From the NCBI GenBank assembly GCA_022548915.1, contig JAKZES010000007.1, forward strand, positions 1 through 64,000: a DNA stretch of 64,000 nucleotides. Direction: 5' to 3'. The stretch comes from Verrucomicrobiaceae bacterium E54 (GTDB lineage Bacteria; Verrucomicrobiota; Verrucomicrobiia; Verrucomicrobiales; Akkermansiaceae). A program made the position numbers and the translations under genes. Under the pieces are notes generated by a model. That model was not told where the DNA came from. It was given only the letters and a program-made list of their open reading frames with translations, and searched no databases. Below are positions 1 through 64,000 of this stretch, piece after piece. Numbering within the stretch: the stretch's first letter is position 1; each line of letters opens with the position of its first letter.

Positions 1-91
1 ATCCGCGCCCCGTCCGGCGGACGAGCGCAGCGAGCTGATTTCAAAATAACTCCCATCATCTCGAAAGGTGACGAACTTGCCGCGCGGGACA

Positions 92-922
92 CTAGATCGT
101 CAATCGCTCCCCGGCGCGAAGCACGCGGCAGGTTTGGCCCAGCTCGCGACAGGTGGTTTCGAACAACTCGGGTGAGGCGGTGTTGAACTCGAACATCTCG
201 TAGTGGCAGGGCACCACCACGCCCGCGCCGAGCCGACGCGCCAGCTCCGCCGCCTCGCGGCCGTCGAGGTTTCCCGAGACGCGTCGCTCGGGCTTGTTGC
301 CATTGATCGGCAGCAGGGCCACGTCGACGGGTGTCCCGATCGCCTCCTCCATGCCCGGATACAGCAGGGTGTCGCCGCTGTGGTAGATGCGTTTTTCCCC
401 GACCGTCACCACGTAGCCGAGATAGAGATGGTTGCCGTTCCCGTCACGGTCCAGTTCGTTGTGGGCTGCGGGCACGGCCTCGATTCGAAGACCTTTCACC
501 TGTTCCATTGCCTCACCGGCGTTCATCGGCAGGAAGTTCCCTCCCCAGTCACCCAGGCGCTCGGCCGCCATCGCCGTGATCGCCCGCGGCAACACCAGCT
601 TCAGGTCGCGATTCACCTCGCGCATCGGCCGCAGCGTGCCGTGATCAAGGTGATCGGTGTGGGCGTGGGTGGAGGTGGCGAAGGACACGAAGTCGAGCTT
701 CGCCGGATCCAGCACCCGCTCGGTCATCCGCACGTGGGGCTTGTCGGTGGCGGCATACTTCTCGGTGAGCGTGTCCGAGAGGTAGGGATCGAAGACGAAA
801 TGCGTCGCACCATGCCGGACGAGGAAGCCACTCTGACCCAGCCACCAGATGTGGACTTGATCCGGTGACGCATTGGCGACATCAGCCAGCAGGGCCTCGT
901 CTTGAAGAACGGGTCGAATCAT
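92..922 (-). CDS. Metallo-beta-lactamase-fold metal-dependent hydrolase (UlaG-like)
   Basis: 276-residue predicted cytoplasmic hydrolase. The dinuclear-metal signature THAHTDHLD lies at about residues 85-93. Downstream ligands fit HSGD and the late PCHYEMF segment. Overall shape resembles the L-ascorbate-6-phosphate lactonase (UlaG)/UPF0173 branch of the fold; the substrate is not determinable. The frame is open 47 codons further upstream, but the ATG at 922 is preferred because it lies 5 bases after the stop of the MetE-like gene and starts just before the conserved domain. It is the last gene of a five-gene minus-strand operon. In this setting it could open a lactone or cleave a phosphoester made by the upstream enzymes (inference). 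Confidence 0.85.
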   Translation of the reverse strand: MIRPVLQDEALLADVANASPDQVHIWWLGQSGFLVRHGATHFVFDPYLSDTLTEKYAATDKPHVRMTERVLDPAKLDFVSFATSTHAHTDHLDHGTLRPMREVNRDLKLVLPRAITAMAAERLGDWGGNFLPMNAGEAMEQVKGLRIEAVPAAHNELDRDGNGNHLYLGYVVTVGEKRIYHSGDTLLYPGMEEAIGTPVDVALLPINGNKPERRVSGNLDGREAAELARRLGAGVVVPCHYEMFEFNTASPELFETTCRELGQTCRVLRAGERLTI

Positions 923-927
923 CGATC

Positions 928-1956
928 TCAAAGAGTTCGGAGAACGGCGTGGGTGCCTTCCACCATGTTGACCAGCTTGCGCTTGGCGGCCCAGCGGGCG
1001 GTCTGGCTGAGTCCGCAGTCGGGCGCGAACACCAACTTGTCGGCCGGGGCGTGTTCGAGACACAGGCGCACGCGGTCGCTGATGTCTTCGGGCGTTTCGA
1101 TGTAGTAACTCTTCACATCGACGATGCCGACGGCGACATCCATGCGCTCGGCGATCGGCGCGATCAATTCGATCTCGGCAAACTCGCGGCTGGCCATTTC
1201 AACGTGCATCTCGTCGGCCTTGAAGTCGAGGAATGCGGGAATCATCGGGGCAATGCGACGCAACCCGACGGCATGACCCTTGAAGTTGCCGAAGCAGAGG
1301 TGGGTGCAGAGGCGGGTCTTTCCGTACACCGACTCGACGGTGCGGTTGAAGATGTCGACGAACTTCGCAGTGTCCTCCTTGTAGGCGTAGCAACTCATCG
1401 ACGGTTCATCGACGCTGATCTCCTGGCAACCCGCGGCCACCAGGCCTTCGAGTTCCTTGCGCACCAGCGGCAGCAGGGCCTCGGTGATCGCCATGCGGTC
1501 CGGATACCGGTCATTGGGAAGAAGCCGGCCGCTGAGTGTGTAGGGGCCGGGCACCGAGGCCTTGAGCGTGACGCCTTCCGGGGCGAGTCGCTTGAGGCGC
1601 TCGTATTCCTCCACCGCCCCGAGTCCGTCGGGCGCGGTGAGTTCGCCGGAAATGCGGTGCTTGCCCCGCTGGTCGTGGGCCGGCGGGCCGTGCAGGCGCG
1701 GGCTCTTCGACTCGAGTTCGATGCCGGTCAGGTAGCCGTAGAACGAGAGGTTGAAATCGAAGCGGGTCTGCTCGCCATCGGTCACCACGTCGAGCCCGGC
1801 GGTGAGTTGGTCGTGAAGCGCGGTGACGACGGCATCGTCCTGCATTTCCTCGATCTCGGACGAGCCGAACTGATCAAGGTGGGCCGAAGCGAACTCGAGC
1901 CAGGACGGGAAGGGATAACTTCCGATGACGGAAGTGCGGAGCGGATTGTCTTTCAT
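928..1956 (-). CDS. MetE-type (cobalamin-independent) zinc methyltransferase, catalytic domain only
   Basis: 342 residues matching only the C-terminal barrel of cobalamin-independent methionine synthase, whose full-length enzymes are about 750 residues. The expected zinc ligands are visible: H219 and C221 in THLC, E253 in HVEMASR, and C314 in PDCGL. It opens with the family-typical TSVIGSYPFP. Such stand-alone cores move methyl or alkyl groups to or from thiols; some are methionine synthases, others work on different thiols. The ATG at 1956 overlaps the upstream oxidoreductase stop in an ATGA junction, so the two are probably translationally coupled. Being embedded in a catabolic-looking operon argues for a non-methionine role, but this is inference. 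Confidence 0.85.
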   Translation of the reverse strand: MKDNPLRTSVIGSYPFPSWLEFASAHLDQFGSSEIEEMQDDAVVTALHDQLTAGLDVVTDGEQTRFDFNLSFYGYLTGIELESKSPRLHGPPAHDQRGKHRISGELTAPDGLGAVEEYERLKRLAPEGVTLKASVPGPYTLSGRLLPNDRYPDRMAITEALLPLVRKELEGLVAAGCQEISVDEPSMSCYAYKEDTAKFVDIFNRTVESVYGKTRLCTHLCFGNFKGHAVGLRRIAPMIPAFLDFKADEMHVEMASREFAEIELIAPIAERMDVAVGIVDVKSYYIETPEDISDRVRLCLEHAPADKLVFAPDCGLSQTARWAAKRKLVNMVEGTHAVLRTL

Positions 1957-3341
1957 GGGATGGTTGGGGTGGATTGGTTGCCGGCCCATCCGTCGGGGCG
2001 GATGTCGGCCACGGATTCGGGCATTTCGAGAACGGCACCCTGGCGGCGGAGCAGGTCCTGCAGCCGGGGCATGGAAAGATCGGGAAGAGCGACGTCGTCC
2101 TCAAGCGAGAGCGCGGCGGCCGCCCCGCAGGCGTGCCCCATGGCCATCGTCTGCGCCATCGATCGGCAGGAGGCATGGGCATCGTGGGTGGCGCTGAAAC
2201 AACGCCCGGCGACCAGCGTGCGGGCATTTTCCTTCGGCAGGAAGCAGCGGTAAGGCACCTCGTAAACCCCGTTGTCCGGGATGTAAGCCCAGTGAGTCTC
2301 CTCCCCTCCCCCTTCGGATCGGCGGTGATCCTCAATGGGGGCACCGCAGACAAGCACCTTGTCGTCGAACGTGGCGCGACCCAGGCAGTCCCCGCGGGTC
2401 AGACGGTAGCGACCTTCGAGGCGCCGGCTTTCGCGCACCCCGATGCTCGACGACAGCCCGATGATCCGCGACTCGGCAAAGCCCACGACCCGGTCGCGCA
2501 GGAAAGCTTCGTAGATGAAGGCCTGCCGTCGACCTTCCTGCTCCGCGGCGGTGAGGTCCTCCGGATCGGTTGCACAAAACCCGGCCACGCGCACCGCCAC
2601 CGTCGAAATGCAGCCGGGCACGTTCATGCGGTGCACGCTGCCTTCCTTTCGCGGCAAGGGATGCACCCCCTCGTCCACCGCCCGGGCCATTTCCTTCATC
2701 AGCATCTGCTTCCCGCCGGCCTGCCGGTAGGCCTCGAGATCGACATTCGCCATGCGGAAGGTCGTGGTCATCGTCTGCGCCGGTTCCTTCTCACCCGCCG
2801 TCTCGCAGGCGATGCCGGAGCGATGACAGAAATCCGCGTCGCCGGTGGCATCGATGAACACCCGGGCCCGGATCCGGGAAAAGCCGGCCTTGCTCCAGAC
2901 GACCACGGCCTCGGGCGAGTCGGCCGAGCCTTCGACATCGACCAGATGGGTGTGGAGCAGGGTGCGCACGCCCGCTTCGTTGAGAAGTTCGTCCCACACC
3001 AGCTTCAAGCGCTCCGGGTTGTAGTTCACGCCGGTGCCGGCCCCGTAGGTGTTCGGCCGGAGGAAAATCGCGCCCACCGCATCGAGTGCGTCGACCACCC
3101 GGTCGCCGATGCCGCCCGCGACCTTTCGCGGTTCATCGCCGGGCGTGAAGAAGCCGTAGAAGGTGTCGAGCGCCTGGGTCGAAATCCCGCCCGGAAAGCC
3201 CGCGCGCTCGACCAGGGTGACCGAAGCCGCTCCCGACATCCTCGCCGCCAGCGCCGCACTGCAACCCGCCGAGCCACCTCCGAGAACCAGCACGTCGGTC
3301 TCGTGATGCAGCGGGATGCGGTCGTGGTCGAGGATGTCCAT
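1953..3341 (-). CDS. FAD-dependent oxidoreductase (FAD_oxidored family)
   Basis: 462 residues. An N-terminal Rossmann FAD site is seen at about residues 16-27 (DVLVLGGGSAG), followed by a GG-I-STQALDTFYGFF segment typical of the FAD_oxidored (PF12831-like) family often found in Verrucomicrobiota and Planctomycetota. A second dinucleotide-type segment, VFIDATGDAD, lies near residue 190. No signal peptide is evident, so it is predicted cytosolic. The start is the ATG at 3341, 7 bases after the SIS gene; an in-frame extension upstream reads through that gene and is rejected. Substrate unknown; likely oxidises a sugar- or polyol-like compound in the pathway encoded by this operon (inference). Confidence 0.85.
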   Translation of the reverse strand: MDILDHDRIPLHHETDVLVLGGGSAGCSAALAARMSGAASVTLVERAGFPGGISTQALDTFYGFFTPGDEPRKVAGGIGDRVVDALDAVGAIFLRPNTYGAGTGVNYNPERLKLVWDELLNEAGVRTLLHTHLVDVEGSADSPEAVVVWSKAGFSRIRARVFIDATGDADFCHRSGIACETAGEKEPAQTMTTTFRMANVDLEAYRQAGGKQMLMKEMARAVDEGVHPLPRKEGSVHRMNVPGCISTVAVRVAGFCATDPEDLTAAEQEGRRQAFIYEAFLRDRVVGFAESRIIGLSSSIGVRESRRLEGRYRLTRGDCLGRATFDDKVLVCGAPIEDHRRSEGGGEETHWAYIPDNGVYEVPYRCFLPKENARTLVAGRCFSATHDAHASCRSMAQTMAMGHACGAAAALSLEDDVALPDLSMPRLQDLLRRQGAVLEMPESVADIRPDGWAGNQSTPTIP

Positions 3342-3348
3342 CGATCCA

Positions 3349-4128
3349 TCAGGAACCCAGATTCTCGTAGTACTTCGCGATGCGGTGGGCGTGTTCGTCG
3401 TAGGCGGCCTCGAACAGCTCGACAGCCCGATCGGCACCGACGATTGCTCCGGCACTCAGGACCTTCGGCGGCTGTCCGGCGTCGGTGAGGCGCTTGGCCA
3501 CTTCGGCCTTCACCGAATTGACGATCAGGCACCCGCCGACGGTCGACCCGGGGGCCACCGGCGTGTCGAGACCCTCGATGGTCACCATCGCATCGCCGAC
3601 CGGCGCCCCGGTATCGAGCACGATGTCGGCGAAATCCTGCAACTTGCGTCCATCCCCGCGCTTGCTGGTGCTCGCCTCGGCATGCTGCCGGCTGATCAGG
3701 GCCACCACCTTCACGCCGCGCTTCTGGAAGATTTCGGCCATTTCGATGGGCACTACATTGCAGCCGCTCGACGAGACCACGAGGGCCGAGTCGCCTTCGC
3801 CGAGGTCGAAGTTGCGCAGGATGCGGTCGGCCAGGCCCGGAACATTTTCGAGGAACATCGCCTGGCGTTGCCCGTTGGCACCAACGACCAGGTTGTGGAA
3901 GGAAAGCGACAGCTCGACGATCGGGTTGAAGCCGGGGAACGAGCCATAACGCGGCCACATTTCCTCGGTCATGATGCGGCTGTGGCCCGAACCGAAGAGA
4001 TGGACCATGCGACCGCCGAGGATGGTCCGGCTGAACAGATCGGCCGTCTCCTCGATGAGCGACTGCTGCGATTCGACCGCATCGATGAGCGCGCGGCATT
4101 TTTCGAGATACTGGAGCGAAGGAGTCAT
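3349..4128 (-). CDS. SIS-domain phosphosugar-binding protein (UPF0309 type)
   Basis: 259 residues with a sugar-isomerase (SIS) fold. The phosphosugar-binding elements are FGSGHSRIMTEE near residue 45 and a VVSSSGCNVVP serine-rich loop near residue 118, followed by VVALISRQHA. The pattern matches the UPF0309 family of uncharacterised sugar isomerase/phosphosugar-binding proteins rather than GlmS, KpsF or MurQ. It is second in the operon, 39 bases after the SDR gene. It suggests that a phosphorylated sugar or amino sugar is an intermediate of the pathway or the signal for it. Confidence 0.85.
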   Translation of the reverse strand: MTPSLQYLEKCRALIDAVESQQSLIEETADLFSRTILGGRMVHLFGSGHSRIMTEEMWPRYGSFPGFNPIVELSLSFHNLVVGANGQRQAMFLENVPGLADRILRNFDLGEGDSALVVSSSGCNVVPIEMAEIFQKRGVKVVALISRQHAEASTSKRGDGRKLQDFADIVLDTGAPVGDAMVTIEGLDTPVAPGSTVGGCLIVNSVKAEVAKRLTDAGQPPKVLSAGAIVGADRAVELFEAAYDEHAHRIAKYYENLGS

Positions 4129-4167
4129 GAATGTTGTTGATTACCAATGAGCAAGCGGACCGACCAC

Positions 4168-4992
4168 TCAGATCTGGCCTTCCGAAACCGTCCATCCTCC
4201 GTCCACGGCGATGACCTGGGCGGTCACGAAGCGGCTGCGCCGGGAAAGGAGATAGACCGCCAGGTCGTCGAGGTCCTCCGGACGGCCGATCCGGCCTCCG
4301 TCGAGCGGCTGCTTGGTCTTGATGAAGGACTGGATGACCTCGTCGCCGGCCGCGCGCTTCGCCATGGGGGTCTCGACCAGCGCCGGGGCGATGACGTTCA
4401 CGCGGATGTCATCGGCCGCGTAGCGCGCCGCGACCGACTTGCTGAAGCCGACGATCGCCGACTTCGCCGCCGCGTAGACGTGAGTGGTGAAATACTTCGG
4501 CGAGGGCGACCAGCCGAGCACCGAGCCCATGTTCAGCACGCTGCCGGGGGTCCCCTGGTCGAGAAACTGCGAAACCGCGGCGCGGTTGCTGCGGATGAGG
4601 GACTTCAGGTTCAGGTCGAGCGTGGCGTCGATGCCTTCGTCGGTCACCTCGTGCAAGGGGCCGTCGCCAAAGGAGCGACCGCTGCCGCCGGCCACGTGGT
4701 AGAGGCCGCCAAGCGACCCGAATTTCTCCACGCAACGGGCGATCGCCTCGAGCGAGGTCTCGGAGGACACGGCATCGCCCGCAAACCCGGCCGCCCGACC
4801 GGGGGCCAACTCGTCCAACCCGGCGACGGCCTTCTGAACGTTCTCCGGGTTCCTGCCGACGACCACCACCCCTGCGCCCTCGCGGACACAGGCGCGGGCG
4901 GCCGAAAGACCGAGCCCGGTGGTTCCACCGATGATCACCACCCCTTGCCCCGTCAAAATGCCGGATTCCATGACCCCCGGAGCATCCACCAT
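4168..4992 (-). CDS. Short-chain dehydrogenase/reductase (SDR), first gene of operon
   Basis: 274-residue classical SDR. The NAD(P)-binding GGTTGLG is at residues 22-28. The catalytic S157, Y173 and K177 fit the S...YxxxK pattern (VYAAAK). It ends with a VIAVDGGW motif typical of the family. Two ATG starts are possible, 4992 and 4971; the first is used because it sits just downstream of a promoter-like site at 5007-5035. The frame remains open upstream antisense to the AraC gene, but that part is not protein-like. Probably oxidises a hydroxyl group of the pathway substrate. Divergently transcribed from the PAS-AraC gene, which is the obvious candidate regulator. Confidence 0.85.
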   Translation of the reverse strand: MVDAPGVMESGILTGQGVVIIGGTTGLGLSAARACVREGAGVVVVGRNPENVQKAVAGLDELAPGRAAGFAGDAVSSETSLEAIARCVEKFGSLGGLYHVAGGSGRSFGDGPLHEVTDEGIDATLDLNLKSLIRSNRAAVSQFLDQGTPGSVLNMGSVLGWSPSPKYFTTHVYAAAKSAIVGFSKSVAARYAADDIRVNVIAPALVETPMAKRAAGDEVIQSFIKTKQPLDGGRIGRPEDLDDLAVYLLSRRSRFVTAQVIAVDGGWTVSEGQI

Positions 4993-5006
4993 CCGCCACG
5001 CCCCGT

Positions 5007-5035
5007 CTTGTAAGCCTTGCGCTTTCGTGTGTAAA
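5007..5035 (-). promoter_or_regulatory. Promoter-like site for the SDR-led operon, in a shared divergent region
   Basis: On the minus strand TTTACA is followed after 17 bases by TACAAG, placing a transcription start about 8 bases before the ATG at 4992. The same 51-bp gap also carries a plus-strand TTGTAA-N18-TAAAAA pair that would start the AraC transcript at or next to its ATG. Overlapping divergent promoters would make the two transcripts mutually exclusive or jointly regulated. Pattern reading only. Confidence 0.45.
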
Positions 5036-5043
5036 AATTCGGC

Positions 5044-5787
5044 ATGCCCGATTCCTTCGATGCCGAAACCCAACTCCAAAAGGTCGATTGGCGGGAGGTG
5101 GTTCACCAGCTCGGATCGCTGCTCGAGAAGGATGCGTTCTTCATCAAGGACACCCGGGGCCGCTTCATCCTGCAGAACCGACGGGCGTATGAATACTGCA
5201 ACGCCCGCAGCGAGGACGAGACCCTGGGCAAGCGCGACGCCGACTTCTTTTCCCGGGAAAGGGCGGCCATCTACGAAGAGGGCGACCAGCAGGTCATCCG
5301 CAGCGGGAAACCCATCCTCAACGAGATCGCCCCGGCACCGGAGGAGGCGGGCTCGCACAACCTCGTGCTCTACAGCAAGTTCCCGGTGCGGGATGCCGGC
5401 GGCCGGGTCATCGGCGTGGCCGGCATTCACCGGCTCGTGGAGGAATCCGCTACCGGCCCGACCCATCTCGGCCCCCTTTTCCCGGCCGTCCGACGCATGC
5501 ATACCGCCTTTGCCGAGGACCTCCGCATCGTCGATCTGGCGCGCCGCACCGGTCTGTCCCACAGCCAGTTCTCACGGCGCTTCAAGAGCGTCCTCGGGGT
5601 CCCTCCCAAGGACTACCTGCTCCGGGTCCGGGTTCGCCACGCCCGCCGCCTGCTGGAAACCACCGACCGCACCGTCTCCGACGTCGCGCTTGCCAGCGGC
5701 TTCTACGACCACAGCCACTTCTCTCATGCCTTCCGGCGGCTCACCGGCGTCGGCCCGGCGGCCTATCGGGAGGCCCACCGGGGCTGA
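5044..5787 (+). CDS. AraC-family transcriptional regulator with N-terminal PAS sensor
   Basis: 247 residues. The first ~125 form a PAS-like sensor (DAFFIKDTRGRFILQN ... GRVIGVAGIHR). The last ~100 form the AraC double helix-turn-helix: LRIVDLARRTGLSHSQFSRR for the first helix pair and VSDVALASGFYDHSHFSHAF for the second. It lacks the cupin sensor usual in AraC sugar regulators; the PAS could bind a small ligand, haem or flavin. The ATG at 5044 is 51 bases from the divergent SDR start, so it most likely controls the operon at 92-4992 and perhaps the permease downstream. Confidence 0.92.
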   Translation: MPDSFDAETQLQKVDWREVVHQLGSLLEKDAFFIKDTRGRFILQNRRAYEYCNARSEDETLGKRDADFFSRERAAIYEEGDQQVIRSGKPILNEIAPAPEEAGSHNLVLYSKFPVRDAGGRVIGVAGIHRLVEESATGPTHLGPLFPAVRRMHTAFAEDLRIVDLARRTGLSHSQFSRRFKSVLGVPPKDYLLRVRVRHARRLLETTDRTVSDVALASGFYDHSHFSHAFRRLTGVGPAAYREAHRG

Positions 5788-5955
5788 AGGCCGGCACCAG
5801 CCTCAACCCACCAAGATCCTATCCAAGAGGGAGAAGCAATTTGATGGTGGAATGCCGATCCGGGTGGATCGTGGGCTTGCACAGGCCGGGTGGTGGACGC
5901 TATTTTCCATGTGGGTGATCTGGTTCGGTGGATCACTGTTCAACCCCCCGACGCC

Positions 5956-6798
5956 ATGCAGATCAGCTATCTGCGCAAGAGTTCCGCCTGGATTCTGGTG
6001 GTTCTCGCAACGGCGTTGATGCTGGGGTCGAAGAACGGACTCGGGGCGGAGGAAGCGCTGATGATCTTCGCGCTGTGCTTCGCCTGTGAATTGGTCGATA
6101 GCGGGCTCGGCATGGGCTACGGGACGATCCTCACGCCGACCCTGCTGCTGCTCGGCTTCCGTCCGCACGAGATCGTGCCGACGATCCTTTTTTCCGAGCT
6201 GTTGAGCGGCCTCACCGCGAGTTTCTTCCACCACCAGGCCCGCAATGTCGACCTGCGGCCGTCGGGTGCCGATCTCAAGCCAGCGTTGCTCCTCGCCGGT
6301 GGCAGCGTGGCCGGGGTCGCTGTCGGGGTTGCCCTCGCCGTCAACCTCAGCAGTGAGTGGCTGAGCCTCGTGATCGGGCTCATCATCCTGTCCTCGGGCC
6401 TTTGCGTGATCCTCCTCTCGAAGCGCGTTGTCGCGTTCCGGACTTGGAAGATTCTCGCACTCGCCGGCGTCGCTTCGTTCAACAAGGCGCTGAGCGGCGG
6501 AGGCTACGGGCCGCTGGTCACCAGCGGGCAGATCCTGACCGGCATCCGCGGGCAGGCGGCCGTCGGCATCACCTCCTTCGCCGAGGCGTTCACCTGTCTG
6601 GTCGCCGTTGCCCTTTTCATGGTGCAAGGGGACTACCTCAATCTGCCACTGCTCATCCCGATGTGTGCCGGAGCACTGGTGTCGGTTCCCTTCTCGGTGT
6701 TCGCGATCAGCAAGACCCGGGAGCATCACCTCAAGGTCGTCATCGGCGTTGTGACGGTCCTGATGGGCGGGCTTACCATCTACAAGGCGCTCCATTGA
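5956..6798 (+). CDS. TauE/SafE-family membrane permease (sulfite/sulfonate exporter type)
   Basis: About 280 residues, very hydrophobic, with about eight membrane segments in two repeated halves. The family-like stretches ELVDSGLGMGYGTILTP and NKALSGGGYGP are present. TauE/SafE proteins move sulfite, sulfoacetate or related organosulfur anions, but many members are uncharacterised. An in-frame GTG at 5890 would add 22 residues; the ATG at 5956 is preferred because the extra part is not hydrophobic. Neither start has a clear ribosome-binding site. It lies 168 bases downstream of the AraC gene in the same direction, and may export a sulfur-containing product of the adjacent operon (inference). 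Confidence 0.85.
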   Translation: MQISYLRKSSAWILVVLATALMLGSKNGLGAEEALMIFALCFACELVDSGLGMGYGTILTPTLLLLGFRPHEIVPTILFSELLSGLTASFFHHQARNVDLRPSGADLKPALLLAGGSVAGVAVGVALAVNLSSEWLSLVIGLIILSSGLCVILLSKRVVAFRTWKILALAGVASFNKALSGGGYGPLVTSGQILTGIRGQAAVGITSFAEAFTCLVAVALFMVQGDYLNLPLLIPMCAGALVSVPFSVFAISKTREHHLKVVIGVVTVLMGGLTIYKALH

Positions 6799-6835
6799 GC
6801 AGCCCGGGGGCGGCCGGAGTTCAGGCGACTCACTC

Positions 6836-7043
6836 ATACCAATGAACGGAATAAGCTGGTAGAATGGCCGGAGCGATTTTGCGCAAGGTCAAGGCGAGAG
6901 GAGGGCGCGGTGCGGGCACCGCAACCGACGAACAACGCCGAGATTGCGCAAAAGCGCCCGGACCACTCCCCCCATCGCGAAGCGACTGATTCTCAGACCT
7001 TTCCAAATTCTCCATTCTACCAGGGTATTCCGTGAGTTGGTAT
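6836..7043. repeat. 208-bp element with 32-bp imperfect terminal inverted repeats (MITE-like)
   Basis: Left end 6836-6867 and right end 7012-7043 are imperfect inverted copies; the shared blocks are ATACCAA, ACGGAATA and TGGTAGAATGG. Nested inside is a second inverted pair built on TTTTGCGCAA at roughly 6868-6886 and 6943-6962. There is no open frame inside. The right terminus touches the last base of the glycosyltransferase stop. The structure fits a non-autonomous transposable element or a large REP-like repeat; no transposase is present in this window. Confidence 0.7.
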
Positions 7044-8038
7044 CAGCACACGCTCCAGAAGTCCACGCCCTCCTCGCGCCCGGCGCTGGCGGCGACCCTT
7101 CCCACCTGCTCGCGGCCACCCGGGATGCCGACCGCCCCCAGCAGCACGCTGTCCCGCCAGTGGGTTGCGATCTCTTCCGATCCGACGACCGGGACTCCGT
7201 GGATGGTCTCGCCGATCCGGCGCGGGTTCACCTCGAAAAAACCATGCAAGGCGACCCCCTCGTCGATCAACCCGCGGGCAAGCCGTTTCCCGATCGGCCC
7301 CGCGCCGGCGATCGACACCCCGCGTGCCGCCAGTCCGGGCAGGCGCGCCAGATGATGACAGCGCATCGCCATCCGCGCCTCGTCGCCGTAGCGGGCATCA
7401 TTCCGGGTGAGGCGCTCCGGACCGTCCCTCCAATCCAGCAGCACCTCGGGCACCCGGGTGAAGCGGCATCCCTGCGCCAGCATTCTCAGCCACAGGTCGT
7501 GATCTTCGGCCCACGGGACCTCGCGCCAGCCGCCGGCGCGATCCAATGACTCGGCCCGGATCAGCATGCTGGGATGAATCAGCGGACTTTCGATGAACCG
7601 GGCGCGGGAGATCTCGTCGGCATCGGAAAGTGAGTTCACCCACTCGACGTAGCGCTTCATCCCTTCACCCCATGGATTGAGAAGCCGCACCCGGCAGGCC
7701 ACGCCCTCCGGTCGATCCGGTTGCATGGCGCGCTCCAGTTGCCTTGCGAGGCGGTCCGGATGAGCCAGGTCGTCGGCATCCATCCGGGCGATCCACGCCG
7801 ATTTCACGAGTTTCCGACCGGTTTCCAGCGCTCCCACGATGCCCCCGGGACCCCGATTTTGCTCCAAACGCAGGCGTCGATCCTGAAATCCGCGCACCCG
7901 CTCCGTCGATCCGTCGCTTGATCCATCATCCACCGCGAGGACCTCGAAATCGACGCCGCGCTGAGCGAGCAGGCTGTCGATCGCCCCGACGATGGTCTCC
8001 GCGGCGTTCCGGAAGGGCAGCAGGACCGAAATCATCAT
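7043..8038 (-). CDS. Family 2 glycosyltransferase with C-terminal Rossmann-like domain
   Basis: 331 residues. Residues 1-235 are a GT-A glycosyltransferase: ISVLLPFRNA at the N-terminus, VDDGSSDGS near 37-45, the DxD-type ARMDADD at 84-90, and the acceptor-side WAEDHDLW near 176. Residues 240-331 form a separate domain opening with VSIAGAGPIGKRL, a GxGxxG dinucleotide-type loop, and continuing with GVPVVGSEE, like the N-terminal domain of PglD-type sugar acyltransferases. No membrane segment, so probably cytosolic. The start ATGATG overlaps the stop of the CPXCG gene, so translation is coupled. Donor and acceptor sugars unknown. Confidence 0.85.
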   Translation of the reverse strand: MMISVLLPFRNAAETIVGAIDSLLAQRGVDFEVLAVDDGSSDGSTERVRGFQDRRLRLEQNRGPGGIVGALETGRKLVKSAWIARMDADDLAHPDRLARQLERAMQPDRPEGVACRVRLLNPWGEGMKRYVEWVNSLSDADEISRARFIESPLIHPSMLIRAESLDRAGGWREVPWAEDHDLWLRMLAQGCRFTRVPEVLLDWRDGPERLTRNDARYGDEARMAMRCHHLARLPGLAARGVSIAGAGPIGKRLARGLIDEGVALHGFFEVNPRRIGETIHGVPVVGSEEIATHWRDSVLLGAVGIPGGREQVGRVAASAGREEGVDFWSVC

Positions 8039-8208
8039 CCTTCGCCCAAACCTCGGGCCCGTGCTCCCGATTCGTCGAATCCGATCAACATCGGGCGACA
8101 GCACACCTCGCAATCGTAATCCACCTCACACGGCACCTCTCCGGGGGGAGGCTCGGCGACTTCGAACCACTCGAAGCAGGTCGGGCACTGAACGGGGTGG
8201 CTTTCCAT
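8035..8208 (-). CDS. CPXCG-motif cysteine-rich small protein
   Basis: 57-residue protein starting at the ATG at 8208. It carries CPTC at residues 8-11 and CEVCCRPM at 33-40, the two cysteine clusters of the CPXCG-type cysteine-rich family (Cys_rich_CPXG), which probably bind one zinc or iron. Family members elsewhere are also about 60 residues and conserved in many bacteria, with no known function. The stop overlaps the glycosyltransferase start in ATGATG. The C-terminal 15 residues are arginine/glycine rich and not part of the motif. Confidence 0.8.
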   Translation of the reverse strand: MESHPVQCPTCFEWFEVAEPPPGEVPCEVDYDCEVCCRPMLIGFDESGARARGLGEG

Positions 8209-8259
8209 GAAATGGAGGCTAAACGGCGGTCTTCTCCCGCGCCAGCGACAAGGCCGGGT

Positions 8260-8289
8260 TTGACCTTGCCCTGAATCCGGGTTTAGCTT
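8260..8289 (+). promoter_or_regulatory. Promoter-like TTGACC-N18-TAGCTT
   Basis: TTGACC at 8260-8265 and TAGCTT at 8284-8289, spaced 18 bases. It would give a leader of about 50 bases for the lipoprotein gene at 8346. The same TAGCTT -10 hexamer is seen before rplM and mcsA in this window. Confidence 0.55.
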
Positions 8290-8345
8290 GGCACGAACGT
8301 CGCTTGTCAGCGACTTGCATCGCAGATCCCAACAACACTATTGCC

Positions 8346-8807
8346 ATGAAAATTCGCCACTACGCATTGCTTGCCAGCCTGCCTCTCTTCATCGCCTCCT
8401 GCGGAAAGACCGAAACCACCGAAGTGAAGATCGAAGAAGCCGCCGAAGAGGCTGCCGCCGCTGCTGAAGAAGCCGCTGAAGCTGCCGAGGAAGCCGCCGC
8501 CGCTGCATCCGAAGGCACCGCCGCCGCTGCTGAAGAGGCCACCGAAGCCGCCGAGGAAGCGGCCGAAGAAGCCACCGAAGCGGCTGAAGAAGCGGTCGAA
8601 GCCACCGAAACCGCCGTCGAGGAAGCCGGCGCGGCCGCCGAAGAAGCGGCCGAAGAGGCCACCGAAGCCACGGAGGGCGCCGTCGAAGAAGCGGTTGAAG
8701 ACGCCGGCTCGGCGGTTGAGGAAGCCACCGAGGAGGCAACCGGCGCCGCTGAAGCGGCCGCGGGTGCCGTGCTCGGCGGAGCCGCCGAAGAGCCGACCGA
8801 ACCTTGA
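8346..8807 (+). CDS. Ala/Glu-rich acidic lipoprotein
   Basis: 153 residues. A lipoprotein signal peptide ends in FIASC, with the lipidated cysteine at residue 19. From about residue 28 to the end it consists almost only of Ala and Glu with scattered Thr, Val and Gly in EEAAEEA-type heptad-like runs, so a single long acidic helix or coiled coil is expected. There is no recognisable enzymatic domain. The start is the ATG at 8346, which begins a normal signal peptide; an upstream in-frame start is not supported. It could act as a periplasmic spacer or outer-membrane tether, but unlike Braun's lipoprotein it has no C-terminal lysine. A clear terminator follows, so it is monocistronic. Confidence 0.75.
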   Translation: MKIRHYALLASLPLFIASCGKTETTEVKIEEAAEEAAAAAEEAAEAAEEAAAAASEGTAAAAEEATEAAEEAAEEATEAAEEAVEATETAVEEAGAAAEEAAEEATEATEGAVEEAVEDAGSAVEEATEEATGAAEAAAGAVLGGAAEEPTEP

Positions 8808-8829
8808 TCCGATCCGATTGATTCTCCCG

Positions 8830-8862
8830 CCCCCGGCTCCGACGAGGAGACCGGGGGTTTTT
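8830..8862 (+). terminator. Rho-independent terminator of the Ala/Glu lipoprotein gene
   Basis: The 11-base arm at 8830-8840 (CCCCCGGCTCC) pairs with 8846-8857 across a 5-base loop with one bulged base, followed by five T residues at 8858-8862. Confidence 0.85.
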
Positions 8863-8925
8863 CGTTGGCGACTCGCCGCTTGCAATCATGCCGTTCCCAA
8901 AGGACGATCCTTCGCAGTCGAATCG

Positions 8926-9939
8926 ATGAAGTACTTCAAGTTCCTTCCCATCCTGTTCATCGGAGCACTCGCCGCTGATGCCCAGCAACGCCCGAACAGC
9001 GGCGGGCTGGTCGAGGTCAACCGCATCGCCGCCACCGTCAACGCCCGCCCGATCACCGCCCAGGAGGTCGGGGTCACGCTGGGGCCGGAAGTGGCCCGCC
9101 TGATGGCTGAGTTTCCCCGTCGCGGACCTGAATTCGAGCGGCAGTTGCGCGAGTCGCGCGACCGGATCGTGCAGGAACTGGTCGATCGCGAGCTCATCAT
9201 GAGCGAGTTCCGGAAGCGGGAAAAGAAAGGTGCCCGCCTCGACGACCGACTGGTCGACCGCGAGATCGATCGCCAGGTTCAGGAACTCTACAACGGCGAC
9301 GTGTCGAAGCTGCGCGAGGAACTTGAGAAATCGCGGATGGGCATGGCCCGCTACCGGGAGATGACGCGCGAGAAGATGATCGTTCAGGCGATGCGGCAGG
9401 AGAAATTCAAGGATGCGCCGCCTCCGCTGCCCGGGGAAATCCAGTCCGAATACAACGAGGCCAAGGACGCGCTCCGTGACACCAGCAAGGACCGGCTCGA
9501 CTATCGCAAGATCTTCATTCCCCGGATGGACGCCACCAACCCCCTCGCCACTCCGGAAACGCAGCTTGCGCTGGCGGAGGAACTCGCCAAGGGCCTCCGG
9601 GAGGGCGCTGATTTCGCCGAGTTGGCCAAGCAACACTCGGCCGATGCCTTTGCCGACAATGGCGGGCTCCAGGAGGATGTCGCCCGCCCGGATCTGTCGC
9701 CCGAGTTCGCCGCAATTCTCTTCGACTCGGAAACCGGGAAGATCATCGGCCCCCTCGAGGACCCGGCTGGCTTCACCATCGCCCGGGTCGAATCCATCGA
9801 GAAAGGCCCGGCACCCCCCCTCTCCGAGGTGCGCGATCTGATTGAGCAGCGGGTCCGGGTGAAAAAGACCTCGAAGCGCTACGAGGAATGGATCCAAGGC
9901 CTCCGAAAGAAGGCTCTGATCGACATCAAGATCAAGTGA
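8926..9939 (+). CDS. PpiC-type (parvulin) peptidyl-prolyl isomerase, SurA-like
   Basis: 337 residues with an N-terminal signal peptide (FLPILFIGALAADA). Then comes a SurA-like helical region (VNRIAATVNARPITAQEV ... VDRELIMSEF) and a parvulin domain at about residues 190-300 (RKIFIP ... ADFAELAKQHSAD ... NGGLQED). Predicted periplasmic chaperone/isomerase helping outer-membrane protein folding. The ATG at 8926 is chosen for its signal peptide; the open frame further upstream runs through the terminator. Its stop overlaps the GTG of pdxA in a GTGA junction, so pdxA is coupled to it, the same surA-pdxA linkage known from Escherichia coli. Confidence 0.9.
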   Translation: MKYFKFLPILFIGALAADAQQRPNSGGLVEVNRIAATVNARPITAQEVGVTLGPEVARLMAEFPRRGPEFERQLRESRDRIVQELVDRELIMSEFRKREKKGARLDDRLVDREIDRQVQELYNGDVSKLREELEKSRMGMARYREMTREKMIVQAMRQEKFKDAPPPLPGEIQSEYNEAKDALRDTSKDRLDYRKIFIPRMDATNPLATPETQLALAEELAKGLREGADFAELAKQHSADAFADNGGLQEDVARPDLSPEFAAILFDSETGKIIGPLEDPAGFTIARVESIEKGPAPPLSEVRDLIEQRVRVKKTSKRYEEWIQGLRKKALIDIKIK

Positions 9940-10805
9940 GCCGACCCCGGGTTGCCGTCACGCTGGGCGATCCCGCCGGCATCGGTCCCGAAGTGATCGC
10001 CGCCGCGCTCGAAAGCGGCGCGCTTCCCGGCGACGTGGATTTCATCGTGCTCGGCGACCCCTCCTGCGGCGTGCCCGGCAAGCCCGATGAAGCTTCCGCC
10101 AGGGAGTCGCTGCGGGCGCTCGAGGACGCCGCACAAAAACTGAAGAGCGGCGAGGTGGCCGCAGTCGTGACCGGTCCGGCCTCGAAAAGCGCCCTCGAAC
10201 GCGTTGGTTTCTCCTTCCCCGGGCAGACCGAGTTCTTCGCCGCCGCACTCGGCTGCGACCGCTACGCGATGTGCCTGAGCGGTGACCGGCTCACGGTGGG
10301 CCTTGCCACCATCCACGTGCCCCTGAGCTCGGTGCCGGGGTCGCTGACCCCTCAGGGCATCGTCGAGAGCGGGAGCCTGCTGGCGGAGTTCGTGCGGCGG
10401 CGCACGGGCAGGCGACCCCGCATCGCGGTCGCCGGCCTCAACCCCCACGCCGGCGAAGACGGGCGTTTCGGGCAGGAGGAGTCATTGGTCATCGCGCCGG
10501 CCATCGCGCAGCTTCAGTCGCTCGACATCGCGGACTTCACGGGCCCTGCGGTTCCGGATGCCGTGTTTCGCGAGGCGGTCGGCGGGCGGTTCGACGCGGT
10601 ACTCGCGATGTACCACGACCAGGGACTGATCCCCCTCAAGTTGCTCGATTTCGACACCGCCGTGAATGTCACCCTCGGCCTTTCCAGGCCGCGAACCAGT
10701 CCGGACCACGGGACCGCCTACGACATCGCCGGCAAGGGAATCGCCCGCCACCAGTCGATGCTCCGCGCGATGCAACTCGCCGCCGAACTCGCCTTGAACG
10801 AATGA
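9936..10805 (+). CDS. pdxA: 4-hydroxythreonine-4-phosphate dehydrogenase
   Basis: NAD-dependent enzyme of the DXP-dependent vitamin B6 pathway. 289 residues, shorter than the roughly 330 usual, mostly through a shortened segment after residue 45. Family signatures are intact: GDPAGIGPEV at the start, TGPASKSA, metal histidines in TIHVPL, NPHAGED and MYHDQGL, and SPDHGTAYDIAGKG near the C-terminus. The GTG at 9936 overlaps the parvulin stop. Its own stop overlaps the next start (ATGA). The in-frame ATG at 9888 lies within the parvulin gene and adds a non-conserved tail, so it is rejected. Confidence 0.92.
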   Translation: MSRPRVAVTLGDPAGIGPEVIAAALESGALPGDVDFIVLGDPSCGVPGKPDEASARESLRALEDAAQKLKSGEVAAVVTGPASKSALERVGFSFPGQTEFFAAALGCDRYAMCLSGDRLTVGLATIHVPLSSVPGSLTPQGIVESGSLLAEFVRRRTGRRPRIAVAGLNPHAGEDGRFGQEESLVIAPAIAQLQSLDIADFTGPAVPDAVFREAVGGRFDAVLAMYHDQGLIPLKLLDFDTAVNVTLGLSRPRTSPDHGTAYDIAGKGIARHQSMLRAMQLAAELALNE

Positions 10806-11614
10806 ACGAACTCTACAACACGGCCGCGGAAGTCGTCGCCAAGGCTCTCCGGGGGCTGGGCTTGAGTCCGGCAACCGTGGCCGGCGAGGCTGGCGTGGAG
10901 CTCGAAGCGATGGGTGCCTTTCTCCAAGGACGCGCCGAGCCCGGCACCGCCCGCCCTCTCGCCCTCCCGCTCGGTCTTGATCCGGATGCGCTCGCCTCCT
11001 TCAACGATCCGCCGGCTCCGATCGAGCTGCCCGCCGACATCCGGCGAATCGAACTCCCCTTCGAGGATGAAACGGTCAACGCCTGGTCCATCGATGGCGG
11101 TTCCTCGCTGCTCGTCATCGATGCCGGGTTCGGCCCGGAGGACCTCGCCCGCCGGCTGCCGAAAGACCGGACGGTGGATTTGCTGATCACCCACCCGCAT
11201 CGCGATCACCTCGGGGGTCTCGAAGCGGTCCGGGGCCTGCATCGTTTGCGGGCTCCGGTCGATCTCCGGGAGGCGGTGGTCGTCCAGCCCGGAGATGAGT
11301 TCGAAGCCGCCGGGCGGAGGATCTCCGTCATGGATCTCGCCGGACACCATCCCCAGGCGGTCGGCTACCGGATCGGCGGCTTCGACCATCCCGTGGTGGC
11401 GGTGGGCGACGCGGTCTTCGCCCGTTCGATCGGGGGCTGTCCCGGACCGGATGCCTATCGCCGGGCCCGCGCCACGATCGTCGGCACCCTCGCGGATCTT
11501 CCGGATGAAACGATCCTGCTCACCGGCCACGGGCCGGCGACCACCCTTGGCCGCGAACGCATGGAGAATCCTTTCCTCGCCGTGTGGCTCAGCGGCGGGG
11601 ACGCCGGCCCATGA
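10802..11614 (+). CDS. Metallo-beta-lactamase-fold hydrolase with N-terminal helix-turn-helix-like domain
   Basis: 270 residues. Residues 1-65 look like an XRE-type helical domain (GLGLSPATVAGEAGVELEAMGAFLQG). Residues 75-265 are a metallo-beta-lactamase fold with the metal motif THPHRDHLGG, a later AGHHPQAVGYR, VGDAVFAR, and LTGHGPATT. This layout resembles glyoxalase II-like hydrolases. The start overlaps pdxA (ATGA), so it is the third gene of the parvulin-pdxA operon. Its last 26 bases overlap the convergent SDR gene. Substrate unknown; possibly a thioester or a damaged metabolite. Confidence 0.82.
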   Translation: MNELYNTAAEVVAKALRGLGLSPATVAGEAGVELEAMGAFLQGRAEPGTARPLALPLGLDPDALASFNDPPAPIELPADIRRIELPFEDETVNAWSIDGGSSLLVIDAGFGPEDLARRLPKDRTVDLLITHPHRDHLGGLEAVRGLHRLRAPVDLREAVVVQPGDEFEAAGRRISVMDLAGHHPQAVGYRIGGFDHPVVAVGDAVFARSIGGCPGPDAYRRARATIVGTLADLPDETILLTGHGPATTLGRERMENPFLAVWLSGGDAGP

Positions 11615-12386
11615 GGCCGCGGATCGCCACCATCGGCAGCAGTGAAAGAAGCACCGCCGCACCGGCAATTTTCCAGCCGGGAAAAACGCGGGCCTGATTC
11701 CGTCGAAGCCCGGCAAGGCCATCCGAGACGACCCGGGCACAGTCGACGTAAAATGCTTCGTTGAGCGGTCCCCCTGCGCCGTCCTCACGGCGGGCGACGT
11801 CCCCGAACTCGGTATGCACCGGCCCGGGGCAGAGCGCCGTGACCTGAATCCCGTGCTCCGCCACCTCGAGACGCAATGCCTCGGAGAAGCTGGTCACGTA
11901 GGCCTTGGTCGCCGCATAGACCGCGAAATCCGGAATCGGCAGCAAGGAGGCCAGCGAGCTGACATTCAACACGGCACCGCCCCCGGCCTGGATCATCGCC
12001 GGCAGCACGGCATGGGTCAGCCAGGTGAGCGACTCGACATTCAGCCGGATCATCGCCTCCAGCTTCGGCCAGTCGGCGGTGGCCACCTCGCCATAGTCCC
12101 CCATGCCGGCATTGTTCACCAGCAGGTCGGGAATCAGGCGCTCCTTGGCAAGCCACGCGACCAGGCGGTTGCGATCGCCGGAGTCGATGAGATCGGCGGC
12201 AAAGGTGCTGACTTCCAAACCCGGATGATCCGCGGCCAATGCCGCCGCCATTTTCTCGAGGCGTCCCGCCCTCCGGGCCACCAGCACGAGCCGCCCGCAG
12301 TCCGGCGCAAGCTGGCACGCGAATTCGGCGCCAATCCCCGAGGAAGCCCCGGTGATCAGCGCGCAGCGGTGAAGAATGGCCGACAC
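11589..12386 (-). CDS. SDR-family oxidoreductase with hydrophobic C-terminus
   Basis: 265 residues. TGASSGIG at 13-20 binds NAD(P), NNAGMGDYG follows, and the catalytic tyrosine and lysine sit in YAATKAYV. The C-terminal hydrophobic stretch AGAAVLLSLLPMVAIRGLMG may dock it to the membrane, as in DltE/SadH-like SDRs acting on lipids. Start is GTG at 12386, 4 bases after the DUF6941 stop, indicating one operon. The 3' end overlaps the convergent hydrolase gene by 26 bases. Confidence 0.85.
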   Translation of the reverse strand: MSAILHRCALITGASSGIGAEFACQLAPDCGRLVLVARRAGRLEKMAAALAADHPGLEVSTFAADLIDSGDRNRLVAWLAKERLIPDLLVNNAGMGDYGEVATADWPKLEAMIRLNVESLTWLTHAVLPAMIQAGGGAVLNVSSLASLLPIPDFAVYAATKAYVTSFSEALRLEVAEHGIQVTALCPGPVHTEFGDVARREDGAGGPLNEAFYVDCARVVSDGLAGLRRNQARVFPGWKIAGAAVLLSLLPMVAIRGLMGRRPRR

Positions 12387-12390
12387 CTTC

Positions 12391-12801
12391 TCAGCTCTTC
12401 TGCTCGACGTGAACGATGCGCAGGGGCAGGCGCATCACGAGCTCCCCGTCGTAGCCGATGTCGATCGAGTAGATCCCGGCCTCGGTGAACCGCAGCCCCT
12501 GCAGGTTCATGATCAGGTTGCGGGTCAGGAACGGCGCATCATTGGGAAGCTGGACATCGAATTCCGGCTCGATGGGCATGTTCTTCGGGTCAAGCGGCTC
12601 GCCATCCTCGTTGATGATGTTCACCGACAGCTTGTGGCGGCCGGAGTCCTCCTGGGTGAAGCAAAGGCGCAGGGCAAGGGCGCACATCGGGTGAACCACC
12701 GGGAGAGAGCGAGCGCCGAGGGTGTCGAAGGTGCCGGTCAGCACCAGCTTGCCGTTGTAGTCGGCGGCGTGGTCACAAAGGGATGCAATCTGGATGTCCA
12801 T
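12391..12801 (-). CDS. DUF6941-like conserved hypothetical protein
   Basis: 136-residue soluble protein opening MDIQIASLCDHAADYNGKL and continuing with a beta-rich body ending in MRLPLRIVHV. It resembles the DUF6941 family of unknown function, recalled from its N-terminal pattern of a cysteine-aspartate pair followed by a beta-sandwich. No catalytic motif seen. It sits 107 bases downstream of the PBP2 gene and 4 bases upstream of the SDR. Confidence 0.7.
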   Translation of the reverse strand: MDIQIASLCDHAADYNGKLVLTGTFDTLGARSLPVVHPMCALALRLCFTQEDSGRHKLSVNIINEDGEPLDPKNMPIEPEFDVQLPNDAPFLTRNLIMNLQGLRFTEAGIYSIDIGYDGELVMRLPLRIVHVEQKS

Positions 12802-12908
12802 GGGTCGAAGAGTCGTGTTGGTGTCGGAAGGTCCGGGCGGAAAATGCCTCGGGTGCGGGCTTTGTTTGGGCCTTCAGCGGCGGAAGGTCCAGCGTTGAAA
12901 CCCCCGAA

Positions 12909-14900
12909 TCAGGGTTGCCCCTCAAAGCCCTCCAACTCCGAGGGGTCCACGGGTAGCGCACGAGGCGCCGGATCCACGTCGGGATCGAACTGCTCAAGCT
13001 CGAGGGGGTCGACCGGAATCGCCCGCATCACCCCCTCGGTGGATGCTTCCTCTTCCTCGACTTCGGCGACCACCAGCACCGCCTTCGGCGCCGGCGCGAT
13101 CATCTCCTTGATCTCACTCTTGAAGCTGTTGAAGAAGGCCGGAACCATCGCCCCGGCATTGCGTCCACCGCTCACACGCTGACCGGGCCGGCCTTCATAG
13201 AGCGCGGCAAACGCGAGGCGCGGCTCGTCGGCCGGCAGGAATCCCGCAAACCACGCCACACCCTGCCGCTTGCTTTCCGGACCCCACTGACCGGTGCCCG
13301 TCTTGCCGCAGACCTGGGTCCAACTCAGCCCGGCACTTCTTCCGGTGCCCCCGTCCACGACCTGCCGCATGCCTTCGCGGACGGTTGCGACGGCCTCGGC
13401 GTCGAGCCCCAGCCAGTTCCGCCGCTCCGGCTGGGCGGTGCGGATGACCTGCCCGTAGGAATCCTGAACCTGCATCATCAGGTGCAACTTCGGAAGCGCG
13501 CCCCCATTGGCAATGCCGGCCATGGCCTGGGCCACCTGCAGCGGGGTGGCGAGCACCGCGCCCTGGCCGATCGACCAGTTGGCCGCATCGCCCTCGGTGA
13601 TCGGGCGACCGTAGCGCTTGCGCACCCAGGCGGCGGTCGGCACCAGCCCGGGCTCCTCGCCGATGAGCGGCAGGCCGGTGCTGGTGCCCATGCCCAGCCG
13701 CCGTGCCAGCCCGAGGAACGACCCCGAGCCGACCTTGTTGCCGACCTGGGCGAACCACGGGTTGTTCGACCATTTGATGGCGGGAATGACCGAGAGCGAA
13801 CCGTAGGCCGACTTCGACCAGTTCCACAACTTGTGGTTGCCGTACTGGACGTAGGCCGGGCAGTTGATCGTCGTGTATTCCTCGATCGTGTGGTCGTTGA
13901 GCGCCGCCAGCGCGACGATGGGCTTGAAGCTCGACGCCGGCGGGTAGATTCCCTGGAAGGCCCGCGCGTAGAGAGGCTTGTCCTCATCTTCCCGCAGCTC
14001 GGCATACTCGGTCTGGCTGATGCCCGGAATCCACAGGTTCAGGTCGAAGCTCGGCTTCGAGGCCAGCACCAGCACCTCGCCGGTGGCCACGTCGATCACC
14101 ACGAAAGCCCCGCGATTGGAGTAATCATCCAGCACCTTCTCCGCACGCTTCTGCCAGCGCATGTTGAGCGTCGTCACGACCGCCCCCCCGGCCCTCGGCT
14201 GCCCCTTCTGTTCGCGGAGCAGTTCCTGGCCCTGCTCGTTGAAGAGCAGGTGCAGCGTGGCCGGCGTCCCCCGCAGCTCCTCGTCGTAGATCTTCTCGAA
14301 GCCGGCGCGGCCTTCGCTCATTTCCCACAGGGGCTCATCGGGAAAGATCGGTCCGGTCGGGAGTTTCCCGGCAATGCCGGTGTAGCCGATGATGTGGGCC
14401 GCCAGCGACTTCTCGGGGTAGTAGCGCTCATAGACCGCCCGCAACTCCAGCCCCCGCGTCAGCTTCGACCGGATCGCATCCGCCTCCTCCGCAGTCATCG
14501 GCTCGGTGATGTAATACGGCAGCCAGCGACGATGCCGGTAGTGGTCGAAAAGCGTGTCGTCATCCGGCTCGCGGACGCCTTCATGAAGCAACTTCGCCAT
14601 CTCGATCCGCTCACGCCCCCAGGCGACCACCGACTCGCGGTCCTCGACCTCGAACTGCTCGAACTGGAGAACCAGTTGGTAGGCCACCCGGTTCTGGGCG
14701 AAGGGCTGGCCCTCGCGGTCGATGATCGGCCCCCTCGGCGCGGGGATCTTGAGCGTGATCGTCCGGGCGTTCTTGCGGCCGAAGATCGAAGCATCGTCCG
14801 CCGAGGCCGTGCCGCCATCGCCTTCGGCCGCGACCGGCACACCCTGGGCGCCGGCCATGCAAATGACCGCAGCGGAAGCGAGGAAGATCTGCCGAAGCAT
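12909..14900 (-). CDS. mrdA: Penicillin-binding protein 2-type transpeptidase
   Basis: 663 residues. Peptidoglycan D,D-transpeptidase, class B. A dimerisation domain at about 45-230 contains the RGPIIDREGQPFA motif. The transpeptidase motifs are SSFK with the likely acyl-serine at S323, SNN at 378-380 and KTGTGQ at 533-538. The N-terminus (LRQIFLASAAVICMAGAQG) looks like a secretory signal or short anchor without the usual cytoplasmic tail. After about residue 600 there is an acidic tail with a repeated IPVDPLELE / LPVDPSELE unit. No rodA or mreC is next to it. The ATG at 14900 lies directly behind a promoter-like site. Confidence 0.9.
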   Translation of the reverse strand: MLRQIFLASAAVICMAGAQGVPVAAEGDGGTASADDASIFGRKNARTITLKIPAPRGPIIDREGQPFAQNRVAYQLVLQFEQFEVEDRESVVAWGRERIEMAKLLHEGVREPDDDTLFDHYRHRRWLPYYITEPMTAEEADAIRSKLTRGLELRAVYERYYPEKSLAAHIIGYTGIAGKLPTGPIFPDEPLWEMSEGRAGFEKIYDEELRGTPATLHLLFNEQGQELLREQKGQPRAGGAVVTTLNMRWQKRAEKVLDDYSNRGAFVVIDVATGEVLVLASKPSFDLNLWIPGISQTEYAELREDEDKPLYARAFQGIYPPASSFKPIVALAALNDHTIEEYTTINCPAYVQYGNHKLWNWSKSAYGSLSVIPAIKWSNNPWFAQVGNKVGSGSFLGLARRLGMGTSTGLPLIGEEPGLVPTAAWVRKRYGRPITEGDAANWSIGQGAVLATPLQVAQAMAGIANGGALPKLHLMMQVQDSYGQVIRTAQPERRNWLGLDAEAVATVREGMRQVVDGGTGRSAGLSWTQVCGKTGTGQWGPESKRQGVAWFAGFLPADEPRLAFAALYEGRPGQRVSGGRNAGAMVPAFFNSFKSEIKEMIAPAPKAVLVVAEVEEEEASTEGVMRAIPVDPLELEQFDPDVDPAPRALPVDPSELEGFEGQP

Positions 14901-14905
14901 GGGAA

Positions 14906-14934
14906 AACCTAGTGCGTCCCGGGGCGGGCGGCAA
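14906..14934 (-). promoter_or_regulatory. Promoter-like TTGCCG-N17-TAGGTT, probably leaderless
   Basis: On the minus strand TTGCCG (14934-14929) and TAGGTT (14911-14906) are 17 bases apart. Transcription would start about 7 bases downstream, at or within the ATG at 14900 of the PBP2 gene, leaving no room for a ribosome-binding site. Confidence 0.5.
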
Positions 14935-14937
14935 CGC

Positions 14938-15552
14938 TCAATCCCACATCGGATCCTCCCAATCCGCCGGGTCGGTGCCGATGCTTTCGGCGATCTCCAC
15001 GGGCAGGAAGACCACCTCGCTCGCATCCTCCTCGGTCGCCTGCATCCGGAATCTCAGCATCTTCCGCGCGCGCCCGCCCGGGCCGGCCACCGAGGCATCG
15101 ACCCAGACCTCCAGCCCGCCGTCCTCCTCGGGCTTGACCTTGAGCAATCCGGGAATCGGATAGCGGGCCCGGACCACCCCGGGCTTGTCCTTCAGCGGAC
15201 GGAATTCGGCGACGGCACCCAGTTCACCGGCGGGAAACCACTCGTCGCGACCCGTCTTCAGCGTCCGGGTCCGGATGCGATGGACGGTGAATGATTCGTG
15301 CCTGCCCGCCTCGCCCAGGGCCTCGACCCGCCACTTGAACGGCCCGTCGAGGGTCGCCATGCCGCCACCGACCACCATGGCACTGACCATGAACGAACCC
15401 GGTCGCGATCCCTCGGGGCGAAAGGCCACGCGGACCTCGGCACCGCCCAGCTCGCTGCCGCGGGCCGGACCGGCGTAGGTGTGCTTGGTCGCCTTGAGGC
15501 CGATGCACGACACCAGCGTCAGGGTCGGAGCGATGAGGAGCAGCCATTTCAT
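14938..15552 (-). CDS. Putative lipoprotein of unknown function
   Basis: 204 residues. The signal sequence with lipobox LTLVSC places the lipidated cysteine at residue 16. The rest is a basic, beta-rich, soluble domain with no recognised family. A C-terminal acidic end (DPADWEDPMWD) is notable. It is upstream of and co-directional with the PBP2 gene, with 37 bases between them that hold the PBP2 promoter. It is divergent from the M48 protease gene. Confidence 0.7.
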   Translation of the reverse strand: MKWLLLIAPTLTLVSCIGLKATKHTYAGPARGSELGGAEVRVAFRPEGSRPGSFMVSAMVVGGGMATLDGPFKWRVEALGEAGRHESFTVHRIRTRTLKTGRDEWFPAGELGAVAEFRPLKDKPGVVRARYPIPGLLKVKPEEDGGLEVWVDASVAGPGGRARKMLRFRMQATEEDASEVVFLPVEIAESIGTDPADWEDPMWD

Positions 15553-15634
15553 CCACCCAGCATCCCGTCACCCGACGCGCTTGGCCAGCCCGCACTTGCC
15601 CTGCCGCGCGCCGGGTGCATTCTCACGGCGAACC

Positions 15635-16891
15635 ATGGAACCCAACGCCCTTGGCCTCATCATCCTCATCGCGCTCTTCGCGCTGTGGAATCTCGACTTC
15701 GTCGCCACCATTCTCAACCTCCGCTCGCTCAGCTCGGAGCCGCCGGAGGAACTCGCCGACGTTTTCGACGCGGAAAAATACGCCAAGTCGCAGGACTACA
15801 CGCGCACCAACGCCCGCTTCGGGGTCATCGAGTCCGTCGTTTCCCTGTTCACCCTGCTGGCCTTCTGGTTCGCCGGAGGCTTCGGCTGGATCGATGACCT
15901 CACCCGCTCGGCTCTCGGCAACGGCCTGCCGGCCGGCCTCGCCTTCCTGAGCATCATTTTCCTCGGCCACTACCTGATCCACCTGCCGCTCTCGATCTAC
16001 GCCACCTTCGTCATCGAGGAACGCTTCGGCTTCAACCGCACCACCCCGAAGACCTTCATCATCGATCAGATCAAGAACCTCGTCCTTTCCGCCCTGCTGG
16101 GACTGCCGCTGGCCGCCGGGGTCATCTGGATCTTCGGCAACGTCGAAATGGCGTGGCTGTGGGCGTGGATCCTCTTCACCGTCGTCCAGATCGTCCTCAT
16201 GTGGCTGGCACCGACCCTCATCCTCCCCCTCTTCAACAAGTTCGAGCCGATGCCCGAGGGGCCGCTGCGCTCGTCCATCGAGGCCATGGCCGCCAAGTGC
16301 GGCTTCCCCATCGGCGAAATCTCGGTGATGGATGGCTCCAAGCGCTCGACCAAGGCCAACGCCTATTTCACCGGCTTCGGCAAGACCAAGCGCATCGCCC
16401 TCTACGACACGCTGGTCGAGGAGCAGACCGATGACGAGCTGGTGGCCGTCCTCGCCCACGAGATCGGTCATTTCAAGTGCCGCCACATCGTCCAGCGCCT
16501 CGCCGTCTCGATTGTCCAGAGCGCGGTCCTCTTCTTCCTCCTCGGTCTGGCGGTCGATCGCGACGGGGCCTTCGCCCGCGAGCTCTTCGACGCCTTCGGC
16601 GTGGGCAAGATCACTCCGGCGGTCGGGCTGGTCCTGTTCGGCATTCTCTTCACCCCCGCCAGCCGCCTCCTCGGAGTCCTTTCCAACGCCTGGTCCCGCA
16701 AGCACGAGTTCGAAGCCGACGCCTTCGCCTCCGACGCCGTCGGTGGCCCCGGCCCCCTCATCAGCGCGCTCAAGAAACTCTCCGCCAAGAACCTCTCCAA
16801 CCTCACGCCGCACCGCCTGCGGGTCGTCCTCGACTATTCCCATCCCCCGCTCCCGGAAAGGCTGCGAGCGCTGGCCGCCCTCCGGGCCTGA
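15635..16891 (+). CDS. M48-family membrane zinc metalloprotease (Ste24/CAAX protease 1-like)
   Basis: 418 residues with several membrane segments (about 5-30, 65-85, 100-125, 150-200, 290-310, 325-345). The zinc-binding HEIGH is at 275-279, with the third ligand probably E358 in RKHEFEADAF. That arrangement is characteristic of the M48A Ste24 branch, not the shorter HtpX. Likely degrades misfolded inner-membrane proteins or processes hydrophobic substrates. The ATG at 15635 begins a hydrophobic N-terminus; the open frame upstream is antisense to the lipoprotein gene. Confidence 0.9.
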   Translation: MEPNALGLIILIALFALWNLDFVATILNLRSLSSEPPEELADVFDAEKYAKSQDYTRTNARFGVIESVVSLFTLLAFWFAGGFGWIDDLTRSALGNGLPAGLAFLSIIFLGHYLIHLPLSIYATFVIEERFGFNRTTPKTFIIDQIKNLVLSALLGLPLAAGVIWIFGNVEMAWLWAWILFTVVQIVLMWLAPTLILPLFNKFEPMPEGPLRSSIEAMAAKCGFPIGEISVMDGSKRSTKANAYFTGFGKTKRIALYDTLVEEQTDDELVAVLAHEIGHFKCRHIVQRLAVSIVQSAVLFFLLGLAVDRDGAFARELFDAFGVGKITPAVGLVLFGILFTPASRLLGVLSNAWSRKHEFEADAFASDAVGGPGPLISALKKLSAKNLSNLTPHRLRVVLDYSHPPLPERLRALAALRA

Positions 16892-16931
16892 GGCCCGAAG
16901 ACAGAAGACTGGAAGACCGAAGGCCGAAGAC

Positions 16932-16959
16932 CTAGACTGCGGCGCTTCAGCGCCGCTTT
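16932..16959. repeat. 28-bp palindromic repeat (CTAGACTGCGGCG family)
   Basis: A GCGGCGctTCAgCGCCGC palindrome preceded by CTAGACT and followed by TTT. It is followed by a second small palindrome, CCCCAAGGGG. The same 28-bp unit with two substitutions occurs twice at 54043-54149, so this is a dispersed family. Confidence 0.7.
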
Positions 16960-16987
16960 CCCCAAGGGGCTTCAGCACCGCCTCCAG

Positions 16988-17014
16988 TCTCCCATCTCCC
17001 ATCTCCCATCTCCC
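16988..17014. repeat. Heptanucleotide tandem repeat TCTCCCA
   Basis: Three perfect TCTCCCA units and a partial fourth, ending one base before the aldo-keto reductase start codon. It occupies the place where a ribosome-binding site is expected, and none is visible. Copy-number change here could alter expression (inference). Confidence 0.8.
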
Positions 17015-17015
17015 C

Positions 17016-18008
17016 ATGCACTCCGCCGATCCCGACCGCTACCTCGACCGCATGCCCTACCGCCGCTGCGGCCACTCCGGCCTGCTGCTTCCCGAGATCT
17101 CCCTCGGCTGCTGGCACAACTTCGGCCACGTCGATGACCAGCACGAGGCCCGCGCCATCCTGCGCCGCGCCTTCGACCGTGGGCTGACCCACTTCGACCT
17201 CGCCAACAACTACGGCCCGCCGCCCGGCAGCGCCGAGGAAAACGTCGGCCGCTTCCTCGCCGAGGACTTCGCCGCCCACCGCGACGAACTCGTGATCTCG
17301 TCGAAGGCCGGCCACCTGATGTGGCAGGGACCCTATGGCGAGTTCGGCTCGCGCAAGCACCTGCTCTCCTCACTCGACCAGTCGCTCAAGCGCCTGCGCC
17401 TCGACTACGTCGACATCTTCTACTCGCACTGCCCCGACCCGAAGACGCCGATCGAGGAAACCATGGGCGCCCTCGCCACCGCCGTGCAGCAGGGCAAGGC
17501 CCTCTACGTCGGACTGTCGAAATACCCGCTCAAGCGACTCAAGAAGGCCGTCAGGATCCTCGCCGACCTCGGCACCCCCTGCCTGATCTATCAGCCGCCC
17601 TATTCCATCCTTCAGCGCTGGCCCGAGTCGAAGGGCATCCACGAGTGGCTCGACGAAAAGGGGATCGGCTCCATCGTCTTCAGCCCGCTCGCCCAGGGCA
17701 TGCTCACCGGCAAGTATCTCGACGGCATCCCGTCGGAGTCCCGCGCGGGACGTCCCGAGGGGTTCCTCCAGACCGAGCAGGTGGAGCAGCAGCTCGACCG
17801 CATCCGCCAACTCGGTGCCGTGGCCGACGAGGCCGGCATGCCGCTCCAGCACCTCGCCCTGCGCTGGGCCCTCCAGCAGAAGGGCGTCACCTCGGCATTG
17901 ATCGGTGCCCGCACCGTCGCCCAGCTCGACGACTGCCTCGACGCGCTCGACCGACCGGCACTGACGGAGGACCTGCTCAAGCGCATCGACGAAATCGCCC
18001 CGGCGTGA
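17016..18008 (+). CDS. yghZ: Aldo/keto reductase, L-glyceraldehyde 3-phosphate reductase type (YghZ/Gpr-like)
   Basis: 330 residues, strongly similar along its whole length to E. coli YghZ (AKR14). MPYRRCGHSGLLLP, then LGCWHNFGHV, and THFDLANNYGPPPGSAEEN contains the catalytic aspartate and tyrosine. The catalytic lysine is in SSKAG and the histidine in FYSHCPD. SLIGARTVAQ-like residues near the C-terminus bind NADPH. Reduces aldehydes such as L-glyceraldehyde 3-phosphate and methylglyoxal. The ATG at 17016 directly follows a heptanucleotide repeat. Its stop overlaps the GTG of the DUF3293 gene. Confidence 0.93.
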   Translation: MHSADPDRYLDRMPYRRCGHSGLLLPEISLGCWHNFGHVDDQHEARAILRRAFDRGLTHFDLANNYGPPPGSAEENVGRFLAEDFAAHRDELVISSKAGHLMWQGPYGEFGSRKHLLSSLDQSLKRLRLDYVDIFYSHCPDPKTPIEETMGALATAVQQGKALYVGLSKYPLKRLKKAVRILADLGTPCLIYQPPYSILQRWPESKGIHEWLDEKGIGSIVFSPLAQGMLTGKYLDGIPSESRAGRPEGFLQTEQVEQQLDRIRQLGAVADEAGMPLQHLALRWALQQKGVTSALIGARTVAQLDDCLDALDRPALTEDLLKRIDEIAPA

Positions 18009-18391
18009 GCTTCCCCGCCAGCTACTACGAAACCCGTTTCACTCTGGTCGGCGCACCCGATCCGCTACCACCGCGGTTCGCCATCATCACCGCCCACAAC
18101 CCGATGGACCGCCCTTGGTCGCCGCGGATGAACGCCACCGCCGACCAGCGTCTGCGGCGTCTCCTGGAGCGCAAGCTCCTCCCCCATTTCCGCGCCACCG
18201 GACACGCGCCGGACCACTCCCACGCCGAGCCCGGCTGGGCCATCGTCACGGACCTTGGCACCGCCCTCGCGATTGCGCGGCGCTTCAAGCAACGCGCCCT
18301 GTGGTGGATCGAGGACAACGAGCTGCATCTTATCGCCTCGGCACGCCAGCGTCGCGAAATACCCGGTACCTTTACTGAGAGGATCGCCTGA
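18005..18391 (+). CDS. DUF3293-containing small protein
   Basis: 128 residues, starting at GTG 18005, which overlaps the aldo-keto reductase stop in a GTGA junction. The order FAIITAHNPMDRPWSP, then HAEPGWAIV, then IARRFKQRALWWIEDNELHLI matches the DUF3293 family of small proteins of unknown function. No signal peptide or membrane segment. Co-transcription with the reductase is likely. Confidence 0.8.
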   Translation: MSFPASYYETRFTLVGAPDPLPPRFAIITAHNPMDRPWSPRMNATADQRLRRLLERKLLPHFRATGHAPDHSHAEPGWAIVTDLGTALAIARRFKQRALWWIEDNELHLIASARQRREIPGTFTERIA

Positions 18392-18465
18392 TCCGGACCG
18401 CACGGAGATCTCCTCCTTGGCACTTGGAACTTCTCACTTGGAACTTCGAGGCGCAGCCTCGCGCC

Positions 18466-19560
18466 GTGAGCCAGCCCAACCAACTTCTCCTCATCGGCAT
18501 CCCCGGCACCGAACTGGATCCCGCCACCGCCACGCGACTGAAAAAACTGCAGCCCGGCGGCTACATCCTCTTCGGCCGCAACATCGAGTCCGCGGTGCAA
18601 CTGCGGAAGCTCGTCGACGACCTGCGCGACTTGTCGCCGGTCGAACCGGTCGTGACCATCGACCAGGAGGGAGGGCGCGTCTCCCGCCTGCGACTCATCG
18701 GCCACGAACCCCCCAGCGCCCAACAGCTGCGTGACCGCGACGAGCCCGAACTCATCCGCCGCCACGGCAATCTCACCGGCCGACTGCTCAGGCTCTTCGG
18801 CTTCAACCTCGACCTCTGCCCGGTGCTCGACATTTCCTTCGACGACGAGGCCGACAACTCGCTCAAGGGACGTTGCTGGGGAAGCTCGGTCGGAGAAACG
18901 ATCGACAAGGCCGAGCTTTTCCGCGCCGCCATGGCGGAACACGGCATCCTTTCCTGCGGCAAGCACTTCCCCGGCTACACCTTCGCCGGCCTCGACCCCC
19001 ACCACGACCTCCCGCGCATCGACCGCTCCCGCGCCGAGCTCGACGCCACCGAGCTCGCCGTCTTCCGGCACTTCGCCGACAAGGTCGACAGCATGATGAT
19101 CGGACACGCCCACTACCCCTGCTTCGACGCGGAGAAGAACCCCGCGTCGCTCTCCACCGCCGTCATCCGCGACTGCCTCCGCGGCGATCTCGGATTCGGG
19201 GGGCTGGTGATGACCGACGACCTCGACATGGGCGCCATCCTCAACACCTTCTCTTGGGAGGAAACGATCCGCCGCGCCGTTCGCGCCGGCAACGACTTCG
19301 TCATGATCTGCCACCGCCTCGAGGCCGCCGAGGACGCGCTGAGAACCCTCGAGTCCACCAGGGCCGCGGAACTGGATCCGGCCTTGGAGAACCTCGACCG
19401 CTTCAAGCAACGACTCGCCCCGCCGGACGACTTCACCCTTGCGGCGCACCAGGCCCTCGACCTGGAAGTCCGCCAGCTCCGCATCGACACCCTCGGCGAG
19501 GCCGCCGCCGACGAGCAAAGCCCCGAGAACGCCGCCCGCTCGCCCGTCGAGGACTACTGA
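18466..19560 (+). CDS. Glycoside hydrolase family 3 (NagZ-like beta-N-acetylhexosaminidase)
   Basis: 364 residues, single GH3 N-terminal TIM barrel. The substrate-binding KHFPG is followed by the HHDLP loop, and the nucleophile region is VMTDDLDMGA; earlier LQPGGYILFGRNI and TIDQEGGRVSRL are also typical. In NagZ the second Asp of a DDL motif is the nucleophile. No signal peptide, so a cytoplasmic muropeptide-recycling role is plausible. The start is taken as GTG at 18466; an in-frame TTG at 18424 reads through a cacttggaacttc direct repeat and is less likely. Confidence 0.88.
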   Translation: MSQPNQLLLIGIPGTELDPATATRLKKLQPGGYILFGRNIESAVQLRKLVDDLRDLSPVEPVVTIDQEGGRVSRLRLIGHEPPSAQQLRDRDEPELIRRHGNLTGRLLRLFGFNLDLCPVLDISFDDEADNSLKGRCWGSSVGETIDKAELFRAAMAEHGILSCGKHFPGYTFAGLDPHHDLPRIDRSRAELDATELAVFRHFADKVDSMMIGHAHYPCFDAEKNPASLSTAVIRDCLRGDLGFGGLVMTDDLDMGAILNTFSWEETIRRAVRAGNDFVMICHRLEAAEDALRTLESTRAAELDPALENLDRFKQRLAPPDDFTLAAHQALDLEVRQLRIDTLGEAAADEQSPENAARSPVEDY

Positions 19561-19580
19561 GCCGGCGAGTATCGATTAGA

Positions 19581-19648
19581 CCTCCTGAAGGAGGAACTAC
19601 GTACGCCACTGGCGCGCTTGTTCTGTTCGTAGTTCCCCCTTCAGGGGG
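19581..19648. repeat. Inverted repeat, 21-bp arms (CCTGAAGGnGGAACTACG family)
   Basis: Left arm 19581-19601 and right arm 19628-19648 are inverted copies matching at 19 of 21 positions, with a 26-base loop. Each arm has a smaller palindrome (CCTCCTGAAGGAGG). It lies between the convergent ends of the GH3 and nadE genes, so it may double as a bidirectional transcription stop, though no T-run is present. Confidence 0.75.
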
Positions 19649-19657
19649 TCCCACGTC

Positions 19658-21310
19658 TCACCCTGTAAACCGCTGCACGATCGGCATCCGCCGTCCCATC
19701 CCGAAGGCCTTCGAGGTCACCCGGATCCCCGGGGCCGCCTGCTGGCGCTTCCATTCGTTCAAGTCCACGCGGCGCTGCACCCAGCGCACCAGGTCCTCCT
19801 CGTACCCGAGATCCACGATCTCATCGGTCGAAAGGTGACGTTCAACGTAGGCTTCCAGGATTTCATCCAGAACATCATACTCCGGCAAACTATCCTGGTC
19901 CTTCTGGTCCGGCCGCAACTCGGCGCTCGGGGGCTTTTCGATCGTGTTCCACGGAATGACCTCCCGCTCCCGGTTGAGCCAGCGGCAGAGGTCGTAAACC
20001 CGGGTCTTGGGCAGGTCCGAAATCACCGCCAAACCTCCACACATGTCGCCGTAGATCGTGCAGTAGCCGACCGCCAGTTCGCTCTTGTTGCCGGTCGTCA
20101 GCAGCAGGTGGTTGAACTTGTTGGAGAGGGACATCAGCAGCAACCCGCGGATCCGGGCCTGCATGTTTTCCTCGGTCACATCCTCGGCCTCGCCGACGAA
20201 AAGCGGGGCCATCGTGCGCTTCACCTCTTCGAAGATGTCGGAAATCCGCACCTCGTCGCAGCGGATCCCGAGGTTCTCCGCCAGCGCGAAGGAATCGGCG
20301 ACGCTGCCGCCCGACGAGTAAGGGCTCGGCATCGTCAGCCCGTGGACTTTGTCCGCACCCAGCGCCTCGGCCGCCACCGCCGCCGTCAGCGCCGAGTCGA
20401 TGCCGCCACTGAGTCCCAGGCACACCGTCTCGAAGCCGGTCTTCTGCACATAGTCCCGCAGCCCCAGCACCAGCGCCCGCCACAGCTGCTCGCAGGGTGG
20501 CTGCGGCATCCTGACCCGCGACCGCGGGACCGTCTCTGCGGCATCCTGCCGCAGGTCCACAACCTCACACGCCTCCTCAAAACCCGGCAGCTTCGCCACC
20601 ACCTCACCGCTCGGCCCGACGACCACCGAGTGCCCGTCGAACACCAACTGGTCCTGGGCCGCGATCGCATTGCAGTAGACCAGCGGCAGCGCGGCCTTGC
20701 GTGCCACCGATGCCAGCATCTCCTCCCGCTGCTCCGGCTTCCCCAGATGAAAGGGTGAGGCGGAGAGGTTGACGATCATCTCCGCCCCGGCTTCCTTCAG
20801 CTCCCGCACCGGATCCCGACGGTAGAAAGGCCGGTCGAGATAATCGTCGGTCCAGATGTCCTCGCAGATCGTGACGCCGATCTTGCGGCCGCGCCACTCG
20901 ACGGGCTCACACGCTGCGGCCGGCTCGAAATAGCGACGCTCGTCGAACACATCGTAGGTCGGCAGCAGCGTCTTCCACCGCTTCGCCCGCACCTCGCCCC
21001 TCTCCAACCACGCCGCCGCGTTGCGGAAAGGCTTCCCGGGTTGATCCGACTCATGGTGATCGACGTAGCCGACGAGAAAGGGCACCTCCCCGATCTCAGT
21101 GGCCAGGTAGTCGAGCGCCTGCAGGCACTTCGGCACGAACTGGCTCTTGAAGACGAGATCGCGCGGCGGATAACCGACCAGGCCCATCTCCGGGCTCACC
21201 ACCAGTTCCGCCCCTTTCTCGAGGCACTCCCGGTAGGCCTGGAGCAGGCGCTTGGCGTTCCCGGGGAAATCCCCGACCACCGCATTGATCTGCGCGATTC
21301 CGATCTTCAT
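19658..21310 (-). CDS. nadE: Glutamine-dependent NAD+ synthase
   Basis: 550 residues. N-terminal nitrilase-type glutaminase (about 1-260): VSPEMGLVGYP with the catalytic glutamate, a lysine in KTLLPTYDVFDE, and cysteine in TICEDIW. C-terminal ATP-pyrophosphatase/NAD synthase domain with the P-loop SGGIDSA and TTGNKSELAVGY. Makes NAD+ from deamido-NAD+, ATP and glutamine-derived ammonia; complements nadD at 54333. The ATG at 21310 is preferred over an immediately upstream TTG. Last gene of the operon M20 peptidase-glnS-ferredoxin-nadE, 37 bases after the ferredoxin. Confidence 0.95.
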   Translation of the reverse strand: MKIGIAQINAVVGDFPGNAKRLLQAYRECLEKGAELVVSPEMGLVGYPPRDLVFKSQFVPKCLQALDYLATEIGEVPFLVGYVDHHESDQPGKPFRNAAAWLERGEVRAKRWKTLLPTYDVFDERRYFEPAAACEPVEWRGRKIGVTICEDIWTDDYLDRPFYRRDPVRELKEAGAEMIVNLSASPFHLGKPEQREEMLASVARKAALPLVYCNAIAAQDQLVFDGHSVVVGPSGEVVAKLPGFEEACEVVDLRQDAAETVPRSRVRMPQPPCEQLWRALVLGLRDYVQKTGFETVCLGLSGGIDSALTAAVAAEALGADKVHGLTMPSPYSSGGSVADSFALAENLGIRCDEVRISDIFEEVKRTMAPLFVGEAEDVTEENMQARIRGLLLMSLSNKFNHLLLTTGNKSELAVGYCTIYGDMCGGLAVISDLPKTRVYDLCRWLNREREVIPWNTIEKPPSAELRPDQKDQDSLPEYDVLDEILEAYVERHLSTDEIVDLGYEEDLVRWVQRRVDLNEWKRQQAAPGIRVTSKAFGMGRRMPIVQRFTG

Positions 21311-21347
21311 CAAGTCGCCGGACTTCTATCCACGCCGGGCGGGGCCG

Positions 21348-21710
21348 TCACTCGCGATTTCCACCGTCGAGGATCAGATCCCTTACCGGGCGGCCCTGAA
21401 CCAGATGCTCGTCGATGATCCGATCCAGCGCCTCGGGCGTGCACGAGTGGTACCAGACACCCTCGGGATAAACCACCGCCACCGGGCCCGCGATGCACAC
21501 CCGCAGGCAGTCGGCCTTGGTGCGGAGGATTCTCGGAGCGCCGAGTCCCAGCGAGCCGAGCCGACGCTTGAGATGATCCCACGACCGGACTCCGTCCACC
21601 GGATTGCAGCACTTCGGCTTCGAAGGGTCCGCACACAGGAAGATGTGCCGCTCGCCCTCGCCGACGCCCGCCGCACGGGCAGCCGCCTGCAATTCTTCGT
21701 CGCGAACCAT
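21348..21710 (-). CDS. (2Fe-2S) ferredoxin, thioredoxin-like type
   Basis: 120 residues. Four cluster cysteines fit the thioredoxin-like [2Fe-2S] pattern: C in FLCADP, CC in KPKCCNP, and C in ADCLRVC, with GPVAVVYPEGVWYHSC completing the fold. Such small ferredoxins often act as cobalamin/haem- or NAD-linked electron carriers; the partner is unknown here. The ATG at 21710 lies 2 bases after the glnS stop. The longer in-frame extension upstream is inside glnS and rejected. Confidence 0.85.
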   Translation of the reverse strand: MVRDEELQAAARAAGVGEGERHIFLCADPSKPKCCNPVDGVRSWDHLKRRLGSLGLGAPRILRTKADCLRVCIAGPVAVVYPEGVWYHSCTPEALDRIIDEHLVQGRPVRDLILDGGNRE

Positions 21711-21712
21711 GC

Positions 21713-23392
21713 CTACTTCTTCTTCGCCCACGAATCTCGCAGCCCGACGGTGCGGTTGAATACCGGCCGTTCGCCGGGCACGTGATCCCGGCGGTCGGCG
21801 ACGAAATAGCCGAGCCGCTCGAACTGGCAGCGCCACTCCGGCTCGACCCCGGCCAGCGAGGGCTCGACCCGCGCCATGACGGTCTGCTTCGATTCCGGAT
21901 TGAGCACCGAAACAAAGCCGCCTTCGGCCCCATCGGGATCTTCCTCGGTGAACAGCCGGTCATAAAGCCGGACTTCCGCCTCGGCGCCGAACTCCGCAGA
22001 AACCCAGTGGATCGCCGCCTTGCACTGCACCCCCTCGGGCGCGTCCCTGCCCACCGTGTCCGGAAGATACTCGCAGCGGATCTCGGTGATCTCGCCGTCC
22101 TCGCCCTTCTCGAAGCCGACACACTTGATGATGTAGCCGCCGCGCAGCCGCACGTGGCGGTCGGGACCGAGACGGAAGAATTTCCTCGGCGGATCCTCCA
22201 TGAAATCGTCACGCTCGATCCACAGCTCGCGGCCCAGCTTCACCTTGCGGCTGCCTTCCTCCGGCTTCTCCGGGTTGTTGACCACGTCCACTTCCTCGCT
22301 ACGACCTTCCTCGTAGTTCTCCAGCACGACCTTCACCGGATCCAGCACCGCCATCCGGCGCTGCGCCTCCCGGTTGAGGAAATCGCGGATTTCGAACTCG
22401 AGCAGCGCGACATCGGTCGTCCCGTTGAACTTGGTGATCCCGATCCGCTCGCAGAATTTCACAATCGCCTCTGGCGGCACGCCGCGCCGCCGCAGGCCGC
22501 TGAGCGTCGGCATCCGCGGGTCGTCCCAGCCTTCGACGTGTCCTTCCTTCACCAGGGTCAGCAGCTTGCGCTTGCTCATCACCGTATAGGTCAGGTTCAG
22601 CCGCGCGAACTCGATCTGGCGCGGCCGTGCCGGCACCGGACAATGCTCGATCACCCAGTCGTAGAACGGCCGGTGGATCTCGAACTCGAGCGTGCACAGC
22701 GAATGCGTGATGTGCTCATGCGCGTCCTCGAGCGGATGCGCGAAGTCATACATCGGATAGATGCACCAGGCGTCGCCGGTGTTGTGGTGCGGCGAGTGGA
22801 TCACCCGGTAGATCACCGGGTCGCGCATGACCATGTTCGACGAGGCCATGTCGATCTTCGCCCGCAGCACCGCCTCGCCTTCCTTGAAATCACCCGCCCG
22901 CATTTGGGCGAAGAGGTCGAGACTCTCCGCCACCGGACGATCCCGGTAAGGCGAGGGCGTGCCGGGCGTCTGGAGGTTGCCGCGGGTTTCCTTGATCTGC
23001 TCGGGGGTCTGCTCGTCGACGTAGGCCAGCCCTTTTTCGATCAGCGCCACCGCGCAGTCGTGGAAGAACTCGAAATAGTCGCTGGCATAATAGAGGTGCC
23101 CGCCCCAGTCGAAGCCGAGCCACGCGACGTCCTCCTTGATGCTTTCGACGTACTCGACCTCTTCCTTCTCGGGATTGGTGTCGTCGAAGCGCAGGTGGCA
23201 GCGTGCGCCGCTGCCGGCGTTCTCGCGGGCGATGCCGAAGTTCAGGCAGATCGCCTTGGCGTGACCGATGTGCAGGTAGCCGTTCGGCTCCGGCGGGAAG
23301 CGCGTGATCGTGGTCGCATGTTTTCCGCTTTCGAGATCCTCCGCAATGATCTCGCGGATGAAGTCGTTTTTTGATTTCGTGGTGTCAGACAT
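21713..23392 (-). CDS. glnS: Glutaminyl-tRNA synthetase
   Basis: 559 residues, class I synthetase charging tRNA-Gln directly. Class I signatures are PEPNGYLHIGHAKA near residue 34 and VMSKRK for KMSKS. The C-terminal anticodon-binding beta-barrels follow from about residue 345. Its presence means this organism need not rely on the GatCAB transamidation route for Gln-tRNA. Its first 8 bases overlap the 3' end of the M20 peptidase, indicating coupling. Confidence 0.97.
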   Translation of the reverse strand: MSDTTKSKNDFIREIIAEDLESGKHATTITRFPPEPNGYLHIGHAKAICLNFGIARENAGSGARCHLRFDDTNPEKEEVEYVESIKEDVAWLGFDWGGHLYYASDYFEFFHDCAVALIEKGLAYVDEQTPEQIKETRGNLQTPGTPSPYRDRPVAESLDLFAQMRAGDFKEGEAVLRAKIDMASSNMVMRDPVIYRVIHSPHHNTGDAWCIYPMYDFAHPLEDAHEHITHSLCTLEFEIHRPFYDWVIEHCPVPARPRQIEFARLNLTYTVMSKRKLLTLVKEGHVEGWDDPRMPTLSGLRRRGVPPEAIVKFCERIGITKFNGTTDVALLEFEIRDFLNREAQRRMAVLDPVKVVLENYEEGRSEEVDVVNNPEKPEEGSRKVKLGRELWIERDDFMEDPPRKFFRLGPDRHVRLRGGYIIKCVGFEKGEDGEITEIRCEYLPDTVGRDAPEGVQCKAAIHWVSAEFGAEAEVRLYDRLFTEEDPDGAEGGFVSVLNPESKQTVMARVEPSLAGVEPEWRCQFERLGYFVADRRDHVPGERPVFNRTVGLRDSWAKKK

Positions 23393-24728
23393 CGCGGGTC
23401 TTGGAAAGGGCTTCGAGCAACGCCCGGTTCAGGCGGATTCCGGCTTCGAAGTTCTCGACCGGAAAGTTCTCGTTGGGTGAATGGATCTGCGCGTCGGACA
23501 AAGCAAGACCAAGAAGGAGGGTGTCGGCTCCAAGAATCTCCCGGAAGTCCTGCACGATGGGAATGCTGCCACCCCCGCGGATCATCACGGGTTCCGCCGA
23601 GAACGCGTTCCGGAGCGCCTCCTGCGCGGCCTTGCCGAAGCGGCTGTTGGGGTCGGTCAGGTACGGCTTCCCGTCGTGGCCGGGCACCACCTCGACGGTG
23701 ACCCCCGCCGGACAGTGAGCCTCGAGGTGGCCCTTGACCTTGGCCATGATGTCCTTCGGGTCCTGATCGGGGACGAGCCGGAACGAGAGCTTCACCATCG
23801 CCTCCGCCGGAATCACCGTCTTCGAGCCCTCGCCCTGGTAGCCGCCCCCGACCCCGTTGACCTCCGCCGTCGGCCGGGCCCAGGTCTGTTCGGCCGGGCT
23901 GAACCCCTTCTCGCCGAAGAGCGAGGGAGAGCCGGTGACTTTCAGAAAATCCCCGTCCGAGACCCCGGGAACCTTCGCCCACATCTCGCGCTCCCACGCT
24001 TCAAGCTCGCGGACATCGTCGTAGAACCCCTCGACCTGAATGCGCCCGTCGGCATCGTGCAGGCTGGCGATCAACCGGCCCACCGCCGTCGCCGGATTCG
24101 CCACCGCACCCCCGAAAAGCCCCGAGTGCAGGTCCCTTTCCGGGCCCCGCAGGATGACCTCACAGCAGGCGATGCCCCGCAGGCCGTAGTCCATCGTCGG
24201 CACCCCGGGCGCCACCATGCCGGTGTCCGAGACGGCAATCACGTCGCAGGCCAGTTCTTCGCGGTGATCCCTGAGGAACGGTGCCAGGTTGGGGCTGCCG
24301 ATCTCCTCCTCGCCCTCGAACAGGAAGGTCAGGTTCACGGGAAGGTCGCCACTTTCCCGGAGGGTCTTCCCCGCCCCGATCAGGTGGGCCAGCATCTGAC
24401 CCTTGTTGTCGGCACATCCCCGCGCCCAGATCCGGCCATCGCGGATCTCCGGCTCGAAAGGAGCGCTCTCCCAAAGGTCCAACGGATCGACCGGCTGCAC
24501 GTCATAGTGGCCGTAGATCAGGACATTCAGGCGGCCCTCGCGATGCACGTTTCGGGCAAGCACCACCGGATGGCCGGGGGTATCGTGCAGGGATGCCTCG
24601 AAGCCGAAGTCCTCGGCCGTCCGCACAAGCCACCGGGCACAGGCCCGGACGTCGGCGGAATGACGCGAATCGGTCGAGATGCTCGGAAAGCGCAAGAAGC
24701 CGAAAAGTTGCTCCAGGTCGGAAGTCAT
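23385..24728 (-). CDS. M20-family metallopeptidase (dipeptidase)
   Basis: 447 residues. The two-zinc motif is complete: H in YGHYDVQP, the bridging D in RGCADNKGQ, the catalytic EE in LFEGEEEIGS, D in VSDTGM, and H near the C-terminus in QIHSPNENF. The lid/dimerisation domain sits in the middle (DLHSGLFGG). The pattern is that of the carnosinase-like M20 dipeptidases. First gene of the operon with glnS, ferredoxin and nadE. Divergent from glgA with a 120-bp gap. Start ATG at 24728; a longer frame upstream is antisense to glgA. Confidence 0.9.
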   Translation of the reverse strand: MTSDLEQLFGFLRFPSISTDSRHSADVRACARWLVRTAEDFGFEASLHDTPGHPVVLARNVHREGRLNVLIYGHYDVQPVDPLDLWESAPFEPEIRDGRIWARGCADNKGQMLAHLIGAGKTLRESGDLPVNLTFLFEGEEEIGSPNLAPFLRDHREELACDVIAVSDTGMVAPGVPTMDYGLRGIACCEVILRGPERDLHSGLFGGAVANPATAVGRLIASLHDADGRIQVEGFYDDVRELEAWEREMWAKVPGVSDGDFLKVTGSPSLFGEKGFSPAEQTWARPTAEVNGVGGGYQGEGSKTVIPAEAMVKLSFRLVPDQDPKDIMAKVKGHLEAHCPAGVTVEVVPGHDGKPYLTDPNSRFGKAAQEALRNAFSAEPVMIRGGGSIPIVQDFREILGADTLLLGLALSDAQIHSPNENFPVENFEAGIRLNRALLEALSKTRDV

Positions 24729-24848
24729 GGGCCATCCATGCCGCCCGCCCCGCAGCCCCGCAAGAGCAAACGGGAGCGGGAAATTCCTCGGCTGGGCTCG
24801 CTTTGACCTTTGCCTGTATTTCGCACCCACGTATCTTCGCGCCGCTTC

Positions 24849-26399
24849 ATGGTCAAAGCTCCGACATCCCCCTCCCCGAATGAGCGTCCGCGAATCCTCG
24901 TCGTCACTCCGGAGATCACCTACCTGCCACCCGGCATGGGCAACCTCGCCCAGCGGATGTCGGCCAAGGCCGGCGGCATGGCGGACGTGTCCGCATCCCT
25001 GGTCAAGGCCCTCTACGACCAGGGGGCCGACGTCCATGTGGCGCTGCCGAACTACCGCCGGATGTTCCACCTCGACGTCGCCCAGGTCCACGACCTCGAG
25101 TACAGCAAGGTCAGCCGGGCGCTCCCGGAGCAACGCATCCACCTCGCCGAAGACCGGGTGTTCTACCACCGCTCACGGGTTTACAGCGCCTCGGAGAACC
25201 ACCTGGTGGCCCTCGCCTTCCAGCGCGAGGTCATCAACCACATCCTTCCCCAGGTGCGTCCCCATCTGGTGCACTGCAACGACTGGATGACCGGCCTGAT
25301 CCCCCCGGTCGCCAAGCGTTTCGGCATCAAGTCGCTCTTCACCCTCCACAACATCCACACCGAAAGGACGACGATGGAGGAGATCGAGGACCGCGGCATC
25401 GACGCCGCGGACTTCTGGAAGCACCTCTACTTCGAGCGCCCTCCCTACAACTACGAGGAAAGCCGTAGTCACAACGCCGTCGACCTGCTTACCAGCGGCA
25501 TCTTCGCCGCCGACCACGTCAACACCGTCAGCCCGAAGTTTCTCAGCGAGGTCGTCGATGGATTGCATTCGCACATTCCGGCGCACATCCAGCACGAACT
25601 CCGAGCCAAGTGCCACGCCGGCTGCGCGACGGGAATCCTCAACGCGCCCGACCCAACCTTCAATCCGGTCCGCGACGAATACATCGAGGACCATTTTTCG
25701 GTGGATACCGTGATGGCCGGAAAGCGGGCCAACAAGATGCGCCTGCAACACGAACTGGGCCTGAAGCACGCCCCCGATTCGCCGCTGCTGTTCTGGCCGT
25801 CCCGACTCGACCCGGTCCAGAAGGGCTGCCAACTCGTCACCGACATCCTTCACGAAGTCATCGAGGCCTACGACCACGACCTGCTGCAGATCGCGGTGAT
25901 CGCCAGCGGGGCTCACCAGCGCTATTTCCACGAGATCGTCGAGATGTACGGCTTGCATGATCGCGTCGCCGTGCGCGACTTCGACGAGGGCCTTTCCCAC
26001 CTCGGTTACGCGGCGGCGGACTTCGTGCTCATGCCCTCCTCCTTCGAGCCCTGCGGGCTGCCGCAGATGATCGCCCCGAAATACGGCGCGCTCACCATCG
26101 CCCACAACACCGGCGGGCTCCACGACACCGTCGAACCGCTCGACCTCGAGCGAGCCCGCGGCAACGGCTTCCGTTTCGATGTCTTCGACTCCGGCGGCCT
26201 GCGCTGGGCCATCGATCAGGCGATGAATTTCCACCGCCGCCCCGTGATCGAGAAGGAGGAGCACATTCAGCGGATCATGCGCGAGGCCAAGGGCCGCTTC
26301 AACCACAACGCGACCGCCGCCGAATACATCCGGACCTACGAGAAGATCCTCGGTCACGATATCGTCGGCCATCCAATCGTCGACTCCGAAGACGAGTAG
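24849..26399 (+). CDS. glgA: Glycogen/starch synthase (GT5)
   Basis: 516 residues. N-terminal GT-B signature SAKAGGMADVSASLVKAL (the KxGGL element, here with Met for Leu), TPEITY at the start, VHCNDWMTGLIP, and FTLHNIHTE. C-terminal nucleotide-sugar site MPSSFEPCGLPQMIA. Transfers glucose from ADP- or UDP-glucose to an alpha-1,4-glucan. The Met variant and the extended 20-residue segment before the domain are slight departures. No other glg gene is adjacent. ATG at 24849 gives the family start; 13 further codons upstream are open but unsupported. Confidence 0.9.
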   Translation: MVKAPTSPSPNERPRILVVTPEITYLPPGMGNLAQRMSAKAGGMADVSASLVKALYDQGADVHVALPNYRRMFHLDVAQVHDLEYSKVSRALPEQRIHLAEDRVFYHRSRVYSASENHLVALAFQREVINHILPQVRPHLVHCNDWMTGLIPPVAKRFGIKSLFTLHNIHTERTTMEEIEDRGIDAADFWKHLYFERPPYNYEESRSHNAVDLLTSGIFAADHVNTVSPKFLSEVVDGLHSHIPAHIQHELRAKCHAGCATGILNAPDPTFNPVRDEYIEDHFSVDTVMAGKRANKMRLQHELGLKHAPDSPLLFWPSRLDPVQKGCQLVTDILHEVIEAYDHDLLQIAVIASGAHQRYFHEIVEMYGLHDRVAVRDFDEGLSHLGYAAADFVLMPSSFEPCGLPQMIAPKYGALTIAHNTGGLHDTVEPLDLERARGNGFRFDVFDSGGLRWAIDQAMNFHRRPVIEKEEHIQRIMREAKGRFNHNATAAEYIRTYEKILGHDIVGHPIVDSEDE

Positions 26400-26406
26400 G
26401 TTACCC

Positions 26407-26667
26407 TCACCGGTCGCGTTCCTCACGCAGCGCCGCAAGGGCGTCGTAGAGCGCGAACAGCATGACGAAGAGGGCCAGACCGGCGCAGAAGAGCCAGTAG
26501 ATGGCGAATCGCCAGACGGAGTCCGACAACCAACCGTCGATCCCCCAAAGCCCGAGCGCGAACATCCCGAGCAAGGTCGCCGCGAATCCCGTGAGCGCAC
26601 GCCGTCGCAGCCGTCGCTCGGCCAGAACACCCGCCGCGGTCGCCTTCCAGAGTTTCCAATCGCTCAT
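26407..26667 (-). CDS. Small membrane protein, two predicted transmembrane segments
   Basis: 86 residues from the ATG at 26667. Two hydrophobic spans at about 22-42 and 50-72 (LTGFAATLLGMFALGLWGI and AIYWLFCAGLALFVMLFAL), with a short basic N-terminal part and a C-terminal ALREERDR. The family is not recognised. A longer in-frame start would read through the duplicated tRNA tail at 26715-26736 and is spurious. Confidence 0.65.
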   Translation of the reverse strand: MSDWKLWKATAAGVLAERRLRRRALTGFAATLLGMFALGLWGIDGWLSDSVWRFAIYWLFCAGLALFVMLFALYDALAALREERDR

Positions 26668-26714
26668 CGCTTGCGGCAGTCTGGCCCGGAATGAAAATTG
26701 TTCCAGTGCATTGA

Positions 26715-26736
26715 AAAAGTGGCGGAGCGGACGGGA
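26715..26736 (-). repeat. Duplicated 3' end of tRNA-Asp (att-like direct repeat)
   Basis: 22 bases, reading AAAAGTGGCGGAGCGGACGG plus two more, are identical to 26945-26966, the last part of tRNA-Asp plus its flank. The distance is 230 bp. Between the copies is no gene, only palindromic sequence and the tRNA terminator. It resembles an attachment-site remnant or a tail repeat. Everything in 26668-26949 is accounted for by this repeat, the terminator and non-coding palindromes. Confidence 0.75.
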
Positions 26737-26909
26737 TTGCCACCGCTGCGCTCCGGCCATGCCAGCTGGCCGCGCCACGCGCGGACAAGCGGATCGCCTC
26801 CCGGTGTTCGGCTGCCTGCATTCAAACCCGGAACGCCTCGTGCCATGCTTCGCATGGCGTCGGCGGGGGTTCTCGTCCCGTCCGCAGGGCGACTCGCACC
26901 GCCCAAAAC

Positions 26910-26935
26910 AAAAAAGCCGTCCCGAAAGGACAGCT
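26910..26935 (-). terminator. Rho-independent terminator downstream of tRNA-Asp
   Basis: On the minus strand AGCTGTCC, loop, GGGACGGCT, then six T residues; about 15 bases after the tRNA CCA end. Confidence 0.85.
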
Positions 26936-26949
26936 TGATTGAGGAAAAG

Positions 26950-27026
<77 letters not shown>

Positions 27027-27053
27027 CGGTAGCGCGCCTCGCGGCGTGGGCGG

Positions 27054-27082
27054 ACGCTAGGAATCCACTCCGCCCCGTGCAA
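27054..27082 (-). promoter_or_regulatory. Promoter-like TTGCAC-N17-TAGCGT for tRNA-Asp
   Basis: Minus strand TTGCAC (27082-27077) and TAGCGT (27059-27054) at 17-base spacing, placing the start about 20 bases before the mature tRNA 5' end. Confidence 0.6.
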
Positions 27083-27185
27083 CATCAATTTTGCGGAAAT
27101 TTCGGGGCCCGACCCGATGCCGCAATCATCGGCTCAAAACCCCGGTTTGCCTTGCCCGGTGAGGTCCGTTGTCCAACCTGCACCC

Positions 27186-27530
27186 ATGAGCTACTTCCTC
27201 TTCCAGACCCTCCATGTGGCCGGCGTCCTCGGGGTTTTCGCCGCCTTGGGTGCCATTTGCCTCGGTGATTCCGAGAAGCACCGCAAGATGGCCACCATCC
27301 TTCACGGCGCCTCCTTGCTCGTCGTTCTCCTCTTCGGGCTGCACCTTCTTTTCAGCCTGAAACTGACCGGCAGCGGAGGTTGGTGGCACGTGAAAATCCT
27401 CCTTTGGCTGGTCCTCGGCGTCGCTCCCGCATTATCCCGGCGGAAGGTGCTTCCTCCCGGCATCTTGCTCGGCATCTGCCTCGCCCTCGGGACCGTTGCC
27501 GCCTTCCTCGGACTCGCCAAGCCTTTCTGA
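27186..27530 (+). CDS. Small integral membrane protein of unknown function
   Basis: 114 residues, about four hydrophobic segments: 5-25, 38-60, 68-84 and 92-110. A short charged loop (SEKHRKM) lies after the first. There is a conserved-looking LHVAGVLGVFAALGAICLG and one histidine in WWHVKILLW. The family was not identified. It precedes sdhCA by 132 bases and may be a small partner of the respiratory chain, but nothing in the sequence proves that. Confidence 0.7.
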   Translation: MSYFLFQTLHVAGVLGVFAALGAICLGDSEKHRKMATILHGASLLVVLLFGLHLLFSLKLTGSGGWWHVKILLWLVLGVAPALSRRKVLPPGILLGICLALGTVAAFLGLAKPF

Positions 27531-27594
27531 GGTGCCGCCAATCCGCACCGAGCACGCTTTTCCGTGCATTTCGCTGCATCCGCAGACTCTCCTC

Positions 27595-27623
27595 TTGCGC
27601 GGATGCCGAGCGCTTCCTAGTTA
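27595..27623 (+). promoter_or_regulatory. Promoter-like TTGCGC-N17-TAGTTA for sdhCA
   Basis: TTGCGC at 27595-27600 and TAGTTA at 27618-27623, spacing 17 bases, about 40 bases before the sdhC start. Confidence 0.45.
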
Positions 27624-27662
27624 TCTCCCGCGTAGACGGATTCCGATCATTCCACCCCGCCC

Positions 27663-28394
27663 ATGAGTTCCACCGCTTCCTGCTCACAGATCATCGACCG
27701 AGTCTGGAGATCCACCATCGGCCGCAAATACCTCGTCGCGGTCACCGGTGTCATCCTGACCCTCTTCCTCGCCGGGCACCTGACCGGCAACCTGCTCGTC
27801 TACGCGGGTCCGGAGGCCTTCAATGACTATGCCTATTTCCTCCACGACATGCTGCACGGTGCCGGGATCTGGATTTTCCGGATCGTGATGCTGGCGGCGA
27901 TCGTGATCCACATCGCGGCCACGGTCTCGCTGACCCGACAGAACCGCGCCGCGCGGCAACAGTACGAGTTCAAGAGCACGATCCAGGCGAAGAAGTCCTC
28001 GCTCATCATGGTCTGGACCGGCCTCACGATCCTGGCCTTCGTGATCTATCACCTCCTCCACTTCACCGTGCGGTGGGGCAACGAGTACAACACCGCGGAC
28101 CGCTACAAGGAAGTCGTGGTCAGAGGCGGCGAGGAGATCACGCGGCACAACGCATGGCAGATGGTCATCGACGGCTTCAACTGGTGGCCGGCGACGCTTT
28201 TCTACCTCATCGCCATCACCCTGCTGTGCTCCCACCTTTCCCACGGCGTCCAGTCGATGTTCCAGACGCTCGGACTCCGCTCCAGGAAGACCGCCAAGCC
28301 GCTGGACGTTCTCAGCGTCGGCTACGCGGCATTGATCTGGATCGGCTTCGTCTCCATTCCAGTCGCCATTCAAATCTTCAAATTCGGCTCCTAA
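27663..28394 (+). CDS. sdhC: Succinate dehydrogenase cytochrome b subunit (b558 type)
   Basis: 243 residues, five membrane spans as in the single-polypeptide, di-haem b558 anchor of Bacillus/Wolinella-type enzymes. Histidines that could bind haem are in LAGHLTGN, FLHDMLHG, IVIHIAAT, IYHLLHF and CSHLSHG. Membrane anchor and quinone-reactive subunit of complex II. Six bases separate it from sdhA. The anchor type means no separate sdhD is expected. Confidence 0.93.
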   Translation: MSSTASCSQIIDRVWRSTIGRKYLVAVTGVILTLFLAGHLTGNLLVYAGPEAFNDYAYFLHDMLHGAGIWIFRIVMLAAIVIHIAATVSLTRQNRAARQQYEFKSTIQAKKSSLIMVWTGLTILAFVIYHLLHFTVRWGNEYNTADRYKEVVVRGGEEITRHNAWQMVIDGFNWWPATLFYLIAITLLCSHLSHGVQSMFQTLGLRSRKTAKPLDVLSVGYAALIWIGFVSIPVAIQIFKFGS

Positions 28395-28400
28395 AATTCC

Positions 28401-30377
28401 ATGTCCATTGTTCTCGATAGCAAAGTTCCCTCGGGCCCGATCGACCAGAAATGGTCGAAGCACAAGCAGGACTCGGCGCTGATCAATCCAGCCAACAAAC
28501 GGAAGTTTTCCGTGATCGTGGTCGGGTCCGGCCTCGCCGGCGGCGCCGCGGCCGCGTCACTTTCCGAGCTGGGCTACAAGGTCAAGTGCTTCTGCTACCA
28601 GGACAGTGCCCGGCGTGCCCACTCGATCGCCGCCCAAGGCGGGATCAACGCCGCAAAAAACTACCAGAACGACGGCGATTCGATCTACCGCCTGTTCTAC
28701 GACACCATCAAGGGCGGTGACTTCCGCTCGCGCGAGGCCAACGTCTACCGACTGGCCGAAGTCTCGAACAACATCATCGACCAGTGCGTCGCCCAGGGGG
28801 TTCCCTTCGCCCGCGAATACGGCGGACTGCTCGACAACCGCTCGTTCGGGGGGGCGCAGGTCAAGCGGACCTTCTACGCGGCGGGCCAGACCGGGCAGCA
28901 ACTGCTGATCGGCTGCTACCAGGCGCTCAACAAGGAAATCGCCAACGGAGGCGTGGAAATGTATCCACGCACCGAGATGCTCGACATCGTGATGGTTGAC
29001 GGCCACGCCAAGGGGATCGTCGTCCGCGACATGGTCACCGGCGAGATTTCGAGCCATGCCGCCGACACCGTGATTCTCGCCACGGGCGGTTACGGCAACG
29101 TGTTCTTCCTCTCGACCAACGCCAAGGGCTGCAACGTCACCGCCGCCTGGCGCGCGGCCAGAAAGGGGGCGCTCTTCGCCAACCCCTGCTACACGCAGAT
29201 CCACCCGACCTGCATCCCGGTCAGCGGCGACTATCAGTCGAAGCTGACGCTGATGTCCGAGTCGCTGCGGAACGACGGCCGGATCTGGGTGCCGAAATCG
29301 CCGGACACCGCCGAGAAGATCCGCAAGGGCGAAATCGATCCCGGAGACGTCCCGGAAGAGGACCGCGACTACTATCTGGAGCGCAAGTATCCTTCCTTCG
29401 GCAACCTGTCGCCGCGCGACATTTCCTCACGCTCGGCTAAGGAGGTCTGCGACGAGGGGCGTGGCGTGGCCAAAACCGGCCTCGGCGTGTTCCTCGATTT
29501 CCGCGACTCGATCCAGCGACTCGGCGAAGACAAGATCCGCGCCAGCTACGGCAACCTCTTCACGATGTATGAGAAGATCGCCGGCACCAACCCCTACAAG
29601 ACGCCGATGCAGATCTATCCCGCCGTGCACTACACGATGGGCGGCCTATGGGTGGACTACAACCTCATGTCCAACGTGCCGGGCCTGCATGTCCTCGGTG
29701 AGGCGAACTACTCGGACCACGGGGCGAACCGGCTCGGAGCCTCGGCCCTCATGCAGGGCCTGGCCGACGGGTATTTCGTCATCCCGTCGACCATCGCGGT
29801 CTATCTTTCGACCCAGACGCCCGGAGCCGTCACGACCGACCACCCGGAATTCAAGAAGGTCACCGAGGATGTGACCGCGCAGACGAAGAAGCTGATCAGC
29901 ATCCAGGGCAAGCGCTCGGTCGACTCCTTCCACCGCGAGCTGGGCCTCCTGGTCTGGGACAAGTGCGGCATGGCCCGGAATCGCGAAGGCTTGAACGAGG
30001 CTCTTGAGAAGATTCCCTCCATCCGCGAGGAGTTCTGGGAAAACGTCCGCGTGACCGGCTCCGGCAGCGGACTCAACATGGAACTCGAGAAGGCCGGCCG
30101 GGTGGCCGACTTCCTGGAGTTTGCCGAGGTGATGTGCCTCGATGCCCGCGAGCGGGAGGAATCCTGCGGAGGCCACTTCCGCGAGGAGCACCAATACACC
30201 GAAGAGGACGAGGTGGTGAAGTCTGGTTACCTCTCCGCCGGCGAAGCGAAGCGCAATGACGAGGAGTTCTGCCACGTCTCGGCCTGGGAATACAAGGGCA
30301 CCGACCAAGCACCCGTTCTCCACAAGGAGGAGCTCGAGTGGGAGACGGTCAAGCCGTCGGTGCGCTCCTACAAGTAA
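28401..30377 (+). CDS. sdhA: Succinate dehydrogenase/fumarate reductase flavoprotein subunit
   Basis: 658 residues. FAD-binding [12 protein letters not shown] near residue 37. The covalent-FAD histidine is in [11 protein letters not shown]. The active-site histidine-threonine is in [10 protein letters not shown], and [16 protein letters not shown] is the second FAD motif. Long C-terminal helical region typical of the b558-type complex. Oxidises succinate to fumarate. The iron-sulfur subunit gene that usually follows is absent: the next gene, 15 bases away, is the convergent EF-hand gene. Confidence 0.96.
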
Positions 30378-30392
30378 ACCCTGGCACCGGCA

Positions 30393-31214
30393 TCAGGCTC
30401 CTTCCTCCATCATCGGAGGATGGGAATCCGGGGGACCGGGGCGATCCGGGGGACCGGGCCTTTTGTCCGGTCGGCGATCCGGCTTGCCGTCACGGGGACC
30501 CCGCCCGCGGTCAGGCCCGGGGCGGGCTTCATCCATCTCGGAGGGATCCAGTTTGAGGTCGCCGTTCTTGTCGATTTCCTCGAACCGGTCCTCCTGCGCA
30601 TCTTCGCCGAGGCGCTCGATTCCCGGGGCCTTGCGGAACTCTTCGAAGTCGAGGAATCCGTCCTTGTTGGCATCCAGTCGGGGAAACAATCCCTGCATGT
30701 CCGGTGGCCCGGGATGGTCCCTGCCATCGCGATCCGCCCCGCGGGGGCGGTCTTCCGGCGAGATTTTTCCATCTCCATTCCGGTCCAGTCGGTCAAAAAA
30801 CGGACGGCGGCGCTCTTCCGGCATCCGCTTGGCAAACGGACCCTCCAGGAACTCCGCATAATCCACCGAACCGTCGCGGTTGGTATCCAGTTGTCGCATG
30901 GCGAGCGGCGGCCGGTTCCCTTTGCCCTCGGGCGGCTTGGGAAGCTCACCCCTTCGGATGAATCCGTCGCCATCCTTGTCGAGGCGGGCGAACAGCGCCC
31001 TGCGCTTCTCTTCCGGGAGCTTTGCCAAACGCTCAAGACTCGAGAACTCTTCGAACGACACGGCACCATCCCCATCCTTGTCGGCGCCCCGGAGGAAATG
31101 GCCCCCTCCCCCGCCGTTTCGCGGGCGGTCACGGTCCCGATCCCCGTCCCCCACCTTGGCAAAGGCCGGGGCGCAGACGATCAACAAACCAAGAGTCAGT
31201 GTCGGAAGCTTCAT
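30393..31214 (-). CDS. Secreted EF-hand protein with six Ca2+-binding loops
   Basis: 273 residues. Signal peptide TLGLLIVCAPAFA. At least six DxDxDG-type loops: DKDGDGAVSFEEF, DKDGDGFIRRGEL, DTNRDGSVDYAEF, DRNGDGKISPED, DANKDGFLDFEEF and DKNGDLKLDPSEM; the last lacks the canonical glycine. The C-terminus (GPDRGRGPRDGK... PPDRPGPPD) is low-complexity, proline/arginine/glycine rich. Such proteins are common in Verrucomicrobiota and may buffer calcium or scaffold in the periplasm. The ATG at 31214 begins the signal peptide. Confidence 0.85.
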   Translation of the reverse strand: MKLPTLTLGLLIVCAPAFAKVGDGDRDRDRPRNGGGGGHFLRGADKDGDGAVSFEEFSSLERLAKLPEEKRRALFARLDKDGDGFIRRGELPKPPEGKGNRPPLAMRQLDTNRDGSVDYAEFLEGPFAKRMPEERRRPFFDRLDRNGDGKISPEDRPRGADRDGRDHPGPPDMQGLFPRLDANKDGFLDFEEFRKAPGIERLGEDAQEDRFEEIDKNGDLKLDPSEMDEARPGPDRGRGPRDGKPDRRPDKRPGPPDRPGPPDSHPPMMEEGA

Positions 31215-31343
31215 CGCAGTGGAAATTCCGGTCATGCCGGTTTCAGCAGGGTGAACCCGCGGCAGCGTTCATGGTTGCGGCCCACCCGGGAATTTTTGTT
31301 CGCGGAGCGGGCATCGACCAGTTCATTCTCCGCCACCTTCTTC

Positions 31344-32258
31344 ATGCACATTTCGGACATTCTCAGCCAACGCCGCCCGTCCTTTTCCTTCGAATTTTTT
31401 CCACCGCGCTCCGAAGCCGCGTGGGGTGAACTTTACCAGACGATCGTCGATCTCGAAAGCTACGACCCGTCGTTCGTTTCGGTGACCTACGGGGCGGGAG
31501 GGACGACCCGGGACGCGACGCACGACCTGGTCGTCCGCATCAAGGAAACCACCGGAATCCCGCCCATTCCCCACCTGACCTGCGTCGGGCACAGCGAGGC
31601 GGAAATCCAGTCCATCCTCGAACGCTACGCCGAGGCGGGCGTCGCCAACATCCTGGCATTGCGGGGCGACCCCCCGAAGGACCAGCCGGATTACGACTGG
31701 TCCGACTCCGACTTCCGCCACGCCTCGGACCTGGTGAGGTTCATCCAGCGGTTCAATGCCAGCGGCCGCCATCCCGATCCGCGGGGCTTCGGCATCGGGG
31801 TCGCGGGCTTCCCTGAAGGGCATCCCGCCACCCCCAACCGGCTGATGGAACTCGACCATCTCAAGGCGAAGGTGGATGCCGGGGCCGATTACATCTGCAC
31901 CCAGCTGTTCTTCGACAACCGAGATTTCCTCGACTTCCGTGATCGCTGCAGCCACGCCGGGATCGACGTCCCGGTCATTGCGGGACTGATGCCGGTGACG
32001 AGTACCAAGGGAATGAGCCGCATGGCCGACCTCGCGGCAGGGGCACGCTTTCCCGCCCGCCTGCTCCGGGCGCTCGACCGGGCCGGGGACGATCCGAAGT
32101 CCGTGGCGCGCGTCGGCATCCACCACGCCGCCGAGCAGGCCACCGGTCTCCTCGACGAAGGGGTCGACGGAATCCACTTCTACACGCTCAACAAGAGCGC
32201 CGCGACGCGGGAGATCTACGCCAGCCTGGGCCTCGCGCCGCGGAAAAATCCGGCGTAG
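31344..32258 (+). CDS. metF: 5,10-methylenetetrahydrofolate reductase
   Basis: 304 residues, TIM-barrel flavoprotein. FSFEFFPPRSEAAW at the N-terminus, VSVTYGAGGTTRDATHDL, IPHLTCVGHS, ILALRGDPP, KVDAGADYICTQLFFDN, and HFYTLNKS at the C-terminus are all diagnostic. Reduces methylene-THF to methyl-THF for methionine synthesis. Monocistronic here. The ATG at 31344 starts just ahead of the family N-terminus; the frame is open far upstream, but that part is antisense to the EF-hand gene. Confidence 0.95.
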   Translation: MHISDILSQRRPSFSFEFFPPRSEAAWGELYQTIVDLESYDPSFVSVTYGAGGTTRDATHDLVVRIKETTGIPPIPHLTCVGHSEAEIQSILERYAEAGVANILALRGDPPKDQPDYDWSDSDFRHASDLVRFIQRFNASGRHPDPRGFGIGVAGFPEGHPATPNRLMELDHLKAKVDAGADYICTQLFFDNRDFLDFRDRCSHAGIDVPVIAGLMPVTSTKGMSRMADLAAGARFPARLLRALDRAGDDPKSVARVGIHHAAEQATGLLDEGVDGIHFYTLNKSAATREIYASLGLAPRKNPA

Positions 32259-32295
32259 TCGCGATGCCTGCCAGGGCAGGTCGGCCCTCCGGCCA

Positions 32296-33915
32296 TCAAT
32301 CGCTGGCACCCCGGCTGAGGATCTCCTCGGCGAGTTCGAGCGTGATGTTGCCGAGCGTCCCCTGCAGCGGAACGTCCACCCCGACCCGGCCGCTGGCCTG
32401 GTCGACCGGAAAACGCTCGCGCAACTCGCGGGATCTCTCGAAGGCGTCGCCGGGGATCATGATCCTCACACCACCATCGAAGACGAAGAGATTTCGAGCA
32501 CGGTCCATCGCATCCCGGCGGAGCCGGCGTTCGTCGGCAATGTCGTCGAAGAAACCGACCTCCTCCGGATCGACGGCCTCGTTCTCCTCATCCTCCTTGG
32601 ATGCCTGACCCGCTTTCTTCAGGCTCATCCGAAGTTCCTTTTCCTTCTCGGCCGCGAGTCCCCCGGCCAGACCGTCGGCCATGGCAGCGACTCCGAACAA
32701 CCGCTCGAGTTCGTCGTCCTGAGGCCGGCGAACCGTGATCCGGCCCTGCACCTCCATCAGGTCGCGGGCCACCAGGTTGAGCTGCGACAACACCAACTCG
32801 CCGGACTGCGTGTAGAGTTCGAAGCTGCCTTGGTCGAAATCGACACGCTTGTAACTGTTGAACACGTCGACCACGTCAAGCGCCTCGAACAGATGCAGCT
32901 CGCTGCGGATCGAGATCGACTCCGGGCCGTCCAGATTTCCCGATCCGGAAAATGTCAGTCCTTCGGTGGAATTGGTCGACCCCCCGATCTCGAACTCGCC
33001 GGAGAAGCTTCCCTCGACCATCTCATGAACATTGGGAGGGAGGACCGAACTCAGGGGAATCCTCTCGAAAATGAGAGTCCCCGAGAGTTCCGGCAGCTCG
33101 CTGGAGCCACCCACCTCGACATTCTCAAAGCGCACGGTGCCGTCACCCGCACTCAGCATTCCCTCCTCGACCACGAGGCCGTCGGGGCTGCAGAAGATGA
33201 CCAGTTGATCGATGTCGAACCTCCGGATCCAGTTCTGTGAAAAATATCCTCCCCGGAAGCGGAGCCGCCAGCCACCCGCGGTGCGGGTTGCGACCATGCG
33301 GCTTCCCGTGATCCCGCCGAAGGTCCGTTCGGAATACCCCCAGGTCAGACGGGCATTGGTCACCTCAAGCCCCTGCACCACAAAACCCGGATACTCCGCG
33401 AAAACACTCTCGATTCCCGCCGCTCCCGACTCTTCGGAATTGGCCCCGGCGCGGATTTCGGCGTCGAGCCAGTTCATCTTGATCACCCCGGCCTCCCAGC
33501 CGTGGGTCACACCGTCAAGAAATCCCATGTCGAACTGCAGGTTCCCGGCCTCCAGCGACTGGAAGAAGGACTCCTCCGTTCCCGTCGCACCCACCCGCCG
33601 GACCATCGCCTGGCCTTGGACCCTCCGAAACCCGGAGATCTTGGCATCTGAGGCATTCAGTGCTTCCTCGAACCCGGCACGAATCGAGGTCCGAAAACCG
33701 GCCGAATCCACCCGCTTGACCAGGTAGTAGAAGAATCCGAGCCCGACCAATGCCAGCACGATCGCGATCCGGACAAGCAGCCGCATGAGGTGGAACAGGG
33801 TCGCCGACCACCCCCCGCCGCTCGACATCGAGTGGCGCAGCTGGAACCAGAACCCCTGGCTGGCAATCCACTGGTTCAGGCGCTGGTTGAATTCCTGGGG
33901 ATTCTGCGTTTCCAT
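32296..33915 (-). CDS. Membrane-anchored large protein, AsmA-like beta-rich domain
   Basis: 539 residues. One membrane span at about residues 43-66 (LLVRIAIVLALVGLGFFYYLV). The remainder is beta-rich and periplasmic, with LSGTLIFERIPLSSVLPP, a FSGEFEIGGSTN segment and DLMEVQGRITVRR near the end, as in the repeated beta-units of AsmA/YdbH-type lipid-transport proteins. An acidic stretch follows (EDEENEAVDPEEVG). Family assignment is tentative. Start ATG 33915; upstream in-frame residues are unsupported. Alone, flanked by convergent metF and divergent scpA. Confidence 0.6.
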   Translation of the reverse strand: METQNPQEFNQRLNQWIASQGFWFQLRHSMSSGGGWSATLFHLMRLLVRIAIVLALVGLGFFYYLVKRVDSAGFRTSIRAGFEEALNASDAKISGFRRVQGQAMVRRVGATGTEESFFQSLEAGNLQFDMGFLDGVTHGWEAGVIKMNWLDAEIRAGANSEESGAAGIESVFAEYPGFVVQGLEVTNARLTWGYSERTFGGITGSRMVATRTAGGWRLRFRGGYFSQNWIRRFDIDQLVIFCSPDGLVVEEGMLSAGDGTVRFENVEVGGSSELPELSGTLIFERIPLSSVLPPNVHEMVEGSFSGEFEIGGSTNSTEGLTFSGSGNLDGPESISIRSELHLFEALDVVDVFNSYKRVDFDQGSFELYTQSGELVLSQLNLVARDLMEVQGRITVRRPQDDELERLFGVAAMADGLAGGLAAEKEKELRMSLKKAGQASKEDEENEAVDPEEVGFFDDIADERRLRRDAMDRARNLFVFDGGVRIMIPGDAFERSRELRERFPVDQASGRVGVDVPLQGTLGNITLELAEEILSRGASD

Positions 33916-33952
33916 AAGACTGAAGGCCCGCGAATTAGAGCGATCCCGATGT

Positions 33953-33981
33953 TTGCTTGCGAGGTAAATTTCCCCTAGCAC
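33953..33981 (+). promoter_or_regulatory. Promoter-like TTGCTT-N17-TAGCAC for scpA
   Basis: TTGCTT at 33953-33958 and TAGCAC at 33976-33981, 17 bases apart, leaving a leader of about 24 bases to the GTG start of scpA. Confidence 0.45.
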
Positions 33982-34011
33982 AAGCCGGGGTCATCCCCTA
34001 GCTCTCTCGGC

Positions 34012-34785
34012 GTGGAAGGCAACGATTACAAGGTCCGGCTGGATATTTTCGAGGGTCCGCTCGACCTGCTCCTTTACCTGATCAAAAAGGACGAGGTCGA
34101 CATTCAGGACATTTCGATCACCCGGATCACCGGCCAGTATCTCCGCTACATCGAGACGTTCCGCCTTCTCAACATCGATCTGGCTGCCGAATTCATCGTC
34201 ATGGCCGCCAACCTGATGTATCTGAAAAGCCGCACGCTGCTGCCGCGCCAGGAACAGCCGCCGGACGAAGAGGCCGAGGAGGACGACCCGCGGTGGGAGC
34301 TGATCCGGCAGTTGATCGAGTACAAGAAATTCAAGGACGCCGCCAGCATCCTCAGCCGGCGCGAAGTGGAGCAGGCGGACCGCTTCGCCCTGCAACCTGA
34401 GAAGCCGGAGGTGGATCCCGAGCCACCCCCCCTCGCCGAAGTCTCGATTTTCGACCTGATCCGCGCCTTCCAGAACGTCCTCAAGCGCTTCGAGGAGTCG
34501 CACGAACTGGGTGACATCGTCGACGACCGCTTCACCGTGGCCGACAAGATCGAGATGCTGCTCGACCGCTTCGCATCGGGTCAGGCCTGCCGCTTCGACC
34601 AACTCTTCGAGGATGCCACGACCAAGTCCGAGGTCATCGTGACCTTCCTGGCGGTGCTGGAACTGATGAAGATGAACCAGTTCGTCCTGCGCCAGACCGG
34701 AGTCTTCGGCGAGATCGAAATCGAGCGCCGCGGCAAGGCCCCCGCCTCCGAGACCCTGGAAAGCTTCACCGAAGCCGCGACCTGA
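34012..34785 (+). CDS. scpA: Segregation and condensation protein A
   Basis: 257 residues. Starts GTG and has the kleisin signature YKVRLDIFEGPLDLLLYLI near the N-terminus, FIVMAANLMYLKSR, an acidic linker (EEAEEDD) near residue 88, and a C-terminal winged-helix part (TVADKIEMLLDRF ... FLAVLELMKMNQ). Bridges the heads of the SMC condensin. ScpB, which commonly follows, is not beside it; the next gene is the convergent infA. Confidence 0.95.
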   Translation: MEGNDYKVRLDIFEGPLDLLLYLIKKDEVDIQDISITRITGQYLRYIETFRLLNIDLAAEFIVMAANLMYLKSRTLLPRQEQPPDEEAEEDDPRWELIRQLIEYKKFKDAASILSRREVEQADRFALQPEKPEVDPEPPPLAEVSIFDLIRAFQNVLKRFEESHELGDIVDDRFTVADKIEMLLDRFASGQACRFDQLFEDATTKSEVIVTFLAVLELMKMNQFVLRQTGVFGEIEIERRGKAPASETLESFTEAAT

Positions 34786-34806
34786 TCCCGGACTCCGGCA
34801 ACCGCC

Positions 34807-35118
34807 TCAGCCCAGCCGGTAGACGATCCGGGCCTTGGTGACGTCGTAGGGCGACATCTCCATCTTCACCCGGTCGCCGACGACCAGGCGGATGAAGCGC
34901 TTGCGCATCTTGCCCGAAATGTGCGCGAGCACCTCGTGGCCGCTTTGCAACTCCACCCGAAACTGGGTGCCGGCCAGAACCGAGGTGATCACGCCCTCGA
35001 CTTCGACGGCCTTCTCTTCGCCGTCATCATTGACCAGCTTGTTGCGACGATCCAGATCGTTGCGCCTGCGGCGTCGACCACCCGGGCGTCCGCCTCTCCC
35101 TCTTCCTCGATTACTCAT
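34807..35118 (-). CDS. infA: Translation initiation factor IF-1 with basic N-terminal extension
   Basis: 103 residues, about 31 longer than the usual 72. Residues 37-103 are a normal IF-1 OB-fold ([13 protein letters not shown] ... [16 protein letters not shown] ... [23 protein letters not shown]). Residues 1-36 are an Arg/Gly-rich, disordered-looking extension ([17 protein letters not shown]) that could contact RNA. The start ATG at 35118 is the only one giving this extension; no later methionine fits the standard IF-1 start, so the extension is probably real. Confidence 0.92.
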
Positions 35119-35267
35119 GAATTGCTGTGGGCAGGACGTCTCGCGCCCTCTCCGGTGGCAGGCTTGCGGATCGGCGGCGGCGTTTCAATCGGAAAACTCC
35201 GGAATTCCTTGGAGATCCGGTAAAACGGTGAGTTCAATCCGGGGTGCGGAAACCCACGGATTTCCGA

Positions 35268-35296
35268 TTGACACCCTGAACCCGGCTCCCTAGCTT
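35268..35296 (+). promoter_or_regulatory. Promoter TTGACA-N17-TAGCTT of the rplM-rpsI operon
   Basis: A consensus -35 TTGACA at 35268-35273 and TAGCTT at 35291-35296, spacing 17 bases. It leaves a 50-base leader before rplM. In the 35119-35355 gap nothing else gene-like is seen. Confidence 0.7.
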
Positions 35297-35355
35297 GCCC
35301 GCCCTTCCGAGCAGGGGGGTTTTGTCGCCTTCCGCAGGCCTTTCTATTGATCATC

Positions 35356-35787
35356 ATGAAGACTTTCTCCGCCAAGCCCTCCGACGTCGAACGCACGTGG
35401 TTCGTGATCGACGCCGAAAACAAAATCCTCGGTCAGGTGGCCGTGGAAGCTGCCCGCCTCCTGCGTGGCAAGCACAAGCCGATCTTCACACCCCACATCG
35501 ACACCGGTGATTTCGTGATCGTGATCAACGCCGACAAGGTGCGCCTGAGCGGCAACAAGGAGCGGGAGAAGATTTACACCAGCTTCAGCGGCTACGTCGG
35601 CGGCCAGAAGGTCGAGACCCCCCGCATGGTTCGCAAGCGCCGCCCGGTGCTCCTCGTCGAGCGGGCCGTGAAGGGAATGATCCCGAAGAACCGCCTCGGG
35701 CGGGCCCAGCTTGGCAAGCTCAAGGTCTACGCCGGACCGGAGCATCCCCACGAAGCCCAGCAACCGGCGGCCTACGAGGTCGCCTGA
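35356..35787 (+). CDS. rplM: 50S ribosomal protein L13
   Basis: 143 residues, normal length. [27 protein letters not shown] and the [14 protein letters not shown] segment are diagnostic, as is [12 protein letters not shown]. Early 50S assembly protein. ATG 35356 chosen over an upstream in-frame TTG. Followed 38 bases later by rpsI in the conserved rplM-rpsI order. Confidence 0.97.
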
Positions 35788-35825
35788 ATTTCATCCCCCG
35801 AGACACCACTCTCCACCACTGAAAC

Positions 35826-36230
35826 ATGAGCGCAGCAGCAGCCACCCAAACTCTCGCCGCCACCGGTCGTCGCAAGACCGCGGTCGCCCACGCCCGCCTC
35901 GCCGAAGGTAGCGGCAAGATCACGATCAACGGCCGGGGCTTTGAGGACTACCTCCCCACTCTTGCTCTTCAGGGCGCGGTTCTCGCTCCCTTGCAGACCG
36001 CCAACCTCCTGAACCGCTTCGACATGGATGTCATCGTCAAGGGCGGCGGACTCCAGGCCCAGGCGGAAGCGATCCGCCACGCGGTGTCCCGCGCACTCAC
36101 CATCTTCGAGCCCGAGCTTCGCAAGGAACTCAAGCCGCGTGGCTTCATGCGCCGCGACCCGCGGATGAAGGAGCGCAAGAAGGCCGGACGCCCCGGTGCC
36201 CGCAAGCGCTTCCAGTTCTCCAAGCGCTGA
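35826..36230 (+). CDS. rpsI: 30S ribosomal protein S9
   Basis: 134 residues. TGRRKTAVAHARL, INGRGFEDYLP, KGGGLQAQAEAIRHAVSRAL and the C-terminal KAGRPGARKRFQFSKR are typical; the arginine-ended C-terminal tail reaches into the 30S P-site. Contains an Ala-rich N-terminal extension of about ten residues. A strong terminator follows. Confidence 0.97.
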   Translation: MSAAAATQTLAATGRRKTAVAHARLAEGSGKITINGRGFEDYLPTLALQGAVLAPLQTANLLNRFDMDVIVKGGGLQAQAEAIRHAVSRALTIFEPELRKELKPRGFMRRDPRMKERKKAGRPGARKRFQFSKR

Positions 36231-36253
36231 TCCGCCTGAAACCATCCTCTCGA

Positions 36254-36292
36254 AAAGACCGCGCGCCGCTCCGGCCGCGGTCTTTTTCTTTT
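36254..36292 (+). terminator. Rho-independent terminator of rplM-rpsI
   Basis: AAAGACCGCG at 36254-36263 pairs with CGCGGTCTTT at 36276-36285 across a loop, followed by a T-rich tail to 36292. Confidence 0.85.
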
Positions 36293-36368
36293 GAGCTCGA
36301 TCCGGCACCGCGCCGCATCGGAGAAATTGGCACTTCTCAGTTCGAAGGTCGACCCTCAGCCTTGCCGC

Positions 36369-37130
36369 ATGAAGCTCGTTTCCTGGAATGTCAACGGCAT
36401 CCGCGCGTGTCTCGGCAAGGGACTTGGCGACTTTCTCCAGACCACCGCGCCGGATGTCCTCTGCCTCCAGGAAACCAAGGCCCGGCCGGATCAGGTGCAA
36501 CTGCCGCTGGAGTTCGGTGGTTATCACGGCTTCTGGAACTCCGCCGAGAAACCCGGATACTCCGGCGTGGCGGTCTTCAGCCGCACCGAACCCCTGTCCG
36601 TCGAAGTCGGGATGCAACGACCCGAACACGACAGCGAAGGACGCGTGATCACGCTGGAATTCGACGAGTTCCGGCTGGTCAACGTCTACACGCCCAACGC
36701 GCAGAACGAATTGCGCCGCCTTCCTTACCGCATGGACTGGGACACGGCCTTCCGGGCCTACCTCGGGGAGCTCCGGGGACGAGGAAAGCCGGTCATCTTC
36801 TGCGGCGACCTCAACGTGGCACACCGGGAAATCGACCTCGCCCGCCCGGCGCAGAACCGTCGCAGCGCCGGCTTCTCTGACGAGGAGCGGGAGGGATTCA
36901 CGCAACTGCTCGACTCCGGATTCATCGACAGCTTCCGGAGTTTTCACCCCGATCTCGAAAACGCCTACTCATGGTGGAGCTACCGCGGCGGGGCCCGCTC
37001 GCGAAATGTCGGTTGGCGCATCGACTACTTCGGGGTCGATGCCGACATGGCCAAGTCAATGAAGTCGGCGGCCATCCTCGCCGAGGTGACGGGCTCCGAC
37101 CACTGCCCGGTCGAACTCACCCTCAAGTGA
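36369..37130 (+). CDS. xth: Exodeoxyribonuclease III
   Basis: 253 residues, AP endonuclease/3'-5' exonuclease. MKLVSWNVNGIRAC, LCLQETKA with the metal-binding Glu, GYSGVAVFSR, VNVYTPNAQ, FCGDLNVAHREIDLA, and the C-terminal WRIDYF and SDHCPV motifs are complete. Base-excision repair in the cytoplasm. ATG 36369 is the family start. It is convergent with plsC, with 4 bases between the stops. Confidence 0.95.
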   Translation: MKLVSWNVNGIRACLGKGLGDFLQTTAPDVLCLQETKARPDQVQLPLEFGGYHGFWNSAEKPGYSGVAVFSRTEPLSVEVGMQRPEHDSEGRVITLEFDEFRLVNVYTPNAQNELRRLPYRMDWDTAFRAYLGELRGRGKPVIFCGDLNVAHREIDLARPAQNRRSAGFSDEEREGFTQLLDSGFIDSFRSFHPDLENAYSWWSYRGGARSRNVGWRIDYFGVDADMAKSMKSAAILAEVTGSDHCPVELTLK

Positions 37131-37134
37131 GACC

Positions 37135-37746
37135 TCAGAGCCGGCCAATCTCGGCCATGATTCGCTTGGCCATCCGGGCGTAGCCATCCTTGCCGGTGAA
37201 TTCCTTCAGCTCCGCCTTGCTCAAGCGGATCGGCTCGCCGATGTGGACCTCGATCCGGGCCAGGCGGATCCAGGCGCTGCCCCGCGGCAGGGCCCGGCGG
37301 GCGCCCCGGATCCGGATCGGCTGAATCGGGGCGCCGGCCTTCACCGCGATCAATCCCACCCCGGGCTGAGCCTCGCCGAGCGACCCATCCATCGTCCGCG
37401 CGCCCTCGGGGAACACCAGCACCCGGTTGCCCTCCTTCAGGCGCCGGATGATGGTCTTGAGGCTGCTCATGTCCGGCTTCTCCTGATCGACCGGAATGGA
37501 ATTCCACTGGCCGTAGAGCCAGCGGAGGAACCCCTCCTTGAAGAGGGTCTTGCGGGCGAGGAAATGCATCTCGCTGCCGTATAGCGTGCCGATCAGCGGC
37601 GGATCGAGAAAGCTCTGGTGATTCGCCACCACCAGCACCGGCCCGTCCTCGATCAGGTTTTCGGCGCCGCGCACGCGAAGGCCGAACAGCGACCGAAACG
37701 CGCTGCGGAAGATCAGCCATCCCGACCAGTAGATCCAACGCATCAT
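37135..37746 (-). CDS. plsC: 1-acyl-sn-glycerol-3-phosphate acyltransferase
   Basis: 203 residues. The HX4D motif is NHQSFLD near residues 42-48 and FPEGAR near 113-118 binds the glycerol phosphate; both are diagnostic. An N-terminal hydrophobic segment likely docks it to the membrane. Makes phosphatidic acid. ATGATG start overlaps the cmk stop; a tyrA-aroA-cmk-plsC operon is inferred. Confidence 0.92.
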   Translation of the reverse strand: MMRWIYWSGWLIFRSAFRSLFGLRVRGAENLIEDGPVLVVANHQSFLDPPLIGTLYGSEMHFLARKTLFKEGFLRWLYGQWNSIPVDQEKPDMSSLKTIIRRLKEGNRVLVFPEGARTMDGSLGEAQPGVGLIAVKAGAPIQPIRIRGARRALPRGSAWIRLARIEVHIGEPIRLSKAELKEFTGKDGYARMAKRIMAEIGRL

Positions 37747-38402
37747 GATCGCTCTTCCAGATCGAGACCCTGGCCCCGGAGAATTTCGAGCGCCGCCAGC
37801 ACGCCACTTTCGATCGTGTGCTTCGAGGTGTCCAGCCGCGCCGCTCCATCCGGGACCATCAGCGGTGCGGTCTTCCGAGAACTGTCCTCACGGTCGCGAT
37901 CGAGCACGGAATCCACCTCCCCCACGTCCGTGCGCCGTTTCGCCCGCACATCGGCGTCGGCATCGATGTAAATCTTGAAAGGCGTGTCCGGAAAAACCAC
38001 GGAACCGATGTCACGCCCTTCCATCACGACGTCGGTGAAATCAAGATACTCGCGCTGGAGTTCCACCAGCCGCCGCCGCACTTCCGGCACCGCCGAAACC
38101 GTGGAGACCGAGCGATTGACGGCCTCGCTGCGAAGCTCCGTCCCGGGATGCAGGCCATCGACCTTGATCGTCGACATCCGGCCCTCCACGCCGCATTCGA
38201 GGTCCATCGCCCCGAGGGCTTCGACCACTGCGGACGCATCGGACACATCGACCCTCAGGTCGAGCAACCGCCAGGTCACCGCCCGGTACATCTCGCCGGA
38301 GTTGACCATGGTCAGGTTCAGGCGTTCGGACAGACGACCGGCCAGGGTGCTCTTGCCCGAAGCCGCCGGGCCGTCGATGGCGATGGCGATGTGGGATTTC
38401 AT
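37743..38402 (-). CDS. cmk: Cytidylate kinase
   Basis: 219 residues. The P-loop GPAASGKST lies at residues 11-19; SGEMYRAVTW, MEGRDIGSVVFP and RRTDVGEVDSVLDRDREDSSR are family features. Phosphorylates CMP/dCMP. Start overlaps the aroA stop in an ATGA-like junction, and its own stop overlaps plsC. Confidence 0.95.
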   Translation of the reverse strand: MKSHIAIAIDGPAASGKSTLAGRLSERLNLTMVNSGEMYRAVTWRLLDLRVDVSDASAVVEALGAMDLECGVEGRMSTIKVDGLHPGTELRSEAVNRSVSTVSAVPEVRRRLVELQREYLDFTDVVMEGRDIGSVVFPDTPFKIYIDADADVRAKRRTDVGEVDSVLDRDREDSSRKTAPLMVPDGAARLDTSKHTIESGVLAALEILRGQGLDLEERS

Positions 38403-39763
38403 GAAGCGACGGGAACGATGGGAAGGTCGAAGCTGGCGGCGTCCGTCCTGCCGGCCTGGACCGCTGCGAGCTGGTGGGAGAAACCCGGGTAGGAGGTCCG
38501 CACACAGGCGGTGCCGATCACCCGCGTCTCCCCCGCGGCGTGCAAACCCGCCATGGCGAATGCCATGGCGATGCGGTGGTCTCCGTAGCTTTTCACCGTG
38601 GCACCATTCAGGCTTCCTCCCTCAATCTCCATGCCATCGTCGAACTCCTCGACCGAAGCACCCATCGCGCGAAGCCCCTCGAGGGTTGTCGCGATTCGAT
38701 CGGTTTCCTTGACCCGCAATTCGCGCGCATTGCGGATGCGGGTGCGCCCGCTTGCCAGGGCGGACGCCACTGCGATGACCGGAATTTCATCGATGAGGTT
38801 CGGAATCTCTTCGGGCAACAGATCCGTTCCCTGGAGATCCGCCCCGTGAACTTCCACATCCCCGTAGGGCTCGCCAACCGCATCGACGACGGGTTTGCGG
38901 ACGACCGTCGCCCCCATGCGCTCGATCACATCAAGAATCGCCGTGCGGGTCGGATTCAGGCCGACCCGCCGCAGGACCAGCCTGCATCCCGGTCGCACCG
39001 CCGCCGCGACCACCCAGAAGGCGGCGCTTGAAATGTCTCCAGGCACATGGAAATCGCGCCCGACCGGAACCTGACCACCATCGATGGAAATCGTGTTGCC
39101 GTCCTCGACCACACGGATCCCGAAAGCCTCGAACATTCGTTCGGTGTGATCCCGCGTCGTGGCCGGTTGCACGACCGTGGTCGTCCCCTCGCAGAACAAA
39201 CCCGCAAGCAGCACGGCGCTCTTCACCTGCGCGCTGGCGACCGGCAGCTCGTAGCGAATGGGTGTCAGCACGGCGGGATGAATCTTCAGCGGCGCACAGC
39301 CGTCCTTCTCGCCCAGGGTCTCGATCTCCGCCCCCATCTCGCGAAGGGGAGTCGTGATCCGCCCCATCGGTCTTCCGGAAAGCGACGCGTCGCCGAACAA
39401 CTCGGAGCCGAACGACTGCCCCGCCAGCAAGCCGGCGAGCAGACGCATGCCGGTTCCTGAATTCCCGCAATCGATGGGCTGCGATGGGGCCGCCAGACGC
39501 ATCGCACGACCTTCGATCCGGAGCGATGTCGGCCCGAATCCAAGCATCTCCTCGCGGACTCCATGGGCAACCCCGCAGGCCCGCATTGCATTGAGGGTGT
39601 TGAGGCAGTCCTCGCTCGGGAGGAAGCCGGTGATGTTCGAGGCTCCGCGGGCAAGCCCCGCGATCATGGCCACCCGGTGCGAGATGCTCTTGTCGCCCGG
39701 CACCTCGAGATCGACATCGAAGCGCTCGATCCGCTGCACCCGGAATTCTTCTGCGTCAGTCAT
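38399..39763 (-). CDS. aroA: 3-phosphoshikimate 1-carboxyvinyltransferase (EPSP synthase)
   Basis: 454 residues. VPGDKSISHRV with the catalytic lysine near residue 24, DCGNSGTGMRLLAGLL, SGRPMGRI and RVKETDRI near the C-terminus are all present. Joins phosphoenolpyruvate to shikimate 3-phosphate in the aromatic pathway. ATG 39763 overlaps the tyrA 3' end by 8 bases. An N-terminal extension of about ten residues is not conserved. Confidence 0.96.
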   Translation of the reverse strand: MTDAEEFRVQRIERFDVDLEVPGDKSISHRVAMIAGLARGASNITGFLPSEDCLNTLNAMRACGVAHGVREEMLGFGPTSLRIEGRAMRLAAPSQPIDCGNSGTGMRLLAGLLAGQSFGSELFGDASLSGRPMGRITTPLREMGAEIETLGEKDGCAPLKIHPAVLTPIRYELPVASAQVKSAVLLAGLFCEGTTTVVQPATTRDHTERMFEAFGIRVVEDGNTISIDGGQVPVGRDFHVPGDISSAAFWVVAAAVRPGCRLVLRRVGLNPTRTAILDVIERMGATVVRKPVVDAVGEPYGDVEVHGADLQGTDLLPEEIPNLIDEIPVIAVASALASGRTRIRNARELRVKETDRIATTLEGLRAMGASVEEFDDGMEIEGGSLNGATVKSYGDHRIAMAFAMAGLHAAGETRVIGTACVRTSYPGFSHQLAAVQAGRTDAASFDLPIVPVAS

Positions 39764-40622
39764 CTCCTTGATTCTCTCGACGGGTCTTCCCCTCCGCGTG
39801 GCGCTCGCAGGCAAGCTCCAGCCACTGGCGGAGCGCTTCATGGTCGGACTGTTCGATCATGGCAAGCATTTCACTCAGGCGGTCCCTCGCCTCACGAACC
39901 GGCCCGAGCAACGCCGGGGCATTCTCCATGAGAATCTCCGCCCACATCCCCGGATCGCCTCCCGCCACCCGGGTGGTGTCGCGCAACCCCCCGCCGCCGA
40001 ACCGGGCATCCTCCGGTGACTTCATGGCCACCCGCGCGGTGGCGGCCGCCATGACGTGGGGCAGATGGCTGATCCGGGCGACGATCTGGTCGTGCGCGGA
40101 GGCCTCCATCCAGGTCACGCGGCAGCCCAGCGAGGTCCAGAATGCCTCCAATCGGGCCGCCGCCGGATCACCGATCCCCTCGTCATCCGTCAGCAGGCAA
40201 ACGGACCCCTCGAAGAGATCCGCGTCGGCGGCTTCGAAACCCTTGCGCTCGGACCCCGCCATCGGATGCCCGCCGATGAAAGCCAGGTTCCCGCCGCGGG
40301 CGATCGGCCCGAGTTGCTCGTGGACCCGCTGCTTGACGCTCCCGACGTCGGAAATCACCGCCCCCGGCCGAATCCCGGCATCGATCGCCTGCCGCAACAA
40401 GCCCGGCATCGCTCCGACCGGCACGGCGAGAATCACCAGCTCCGCCTCGTCCAGCGCCTCTTCCAGGTTTGTCGTCGCACGGGGCACACCGGCGTCGCGG
40501 GCCTGCCCGACGGTTTCAGCCCGCCGGGCCCACAGAACGCAATCCAGGCGATCACGCAGCGCCAGGGCGACCGACCCGCCAAGCAAGCCGCCCCCGAGCA
40601 CCGCAACCTTGGAAAAACCCAT
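39756..40622 (-). CDS. tyrA: Prephenate/arogenate dehydrogenase
   Basis: 288 residues. N-terminal Rossmann site VAVLGGGLLGGSVALAL at 6-22. VISDVGSVKQRV, FIGGHPMAGSERKG and HDQIVARISHLPHVMAAA are diagnostic of the TyrA family. Makes 4-hydroxyphenylpyruvate or tyrosine. No ACT domain is present, so tyrosine feedback through that domain is not expected. It opens the tyrA-aroA-cmk-plsC operon, all four genes overlapping by 4-8 bases. Confidence 0.93.
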   Translation of the reverse strand: MGFSKVAVLGGGLLGGSVALALRDRLDCVLWARRAETVGQARDAGVPRATTNLEEALDEAELVILAVPVGAMPGLLRQAIDAGIRPGAVISDVGSVKQRVHEQLGPIARGGNLAFIGGHPMAGSERKGFEAADADLFEGSVCLLTDDEGIGDPAAARLEAFWTSLGCRVTWMEASAHDQIVARISHLPHVMAAATARVAMKSPEDARFGGGGLRDTTRVAGGDPGMWAEILMENAPALLGPVREARDRLSEMLAMIEQSDHEALRQWLELACERHAEGKTRRENQGDD

Positions 40623-40643
40623 GAGCTGACAATCTGAAAATGG

Positions 40644-40670
40644 ACGAGCCGGACGCGGAGTCCGGCTCGT
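40644..40670 (-). terminator. Strong hairpin between the lipoprotein gene and tyrA
   Basis: An 11-bp perfect stem, ACGAGCCGGAC/GTCCGGCTCGT, with a 5-base loop. It lies 30 bases after the lipoprotein stop and 22 bases before the tyrA start. Only a short T-rich tail follows, so termination is probable but not proven. Confidence 0.6.
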
Positions 40671-40700
40671 ATGAAAAATGATGAACCGAAAGCGAAGGGA

Positions 40701-41129
40701 TCAGGGGACGCGGAAGTATTTCTTCTCCGAGGCGGGATAGGTCGGATCCGCCACGAGAGTCCCGCTCGGGATGTCCTTCACATCGATCATCTTGTTGTTG
40801 AAGGGACTAAAGACCATGCCGGGCCTGCCGGGAACCGGCCGGGCCACCGGTGTCGAGGGCTTCGTCGTGGGCTTGGCCACGTCGGGATCCTCCATCGTGT
40901 CCGGAATCTGCGGACCGCGATCGGTGGTGCCGCCCTCGTTGGCGAGCGACTCCTGCTCTCGCTTGAGACGCTCCTCCTCGGCCTTGAGTTCCTCAGGAGT
41001 CTTCTGGGCGTTGTTCTGGGCGACATCCGGACCCGGAGTCGGAGGAGGACCCTCGGGATAAGGGGTGCAGGCTGTCGGGAGCAAAATGGCGGCCGATCCA
41101 ATCAGCACGGGTATCAGAAGATGTTTCAT
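40701..41129 (-). CDS. Putative lipoprotein
   Basis: 142 residues. Signal peptide with LPTAC lipobox, lipidated cysteine at residue 21. A proline-rich segment follows (PEGPPPTPGPD), then a charged helical stretch (EELKAEEERLKREQESL), a second Pro/Thr-rich linker, and a C-terminal block GMVFSPFNNKMIDV with a later DPTYPASEKKYFRVP. No known family. A minus-strand TTGACC-N17-AACATT pair at 41207-41179 may be its promoter. Confidence 0.7.
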   Translation of the reverse strand: MKHLLIPVLIGSAAILLPTACTPYPEGPPPTPGPDVAQNNAQKTPEELKAEEERLKREQESLANEGGTTDRGPQIPDTMEDPDVAKPTTKPSTPVARPVPGRPGMVFSPFNNKMIDVKDIPSGTLVADPTYPASEKKYFRVP

Positions 41130-41256
41130 GATTCTTTCGGTGGAGGTTCCTGATTACCCAGCGACGCCGGGCAGCCGAAATGTTCACACACCCGCCGACG
41201 AGGTCAAGCCAAGCCCGCCACTTGCCTCGCGAGCCCTTTCCCGCCAGTCTCCCGGC

Positions 41257-41487
41257 GTGTACGAGTCCCCGATCAAGGCCGTCGCCACCCTCGTCGAGGT
41301 CAGAAAGCCCGGCGTTTACGGGGCGCGGCTGCCCAACGGCAAGATCACCTGCGCCCATCTTGCGAAATCCCTCGCCGGGGAAGCGGACGCGTTTGCGGCG
41401 GGCGATCGGGTGCACCTGGAGCTCACCCCGTTCGACTTCGACTCGGCCCGGATCACCGCCCGGATCGACCCCGAGGCCGGAAAATGA
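41257..41487 (+). CDS. IF-1-like S1/OB-fold protein (second infA paralogue)
   Basis: 76 residues starting at GTG 41257. Its pattern KAVATLVEVRKPGVYGARL, LPNGKITCAHLAK and AAGDRVHLELTPFDFDSARITARI lines up element by element with IF-1 (for example GDRV-x-LELTPFD against [12 protein letters not shown] in the infA at 34807). The IF-1 consensus AHISGKMRK is replaced by AHLAKSLAG, so the A-site binding surface is altered. Whether it initiates translation or binds another RNA is unknown. The in-frame region upstream is not coding-like. Its start codon is 128 bases from the divergent lipoprotein start. Confidence 0.65.
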   Translation: MYESPIKAVATLVEVRKPGVYGARLPNGKITCAHLAKSLAGEADAFAAGDRVHLELTPFDFDSARITARIDPEAGK

Positions 41488-41693
41488 AGCGGCCCGACCG
41501 ATAAACCCCGGGAAAAACCCAAAACCCAAGGGAGTCTCAGTCGGACCGCCTACTAGTGTCGCGACACCGCCCCTTTCGCTTCGATCGCCCCCCGGGTCAA
41601 GCGGATTTGATCAAGTCCCGAAAATTTCCGTGGTCGGAGCGGATCGGCTTGGCACGATTCCCCTTGGCCCCGGCCGAATCCACCCTCTAGGAA

Positions 41694-44600
41694 ATGGGTC
41701 CCATGACTCTCCACAAGCTGATGGCCGCGAACCGCGGCGAGATCGCGATCCGCATTTTCCGCGCCGCCACCGAACTGGGCCTCCGCACCGTTTCGATCTA
41801 CGCGCAGGAAGACCGCTTCTCCCGCCATCGCTTCAAGGCCGATGAAGCCTACAAGCTCGATGAGGACAAGGGCCCGGTCGGCGCCTACCTCGACTACGAG
41901 GGAATCGTCGCGCTGGCCAAGTCGCGGGGGGTCACCCTGATCCACCCCGGCTACGGCTTCCTCTCGGAGAACCCCGACTTCGCCCGCGCCTGCGCCCGGG
42001 AAGGAATCACCTTCATCGGCCCGTCGCCGGAACTGCTCGAGCAGATGGGCGACAAGACCGCCGCCCGCGATCTCGCGAAGCGCTACGATGTTCCCGTCCT
42101 GCCGGGCACCGAGGAGCCGGTGACCGATCCGGGCGAGGCCGCCAGGATCGCCGCGGAAATCGGTTTCCCCCTCATCATCAAGGCGGCCTTCGGCGGCGGC
42201 GGACGCGGGATGCGGGTCGTCCACAAGCCGGCCGAACTTCCCGGCCTGCTCGGTGAGGCCCAGAACGAAGCCGAGAAGGCTTTCGGCAATCCCGCCGTAT
42301 TCCTCGAGCGCTACATTTCGCGCGCCAAGCACATCGAAGTGCAGATCCTCGGCGACCAGCACGGCAACGTCGTCCACCTCCACGAGCGCGATTGCTCGGT
42401 CCAGCGGCGCTATCAGAAGGTCGTCGAGATCGCCCCGTCGATCGACCTCGATCCGGTGGTGCGCGGCGAGCTGTGCGACGCGGCGGTGCGGCTGGCCAAG
42501 GGCATCGGCTACAACAACGCCGGCACCGTCGAGTTTCTCTACGACATGGACCTCAAGGACTGGTTCTTCATCGAGATGAACCCGCGCATCCAGGTCGAGC
42601 ACACCGTCACCGAATGCGTCACCGGCATCGACCTCGTCCGTTCCCAGATCCTCGTCGCGGAAGGCGAATCGCTCCACGGCACCGAACTCGGAATTCCCCA
42701 GCAGGACGACATCCCGTGCAACGGCTACGCGATCCAGTCGCGCATCACCACCGAGGATCCCGAGCGGAACTTCGCCCCGGACTACGGCCGGATCATCAAC
42801 TACCGCTCGGCCGCCGGCTTCGGCGTCCGCCTCGACGCGGGCTCGGGCGACGCCGGTGCGGAGATCACCCCCTTCTACGACTCGATGCTGGTCAAGCTGA
42901 CCACCATGGGACGCAACTTCGAAACGGCCTGCCAGCGCATGGACCGCGCCCTGCGCGAGTTCCGGATCCGCGGGGTGAAGACCAACATTCCCTTCCTCGA
43001 GAACGTCATCGCCGATCCCACCTTCCGCAGCGGCCAGGCCCACACCAAGCTGATCGACACCAAGCCGGAGTTGATGCTCTTCAAGCCGCGCCGCGACCGC
43101 GCGACCAAGCTGCTCAACTACCTGTCGGACGTCACCATCAACGGCAACCCGACCGCCAAGGGCTGGAAGCCGAAGTCGACGATCCACCTGCCCCGCATCC
43201 CCCACCCCCGTCCCGACACCCGCTTCTCCGGCCCTTCATCCCGCGAGCTACTGCTGGAAAAGGGCCCGGAGGAATTCTGCCGGTGGATCCTCGAGCAGAA
43301 GCGGCTGCTCATCACCGACACCTCGATGCGCGACGCCCACCAGTCGCTCATCGCCACCCGCATGCGCACCCGCGACATGCTCAACGTCGCCGAAGCCTAC
43401 GCCACCGGACTGCCCGGCCTGTTCTCCCTGGAAATGTGGGGCGGCGCGACCTTCGACACCGCCATGCGCTTCCTCAAGGAATGCCCGTGGCAACGCCTCC
43501 GCGAGTTGCGCGAGCGGGTGCCCAACATCCTTTTCCAGATGCTCTTCCGCGGATCGAACGCGGTCGGCTACTCGAACTATCCGGACAACGTCGTCGCCGG
43601 CTTCGTCAGGCACTCGGCCGACTCCGGCATGGACATCTTCCGCATCTTCGACTCGCTCAACTACCTGCCGAACATGCAGGTCGCCATGGAGGCCGCCCGC
43701 GAACACGGCAAGGTGCTGTGCGAAGCCGCCGTCTGCTACACCGGCGACATCCTCGACGGCAGTCGCACGAAATACACGCTCGACTACTACATCAAGAAGG
43801 CCCGCGAGCTGGAGAAGATGGGCGCCCACATCCTTGCCATCAAGGACATGGCCGGGCTGTGCAAACCGCAGGCGGCCTACGATCTCGTCCACGCCCTGAA
43901 ACAGGAGATCGGCATCCCCATCCACTTCCACACCCACGACACCTCGGGCCTCAACGCCGCCTCGGTCATCGCCGCCGCGCGCGCCGGATGCGACATCGTC
44001 GATCTCGCGATGGCCGCCATGTCCGGCTCGACCTCGCAGCCGAACCTCAACTCGGTCTGCGCCGCGCTTGCCAACTCGCCGCAGGATCCGGGGCTCGACT
44101 TCGACACACTCAACGACCTCTCCGACTACTGGGAGGAGACCCTCCTTCAATACGAACCCTTCGACTCCGCGCCCCGCGCCGGCACCGCCGAGGTCTACGA
44201 GCACGAGATGCCCGGTGGCCAGTACACCAACCTGCGAGAGCAGGCGAACGCCATGGACCTCGGGCACCGCTGGCGCGAAATCGCCCGCACCTACGCCGAG
44301 GTCAACCAGCTCTTCGGCGACATCGTCAAGGTCACGCCGTCCTCCAAGGTCGTCGGCGACATGGCCATGTTCCTGATCACCCGCGGCATCAAGCCGTCGG
44401 ACGTTCCCAAGCTGAAACCCGGCTCGATCGACTGGCCGGAGAGCGTCATCGACATGCTCTCCGGCGGCCTCGGCCAGCCCGATGGTGGCTGGCCCGCCGA
44501 TGTCCAGAAGGTGGTGCTCAACGACAAGCCGGCCACCACCAGGCGTCCCGGCGAACTCGCCGAGCCGGTCGACCTCGAGGAAGTCCGGCAAATGCTCGCC

Positions 44601-45170
44601 TCCCGCTACCCGAAGTCCGAGATCCACGATCCCGCATCGGACGACGCCCTCTACTCCCACCTGATGTATCCCAAGGTCTACGAGGACTTCTGCAAGACCC
44701 GCGAGACCTACTTCGACCTCAGCGGCCTCCCCACCCCGGCCTTCTTCTACGGCCTCACGCCCGGCGAGGAGATCGAGGTCATCATCGACCACGGCAAGAC
44801 GCTCTTCATCAAATTGGTCTCGATCGGCGAAGCCGACTCCCACGGCGACCGGACGCTGTTCTACGAGCTGAACGGCATGCCGCGTGAATGCTCCATCGCC
44901 GACCGCTCGCTTTCGCACAGCGCCGGCCCCGCCAGGAAAAAAGGCAACCCTTCCAAGCCCGAACACGCCTGCGCACCCATGCCGGGCATGGTGACCGAAG
45001 TCGTCGTCTCCCCCGGGCAGGTCGTCGCCGAAGGCGAAAAACTCGTGGTCCTCGAGGCCATGAAGATGCTCACCACCGTCAGCGCCGGCAAGAACGGCAC
45101 CGTCAAGGAGGTGCTCGCCACCAAGGGCGACCAGGTCGACAGCGACGACCTTCTGGTGATCCTCGAGTAA
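41694..45170 (+). CDS. pyc: Pyruvate carboxylase
   Basis: 1158 residues, single-chain enzyme making oxaloacetate from pyruvate and bicarbonate. Domains in order: biotin carboxylase (about 1-455; KAAFGGGGRGMRVV and EMNPRIQVEHTVTE), carboxyltransferase (about 530-800; TDTSMRDAHQSL, then FRIFDSLNYLP), PYC/OADA linker, and biotinyl carrier (about 1085-1158) with EAMKM and biotinylated lysine K1124. Start ATG 41694 follows TAGGAA directly; if that hexamer is a -10 box (TTGGCC upstream at 18 bases) the true start could be the ATG at 41703. The 41488-41693 gap shows no gene. Confidence 0.96.
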   Translation: MGPMTLHKLMAANRGEIAIRIFRAATELGLRTVSIYAQEDRFSRHRFKADEAYKLDEDKGPVGAYLDYEGIVALAKSRGVTLIHPGYGFLSENPDFARACAREGITFIGPSPELLEQMGDKTAARDLAKRYDVPVLPGTEEPVTDPGEAARIAAEIGFPLIIKAAFGGGGRGMRVVHKPAELPGLLGEAQNEAEKAFGNPAVFLERYISRAKHIEVQILGDQHGNVVHLHERDCSVQRRYQKVVEIAPSIDLDPVVRGELCDAAVRLAKGIGYNNAGTVEFLYDMDLKDWFFIEMNPRIQVEHTVTECVTGIDLVRSQILVAEGESLHGTELGIPQQDDIPCNGYAIQSRITTEDPERNFAPDYGRIINYRSAAGFGVRLDAGSGDAGAEITPFYDSMLVKLTTMGRNFETACQRMDRALREFRIRGVKTNIPFLENVIADPTFRSGQAHTKLIDTKPELMLFKPRRDRATKLLNYLSDVTINGNPTAKGWKPKSTIHLPRIPHPRPDTRFSGPSSRELLLEKGPEEFCRWILEQKRLLITDTSMRDAHQSLIATRMRTRDMLNVAEAYATGLPGLFSLEMWGGATFDTAMRFLKECPWQRLRELRERVPNILFQMLFRGSNAVGYSNYPDNVVAGFVRHSADSGMDIFRIFDSLNYLPNMQVAMEAAREHGKVLCEAAVCYTGDILDGSRTKYTLDYYIKKARELEKMGAHILAIKDMAGLCKPQAAYDLVHALKQEIGIPIHFHTHDTSGLNAASVIAAARAGCDIVDLAMAAMSGSTSQPNLNSVCAALANSPQDPGLDFDTLNDLSDYWEETLLQYEPFDSAPRAGTAEVYEHEMPGGQYTNLREQANAMDLGHRWREIARTYAEVNQLFGDIVKVTPSSKVVGDMAMFLITRGIKPSDVPKLKPGSIDWPESVIDMLSGGLGQPDGGWPADVQKVVLNDKPATTRRPGELAEPVDLEEVRQMLASRYPKSEIHDPASDDALYSHLMYPKVYEDFCKTRETYFDLSGLPTPAFFYGLTPGEEIEVIIDHGKTLFIKLVSIGEADSHGDRTLFYELNGMPRECSIADRSLSHSAGPARKKGNPSKPEHACAPMPGMVTEVVVSPGQVVAEGEKLVVLEAMKMLTTVSAGKNGTVKEVLATKGDQVDSDDLLVILE

Positions 45171-45255
45171 GCCGGGAAAACGAACGGCCCGAATCAGGCA
45201 ATGGCGTCCGGCGGGAGTCCCGGACGATGAGGAGCGGAGCCCACGGTCGACCCGC

Positions 45256-46872
45256 TCACCATCCCATGAACACGACTCCCATCACCACCGTCGGCAACAA
45301 GGCTCCGAACAGCAGGCGCAGCGGGGTGATCCCGTCCTCGAAATGAGAGTTGAGGATCGAGCGTCCCGCCGGATTGGGCGCGTTGGCAATCACCGTGAGC
45401 CCGCCGCCGGTGACGGCACCCGCCACCACGGCATATTCCAGCGCCGTCGCCCTCTCCAGGAGAAGTCCGGTCTTCGAGATCATGACCCCGTCCTGGACGA
45501 TCTCCGGACTGAATTCCGGCACCTGGGCGGCGAGGAAGGTGATCGCCGCGTTGTCGTTGAACGCGGTCATCACGGTCGCGCCGAGGAACAGGGGGAACTC
45601 ACTGAGGCTTGAGAGAACCGGCGCGATCCACCAGCCCTGCAGGCCGCCGTGAATCACCAACCCGGCGAGGAAGAACCCCACCATCAGCGGACCCTTGATG
45701 CGGATCTCATACTGGTGGTGCTCGGTCGCCATGGTGAAGGCGATGAAGAAGAGGAAGCCCCCGACGAAGAACGCCGGATGATGCAAGGTCAGCACCGTCC
45801 AGGCGACAAAGACCAGATGAACGATCATGATCCAGGCGGGTGCCCGGTCGACGGAATCCTCATCTTCCAAGTCGGTCTCCTCCCGGGATGCCCTCTCCTT
45901 CAGCCGACGGAACTCTTTCCGGAACATGAAGAAATAGATCAGGCTGGAGATCCCGATGCCGAGAATCGCCCGCCAGCCGAAGTGGGTGAACATGTAGGGC
46001 AGGTTCCAATGCCACTCGGTTGCGACCATCAGCACCGGGGGCGCCGCGAAATGGGTCAGGGTCCCACCGACGGACACGTTCACGAAAAGCAGCCCCAGGG
46101 TCGCGTATTTCAGGGCGCTCGAAGGATTGAGCCGGTAGAACTGCTGACCCAGCAGCATCGCGGCGATGGCCATCGCGGCAGGTTCCGTGATGAAGGAGCC
46201 GAGCAGCGGGGCCACGCAGAGGATGGTCAGCCACCAGGCTCCGGGCGTCCGCCCGCCGAGGCCCGACAACAACCGCAACGCCCCTCCCGCGAGGCTCACG
46301 ACCGGCCGGCTGGAAGCGATCGCCATGATCACGAGCACGAACATCGGTTCGGTGAAGTTCCGCGAGTCGATGTAGTAGGCGGCGTGCCCCCATCCGTGCT
46401 GCTGGCTGAAGATCATGCCGATGAACAAGGGCACCACCCAGATCCCGAAGATGGCTTCCACCTCGCCGAGGAAATGAAACACCGTCGCCTTGAAGCTCAC
46501 GGGTTCGCGCACGCCGGACGCCGAGCCCGCCCACCGGCGGCGGTGCTCTTCCTCGGCGGCGTGTGCCATGCGGTTGAAACGCGGGGCCACGAAGGTGTGA
46601 AGGACCGCAAGGAAGAAGATGATGGTGGCGAACAGGTTGAAGGGGTCCTCCTCGATGCGGAGCAGCAGTCGTTCCCGGAGCGTGGGATCGTGACCGGCGT
46701 CGGCGAAGTGTCCGGCCTCGATCTTCTGATAGGACATCTCCGAAATCGGAAAATCCACGGCGTTCCCCGCATCGGCTCCGGCATGGGTTGCCGCAAGGCA
46801 TCCGCCCGCGAGCACGAAAAACATCAACCAAACTGAAATCCGAACGACGAACAGAGCGCGACCTGGTTGCAT
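45256..46872 (-). CDS. Putative Na+/H+ antiporter (Na_H_antiport_3 type)
   Basis: 538 residues, N-terminal signal-like segment (VWLMFFVLAGGCLAATHA) then about 12 membrane spans. Features such as LLGSFITEPAAMAIAAMLL and VMTAFNDNAAITFLA fit the ArsB/NhaD-like superfamily and resemble the PF07399 putative Na+/H+ antiporters. Likely extrudes Na+ (or Li+) in exchange for protons. Start ATG 46872 is preferred because an intrinsic terminator-like hairpin lies just upstream; a longer frame from 46941 would translate through that hairpin. Convergent with pyc. Confidence 0.8.
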   Translation of the reverse strand: MQPGRALFVVRISVWLMFFVLAGGCLAATHAGADAGNAVDFPISEMSYQKIEAGHFADAGHDPTLRERLLLRIEEDPFNLFATIIFFLAVLHTFVAPRFNRMAHAAEEEHRRRWAGSASGVREPVSFKATVFHFLGEVEAIFGIWVVPLFIGMIFSQQHGWGHAAYYIDSRNFTEPMFVLVIMAIASSRPVVSLAGGALRLLSGLGGRTPGAWWLTILCVAPLLGSFITEPAAMAIAAMLLGQQFYRLNPSSALKYATLGLLFVNVSVGGTLTHFAAPPVLMVATEWHWNLPYMFTHFGWRAILGIGISSLIYFFMFRKEFRRLKERASREETDLEDEDSVDRAPAWIMIVHLVFVAWTVLTLHHPAFFVGGFLFFIAFTMATEHHQYEIRIKGPLMVGFFLAGLVIHGGLQGWWIAPVLSSLSEFPLFLGATVMTAFNDNAAITFLAAQVPEFSPEIVQDGVMISKTGLLLERATALEYAVVAGAVTGGGLTVIANAPNPAGRSILNSHFEDGITPLRLLFGALLPTVVMGVVFMGW

Positions 46873-46912
46873 CGGCCCGAGACTGATCTTCGGGACGGGA
46901 GATTCCAAACTG

Positions 46913-46939
46913 AAAAACGCCGCCACCCGGGGCGGCGGC
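46913..46939 (-). promoter_or_regulatory. Attenuator-like terminator in the antiporter leader (riboswitch candidate)
   Basis: On the minus strand GCCGCCGCC, a CCGGGT loop, GGCGGCG, then TTTTT; 41 bases before the antiporter ATG. No minus-strand gene precedes it, so it can only end the antiporter's own transcript. Just upstream, a CAGGCC/GGCCTG hairpin and the CGGCATGCCG palindrome could form an alternative fold that blocks the terminator. Na+ and Li+ riboswitches are known to control such antiporters; identity here is inference. The 447-bp gap 46873-47319 otherwise shows no coding sequence; its right half (47120-47319) is AT-richer and probably holds the promoter of the plus-strand gene. Confidence 0.55.
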
Positions 46940-47319
46940 ATGCCGACGGGGCAGACGGAACCAGGCCGGGGGCGGGCCTGACAACCCACTGTGGCGCTTC
47001 GAGCGGAAAAGCGGCGTGCTTCGATTTTTCGACGGAAACCACCGGCTCCGCCTGGCGTGTGGGTCCGCCGTGATCATCCGACAAGCTGGCACGCGTTCTG
47101 CGCATTCTTGACGGTGCGAGTTTCGATTGCCATGCTGCAGGTCATGTTGCTCTCGGAGCATGCGGCCTTGAGCCACCATCCCTCACAAATCCGATTTCAG
47201 CGTTTGAGTTTTCAGAATTTCAGAGTTTTCCTAATCATGCTTTTACCCCTCAGCCTGCACTAACGGCTTTCGGCAGGGCCCGTTCCGATGATCCCTGCCA
47301 TAGCAGTTTCCCTCAAATA

Positions 47320-50300
47320 ATGAGCCCTCCCGTTTCGATGCCCATTCCCAGACTTCCCCTCCGCTTCCGCCTCGCCGCCTGCCTCTGTCTGTTTCCCTCC
47401 CTGGCCACGGCCGCGCCCGACTTCGATCTTTTCGGTGGTGCCGGGCTGAATGTGGAAATCACCGTTGGCGCGGCCACCACCAACACCGCCGACGGCACCG
47501 ATTTCGGAGTCGTGGATATGGATGGGCCGCCTCTCGCGCGAAACTTCCTCATCCGCAACAACGGCGACCAGAACCTGCTCATCGTTGGCAATCCGACGTT
47601 CAGTGGGTCCACCGATTTCTCCATCAGCGGACTGCCGCCAACCAACCCGTCCATTGCTCCCGGCGGAAGCGCCATTTTCACGATCACCTTCGATCCCTCC
47701 GGCACGGTCACCCGCTCGGCGACCATTGGGATCGTCAACACCTCGGGCGTCAGCGGCGAGAGCCCCTTCACCTTCGCCGTTTCCGGAAAAGGCGTCATCG
47801 ACCCGCCGGAGATCGTCGTCGAGGGGCGCTCCAGCCCGACCGCCTCCTACCTCAACATCGTCGCTGGCAGCACCTCGACCTCGACCGCCAACGGCACCGA
47901 CTTCGGCTCGGTGCCCACCGGCACCACCCGCCTTCACCAGTTCCGCATCCGCAACATCGGTGCCGGGCCGCTGACGATTTCCGCCTCCGACGACAGCGAC
48001 CAGTTCGGCTTCTTTGGTCTCGGCTCGAGCGTCAGCGTCGGCATCAACGACAACTTCGACATCACCTTTCAACCCACCACGCCGGGGACCAAGACCGCGA
48101 CCTTCACGATCGAGAACAACGACCTCGACGAGGACCCGTTCACCTTCACCCTCACCGGCATCGGCACCGAGCCGGACATCGCGGTCAAGAGCGGACCGCC
48201 GAGCTTCATCACCAATATTGTGGATGGGCAGACCATCCCGAGCCCCTCGAACTTCACGGATTTCGGAACCGTCCACGTCGATGATCCGGCACTCACCCGA
48301 CAGTACCGCATCGAAAACTCGGGAAATGCCACGCTGATCATCGATCAATTCGGGCTGACCGGCCCGGACTCCGGCAGTTTCTCCCTCAGCGGCCTGTCGC
48401 CCGGAACCGCCATCGCCCCGGGAGCAAATGTTCCGTTTTCGCTCAGCTTCGATCCCCTCACGGCCGGCCCGAAGTCCGCGACCGTCACTTTCGAAAACAA
48501 CGACCCGGACGAGGACCCCTACACCTTCGCCATCGGCGGTCTCGCCACCGGCGACCCCGAGATCACCGTGGAGGGAAGCAGCGACGGGGTGACCTACCAG
48601 ACGCTCACCAGCGGCGCCACCCCCGTGTCCGCCCCGTTCGGCACCTTGTTTCCCGGCACGGCACCCGGAGGCAGCGTCACCCACCCCTTCCGGATCACGA
48701 ATTCCGGCACCGACACCCTCACCCTGCCGGGAAATTCCAGCGCCTTCGGCTTCGCCATCACCGGCCTCGGGACCTCGCTGGCACCGGGACAGAGCGATGA
48801 CTTCGACATCACCTTCATCCCGCTCAGCGGCGGCCTCGCCTCGCGCACCGTCAGCCTCGCCAACAACGACGCCGACGAGAACCCCTTCGTCTTCACCCTC
48901 GAAGGCACCGGTCTCGGCCCGGAGATCGCCGTCTTGGGCGGCACCCCGCTCTCACCCATCGTCACCGGGGCCACCAACACCTCGACGGTCAACGGCACCT
49001 CCTTCGGCAGCGCCTACGTCGATCGCACCACCATCACCCACACTTTCAGCATCCAGAACAGCGGCAGCCAGCCGCTGAACGTGTCGTCGATCAGCCTCAG
49101 CGGCCTGCATCCCGGCGATTTCTCGCTTTCCGGGTTTCTCTCCGGTTCCGTGCCCGCCGGGTCCTCGGCGAGCTTCGACGCGACCTTCGACCCCAGCGAC
49201 TTCGGCACCCGCGCCGCCGTCGTCACCATCGCCAACGACGACTTCAACGAAGGCAGCTACACCTTCGCGATCCGCGGAAACGGCGTCGCGATCCCCGAGA
49301 TCCTCGTCTCCGGAGCCGCTTCGGGCAACACTCCCGTGGCGATTACCAACGGCGAAAGCCACCTCACCGGCTCCGCCGCGCTCAACTACCAGCCGACCGC
49401 GGTGGGCTCGCCGCGGGTCCATGAGTTCAACGTCGAAAACGCGGGCAACACGACGCTGAGCTACACCGTGGCCAGCGACAACCCGGACTTCCAGGTTTCC
49501 GCCGGGGCCGGCGGGAGCGTGGGCGTCGGAGGCTCCGACACTTTCACCGTCACCTTCGACCCGGGCACCTACGGCGACCAGACCGCCACCCTCACCCTCG
49601 ACTCCAACGATCCGCTCCAGGATCCCTTCACCTTCACCCTCGCGGCCACCGGCACCGCCCCGGACATCGCCATTTCAGGAAATGGAATCGACATCCCCGA
49701 CGGAAGCACCACGCCCAGCGTCGCCAACGGCACCGACTTCGACCAGACGCTTGCCGGCGACTCGATTACACGGGTGTTCCCGATCACCAACCAGGGCAAC
49801 GCAGTGCTTTTCCTGGGAGCCGCCGGACTTACCGGCGACACCACGAGCTTCAGCTTCGCCCCGATCAATGACGAGGCCCTCGCTCCGGGCGAATCCTACG
49901 ACCTGCGCATCACCTTCTCGCCCATTGGCACCGGCACGAGGTCCGTCACCTTCTCGGTGGACTCGAGCGATCCGGACGAAGATCCATTCACCTTCGTCCT
50001 GACCGGCACCGCCACCCGGGGGATTCAGGTTGCCCCCGACCTCGAAGTCAAAGGGAACGGACTCGTCATCGGCAGTGGCGACACCAGTCCGGCCACCGCC
50101 GACGGCACCGACTTCGGCAGTGCGGTCCTCGGTGGAGCCTCGGTCTCGCGGACCTTCGACATGCGCAACCTCGGCAGCGGCATCGGCGGCCCGATCGGCA
50201 GCGGCGACCTGACCTCCATTCAGGTCACATGCAGCCATCCGGACGTCTCGATTTCCGGTGCGCCCGCCACCATGCGTCCCGGCGACACCGACAGCTTCAC

Positions 50301-50646
50301 GGTCGATTTTTCGCCCGCCACCCCGGGCCTGCAGCAGGCGGTGATCTCGATCGCCAGCAACGATCCGAACGAGGACCCCTACACTTTCGCCATCGCCCTG
50401 CAGGTCGATTCCGCCCCGCCCTCGATTTCGGATTTTTCCATCGTCGGCAGCACCGGCAGCGTCCAAATCCCCACCGAGGCAGGGAAGACCTACACACTGA
50501 CCAGTTCAACCACCCTGTTGCCCGGTTCATGGCTACCGGTTCCGGGCACTTCGCCGGTGGCGGGCGACGGCAACCCGGCAACCTTCAGCTTCTCCGTGGA
50601 TCCGGTCACCGATCCCCGCCGCTTCTACCGGGTGGAGGTGGATTGA
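47320..50646 (+). CDS. Choice-of-anchor D domain surface protein, tandem beta-sandwich repeats
   Basis: 1108 residues. Signal peptide ends near ATAAP (residue 32). About nine units of ~110 residues follow, each with a TxxADGTDFG-type start, a FxIxNxG core, FDITFxP and SNDxDExPFTF, the choice-of-anchor D/ASPM-SPD-2-Hydin-like beta-sandwich pattern. The C-terminal ~70 residues (TYTLTSSTTLLPGSWLPVPG ... FYRVEVD) are the domain often ending secreted Verrucomicrobiota/Planctomycetota proteins. No PEP-CTERM or LPXTG anchor is seen. Likely a secreted or surface adhesin/scaffold. A second ATG at 47338 could be the start. Repeats make the locus prone to recombination. Confidence 0.85.
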   Translation: MSPPVSMPIPRLPLRFRLAACLCLFPSLATAAPDFDLFGGAGLNVEITVGAATTNTADGTDFGVVDMDGPPLARNFLIRNNGDQNLLIVGNPTFSGSTDFSISGLPPTNPSIAPGGSAIFTITFDPSGTVTRSATIGIVNTSGVSGESPFTFAVSGKGVIDPPEIVVEGRSSPTASYLNIVAGSTSTSTANGTDFGSVPTGTTRLHQFRIRNIGAGPLTISASDDSDQFGFFGLGSSVSVGINDNFDITFQPTTPGTKTATFTIENNDLDEDPFTFTLTGIGTEPDIAVKSGPPSFITNIVDGQTIPSPSNFTDFGTVHVDDPALTRQYRIENSGNATLIIDQFGLTGPDSGSFSLSGLSPGTAIAPGANVPFSLSFDPLTAGPKSATVTFENNDPDEDPYTFAIGGLATGDPEITVEGSSDGVTYQTLTSGATPVSAPFGTLFPGTAPGGSVTHPFRITNSGTDTLTLPGNSSAFGFAITGLGTSLAPGQSDDFDITFIPLSGGLASRTVSLANNDADENPFVFTLEGTGLGPEIAVLGGTPLSPIVTGATNTSTVNGTSFGSAYVDRTTITHTFSIQNSGSQPLNVSSISLSGLHPGDFSLSGFLSGSVPAGSSASFDATFDPSDFGTRAAVVTIANDDFNEGSYTFAIRGNGVAIPEILVSGAASGNTPVAITNGESHLTGSAALNYQPTAVGSPRVHEFNVENAGNTTLSYTVASDNPDFQVSAGAGGSVGVGGSDTFTVTFDPGTYGDQTATLTLDSNDPLQDPFTFTLAATGTAPDIAISGNGIDIPDGSTTPSVANGTDFDQTLAGDSITRVFPITNQGNAVLFLGAAGLTGDTTSFSFAPINDEALAPGESYDLRITFSPIGTGTRSVTFSVDSSDPDEDPFTFVLTGTATRGIQVAPDLEVKGNGLVIGSGDTSPATADGTDFGSAVLGGASVSRTFDMRNLGSGIGGPIGSGDLTSIQVTCSHPDVSISGAPATMRPGDTDSFTVDFSPATPGLQQAVISIASNDPNEDPYTFAIALQVDSAPPSISDFSIVGSTGSVQIPTEAGKTYTLTSSTTLLPGSWLPVPGTSPVAGDGNPATFSFSVDPVTDPRRFYRVEVD

Positions 50647-50716
50647 GCGCGAACGCCACTTCCCCCACCCATACATCGCAAGCGTCGTGCTTGGAACGGC
50701 ACCGCAAAACACCTCC

Positions 50717-52375
50717 ATGAAACACTGCCCCGCCCTCGCCCCGGCGGTTCTGTTCGCCTGCTTGGGCCTCGTCCTCGCCGACGACCGGCCCAACATCCTC
50801 CTCATCATGTCCGATGACATGGGCTACTCGGACATCGGCTGCTACGGGGGCGAGATCGCCACTCCCACGCTCGACCGGCTCGCCCGCGGGGGCCTGCGCT
50901 ACACCCAGTTCTACAACACCGGGCGCTGCTGCCCGACCCGTGCGTCCTTGCTCACGGGGCTCTACGCCCACCAGGCCGGCATCGGCCAGATGATCCACGA
51001 CGGCGGACAGCCCGGCTACCGCGGAGACCTCAGCCACAACGCGGTCACCATCGCCGAGCTGCTCAAGACCGCCGGCTACCGCACCTACATGTCGGGGAAG
51101 TGGCATGTCACCAAGCAGCTCAAGCCCGACGGCGACAAGTCCAACTGGCCGCGACAGCGCGGCTTCGACCGCTTCTACGGCACCATCATCGGGGCCGGCA
51201 GCTTCTTCGATCCGTGGACGCTTACCCGGGACAACCAGGCCATCACGACGGAGAACGATCCGGAATACCAACCCGAGGAGTATTACTACACCGACGCCAT
51301 CAGCGACAACGCGGTGAAGTTCATCACCGAGCACGGGGAAGAAAGCCCCTTCTTCGTGTACGTCTCGTACACGGCGGCCCACTGGCCGATGCACGCGCTG
51401 GAGAAGGACATTGCGAAATACAAGGGCCGTTACGTTGCCGGCTACGAGGTCATCCGCCAGACCCGCTACGAGAAGATGCAGAAACTCGGCGTGATCGGGA
51501 ACTGGCCGCTGAGCCCCGCTCCCAGGAGATGGTCGGAGGTTCCGGACGACCAGGTCGAGTGGGAAAGTCGGTGCATGGAGGTCTATGCGGCCATGGTCGA
51601 CAACATGGACCAGGGCATCGGCCGCATCGTTCAGGCGCTGAAGGACGAGGGGCATTTCGAAAACACCCTGATCCTCTACTTCCAGGACAACGGCGGCTGT
51701 CATGAGGCGATGGGCCGGAAGAAACCGAAGCACACGCCCAAGCCACGTGAACCGATGGCCCGGGACGAGCTCCAGACCCAGATGAACCCGACACACACCC
51801 GCGCCGGCGAGCCCGTGATCAGCGGTCCCGGACAAATGCCCGGGCCGGCGACGACCTACATCGGATACGGCCAGAGCTGGGCGAACGTTTCCAACACCCC
51901 GTTCCGCGAGTACAAGTCGAAGAATCACGAGGGCGGCATCGCCACGCCCCTCATCGCCCACTGGCCGGAGGGAATCAAAGCCCGCAACGAACTGCGCCAG
52001 CGACCCGGCCACCTGATCGACATCATGGCAACCTGCGCCGAACTTTCGGGGGCCAACTACCCGCAGAAATTCAAAGGACGCCGCATCCAGCCGCTCGAGG
52101 GACTGAGCCTGGTGCCAAGCTTCACCAAGGACGAGAACCCGGACCGGATCCTTCTCTTCGAGCACTTCGGCCGGGCGGCCATCCGCCAGGGCAAATGGAA
52201 ACTCGTGCGGGCGGGGATCAACCAACCGTGGGAACTCTACGACATCGAGCAGGACCGCAGCGAGCTCGACGACCTAAGCGGGAAACTCGGCGGGAAGGCC
52301 GCCGAACTCGCCAAACTGTGGGAGTATCACGCCTGGCGCACCCGGATCTTCCCCGCCCCGCACAAGCGCAAGTAG
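50717..52375 (+). CDS. Secreted formylglycine-dependent sulfatase (S1 family)
   Basis: 552 residues. Signal peptide ALAPAVLFACLGLVLA. RPNILLIMSDDMGYSDIGCYGG gives the metal-binding Asp pair. The formylglycine motif is CCPTRASLLTG, with C71 modified. MSGKWHV, then FFVYVSYTAAHWPMHAL, and the late FQDNGGCHE metal site and ELYDIEQDRSELDDL end are typical. Cleaves sulfate esters from a polysaccharide in the periplasm. The ATG at 50717 starts the signal peptide. Next to uxaC, so the substrate probably contains uronic acid. Confidence 0.92.
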   Translation: MKHCPALAPAVLFACLGLVLADDRPNILLIMSDDMGYSDIGCYGGEIATPTLDRLARGGLRYTQFYNTGRCCPTRASLLTGLYAHQAGIGQMIHDGGQPGYRGDLSHNAVTIAELLKTAGYRTYMSGKWHVTKQLKPDGDKSNWPRQRGFDRFYGTIIGAGSFFDPWTLTRDNQAITTENDPEYQPEEYYYTDAISDNAVKFITEHGEESPFFVYVSYTAAHWPMHALEKDIAKYKGRYVAGYEVIRQTRYEKMQKLGVIGNWPLSPAPRRWSEVPDDQVEWESRCMEVYAAMVDNMDQGIGRIVQALKDEGHFENTLILYFQDNGGCHEAMGRKKPKHTPKPREPMARDELQTQMNPTHTRAGEPVISGPGQMPGPATTYIGYGQSWANVSNTPFREYKSKNHEGGIATPLIAHWPEGIKARNELRQRPGHLIDIMATCAELSGANYPQKFKGRRIQPLEGLSLVPSFTKDENPDRILLFEHFGRAAIRQGKWKLVRAGINQPWELYDIEQDRSELDDLSGKLGGKAAELAKLWEYHAWRTRIFPAPHKRK

Positions 52376-52437
52376 CCCGCAGCTGCCGACAAGGATCCTT
52401 GCCGATGGCGGGGCGACCGGTCCAAGCTGTCGCTGCC

Positions 52438-53838
52438 ATGCCTTACCCCGATCAGGATTTCCTGCTCCACTCGCCCACCGCCCGGCGTCTTTTCCACGAG
52501 GTTGCGGACGGTCTCCCGATCTACGACTACCACTGCCACCTCGATCCGGCGGAAATCGCCTCGAACCGGCGCTGGGACAATCTCGCCGACATCTGGCTCG
52601 GCGGCGACCACTACAAGTGGCGCCTGCTGCGGGCCAACGGTGTCGACGAACGCTACGTCACCGGCGACGGGACACCGGAAGAGAAGTTCCAGGCATGGGC
52701 GGCGACCGTCCCCAAGTCCCTGCGGAATCCGATCCACCACTGGTGCCACATCGAGCTGCAACGCTACTTCGACATCGATCTGCTGATCAGCCCCGAGACC
52801 GCCGACGAGATCTGGGCGCGGGCCAACGAGCGCCTTGCCGACGAGGACTTCTGCGCGCACGGCATTCTCAAGAAATTCGACGTCCGCATGGTCGGCACCA
52901 CCGATGATCCGGTGGACCCCCTCGACACTCACCTGAACATCGCCAGCTCCGATCTCGAAACCCGGGTGCGGCCCACCTTCCGCCCCGACAAAGCCTTCTG
53001 CGTCGACCAACCCACCGCCTTCAACGCCTGGATCGACCGGCTCGAGGCGATTTCCAATACCGACATCTCCCAGCTCGGCGATCTGCTGACGGCTCTTCGC
53101 CGGCGTCATGACGAATTTCACGAGGCGGGCTGCCGCCTGTCGGATCACGGGCTGGAGAACCTGCCCGCCGAGGGCTGCGACGATGCGAATGCCGCGATCA
53201 TCTTCGAGAAGGCACGCGGCGGGAAGGCCGCGACCGCCGAGGACCGCGCCCGCTTCACCCTCTACCTCATGCTCTTCCTGGGCCGCCTCGATGCCGCCAG
53301 GGGGTGGACCAAGCAGCTCCACCTGGGTGCCGCACGGAACGTCAATCCGAAGGGCTTCGAGAGCATCGGTCCCGACGCCGGGTATGACAACATCGGCGAC
53401 TACCGGCAGGCTCCGGGCATCATCGCCTACCTTGGAGCCCTCGCAGCGGAGGAGTCCCTGCCGAAGGTCATCCTCTACAACCTCAACCCGGCGGACAACT
53501 ACCTCTTCGCCACGCTTGCCGGGTCCTTCCAGGATGGTTCGGTGGCAGGCAAGATCCAGTTCGGATCCGGCTGGTGGTTCCTGGATCAGAAAGAAGGCAT
53601 GGAGATGCAGCTCAACGCGCTGTCGGCCACCGGACTGCTGTCCCGGTTTGTCGGCATGCTCACCGATTCACGCTCGTTCCTCTCCTACCCACGCCACGAA
53701 TACTTCCGCCGCATTGTCTGCAATCTGATCGGAAGCGAGGCGGATCGCGGCGAGTTGCCGGACGACTTCGAACTGTTGGCGGAACTGGTCCGGGCGATCT
53801 GCAGCGGTAACGCCGAAAAACACTTCGGCGGCCACTGA
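52438..53838 (+). CDS. uxaC: Uronate isomerase (glucuronate/galacturonate isomerase)
   Basis: 466 residues, amidohydrolase-superfamily isomerase converting D-glucuronate to D-fructuronate (or D-galacturonate to D-tagaturonate). IYDYHCHLDPAEIA contains the metal HxH, with GTTDDPVDPL and KQLHLGAARNVN, then FGSGWWFLDQKEGM and a C-terminal TDSRSFLSYPRHEYFRR, all characteristic. It follows the sulfatase by 62 bases in the same direction, so the two may be co-transcribed for degradation of sulfated uronate polysaccharides such as ulvan or glycosaminoglycans (inference). Confidence 0.94.
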   Translation: MPYPDQDFLLHSPTARRLFHEVADGLPIYDYHCHLDPAEIASNRRWDNLADIWLGGDHYKWRLLRANGVDERYVTGDGTPEEKFQAWAATVPKSLRNPIHHWCHIELQRYFDIDLLISPETADEIWARANERLADEDFCAHGILKKFDVRMVGTTDDPVDPLDTHLNIASSDLETRVRPTFRPDKAFCVDQPTAFNAWIDRLEAISNTDISQLGDLLTALRRRHDEFHEAGCRLSDHGLENLPAEGCDDANAAIIFEKARGGKAATAEDRARFTLYLMLFLGRLDAARGWTKQLHLGAARNVNPKGFESIGPDAGYDNIGDYRQAPGIIAYLGALAAEESLPKVILYNLNPADNYLFATLAGSFQDGSVAGKIQFGSGWWFLDQKEGMEMQLNALSATGLLSRFVGMLTDSRSFLSYPRHEYFRRIVCNLIGSEADRGELPDDFELLAELVRAICSGNAEKHFGGH

Positions 53839-54332
53839 AAGCGAAAGACCCCGCCCCGCAGCATACCAGGCTCTCCCCCCAGATCACCCGGCACCCCGAC
53901 GGGACGAGGCGACCCCGACTATGGCAGCTCGTCGGGGCGCGGCAACACCGATCGGTGCGATGTGACTGAAAGTGGTGGGCAGAGCGGTTGGAGAAGGGAG
54001 CGCGCGCTTCATTCCGCCCCGGATGACGAGCCTCCGGGAAATCTAGACTGCGGCGATTCATCGCCGCTTTGATGGAGGCAATTCATCGCCAATGGCCCGG
54101 CTCGCATTGAAATGCTTCGCCAAAGCGGCGATGAATCGCCGCAGTCTAGACGGGGATCCCTGCCGGCCTGCGTCGGCCCGGGAGAGAACCACGCAGGAAG
54201 AGCGGTTGGCACTCGATTTCCCTCTCCGGCATTGCCGGGGCGGTCCGCCGCTGCTTCGCTCTGAGCGGTAGAACCGACCTGCCGACTCCGGGCGGCGGTC
54301 GCCGTCCGCGATGACCCACGAGACCAGCGCCG
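53839..54332. other. Gene-free, structured intergenic region
   Basis: 494 bp without a convincing gene on either strand. It holds the inverted repeat at 54043-54149, a CCCCGACG/CGTCGGGG pair at 53894-53901 and 53930-53937, and AGAGCGGTTGG twice (near 53980 and 54199). Long open frames on the minus strand here are antisense extensions across nadD. Confidence 0.6.
54043..54149. repeat. Perfect 28-bp inverted repeat pair (CTAGACTGCGGCG family)
   Basis: 54043-54070 and 54122-54149 are exact reverse complements, each itself palindromic around GCGGCGATTCATCGCCGC. They enclose 51 bases containing a third half-copy (ATTCATCGCC). Same family as 16932-16959. A full 28-bp cruciform or RNA hairpin would form. 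Confidence 0.85.
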
Positions 54333-54908
54333 ATGACCCCACCCCAGTCCATCGCCCTCTTCGGCGGCAGCTTCGATCCCGTCCATCTCGGGCACCTGGA
54401 AATCGCCCGGCGCTCGGTGGAGGCGACGGGCCTCGATCAGGTCCGGTTTCTCCCCTGCCGCCAGTCGCCCCACAAAAAGGCCGCGCCCGGGGCCAGCGAT
54501 CAGGACCGGCTGCGAATGCTGGAGATCGCCGTCGCGGACCTGCCGTGGGCGGTGGTCGATGACTTCGACCTCCGATCCCCGGCACCCTCCTACTCGGTGC
54601 GCACCGTGCTCCACATGCGGCAGGAATTCCCCGATGCCCGGCTGTTCTGGATCGTCGGGCTGGACCAGTGGCTGGCCCTGCCACAGTGGCGCGATCCCGA
54701 GATCCTCGCCGCGCACCTCGAGTTCCTCGTCTTTTCGCGGGAGGGGGTTCCGGTGCCACGCCCGGGCTGGCGGATGCAGCGGGTTGCCGGCGACCACCCG
54801 GCCTCGGCGACCCGGATCCGTGAGGCCCTGAGGCAGGGCGACGAGATCCCGCCGTGGCTTCCGCAAGGCGTGCTCGATTACGTCCGCAGGCACCGTCTCT
54901 ACACCTGA
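54333..54908 (+). CDS. nadD: Nicotinate-nucleotide adenylyltransferase
   Basis: 191 residues. FGGSFDPVHLGHLEIA at the N-terminus (nucleotidyltransferase GxFDPxHxGH), FLPCRQSPHKK, SYSVRTVLHMRQEFP, FWIVGLDQW and the late SATRIREALRQG are diagnostic. Adenylates NaMN in NAD+ synthesis, before nadE. Standard length. Genes downstream have their own promoter. Confidence 0.95.
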   Translation: MTPPQSIALFGGSFDPVHLGHLEIARRSVEATGLDQVRFLPCRQSPHKKAAPGASDQDRLRMLEIAVADLPWAVVDDFDLRSPAPSYSVRTVLHMRQEFPDARLFWIVGLDQWLALPQWRDPEILAAHLEFLVFSREGVPVPRPGWRMQRVAGDHPASATRIREALRQGDEIPPWLPQGVLDYVRRHRLYT

Positions 54909-54917
54909 AGCCACTTC

Positions 54918-54946
54918 TTGCGGTTTTCGCCACAGCCATCTACAGT
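54918..54946 (+). promoter_or_regulatory. Promoter-like TTGCGG-N17-TACAGT
   Basis: TTGCGG at 54918-54923 and TACAGT at 54941-54946, 17-base spacing, giving a leader of about 20 bases for the TPR gene. Confidence 0.45.
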
Positions 54947-54971
54947 CCCGCCAGCGATTCCCGAAAAAGCC

Positions 54972-55724
54972 ATGAAACTTCTGCCTCTGCTCCTGATTCT
55001 CCTCACCGCCATCGCGCCGGTGGCCGCCCAAGACAACGACAAGCCCGAGAAAAGACTCCAGGGCTGGGAAGAGGACTTTCTCAACCTTCCGGAAGATCGC
55101 CGCAAGGAGTTCGCCGAACGCATCAACAAGGCACGCGAGCTGTTCGGACAGAAGCGGATCTTTGAAACCATCGAGGAACTGAAGGCCGCCGAGAAGATCT
55201 TCGCCGACTCCCCCGACGTCGAAAACATGCTCGGCGCCTGCCAGGTCGAGTTCCGTGCCTTCGACAAGGCGATGGAGCACTTCGACCGCGCCAACTCGCT
55301 GTCACCCGGGAATGCCAGCGTGCTCTTCAACATCGCGGAAGTCCACTTCGTCACCAAGAACTGGACCGAGGCCGAGCGCAACTTCGAGCGGGTCCTGGCC
55401 CTCGTCGAAGACGACGAAAAGCAGAAGGCGCTCTACCACCTGACCGAGTTCAAGCTCATGCTGTGCATGATCAAGAGCGGCAAGCTCGATGAAGCACGCA
55501 AGATGGTCGGCAAGTACGACTTCATGGTCGACACCCCGTTCCCCTTCTACGCCGAGGCCGCCATTGCCTACCACGATGGCGACGACCTGAAGGCCGAAGC
55601 GGCCCTCGCCCGCGCCTCACGGGTCTTCCGCAATCCGCAACTGCTGGCCCCGTGGCACGACACCCTGATGGAGTTCGGCTACATCAAGAGCTTCTACGGC
55701 GGCGACCTTATTGAGGAGGAATAG
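54972..55724 (+). CDS. Secreted tetratricopeptide-repeat protein
   Basis: 250 residues. Signal peptide LLPLLLILLTAIAPVAAQ. TPR-like helical pairs at about 45-165 (FETIEELKAAEKIFADSPDV, AFDKAMEHFDRANSLSPGN, TEAERNFERVLALVEDDEK), so a periplasmic scaffolding role is expected. The C-terminal part (MVGKYDFMVDTPFPFYAEAA) has one more helical pair. Family members are common in Verrucomicrobiota; function unknown. The last 17 bases overlap the convergent dCMP deaminase. Confidence 0.8.
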   Translation: MKLLPLLLILLTAIAPVAAQDNDKPEKRLQGWEEDFLNLPEDRRKEFAERINKARELFGQKRIFETIEELKAAEKIFADSPDVENMLGACQVEFRAFDKAMEHFDRANSLSPGNASVLFNIAEVHFVTKNWTEAERNFERVLALVEDDEKQKALYHLTEFKLMLCMIKSGKLDEARKMVGKYDFMVDTPFPFYAEAAIAYHDGDDLKAEAALARASRVFRNPQLLAPWHDTLMEFGYIKSFYGGDLIEEE

Positions 55725-56148
55725 CCTCCGCTCCGGGGTGGTGCTCGATCTGCCCGAGCCGGATCCCGTAAAGCTCCGCAATTTCCGGGGCATCGGACGC
55801 CTTGTAAATGTCGCGGTAGTAGATTTCACGGACACCGTAGGCGCACAGCGTCTGCATGCACGCGGTGCACGGCATGGTCGTGCTGGCCACCAGCCTCACC
55901 TCTCCCCGCTTGAACAGGCTGCACAGGTTGATCTCGGCGTGCAGCATGAACTTCTGCCGGGCGTCCCGGTCGTCCCAGAAGCCTTCGGGAGCATCGAAGC
56001 CCGGGGCGAGTCCGTTGTAGGCGGTCGCGATCACCCGGTTGTCGAAGTCCAGCGCCGCAGCTCCCACCTTGCGGAACGGATCCTCCGAGCGCAGCGACGC
56101 GACATGCGCCAACGCCATCGCATATTCCGGAATCGAAATCCTTCCCAC
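55708..56148 (-). CDS. Deoxycytidylate (dCMP) deaminase
   Basis: 146 residues, cytidine-deaminase fold. Zinc ligands and catalytic glutamate in LHAEINL, and PCTAC. The ComEB-type additional segment, YNGLAPGFDAPEGFWDDRDARQ, is typical of dCMP rather than cytidine deaminases. Makes dUMP for thymidylate synthesis. Start ATG 56148. Its 3' end overlaps the TPR gene. Confidence 0.88.
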   Translation of the reverse strand: MGRISIPEYAMALAHVASLRSEDPFRKVGAAALDFDNRVIATAYNGLAPGFDAPEGFWDDRDARQKFMLHAEINLCSLFKRGEVRLVASTTMPCTACMQTLCAYGVREIYYRDIYKASDAPEIAELYGIRLGQIEHHPGAEAIPPQ

Positions 56149-56246
56149 GCCCCGGACTCAACCGTCTCCGCCGGGCGCCGTCAATGCGCCATACTCGTCA
56201 CAATCAGCGGCTTGCCGCCACGACAGGAAAAAGCATCCTCCGCCGA

Positions 56247-56645
56247 ATGACCTCACTCCTCGAAATTGCCAAGGATGCACCCGTCGTCTCCATCCCGAAG
56301 GGAGATGTGCTGCTGCAGCAAGGGAAAGTGGGAAACCGGATCTTCATCCTCAAGCAGGGGGCCGTCCACATCACCCGGGACGGCACCTCGATCTGCACCA
56401 TCAAGAGTCCCGGTTCGGCATTCGGGGAAATCTCCACCCTGCTCGGGATCCCGTCGACCGCCACCGCCACGGCGACCGCGGATTCCTCCTTCGTCGTCAT
56501 CGACAACCCGCTGGACACCCTGAAGCAGAACCCGGAGTTCTGCCTGGAAATTGCCAAGTTGCTGGCCCACCGGCTGCGCTGGCTGACGATGACCTACTCG
56601 GAGGAAATCGACGACGGCGAGTCGGTCTTCTGGGCTTCCCGCTGA
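56247..56645 (+). CDS. Cyclic nucleotide-binding domain protein (no output domain)
   Basis: 132 residues. A beta-roll of the CRP cNMP-binding type: GDVLLQQGKVGNRIFILKQGAVHI, SPGSAFGEISTLLGIPSTATATA, then a helix. The phosphate-binding FGE is present, while the arginine expected in the PBC (RxA) is missing, STATATA in its place, so cyclic nucleotide binding is doubtful. No DNA-binding domain follows, so this is a stand-alone sensor. An in-frame ATG at 56184 would add 21 residues. The 3' end overlaps DUF502 by 52 bases. Confidence 0.75.
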   Translation: MTSLLEIAKDAPVVSIPKGDVLLQQGKVGNRIFILKQGAVHITRDGTSICTIKSPGSAFGEISTLLGIPSTATATATADSSFVVIDNPLDTLKQNPEFCLEIAKLLAHRLRWLTMTYSEEIDDGESVFWASR

Positions 56646-57346
56646 GCTTCGACGGAAACCGTCCCGGGTGGCGCGACGAGGCCCGCCGAGAGGATCAGCT
56701 TGCTGGCCTCCTCGAGCGACATCTTGGACGCATGCACCCGCTCGTCCTCGACAATCACCACGAACCCGGTGAGCGGATTCGGCGATGTCGGCAGGAACAC
56801 CGAGGTCACGTCCTTGCCGAGATGGGGGTCGTGGAAGTTCCCGGTCACGAAACCCAGCAACCGGCAACCGGGCGACGGGTACTCGACATAGGCCACCCCC
56901 TTGAACTTGCGTTCGGCACCCAGCCCCTTGAGGGCATCGACCAGCTGCTTGATCGACGAGTAGATGAATCCCAGCAGCGGAAGCCGACGGATTTTCGACT
57001 CGACCCAGTGCAGGAGATGTCGGCCGAGGGCGTTGGTCACCGCGAAACCGACCGCAAACACGATGATCACCGGCAGCAGCGCCAGCACCAGGTTCGAGCC
57101 GGGAAACTTGAACGACCAGGCGTCCACCGAGTCAGGCGCCACGCCACGCAGCCAGTTGAGGAACTGGAAGACCCCGGCGATGATGCCCCCGCCGAGATCG
57201 CCGAGAATCCGGTAGATCACCACCAGCAACCACGCGGTCGCCAGCACCGGCACCACGGAGGCAACACCGGCAAGAAGCGTGCTGAAAGTACGACGAAGAC
57301 GCGGATGCGCCGGGCTCGCTTCCCCTTCGTGAAATTCGTCGTCCAT
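56594..57346 (-). CDS. DUF502 membrane protein
   Basis: 250 residues, two to three membrane spans (about 24-50, 84-106). DUF502 signature PGSNLVLALLPVIIVFAVG, IYSSIKQLVDAL, FLPTSPNPLTGFVVIVE and a conserved VEYPSPGCRLLGFVT. In Chlamydiae and Planctomycetes such proteins are inner-membrane proteins of unknown function. Its C-terminal 30 residues are charged and unlike the family. The 3' end overlaps the convergent cNMP-binding gene. Confidence 0.87.
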   Translation of the reverse strand: MDDEFHEGEASPAHPRLRRTFSTLLAGVASVVPVLATAWLLVVIYRILGDLGGGIIAGVFQFLNWLRGVAPDSVDAWSFKFPGSNLVLALLPVIIVFAVGFAVTNALGRHLLHWVESKIRRLPLLGFIYSSIKQLVDALKGLGAERKFKGVAYVEYPSPGCRLLGFVTGNFHDPHLGKDVTSVFLPTSPNPLTGFVVIVEDERVHASKMSLEEASKLILSAGLVAPPGTVSVEAQREAQKTDSPSSISSE

Positions 57347-57446
57347 CGGAGGCCTGCATCAAAGTTCAGCCTCTCCCGATTTGCAAGAATCGCCAGAAAC
57401 GGCAATTGAAGTTTCCTCCCCGCCCGCTGTCATGGGGTTCAACACC

Positions 57447-59030
57447 ATGAATCGACTCCCGATGCCCCTCGCCCTCGTTCTGGCGATCCTTTTTCTGCCG
57501 GTCGCCACGGCGGAGCCCCGCCCGAATTTCCTGGTCATCCTGACCGACGACCTCGGCTACTCCGATCTCGGATGCTACGGATCGGAGATCGACACCCCGG
57601 TGCTCGACCGACTCGCACGGAACGGCCTGCGATTCTCCAACTTTTACAACACCGCCAAGTGCCACTCCTCGCGGGTCTCACTCCTCACCGGTCGCTGGTG
57701 CCGCCAGGCCGGTGACGAGAAGATGAACCGGGCGGTGACGCTCCCCGAAGTCCTGCGCCCGGCCGGCTACTTCACCATGATGACCGGCAAGTGGCACCTT
57801 TCCAAGGAACCGACCGACTTCGGCTTCGACCGCTACTTCGGCCACCTCTCGGGAGCGACCGACTACTTCCTGGGCGACAAGACCTTCCGCCTGAACGGCA
57901 AGCCGTGGAAGGTTCCCGCCGAGGATTTCTACACCACCACCGCCAAGGTCGACTTCGCCCTCGGGTTTCTCAAGGAAGCCCGTGAGACCGGAAAACCGTG
58001 GTTCCTCTATCTCGCCTTCAACGCCCCGCACGCCCCGATCCAACCCCTCGAGGAAGACTACCGGAAATACCGCGATCGCTACCAGGTCGGCTGGGATGCC
58101 ATCCGCGACCAGCGCATCGCCCGGCAACGAGAGCTCGGCTTGTTGGCACCGGGCACCCAGCCCTCACCCCGCCCCGGTCACCTGCCCGCCTGGGACTCGG
58201 TCAACGCCGAGATCCGCGGGTGGGAAAGCCGCCGGATGGCGGGCTACGCGGCGCTCATCGACCGGGTCGACCAGGAACTCGGCCGACTGGTCACCGATCT
58301 CGATGCCTCCGGCGAGCTCGACAACACAGTGATCATCTTCTTCAGCGACAACGGGGCCTGCCCCTACGACCGACATAGCAAGGGCATGGACAAGGCCCCT
58401 TACGAGCCCGGGGCAACCCGCTGGTCGGACAGCACCGGCTGGGCATGGGCCCGCAACGCACCCTTCCGTTTCTACAAGCAGAACCAGTTCGAGGGCGGCG
58501 TCGCCACTCCCGCGATCGTCCACTGGCCCGCCGGATTGAAGGCGAAGCCCGGCTCGATCGATGCCACCCCGGCGCACCTGGTTGACATCCTGCCGACACT
58601 GGCGGAACTCGGGCAGGCCGAGATTCCCGATGACTTTCCCGGTCGCGAACCCACGCCCCTCGCCGGGGTTTCGCTCGCCCCGGTGCTCGCCGGGAAGAGC
58701 CTTCCCGAACGACCGCCCATTCACTTCCTTTTTGCCTCCGACCGGGGCCTCCGCGACGGCGACTGGAAGCTCGTTTCCTTCCGCAGTGGGCCATGGGAAC
58801 TCTACAATCTCGCCAAGGATCCGACCGAACTGAACGACCTTGCTGCCGATGAACCGGAGCGCTTGGAAAGGATGGTTTCCGAGTGGCACCGCATGACCCG
58901 GGAAGACCTCCTGATGCCGGACAAAGCCAACCCACCGGTCAAGACCGGGAGCAGCCCGAAGATCCACCCCGAGTGGTCCGACTACAGCGGCCGGAACGGC
59001 CCCGTCACCACCCGACGCCGCAAGCGCTAG
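57447..59030 (+). CDS. Secreted sulfatase with CHSSR formylglycine site
   Basis: 527 residues. Signal peptide PLALVLAILFLPVATA. RPNFLVILTDDLGYSDLGCYG is the metal pair. The formylglycine site reads CHSSRVSLLTG (C72), with serine where CxPxR has proline. MTGKWHLS, LYLAFNAPHAPIQP, FFSDNGACPYD and a late RDGDWKLVSFRSGPWELYNL fit family S1. Basic C-terminal tail. Start at ATG 57447; ATG 57432 is an alternative. Not linked to the first sulfatase. Confidence 0.92.
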   Translation: MNRLPMPLALVLAILFLPVATAEPRPNFLVILTDDLGYSDLGCYGSEIDTPVLDRLARNGLRFSNFYNTAKCHSSRVSLLTGRWCRQAGDEKMNRAVTLPEVLRPAGYFTMMTGKWHLSKEPTDFGFDRYFGHLSGATDYFLGDKTFRLNGKPWKVPAEDFYTTTAKVDFALGFLKEARETGKPWFLYLAFNAPHAPIQPLEEDYRKYRDRYQVGWDAIRDQRIARQRELGLLAPGTQPSPRPGHLPAWDSVNAEIRGWESRRMAGYAALIDRVDQELGRLVTDLDASGELDNTVIIFFSDNGACPYDRHSKGMDKAPYEPGATRWSDSTGWAWARNAPFRFYKQNQFEGGVATPAIVHWPAGLKAKPGSIDATPAHLVDILPTLAELGQAEIPDDFPGREPTPLAGVSLAPVLAGKSLPERPPIHFLFASDRGLRDGDWKLVSFRSGPWELYNLAKDPTELNDLAADEPERLERMVSEWHRMTREDLLMPDKANPPVKTGSSPKIHPEWSDYSGRNGPVTTRRRKR

Positions 59031-59230
59031 TGTAGGCCGCCTTACAGACGAGCGATTATCTGCCAAGGCTGAATCGTGCCGAATACCGCGGATTCAGGGG
59101 ATTGAACGGATTACGCAGATTTTCTGGACTCTTAAAATCTGCGAAATCCCCTTAATCTGCGGTTCCCAAAACTACCAATCTGTTGGACGGGCTACACTAG
59201 CGTGGCCCGCCTTGCAGGCAGAGAATGATC
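59027..59230. repeat. Composite intergenic repeat block between sulfatase and clpC
   Basis: Two approximate 34-bp direct copies (59027-59060, 59197-59230; 23 of 34 identical, core CCGCCTT) flank an imperfect inverted pair: 59086-59123 (CCGCGGATTCAGGGGATT...GCAGATTTT) and 59134-59162 (AAAATCTGCG...ATCTGCGG). No gene inside 59031-59297. It may also terminate the convergent transcripts. Confidence 0.65.
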
Positions 59231-59297
59231 TTCCGGGCCTCCAAAGACCCTTGCTCACCGCCGGCCCGGTCGCGCATGCCAAATCCAACTTCGGCGA

Positions 59298-61823
59298 TCA
59301 GACCCCGGCCTCGTCGGGTTCCGGCTTGGCTTCGACGGGCTCGAAGGTGAGTTCCTCGGCGCCCTCGGCACAGACCACCCGCACGGAATCGCCGGCCTTC
59401 ACGTCGCCACGCAGGAGCGCTTCGGCCAACGGGTCCTCGAGGTATTTCTCCACCGCGCGACGCATCGGACGTGCCCCGTAGTCGGGATCGTAGCCCTTCC
59501 CGACGAGCAGGTCCCGCGCGGTGCTGTCGAGCGCCATGGTGATCTCCTTCTCAAGCAGGCGATCGGAGAGCTTGTTGACCTCGAGGTCGATGATTTGGTC
59601 GAGATCCTTCTTCTCGAGCATGTGGAAGACGACGAGATCGTCGAGGCGGTTCAGGAACTCGGGGCGATAGTGCTTCTTCGCTTCTTCCATGATCTTCTCC
59701 TTCATCCCCTCGAAGTCGGCTTCATCCTCGGCCATCGCACCGAAGCCGAGCGAAGTCTGGCGCTTCACCGTCGTGGCCCCGACATTGGAGGTCATGATGA
59801 TGATCGTGTTGCGAAAGTCGATCTTGCGACCGAGTGAGTCGGTAATCATCCCCTCTTCCAGAATCTGGAGCAGAAGGTTCATCACATCCGGGTGGGCCTT
59901 TTCGATTTCGTCGAAAAGCACCACCGAATACGGCCGACGGCGGACGGCCTCGGAAAGTTGTCCACCCTCCTCATACCCGACGTAGCCGGGAGGCGACCCG
60001 ATCAGGCGACTCGAAGTGAACTTCTCCATATACTCCGACATGTCGATCTGGATCAGCGACTCGGGATCGCCGAACATGAACTCGGCGAGATTGCGGGCGA
60101 GGTAGGTCTTGCCGACACCCGTCGGCCCGAGGAACAGGAACGAGCCGATCGGCCGGCGCGGATCCTTGAGGTCGGCCCGCGAGCGGCGCAGGGCCTTGGA
60201 GATGGCGATCACCGCCTCGTCCTGGCCGATCACCCGTCCCTTCAGCTCGTCCTCCATCTTGAGCAGCTTCGCAGCTTCCTTCTCCTCCATCCGCTGGAGC
60301 GGCACACCGGTCCACTTCGACACGACCGCCATGATCTCGTCTTCGCCGACGTTGACGACGGTCTCCTCGGAATTCGAGCGCCACTCGTTGATGGTCTCCT
60401 CGAGTTCCTTCTTCGCGGTCTTTTCCTGGTCGCGCAACGCGGCGGCCTTTTCGAAATCCTGCTCGCCGATCGCGGCAATCTTCTCGCGGTTGATCTCCTC
60501 GATCTTCTGCTCGAACTCCTTGATCGAGGGCGGGCGGGTCATCTGCCCGATGCGGGCGCGGGCCCCGGCCTCGTCGAGCACGTCGATCGCCTTGTCCGGA
60601 AGGTAGCGGCCGGTCAGGTAGCGGGAGGTCAGGCGCACCGATGCCTCGACGGCTTCCGGAGAGAACTCGGCCTTGTGGTGGCTCTCATACTTGTCCTGGA
60701 GCCCCTTCATGATCTCGATCGCGTCCTCAATCGAAGGCTCCTCGACCTTGACCTGCTGGAAGCGCCGCTCAAGCGCGGCGTCCTTCTCGATGTACTTGCG
60801 GTACTCGTTGAGCGTGGTGGCACCGACGACCTGCAACTCCGCGCGGGAGAGCGCCGGCTTGATGATGTTCGAGGCATCCATCGCGCCCTCGGCGGAACCG
60901 GCTCCGACGATGGTGTGGAGCTCGTCGATGAAGAGAATCACGTTCTTCACCTTCTTGATTTCGTCCATCACCGCCTTGATCCGTTCCTCGAACTGGCCAC
61001 GGTACTTGGTCCCGGCCACCATCAACGCGAGGTCAAGGGTCACCACCCGCTTGTCGCGCAGCAGTTCCGGCACGTTGCCGTTGGCGATTTCCTGGGCCAG
61101 GCCCTCGACGATGGCCGTCTTGCCGACGCCGGCCTCGCCGATGAGCACGGGATTGTTCTTGGTCCGGCGGCAAAGAATCTGGATCACCCGCTCGATCTCG
61201 CCTTCCCGTCCGATCACCGGATCGAGTTCGTCATCGGAAGCCATCTTGGTCAGGTCGCGACCGAAGGCCTTGAGCGCGGGCGTCTTGGTCTTGCCCTCGG
61301 GGCCGCCGCCACCGACGTCGCCCTCGATGCCGTCGTCGTCGAAGACATCCAGATCGTCATCATCGTCCTCGTCCCCGTCGGGGCTGAAGTTCGGATCGAT
61401 CTCGGCGAGGATCTCGTTGCGGGTGCGCTGGATGTCGACCTCCATGCGACGCAGCACCCGGGCGGCGACGCCCTCACCTTCGCGCAGCAGGCCGAGCAGG
61501 ATGTGCTCGGTGCCGACGTAGCTGTGGTTCAGCGCCTTGGCCTCCTTGTTGGCGAGAGCCAGCACCTTCTTCACCCGAGGGGTGTAGGGGATGCTGCCGG
61601 AAACCTTCTGGCCGTTGCCGGTGCCGACTTCCTTCTCGACCTCCATGCGAACGGTTTCCAGATCGAGGCCCATGCGTTCGAGCACGTTGACCGCCACGCC
61701 TTGCCCCAGCTTGATCAGGCCGAGCAGCAGGTGCTCGGTGCCGACGTAGCTGTGGTTGAAGCGATCCGCTTCCTTGCGGGCGAGGGCGAGAACCTGCTGC
61801 GCTCTGGGAGTGAAATTGTTCAT
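59298..61823 (-). CDS. clpC: ClpC ATPase, AAA+ unfoldase
   Basis: 841 residues. Two Clp_N repeats (about 1-150), including [14 protein letters not shown] and [14 protein letters not shown]. An acidic linker [16 protein letters not shown] follows at about 150-165. AAA1 Walker [12 protein letters not shown]2 GPTGVGKT, and a UVR-like coiled M-domain [21 protein letters not shown] near 450. ClpP is elsewhere. Unfolds proteins, with adaptors such as McsB. Start overlaps the mcsB stop (ATGA), so translation is coupled. Confidence 0.96.
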
Positions 61824-62944
61824 GCGATTCCGAGGTCGGGAGAGTCGTCATCACCCTCCTGTTTCTTGATTGTATGAATATCAGGGGCTTCGAGGGTTTG
61901 CAACCGGGAGCGGATGATTTCGGCACGGATCCCGTCCCTTTCCTCCGCTCCGAGCTTCTTCCCGTTCTGGATCTGAAGGTGCGCCGGCTGGATTTCCATC
62001 AGCAATTCATCGCACATCAGGACCGATTCCTCGGGGAAAAATCCGAGATCGCCCCCGAGCCGGATCAGCGAGAGATGGTTGAGCGCCTCCTTCGATTCGA
62101 TGATCCACGCATGCCGTAAAACCCCGTAGGCCCGGCCGACCTTGTCACAGACCATGTCCGGATCGTCCTCGAGGAGTTTCTCCCGGGCGTTGCGCTCGTG
62201 CTTCGCGACCTGGGCAATGACCCGTTCGAGCCGCCGCAGGATGGTCGCCTCGCTTTCTCCGAGGGTGGATTGATTCGAGATCTGGAAAAGGTTGCCGAGC
62301 GATTCGGTGCCCTCGCCGAAAATCCCACGCACCGCGAGGCCGATCTTGCCGACGGCCTGAAGCACCTGGCCGATCTGGTCGCTGATGACCAGGGCCGGCA
62401 GATGGAGCATCGCCGAAGCCCGCAGGCCGGTTCCGAGGTTGGTCGGGCAGGTCGTCAGATACCCGAGCTCCGGGTCGAAGGCATACTCGACGGCTTCCGC
62501 GACTTCATTGTCGAAGGCATCGAGCATCTCGTAGGCCGAGGACAGATCGAGTCCGGGGCGGATCGCCTGCATGCGCAGGTGGTCCTCCTCGTTGAGCATC
62601 ACCGCCACCTCCTGGCGGCGCTCGATGATCGCGGCGCTGCCCTCGCCGCGCGCGGCGTGCTCGCGACTGATCAGGTGGCGCTCGACCATCACCTGCTTCT
62701 GCACGGAACTCAGCGAGTCGAGCGTCTTCGAAAATCCGTCGCGCATGCAGGAGAGCCCCTCGATGGTCGGGCGGAGCTCCTCAAGCACCTGCTGTCGCTG
62801 TTCCTTTCTGGCCCAGCCGGGAAAGGGAACGCCGGCGAGGTTGCGCGCGAGCCGGATGCGCGAGGTCAGCACGACCGCGTTGTCGGCACCCTTCCCGGTC
62901 ATCCAATCGGCCGGGTGCTTCAGCAATGTGGAAAACCTCATCAT
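61820..62944 (-). CDS. mcsB: Protein-arginine kinase McsB
   Basis: 374 residues, phosphagen-kinase fold. VVLTSRIRLARNLAGVPFPG near the N-terminus; the catalytic acidic pair is in MLNEEDHLRMQ; CPTNLGTGLRAS in the ATP site; and RGIFGEGTES matches the phosphoarginine-binding RGxxGEGTE motif. Phosphorylates arginines as degradation tags for ClpCP. Overlaps mcsA upstream and clpC downstream in ATGA junctions. A C-terminal acidic tail is added. Confidence 0.94.
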   Translation of the reverse strand: MMRFSTLLKHPADWMTGKGADNAVVLTSRIRLARNLAGVPFPGWARKEQRQQVLEELRPTIEGLSCMRDGFSKTLDSLSSVQKQVMVERHLISREHAARGEGSAAIIERRQEVAVMLNEEDHLRMQAIRPGLDLSSAYEMLDAFDNEVAEAVEYAFDPELGYLTTCPTNLGTGLRASAMLHLPALVISDQIGQVLQAVGKIGLAVRGIFGEGTESLGNLFQISNQSTLGESEATILRRLERVIAQVAKHERNAREKLLEDDPDMVCDKVGRAYGVLRHAWIIESKEALNHLSLIRLGGDLGFFPEESVLMCDELLMEIQPAHLQIQNGKKLGAEERDGIRAEIIRSRLQTLEAPDIHTIKKQEGDDDSPDLGIA

Positions 62945-63459
62945 GAGGGCGTCTCCGAATTGGCCATCGATTCCTCGATCTGCCGGATCTCGTCGCGCAG
63001 CCCGGCAGCCTCCTCGTAGTTCTCGGCCGTCACCGCCTGGTCCAGACGCTCCTGCAGCTCCCCGAGTCGCAGCTTGCGCTGGCGCATCTCCATCAATCCA
63101 TCAGGCACCTTGCCGCAATGCGAAGCTCCCTTGTGCATGCCGCGGATCATGTCCTTGACCTGATCGCGAAACGCCTCGTAGCACGCACCGCAGCCGAAGC
63201 GGCGGATGCGCTTGAGGTCATCGAGCGTGAAGCCGCATTCCGGGCAGGCGCGGCCCTGCCCCGGCGGCCTTGGGATCGCCGTCGCGACCCCATGCTCCCC
63301 GCCACCGCCGAGCAGCAGGTCGGCCAGCGCGAAGCCGGTCGGGTCGGTCACCCCGGTTTCCGCCGCGCACTCGTTGCAAAGGACCACCTTCTTGACCTTG
63401 CCACCGACCAATTGGGTGAGGTGAACCTTCGCAGGCTTGCCGCATTTGTCGCAATCCAT
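62941..63459 (-). CDS. mcsA: McsA, zinc-finger activator of McsB
   Basis: 172 residues. Zinc knuckles CDKCGKPAKV ... CNEC and CPECGFTLDDLKR ... CGACYEAF are complete, followed by a UVR-like helical motif (RLDQAVTAENYEEAAGLRDEI) at the C-terminus that contacts ClpC. ATG 63459 starts directly with the first CxxC. The CtsR repressor that heads this operon in Bacillus is not present. Confidence 0.92.
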   Translation of the reverse strand: MDCDKCGKPAKVHLTQLVGGKVKKVVLCNECAAETGVTDPTGFALADLLLGGGGEHGVATAIPRPPGQGRACPECGFTLDDLKRIRRFGCGACYEAFRDQVKDMIRGMHKGASHCGKVPDGLMEMRQRKLRLGELQERLDQAVTAENYEEAAGLRDEIRQIEESMANSETPS

Positions 63460-63469
63460 GAACGACTCC

Positions 63470-63498
63470 AAGCTAAATCGGGGCCACACGATTGCGAA
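63470..63498 (-). promoter_or_regulatory. Promoter-like TTCGCA-N17-TAGCTT for mcsA-mcsB-clpC
   Basis: On the minus strand TTCGCA (63498-63493) and TAGCTT (63475-63470), 17 bases apart. The -10 box lies 10 bases from the ATG, so the leader would be only a few bases. No CtsR-type heptad direct repeat was noticed around it. Confidence 0.5.
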
Positions 63499-63525
63499 AG
63501 GAAAAGCACGTCACATGCCGAAAAA

Positions 63526-64000
63526 TCAGCCGATCGGCGTCCCGGTGCTGCGGGTCTCCTCGTGGAATGCCTTGATCAGGCGGGCCGTCACGGGTCCCGG
63601 GCAGCCTTCGCCGATCCGCCGGCCGTCCAGGGTCTTCACCGGAATCACCTCGGCGGCGGAGCCGGTGAGGAAGCACTCGTCGGCCGTGTAGATGTCATAG
63701 CGGGTCACCGAACGCTCGCTCACGGGAAGTCCCTCCCTGCGGGCGAGATCGAGGATCACCTGACGGGTGATGCCATCGAGCGCCCCATCCGAGACCGGCG
63801 GGGTCCGGAGTTCGCCACCCCTGACCACGAACAGGTTGTCACCGGTGCATTCGGCGACGTAGCCCTGCTCGTTGAGCATCACGCCCTCCATCGCCCCGGC
63901 CTGGAGCGCTTCGACCTTGGCCATGATGTTGTTCAGGTAGTTGAGCGACTTGACCTGGGGCATCAGGGCGGCGGGCGACGGTCGCCGGGTCGAGCAGGTC
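63526..64000 (-). CDS. Class IV aminotransferase (branched-chain amino acid type), 5' end beyond the window
   Basis: About 158 C-terminal residues; the coding frame continues through an internal methionine to the window edge, where it reads ..TCSTRRPSPAALMPQVKSLNYLNNIMAK, typical of the PLP fold-type IV family. The catalytic lysine follows as VKSLNYLNN (K in QVKSLNY), then GYVAECTGDNLFVV, DGITRQVILDLARR, TADECFLTGSAAEV and a C-terminal TARLIKAF. Most like IlvE/D-amino-acid transaminase subtypes. The N-terminal half is missing from this window, so identity of the substrate specificity is open. Confidence 0.88.
   Translation of the reverse strand, partial: TCSTRRPSPAALMPQVKSLNYLNNIMAKVEALQAGAMEGVMLNEQGYVAECTGDNLFVVRGGELRTPPVSDGALDGITRQVILDLARREGLPVSERSVTRYDIYTADECFLTGSAAEVIPVKTLDGRRIGEGCPGPVTARLIKAFHEETRSTGTPIG

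Follow-up and report, generated by a model that had tools for sequence, protein, structure and literature searches.

A MetE-like protein from a widespread bacterial operon with a probable role in methylated-sugar breakdown

The window, that is, the whole stretch of 64,000 nucleotides from Verrucomicrobiaceae bacterium E54 analysed here, carries seven genes close to its start. Coordinates and profile matches place all seven where the original prediction had put them, five on the minus strand and the PAS-AraC and TauE genes on the plus strand. The predicted compact arrangement is likewise borne out: the spacing of the five minus-strand genes, read from coordinates and sequence, is only -4 to +39 bp, and a gap of 72 bp separates the operon from the divergent AraC gene, with which it shares a promoter region. 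The features are as follows.

92..922, minus strand: UlaG-like MBL-fold hydrolase, predicted phospho-sugar lactonase (PF12706, 80.8 bits)
928..1956, minus strand: core MetE-like methyltransferase (distinct clade) with homocysteine as the predicted methyl acceptor (PF01717, 90.4 bits)
1953..3341, minus strand: FAD-dependent oxidoreductase, predicted sugar oxidase or dehydrogenase (PF12831, 319.9 bits)
3349..4128, minus strand: NagS-like SIS protein (UPF0309), predicted phosphosugar dehydratase (PRK02947, 270.6 bits against a cut-off of 135)
4168..4971, minus strand: SDR oxidoreductase, predicted lactol or sugar dehydrogenase (PF13561, 164 bits)
5005..5037, minus strand: putative AraC operator TTTTTACAC-N15-TTACAAGAC, a TTACA repeat 21 bp apart in the divergent promoter region
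5044..5787, plus strand: PAS-AraC regulator, divergent from the operon (PF12833, PF08448)
5890..6798, plus strand: TauE, directly downstream of AraC

The regulator is 60% identical to the divergent regulator of locus L018, and the FAD oxidoreductase is 68% identical to its L018 homologue. The operator pattern, with up to 3 mismatches allowed, has one match in the window and none in 100 shuffles, and it recurs at the equivalent place in L018 and L027; judged by sequence, the AraC regulator has a putative conserved operator.

Base 1 of the window is also the first base of its contig (C233), so the operon is cut by the contig edge. At the end of contig C217 of the same genome lie genes for PTE (phospho-lactonase-like), two Gfo/Idh/MocA oxidoreductases (GFO10 and GFO9) and a 3-keto-disaccharide hydrolase, and the order of these four matches the uncut locus of a relative, L027. 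They are likely the missing remainder of the operon, with C217 and C233 presumably joined physically. The window holds half of an operon that is widely shared among bacteria. A kinase gene was found neither in the window nor in the examined end of C217, and this genome lacks the Khk-type kinase that its closest relatives have.

The original prediction was to be given up if related genomes showed no conserved linkage; linkage is conserved, and across phyla. In counts drawn from all ORFs, SIS genes lie near the MetE-like gene in 64 of 86 other loci (44 of these with the close NagS-like type), a UlaG-like MBL lactonase in 57, an SDR in 39, an ROK kinase in 27 and an FAD oxidoreductase (PF12831) in 9. 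Where more than 6 kb of sequence flanks the gene on each side (36 loci), SIS genes occur in 29, MBL genes in 22 and SDR genes in 21; at some loci SIS or MBL is missing beside the MetE-like gene. Among 288 sampled genomes of the phylum, the MetE-like protein (>70% identity) and the close SIS protein were each found in 7, the MBL protein (at least 50% identity) and GFO10 each in 8, and the same 7 genomes are common to all four sets. The four genes are present but unlinked in genomes G187, G190 and G199. Identities of the MetE-like, SIS and MBL proteins correlate weakly across loci (Spearman 0.38, 0.43 and 0.11), short of showing strict co-inheritance. The MetE-like protein, the NagS-like SIS protein and the UlaG-like lactonase form a co-inherited core, usually accompanied by an SDR and often by a sugar kinase, Gfo/Idh/MocA oxidoreductases and a phosphotriesterase-family lactonase.

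Further genes join the cluster less often. KDPG aldolase is encoded inside it in 3 of the 86 loci (L089, L097 and L099, two of them from Roseibacillus), and the aldolase family (PF01081) is present in 18 of 18 carrier genomes regardless of the cluster. UroD-type methyltransferases occur in 4 of the 86 loci (L030, L033, L052 and L097). GMC, PhyH, DAO and amidohydrolase neighbours turn up in single or few loci. Sulfatases are Pfam-confirmed for L073 and three members, and at most other loci they were named by eye; the Pfam gene census took in 51 of 82 listed genes. At L044 only, homocysteine-synthesis genes (MetW, MetX and MetY, named by eye) stand 4-7 kb away.

We next consider the MetE-like protein itself, a single barrel of 342 aa in which the N-terminal barrel of full-length MetE is not present. 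Its clade is distinct, with identities of 70-81% across phyla. Zinc would be bound by H219, C221, E253 and C314, and all seven zinc and homocysteine positions are kept in 86 of 86 homologues; Ser13, Glu62 and Asp183, which hold homocysteine in MetE, are invariant in the same 86, Ser13 and Glu62 falling inside the search patterns used. The folate contacts of full-length MetE are absent. For T. maritima MetE, the accessible part of the source (PMC539065) names Arg493, Arg496, Trp539 and Glu583 as folate-contacting; in the alignment, the MetE-like proteins have an invariant motif, GPPAHDQRG(K/R)H, at the Arg493/Arg496 site, Arg144 in place of Trp539 and Cys189 in place of Glu583. Of the 86 close homologues, 31 belong to A3, as do 8 of the 9 distant ones. 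The nearest fold to the AlphaFold model is the MesD structure 3rpd (TM 0.80-0.82), and the motif sits in a low-confidence stretch of that model (pLDDT about 63-65).

The partner proteins are related to enzymes of sugar phosphate chemistry. PDB relatives of the SIS protein are 3cvj and 9eol, the latter being NagS (102.5 bits). Four residues essential in NagS (H53, R64, E94 and D179) are kept in 44 of 44 close homologues, and the phosphate serines are also kept; position 91 is Met in all 44 and Ser in NagS, while Asn228 of NagS is kept in one of the 44, the others having mostly Ala, Val or Cys. The MBL protein is modelled with a pLDDT of 94.9, its best fold match being UlaG (2wyl, TM 0.82), and its metal motif H86-H88-D90-H91 (HxHxDH) is found in 57 of 57 homologues. 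It scores 39.8 bits against the UlaG NCBIfam equivalog, whose cut-off of 306 is not reached. The best NCBIfam match of the SDR, PRK07231 glucose 1-dehydrogenase, likewise lies under its cut-off (167.8 bits against 215).

Altogether, the operon probably breaks down a methyl-decorated sugar, with the MetE relative removing the methyl group. In the mechanism that we propose, a methylated hexose would be phosphorylated at C6, and the SIS protein would, like NagS, eliminate the 3-OH and thereby form a 2-methoxy-2,3-enofuranose 6-phosphate. The SDR would then oxidise the lactol to a butenolide, and the MetE-like enzyme would pass the methyl group of this activated enol ether to zinc-bound homocysteine, giving methionine. 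Finally, the UlaG-like enzyme, a relative of ascorbate-6-phosphate lactonase, would open the lactone, and KDPG aldolase would split the resulting 2-keto-3-deoxy-6-phospho-acid; the PAS-AraC regulator may turn the operon on through the two TTACA sites. We infer the placement of the methyl group at C2, the order of the steps and the choice between direct and corrinoid transfer. That the operon processes an O-methylated sugar on the uptake side and catabolises it by this mechanism, with the substrate and activities predicted, is a tentative reading to which we give somewhat less than an even chance. On the doubtful side is its most specific form: a fifth core MetE family acting as a homocysteine-dependent sugar-ether demethylase. 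Such an enzyme would use a dehydrated, oxidised methyl-sugar phosphate as its direct methyl donor and need neither oxygen nor corrinoid nor folate; the sugar would then supply methionine and, via the UlaG-like lactonase and KDPG aldolase, pyruvate and triose phosphate.

The methyl group may instead arrive by way of a corrinoid, because corrinoid proteins are encoded in 2 of the 86 loci. In L052, a UroD gene, a corrinoid protein gene and a second UroD gene are placed between the kinase and SIS genes; in L097, genes for UroD, SIS, SDR, KDPG aldolase, the corrinoid protein, the MetE-like protein and MBL follow one another on one strand. A UroD-type methyltransferase would then move the sugar methyl group to the corrinoid protein, and the MetE-like protein would serve only for the second transfer, handing the group on from the corrinoid to homocysteine like other core MetE proteins; the characterised ones use methylcobalamin in vitro according to the accessible part of PMC7857596. 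However, such proteins are found in these two loci and neither in the window nor in the C217 end, and we regard this route as unlikely.

An accessory methionine synthase, a fifth core family with an unspecified donor that stands beside sugar genes by habit, is a less probable explanation. It is consistent with the wholly intact zinc and homocysteine residues and with the L044 genes at a distance of 4-7 kb that were identified by eye as MetW, MetX and MetY. In two carriers, L063 and L104, neither MetH nor full MetE was found, so the MetE-like enzyme could make methionine there. Yet MetH is present in 17 of the 19 carriers tested (a full MetH in this genome, and 16 of 18 others), and methionine supply as the sole role of the protein in this genome is rejected in view of that full MetH. 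PF08267 has one match in the genome, a weak one to the MetE-like gene itself. The patchy distribution (7 of 288 genomes), the co-occurrence with SIS and MBL also in genomes where the genes lie apart, and the absence of SAM and cobalamin riboswitches from the window and from six loci also argue against an accessory synthase.

Still more improbable is reuse of the MetE fold for zinc chemistry of a different kind on the sugar itself, for example a lyase or isomerase reaction, with no methyl group transferred: the donor side has indeed been rebuilt with its own invariant motif, but Ser13, Glu62 and Asp183, the residues that hold homocysteine in MetE, are unchanged throughout the 86 homologues and some clusters include methyltransferase partners. 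That a sulfur-containing sugar is degraded and TauE exports the sulfur anion, as first suggested from the position of TauE directly downstream of AraC, is hardly credible, since none of the 86 other loci has a TauE match above 40 bits; on the same count a sulfur substrate is rejected and the permease drops out of the operon. What stands of the original prediction is that the operon would degrade a sugar derivative bearing a methyl group, with transfer of an alkyl group by the MetE core, a reading in keeping with the cross-phylum linkage, the intact zinc and homocysteine residues and the corrinoid and UroD genes in a few relatives' clusters.

Algal and microbial polysaccharides commonly contain O-methylated sugars. 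We did not find a MetE-relative route for stripping sugar methyl groups described in the open-access literature, where the sole bacterial sugar-demethylation route found was oxidative. If true, the proposed transfer of the methyl group to homocysteine connects the degradation of polysaccharides with the supply of methionine in Verrucomicrobiota, Planctomycetota, Bacteroidota and other phyla, and assigns a function to a MetE-like family whose members occur as accessory genes.

Bacterial removal of a sugar methyl ether has reportedly been studied for 6-O-methyl-galactose, which a cytochrome P450 demethylates oxidatively. Both systems would take a methyl ether off a sugar; the P450 route uses oxygen and yields formaldehyde, whereas the operon in the window would yield methionine. 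Corrinoid O-demethylases pair a UroD-type enzyme with a corrinoid protein, and such genes stand in the L052 and L097 clusters; the window operon itself is without them. With UlaG, the L-ascorbate-6-phosphate lactonase, the MBL protein shares fold and metal motif, but it falls far below the equivalog cut-off and ascorbate genes were not seen alongside. NagS, the GlcNAc-6-phosphate dehydratase, is homologous to the SIS protein and has the same four catalytic residues and phosphate serines, from which the SIS protein departs by Met91 for Ser91, by the mostly replaced Asn228 and by its different operon; NagS is described as confined to Streptomycetaceae in the accessible part of PMC12680351. MesX (PF08908) gave no match in this genome, and the control was likewise silent in all 14 genomes. 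The core methionine synthases MesA-MesD, as far as the accessible part of PMC7857596 describes them, share with the MetE-like protein the single catalytic barrel, the H, C, E and C zinc ligands and the S, E and D that hold homocysteine. In the fold alignment with MesD (3rpd) the window protein is about 25% identical and is without the residues inserted in 3rpd after HxC; unlike MesA-MesD, it has its own invariant motif and is set in sugar catabolic operons.

All seven genes of the original prediction were confirmed in the window by annotation, profile matches and sequence, and the five on the minus strand are indeed tightly packed, with spacings of -4 to +39 bp. Since the window (bases 1-64000) is the start of contig C233 in a genome of 5.9 Mb, the operon reaches to within 91 bases of the contig end. 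A search of the same genome retrieved, at the end of contig C217, a gene 74% identical to a Gfo/Idh/MocA protein of genome G210. This contig end (stretch L108) holds four genes on the same relative strand:

C217 27678-28631, PTE (phospho-lactonase-like)
C217 26599-27681, GFO10 (Gfo/Idh/MocA oxidoreductase)
C217 25484-26602, GFO9 (Gfo/Idh/MocA oxidoreductase)
C217 24637-25434, 3-keto-disaccharide hydrolase

In the uncut locus L027 the order is SDR, Khk kinase, SIS, FAD oxidoreductase, MetE-like, MBL, PTE, GFO10, GFO9 and 3-keto-disaccharide hydrolase (Pfam assigning the kinase family, in locus L018, and the hydrolase), and we infer that C217 and C233 abut. A Khk-type kinase was found in one of the seven carriers searched (G210), and none in the E54 genome.

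Among the 288 genomes sampled from the phylum, six others encode a MetE-like protein with 71-79% identity to that of the window, and nine more hold only distant relatives (28-31%). A further 80 named loci, the best 80 of 497, encode proteins 70-80% identical to it. Of these 80, the closest with names are records of Verrucomicrobiales and Opitutaceae, and the titles span Verrucomicrobia, Planctomycetota, Bacteroidetes, Gemmatimonadota, Latescibacterota, Chloroflexi, KSB1, Acidobacteria and Abditibacteriaceae, although any single phylum label may be wrong because most records are metagenome bins. Neighbours were counted by clustering all ORFs in the 86 loci (6 from the phylum genomes plus the best 80 of 497). 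Near the MetE-like gene were SIS in 64, MBL in 57, SDR in 39, ROK sugar kinase in 27, GFO9 in 20, GFO10 in 19, PTE in 10 and FAD oxidoreductase in 9. Contig ends cut many loci; the 36 with >6 kb on both sides gave SIS 29, MBL 22, SDR 21, ROK 14, GFO9 11, GFO10 10, FAD 7 and PTE 7. Two kinds of SIS protein can be distinguished: 44 closely resemble that of the window (>350 bits) and 24 are more distant. Neither SIS nor MBL adjoins the MetE-like gene in G187, G190 and G199, where it stands alone, or in several named loci. In three Caldilineaceae records, sulfatase genes directly precede SIS and MetE-like (L073 7688-9058, L090 7689-9062, L104 7694-9064). Directly after MetE-like, Latescibacterota records carry a PhyH dioxygenase (L055 by Pfam, L046 by eye) and a DAO-type FAD oxidase (L055).

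Four proteins served as queries against these 288 genomes, giving 7 close matches for MetE-like, 7 at at least 74% identity for SIS (among 59 at E 1e-20), 8 at at least 50% for MBL (among 27 at E 1e-30) and 8 at E 1e-60 for GFO10, including one broken by TGA (G234) and one split across contigs (G217). All four are present in all seven MetE-like genomes, and in G187, G190 and G199 they lie far apart or on separate contigs. Beyond the seven there are G078 (MBL) and G189 (GFO10). None of the four was found in the three other members of the genus that were sampled or in the 17 listed members of the family. For two genes, the odds of an exact match of 5/151 genera are 1.6e-9 if genera are independent, which they are not fully, one genus holding three carriers and one family five.

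The window PAS-AraC regulator shares 60% identity with its divergent counterpart in L018, and among the 86 loci (6 plus the best 80 of 497) matches >100 bits occur in L018 and L027 only. The promoter regions of these two loci and the window share TTTTTACAC-N15-TTACAAGAC, in which TTACA appears twice, 21 bp apart; the pattern occurs once in the window and in 0/100 shuffles. The TauE/SafE permease (5890-6798, plus strand), originally counted with the operon, is unlinked to the module in the 86 other loci and was dropped. Further along the plus strand (8304-8807), a lipoprotein-like ORF precedes an extended Ala/Glu-rich repeat of the AAEEAAEAAEEA type.

Aligned to 3rpd (MesD) and T. maritima MetE, the homocysteine residues Ser13, Glu62 and Asp183 and the zinc residues His219, Cys221, Glu253 and Cys314 are each conserved in 86/86 proteins; for Ser13 and Glu62 this invariance is partly selected, as both lie inside the two search patterns. 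According to PMC539065, Arg493 and Arg496 on a MetE hairpin bind the folate tail and Trp539 stacks on the pterin (numbering offset 32, derived from DMV at 467 there). The stretch aligned with this hairpin reads GPPAHDQRG(K/R)H, invariant except at G98 (85/86) and K99 (K 71, R 13), while Trp539 is replaced by Arg144 and Glu583 by Cys189, both in 86/86. The motif is missing from the eight distant relatives in the homologue alignment; its charge would suit a phosphorylated donor. The predicted structure (pLDDT 88.2; ~63-65 in the motif region) best matches 3rpd (TM 0.80-0.82).

As to methionine synthesis, MetH was found in 17 of 19 carriers tested, among them the E54 genome itself (open frame of 1284 aa). 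Neither MetH nor full MetE was found in the genomes of L063 and L104, so in these two the MetE-like enzyme might contribute to methionine supply. Rfam matched only tRNA in the window and in six loci, thus no SAM or cobalamin riboswitch. In one of the 86 loci (L044 14987-18368), genes that by eye resemble MetW, MetX and MetY lie at a distance of 4-7 kb from MetE-like.

Some loci add methyl-transfer partners. A corrinoid protein gene lies directly upstream of MetE-like in L097, and in L052 a corrinoid protein gene flanked by two UroD genes separates the kinase from SIS (the two corrinoid proteins score 196 and 199 bits against TIGR02370, under the cut-off of 215). UroD-type genes also occur in L030 and L033; UroD relatives are abundant in such genomes, so the corrinoid cases carry most weight. 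These partners support methyl-group chemistry and keep a corrinoid route open. The original prediction of an operon degrading a sulfur- or methyl-containing sugar derivative has gained support in its catabolic part, with sulfur giving way to methyl groups. The substrate, methyl position and donor route are proposals.

The enzymes would act in the order SIS, SDR, MetE-like and MBL, because oxidation of a 2-methoxy-enofuranose 6-phosphate at C1 would give a butenolide resembling ascorbate 6-phosphate. UlaG is the closest fold to the MBL model (pLDDT 94.9), and PTE scores best as a phospho-furanose lactonase (170 bits, under the cut-off of 630). The product would be a 2-keto-3-deoxy-6-phospho-acid. 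A KDPG aldolase adjoins MBL in G078, which has MBL and lacks MetE-like (L120 6743-7429). The 86 loci, searched only after this arrangement was seen, yielded three, all above the TIGR01182 cut-off: in L089 and L099 the aldolase gene immediately follows MBL, and in L097 it sits between SDR and MetE-like. As 18/18 carrier genomes searched hold a KDPG aldolase elsewhere, position alone counts as evidence.

The solved relatives of the window SIS are 3cvj and 9eol. The latter is NagS, a GlcNAc-6-phosphate dehydratase that yields a hex-2-enofuranose 6-phosphate and needs H53, R64, E94 and D179 for activity, according to PMC12680351. By residue comparison, the window SIS may be read as performing NagS chemistry on a different phosphosugar: all four residues are kept in 44/44 close SIS homologues, whereas Ser91 is Met in 44/44 and Asn228 is kept in 1/44.
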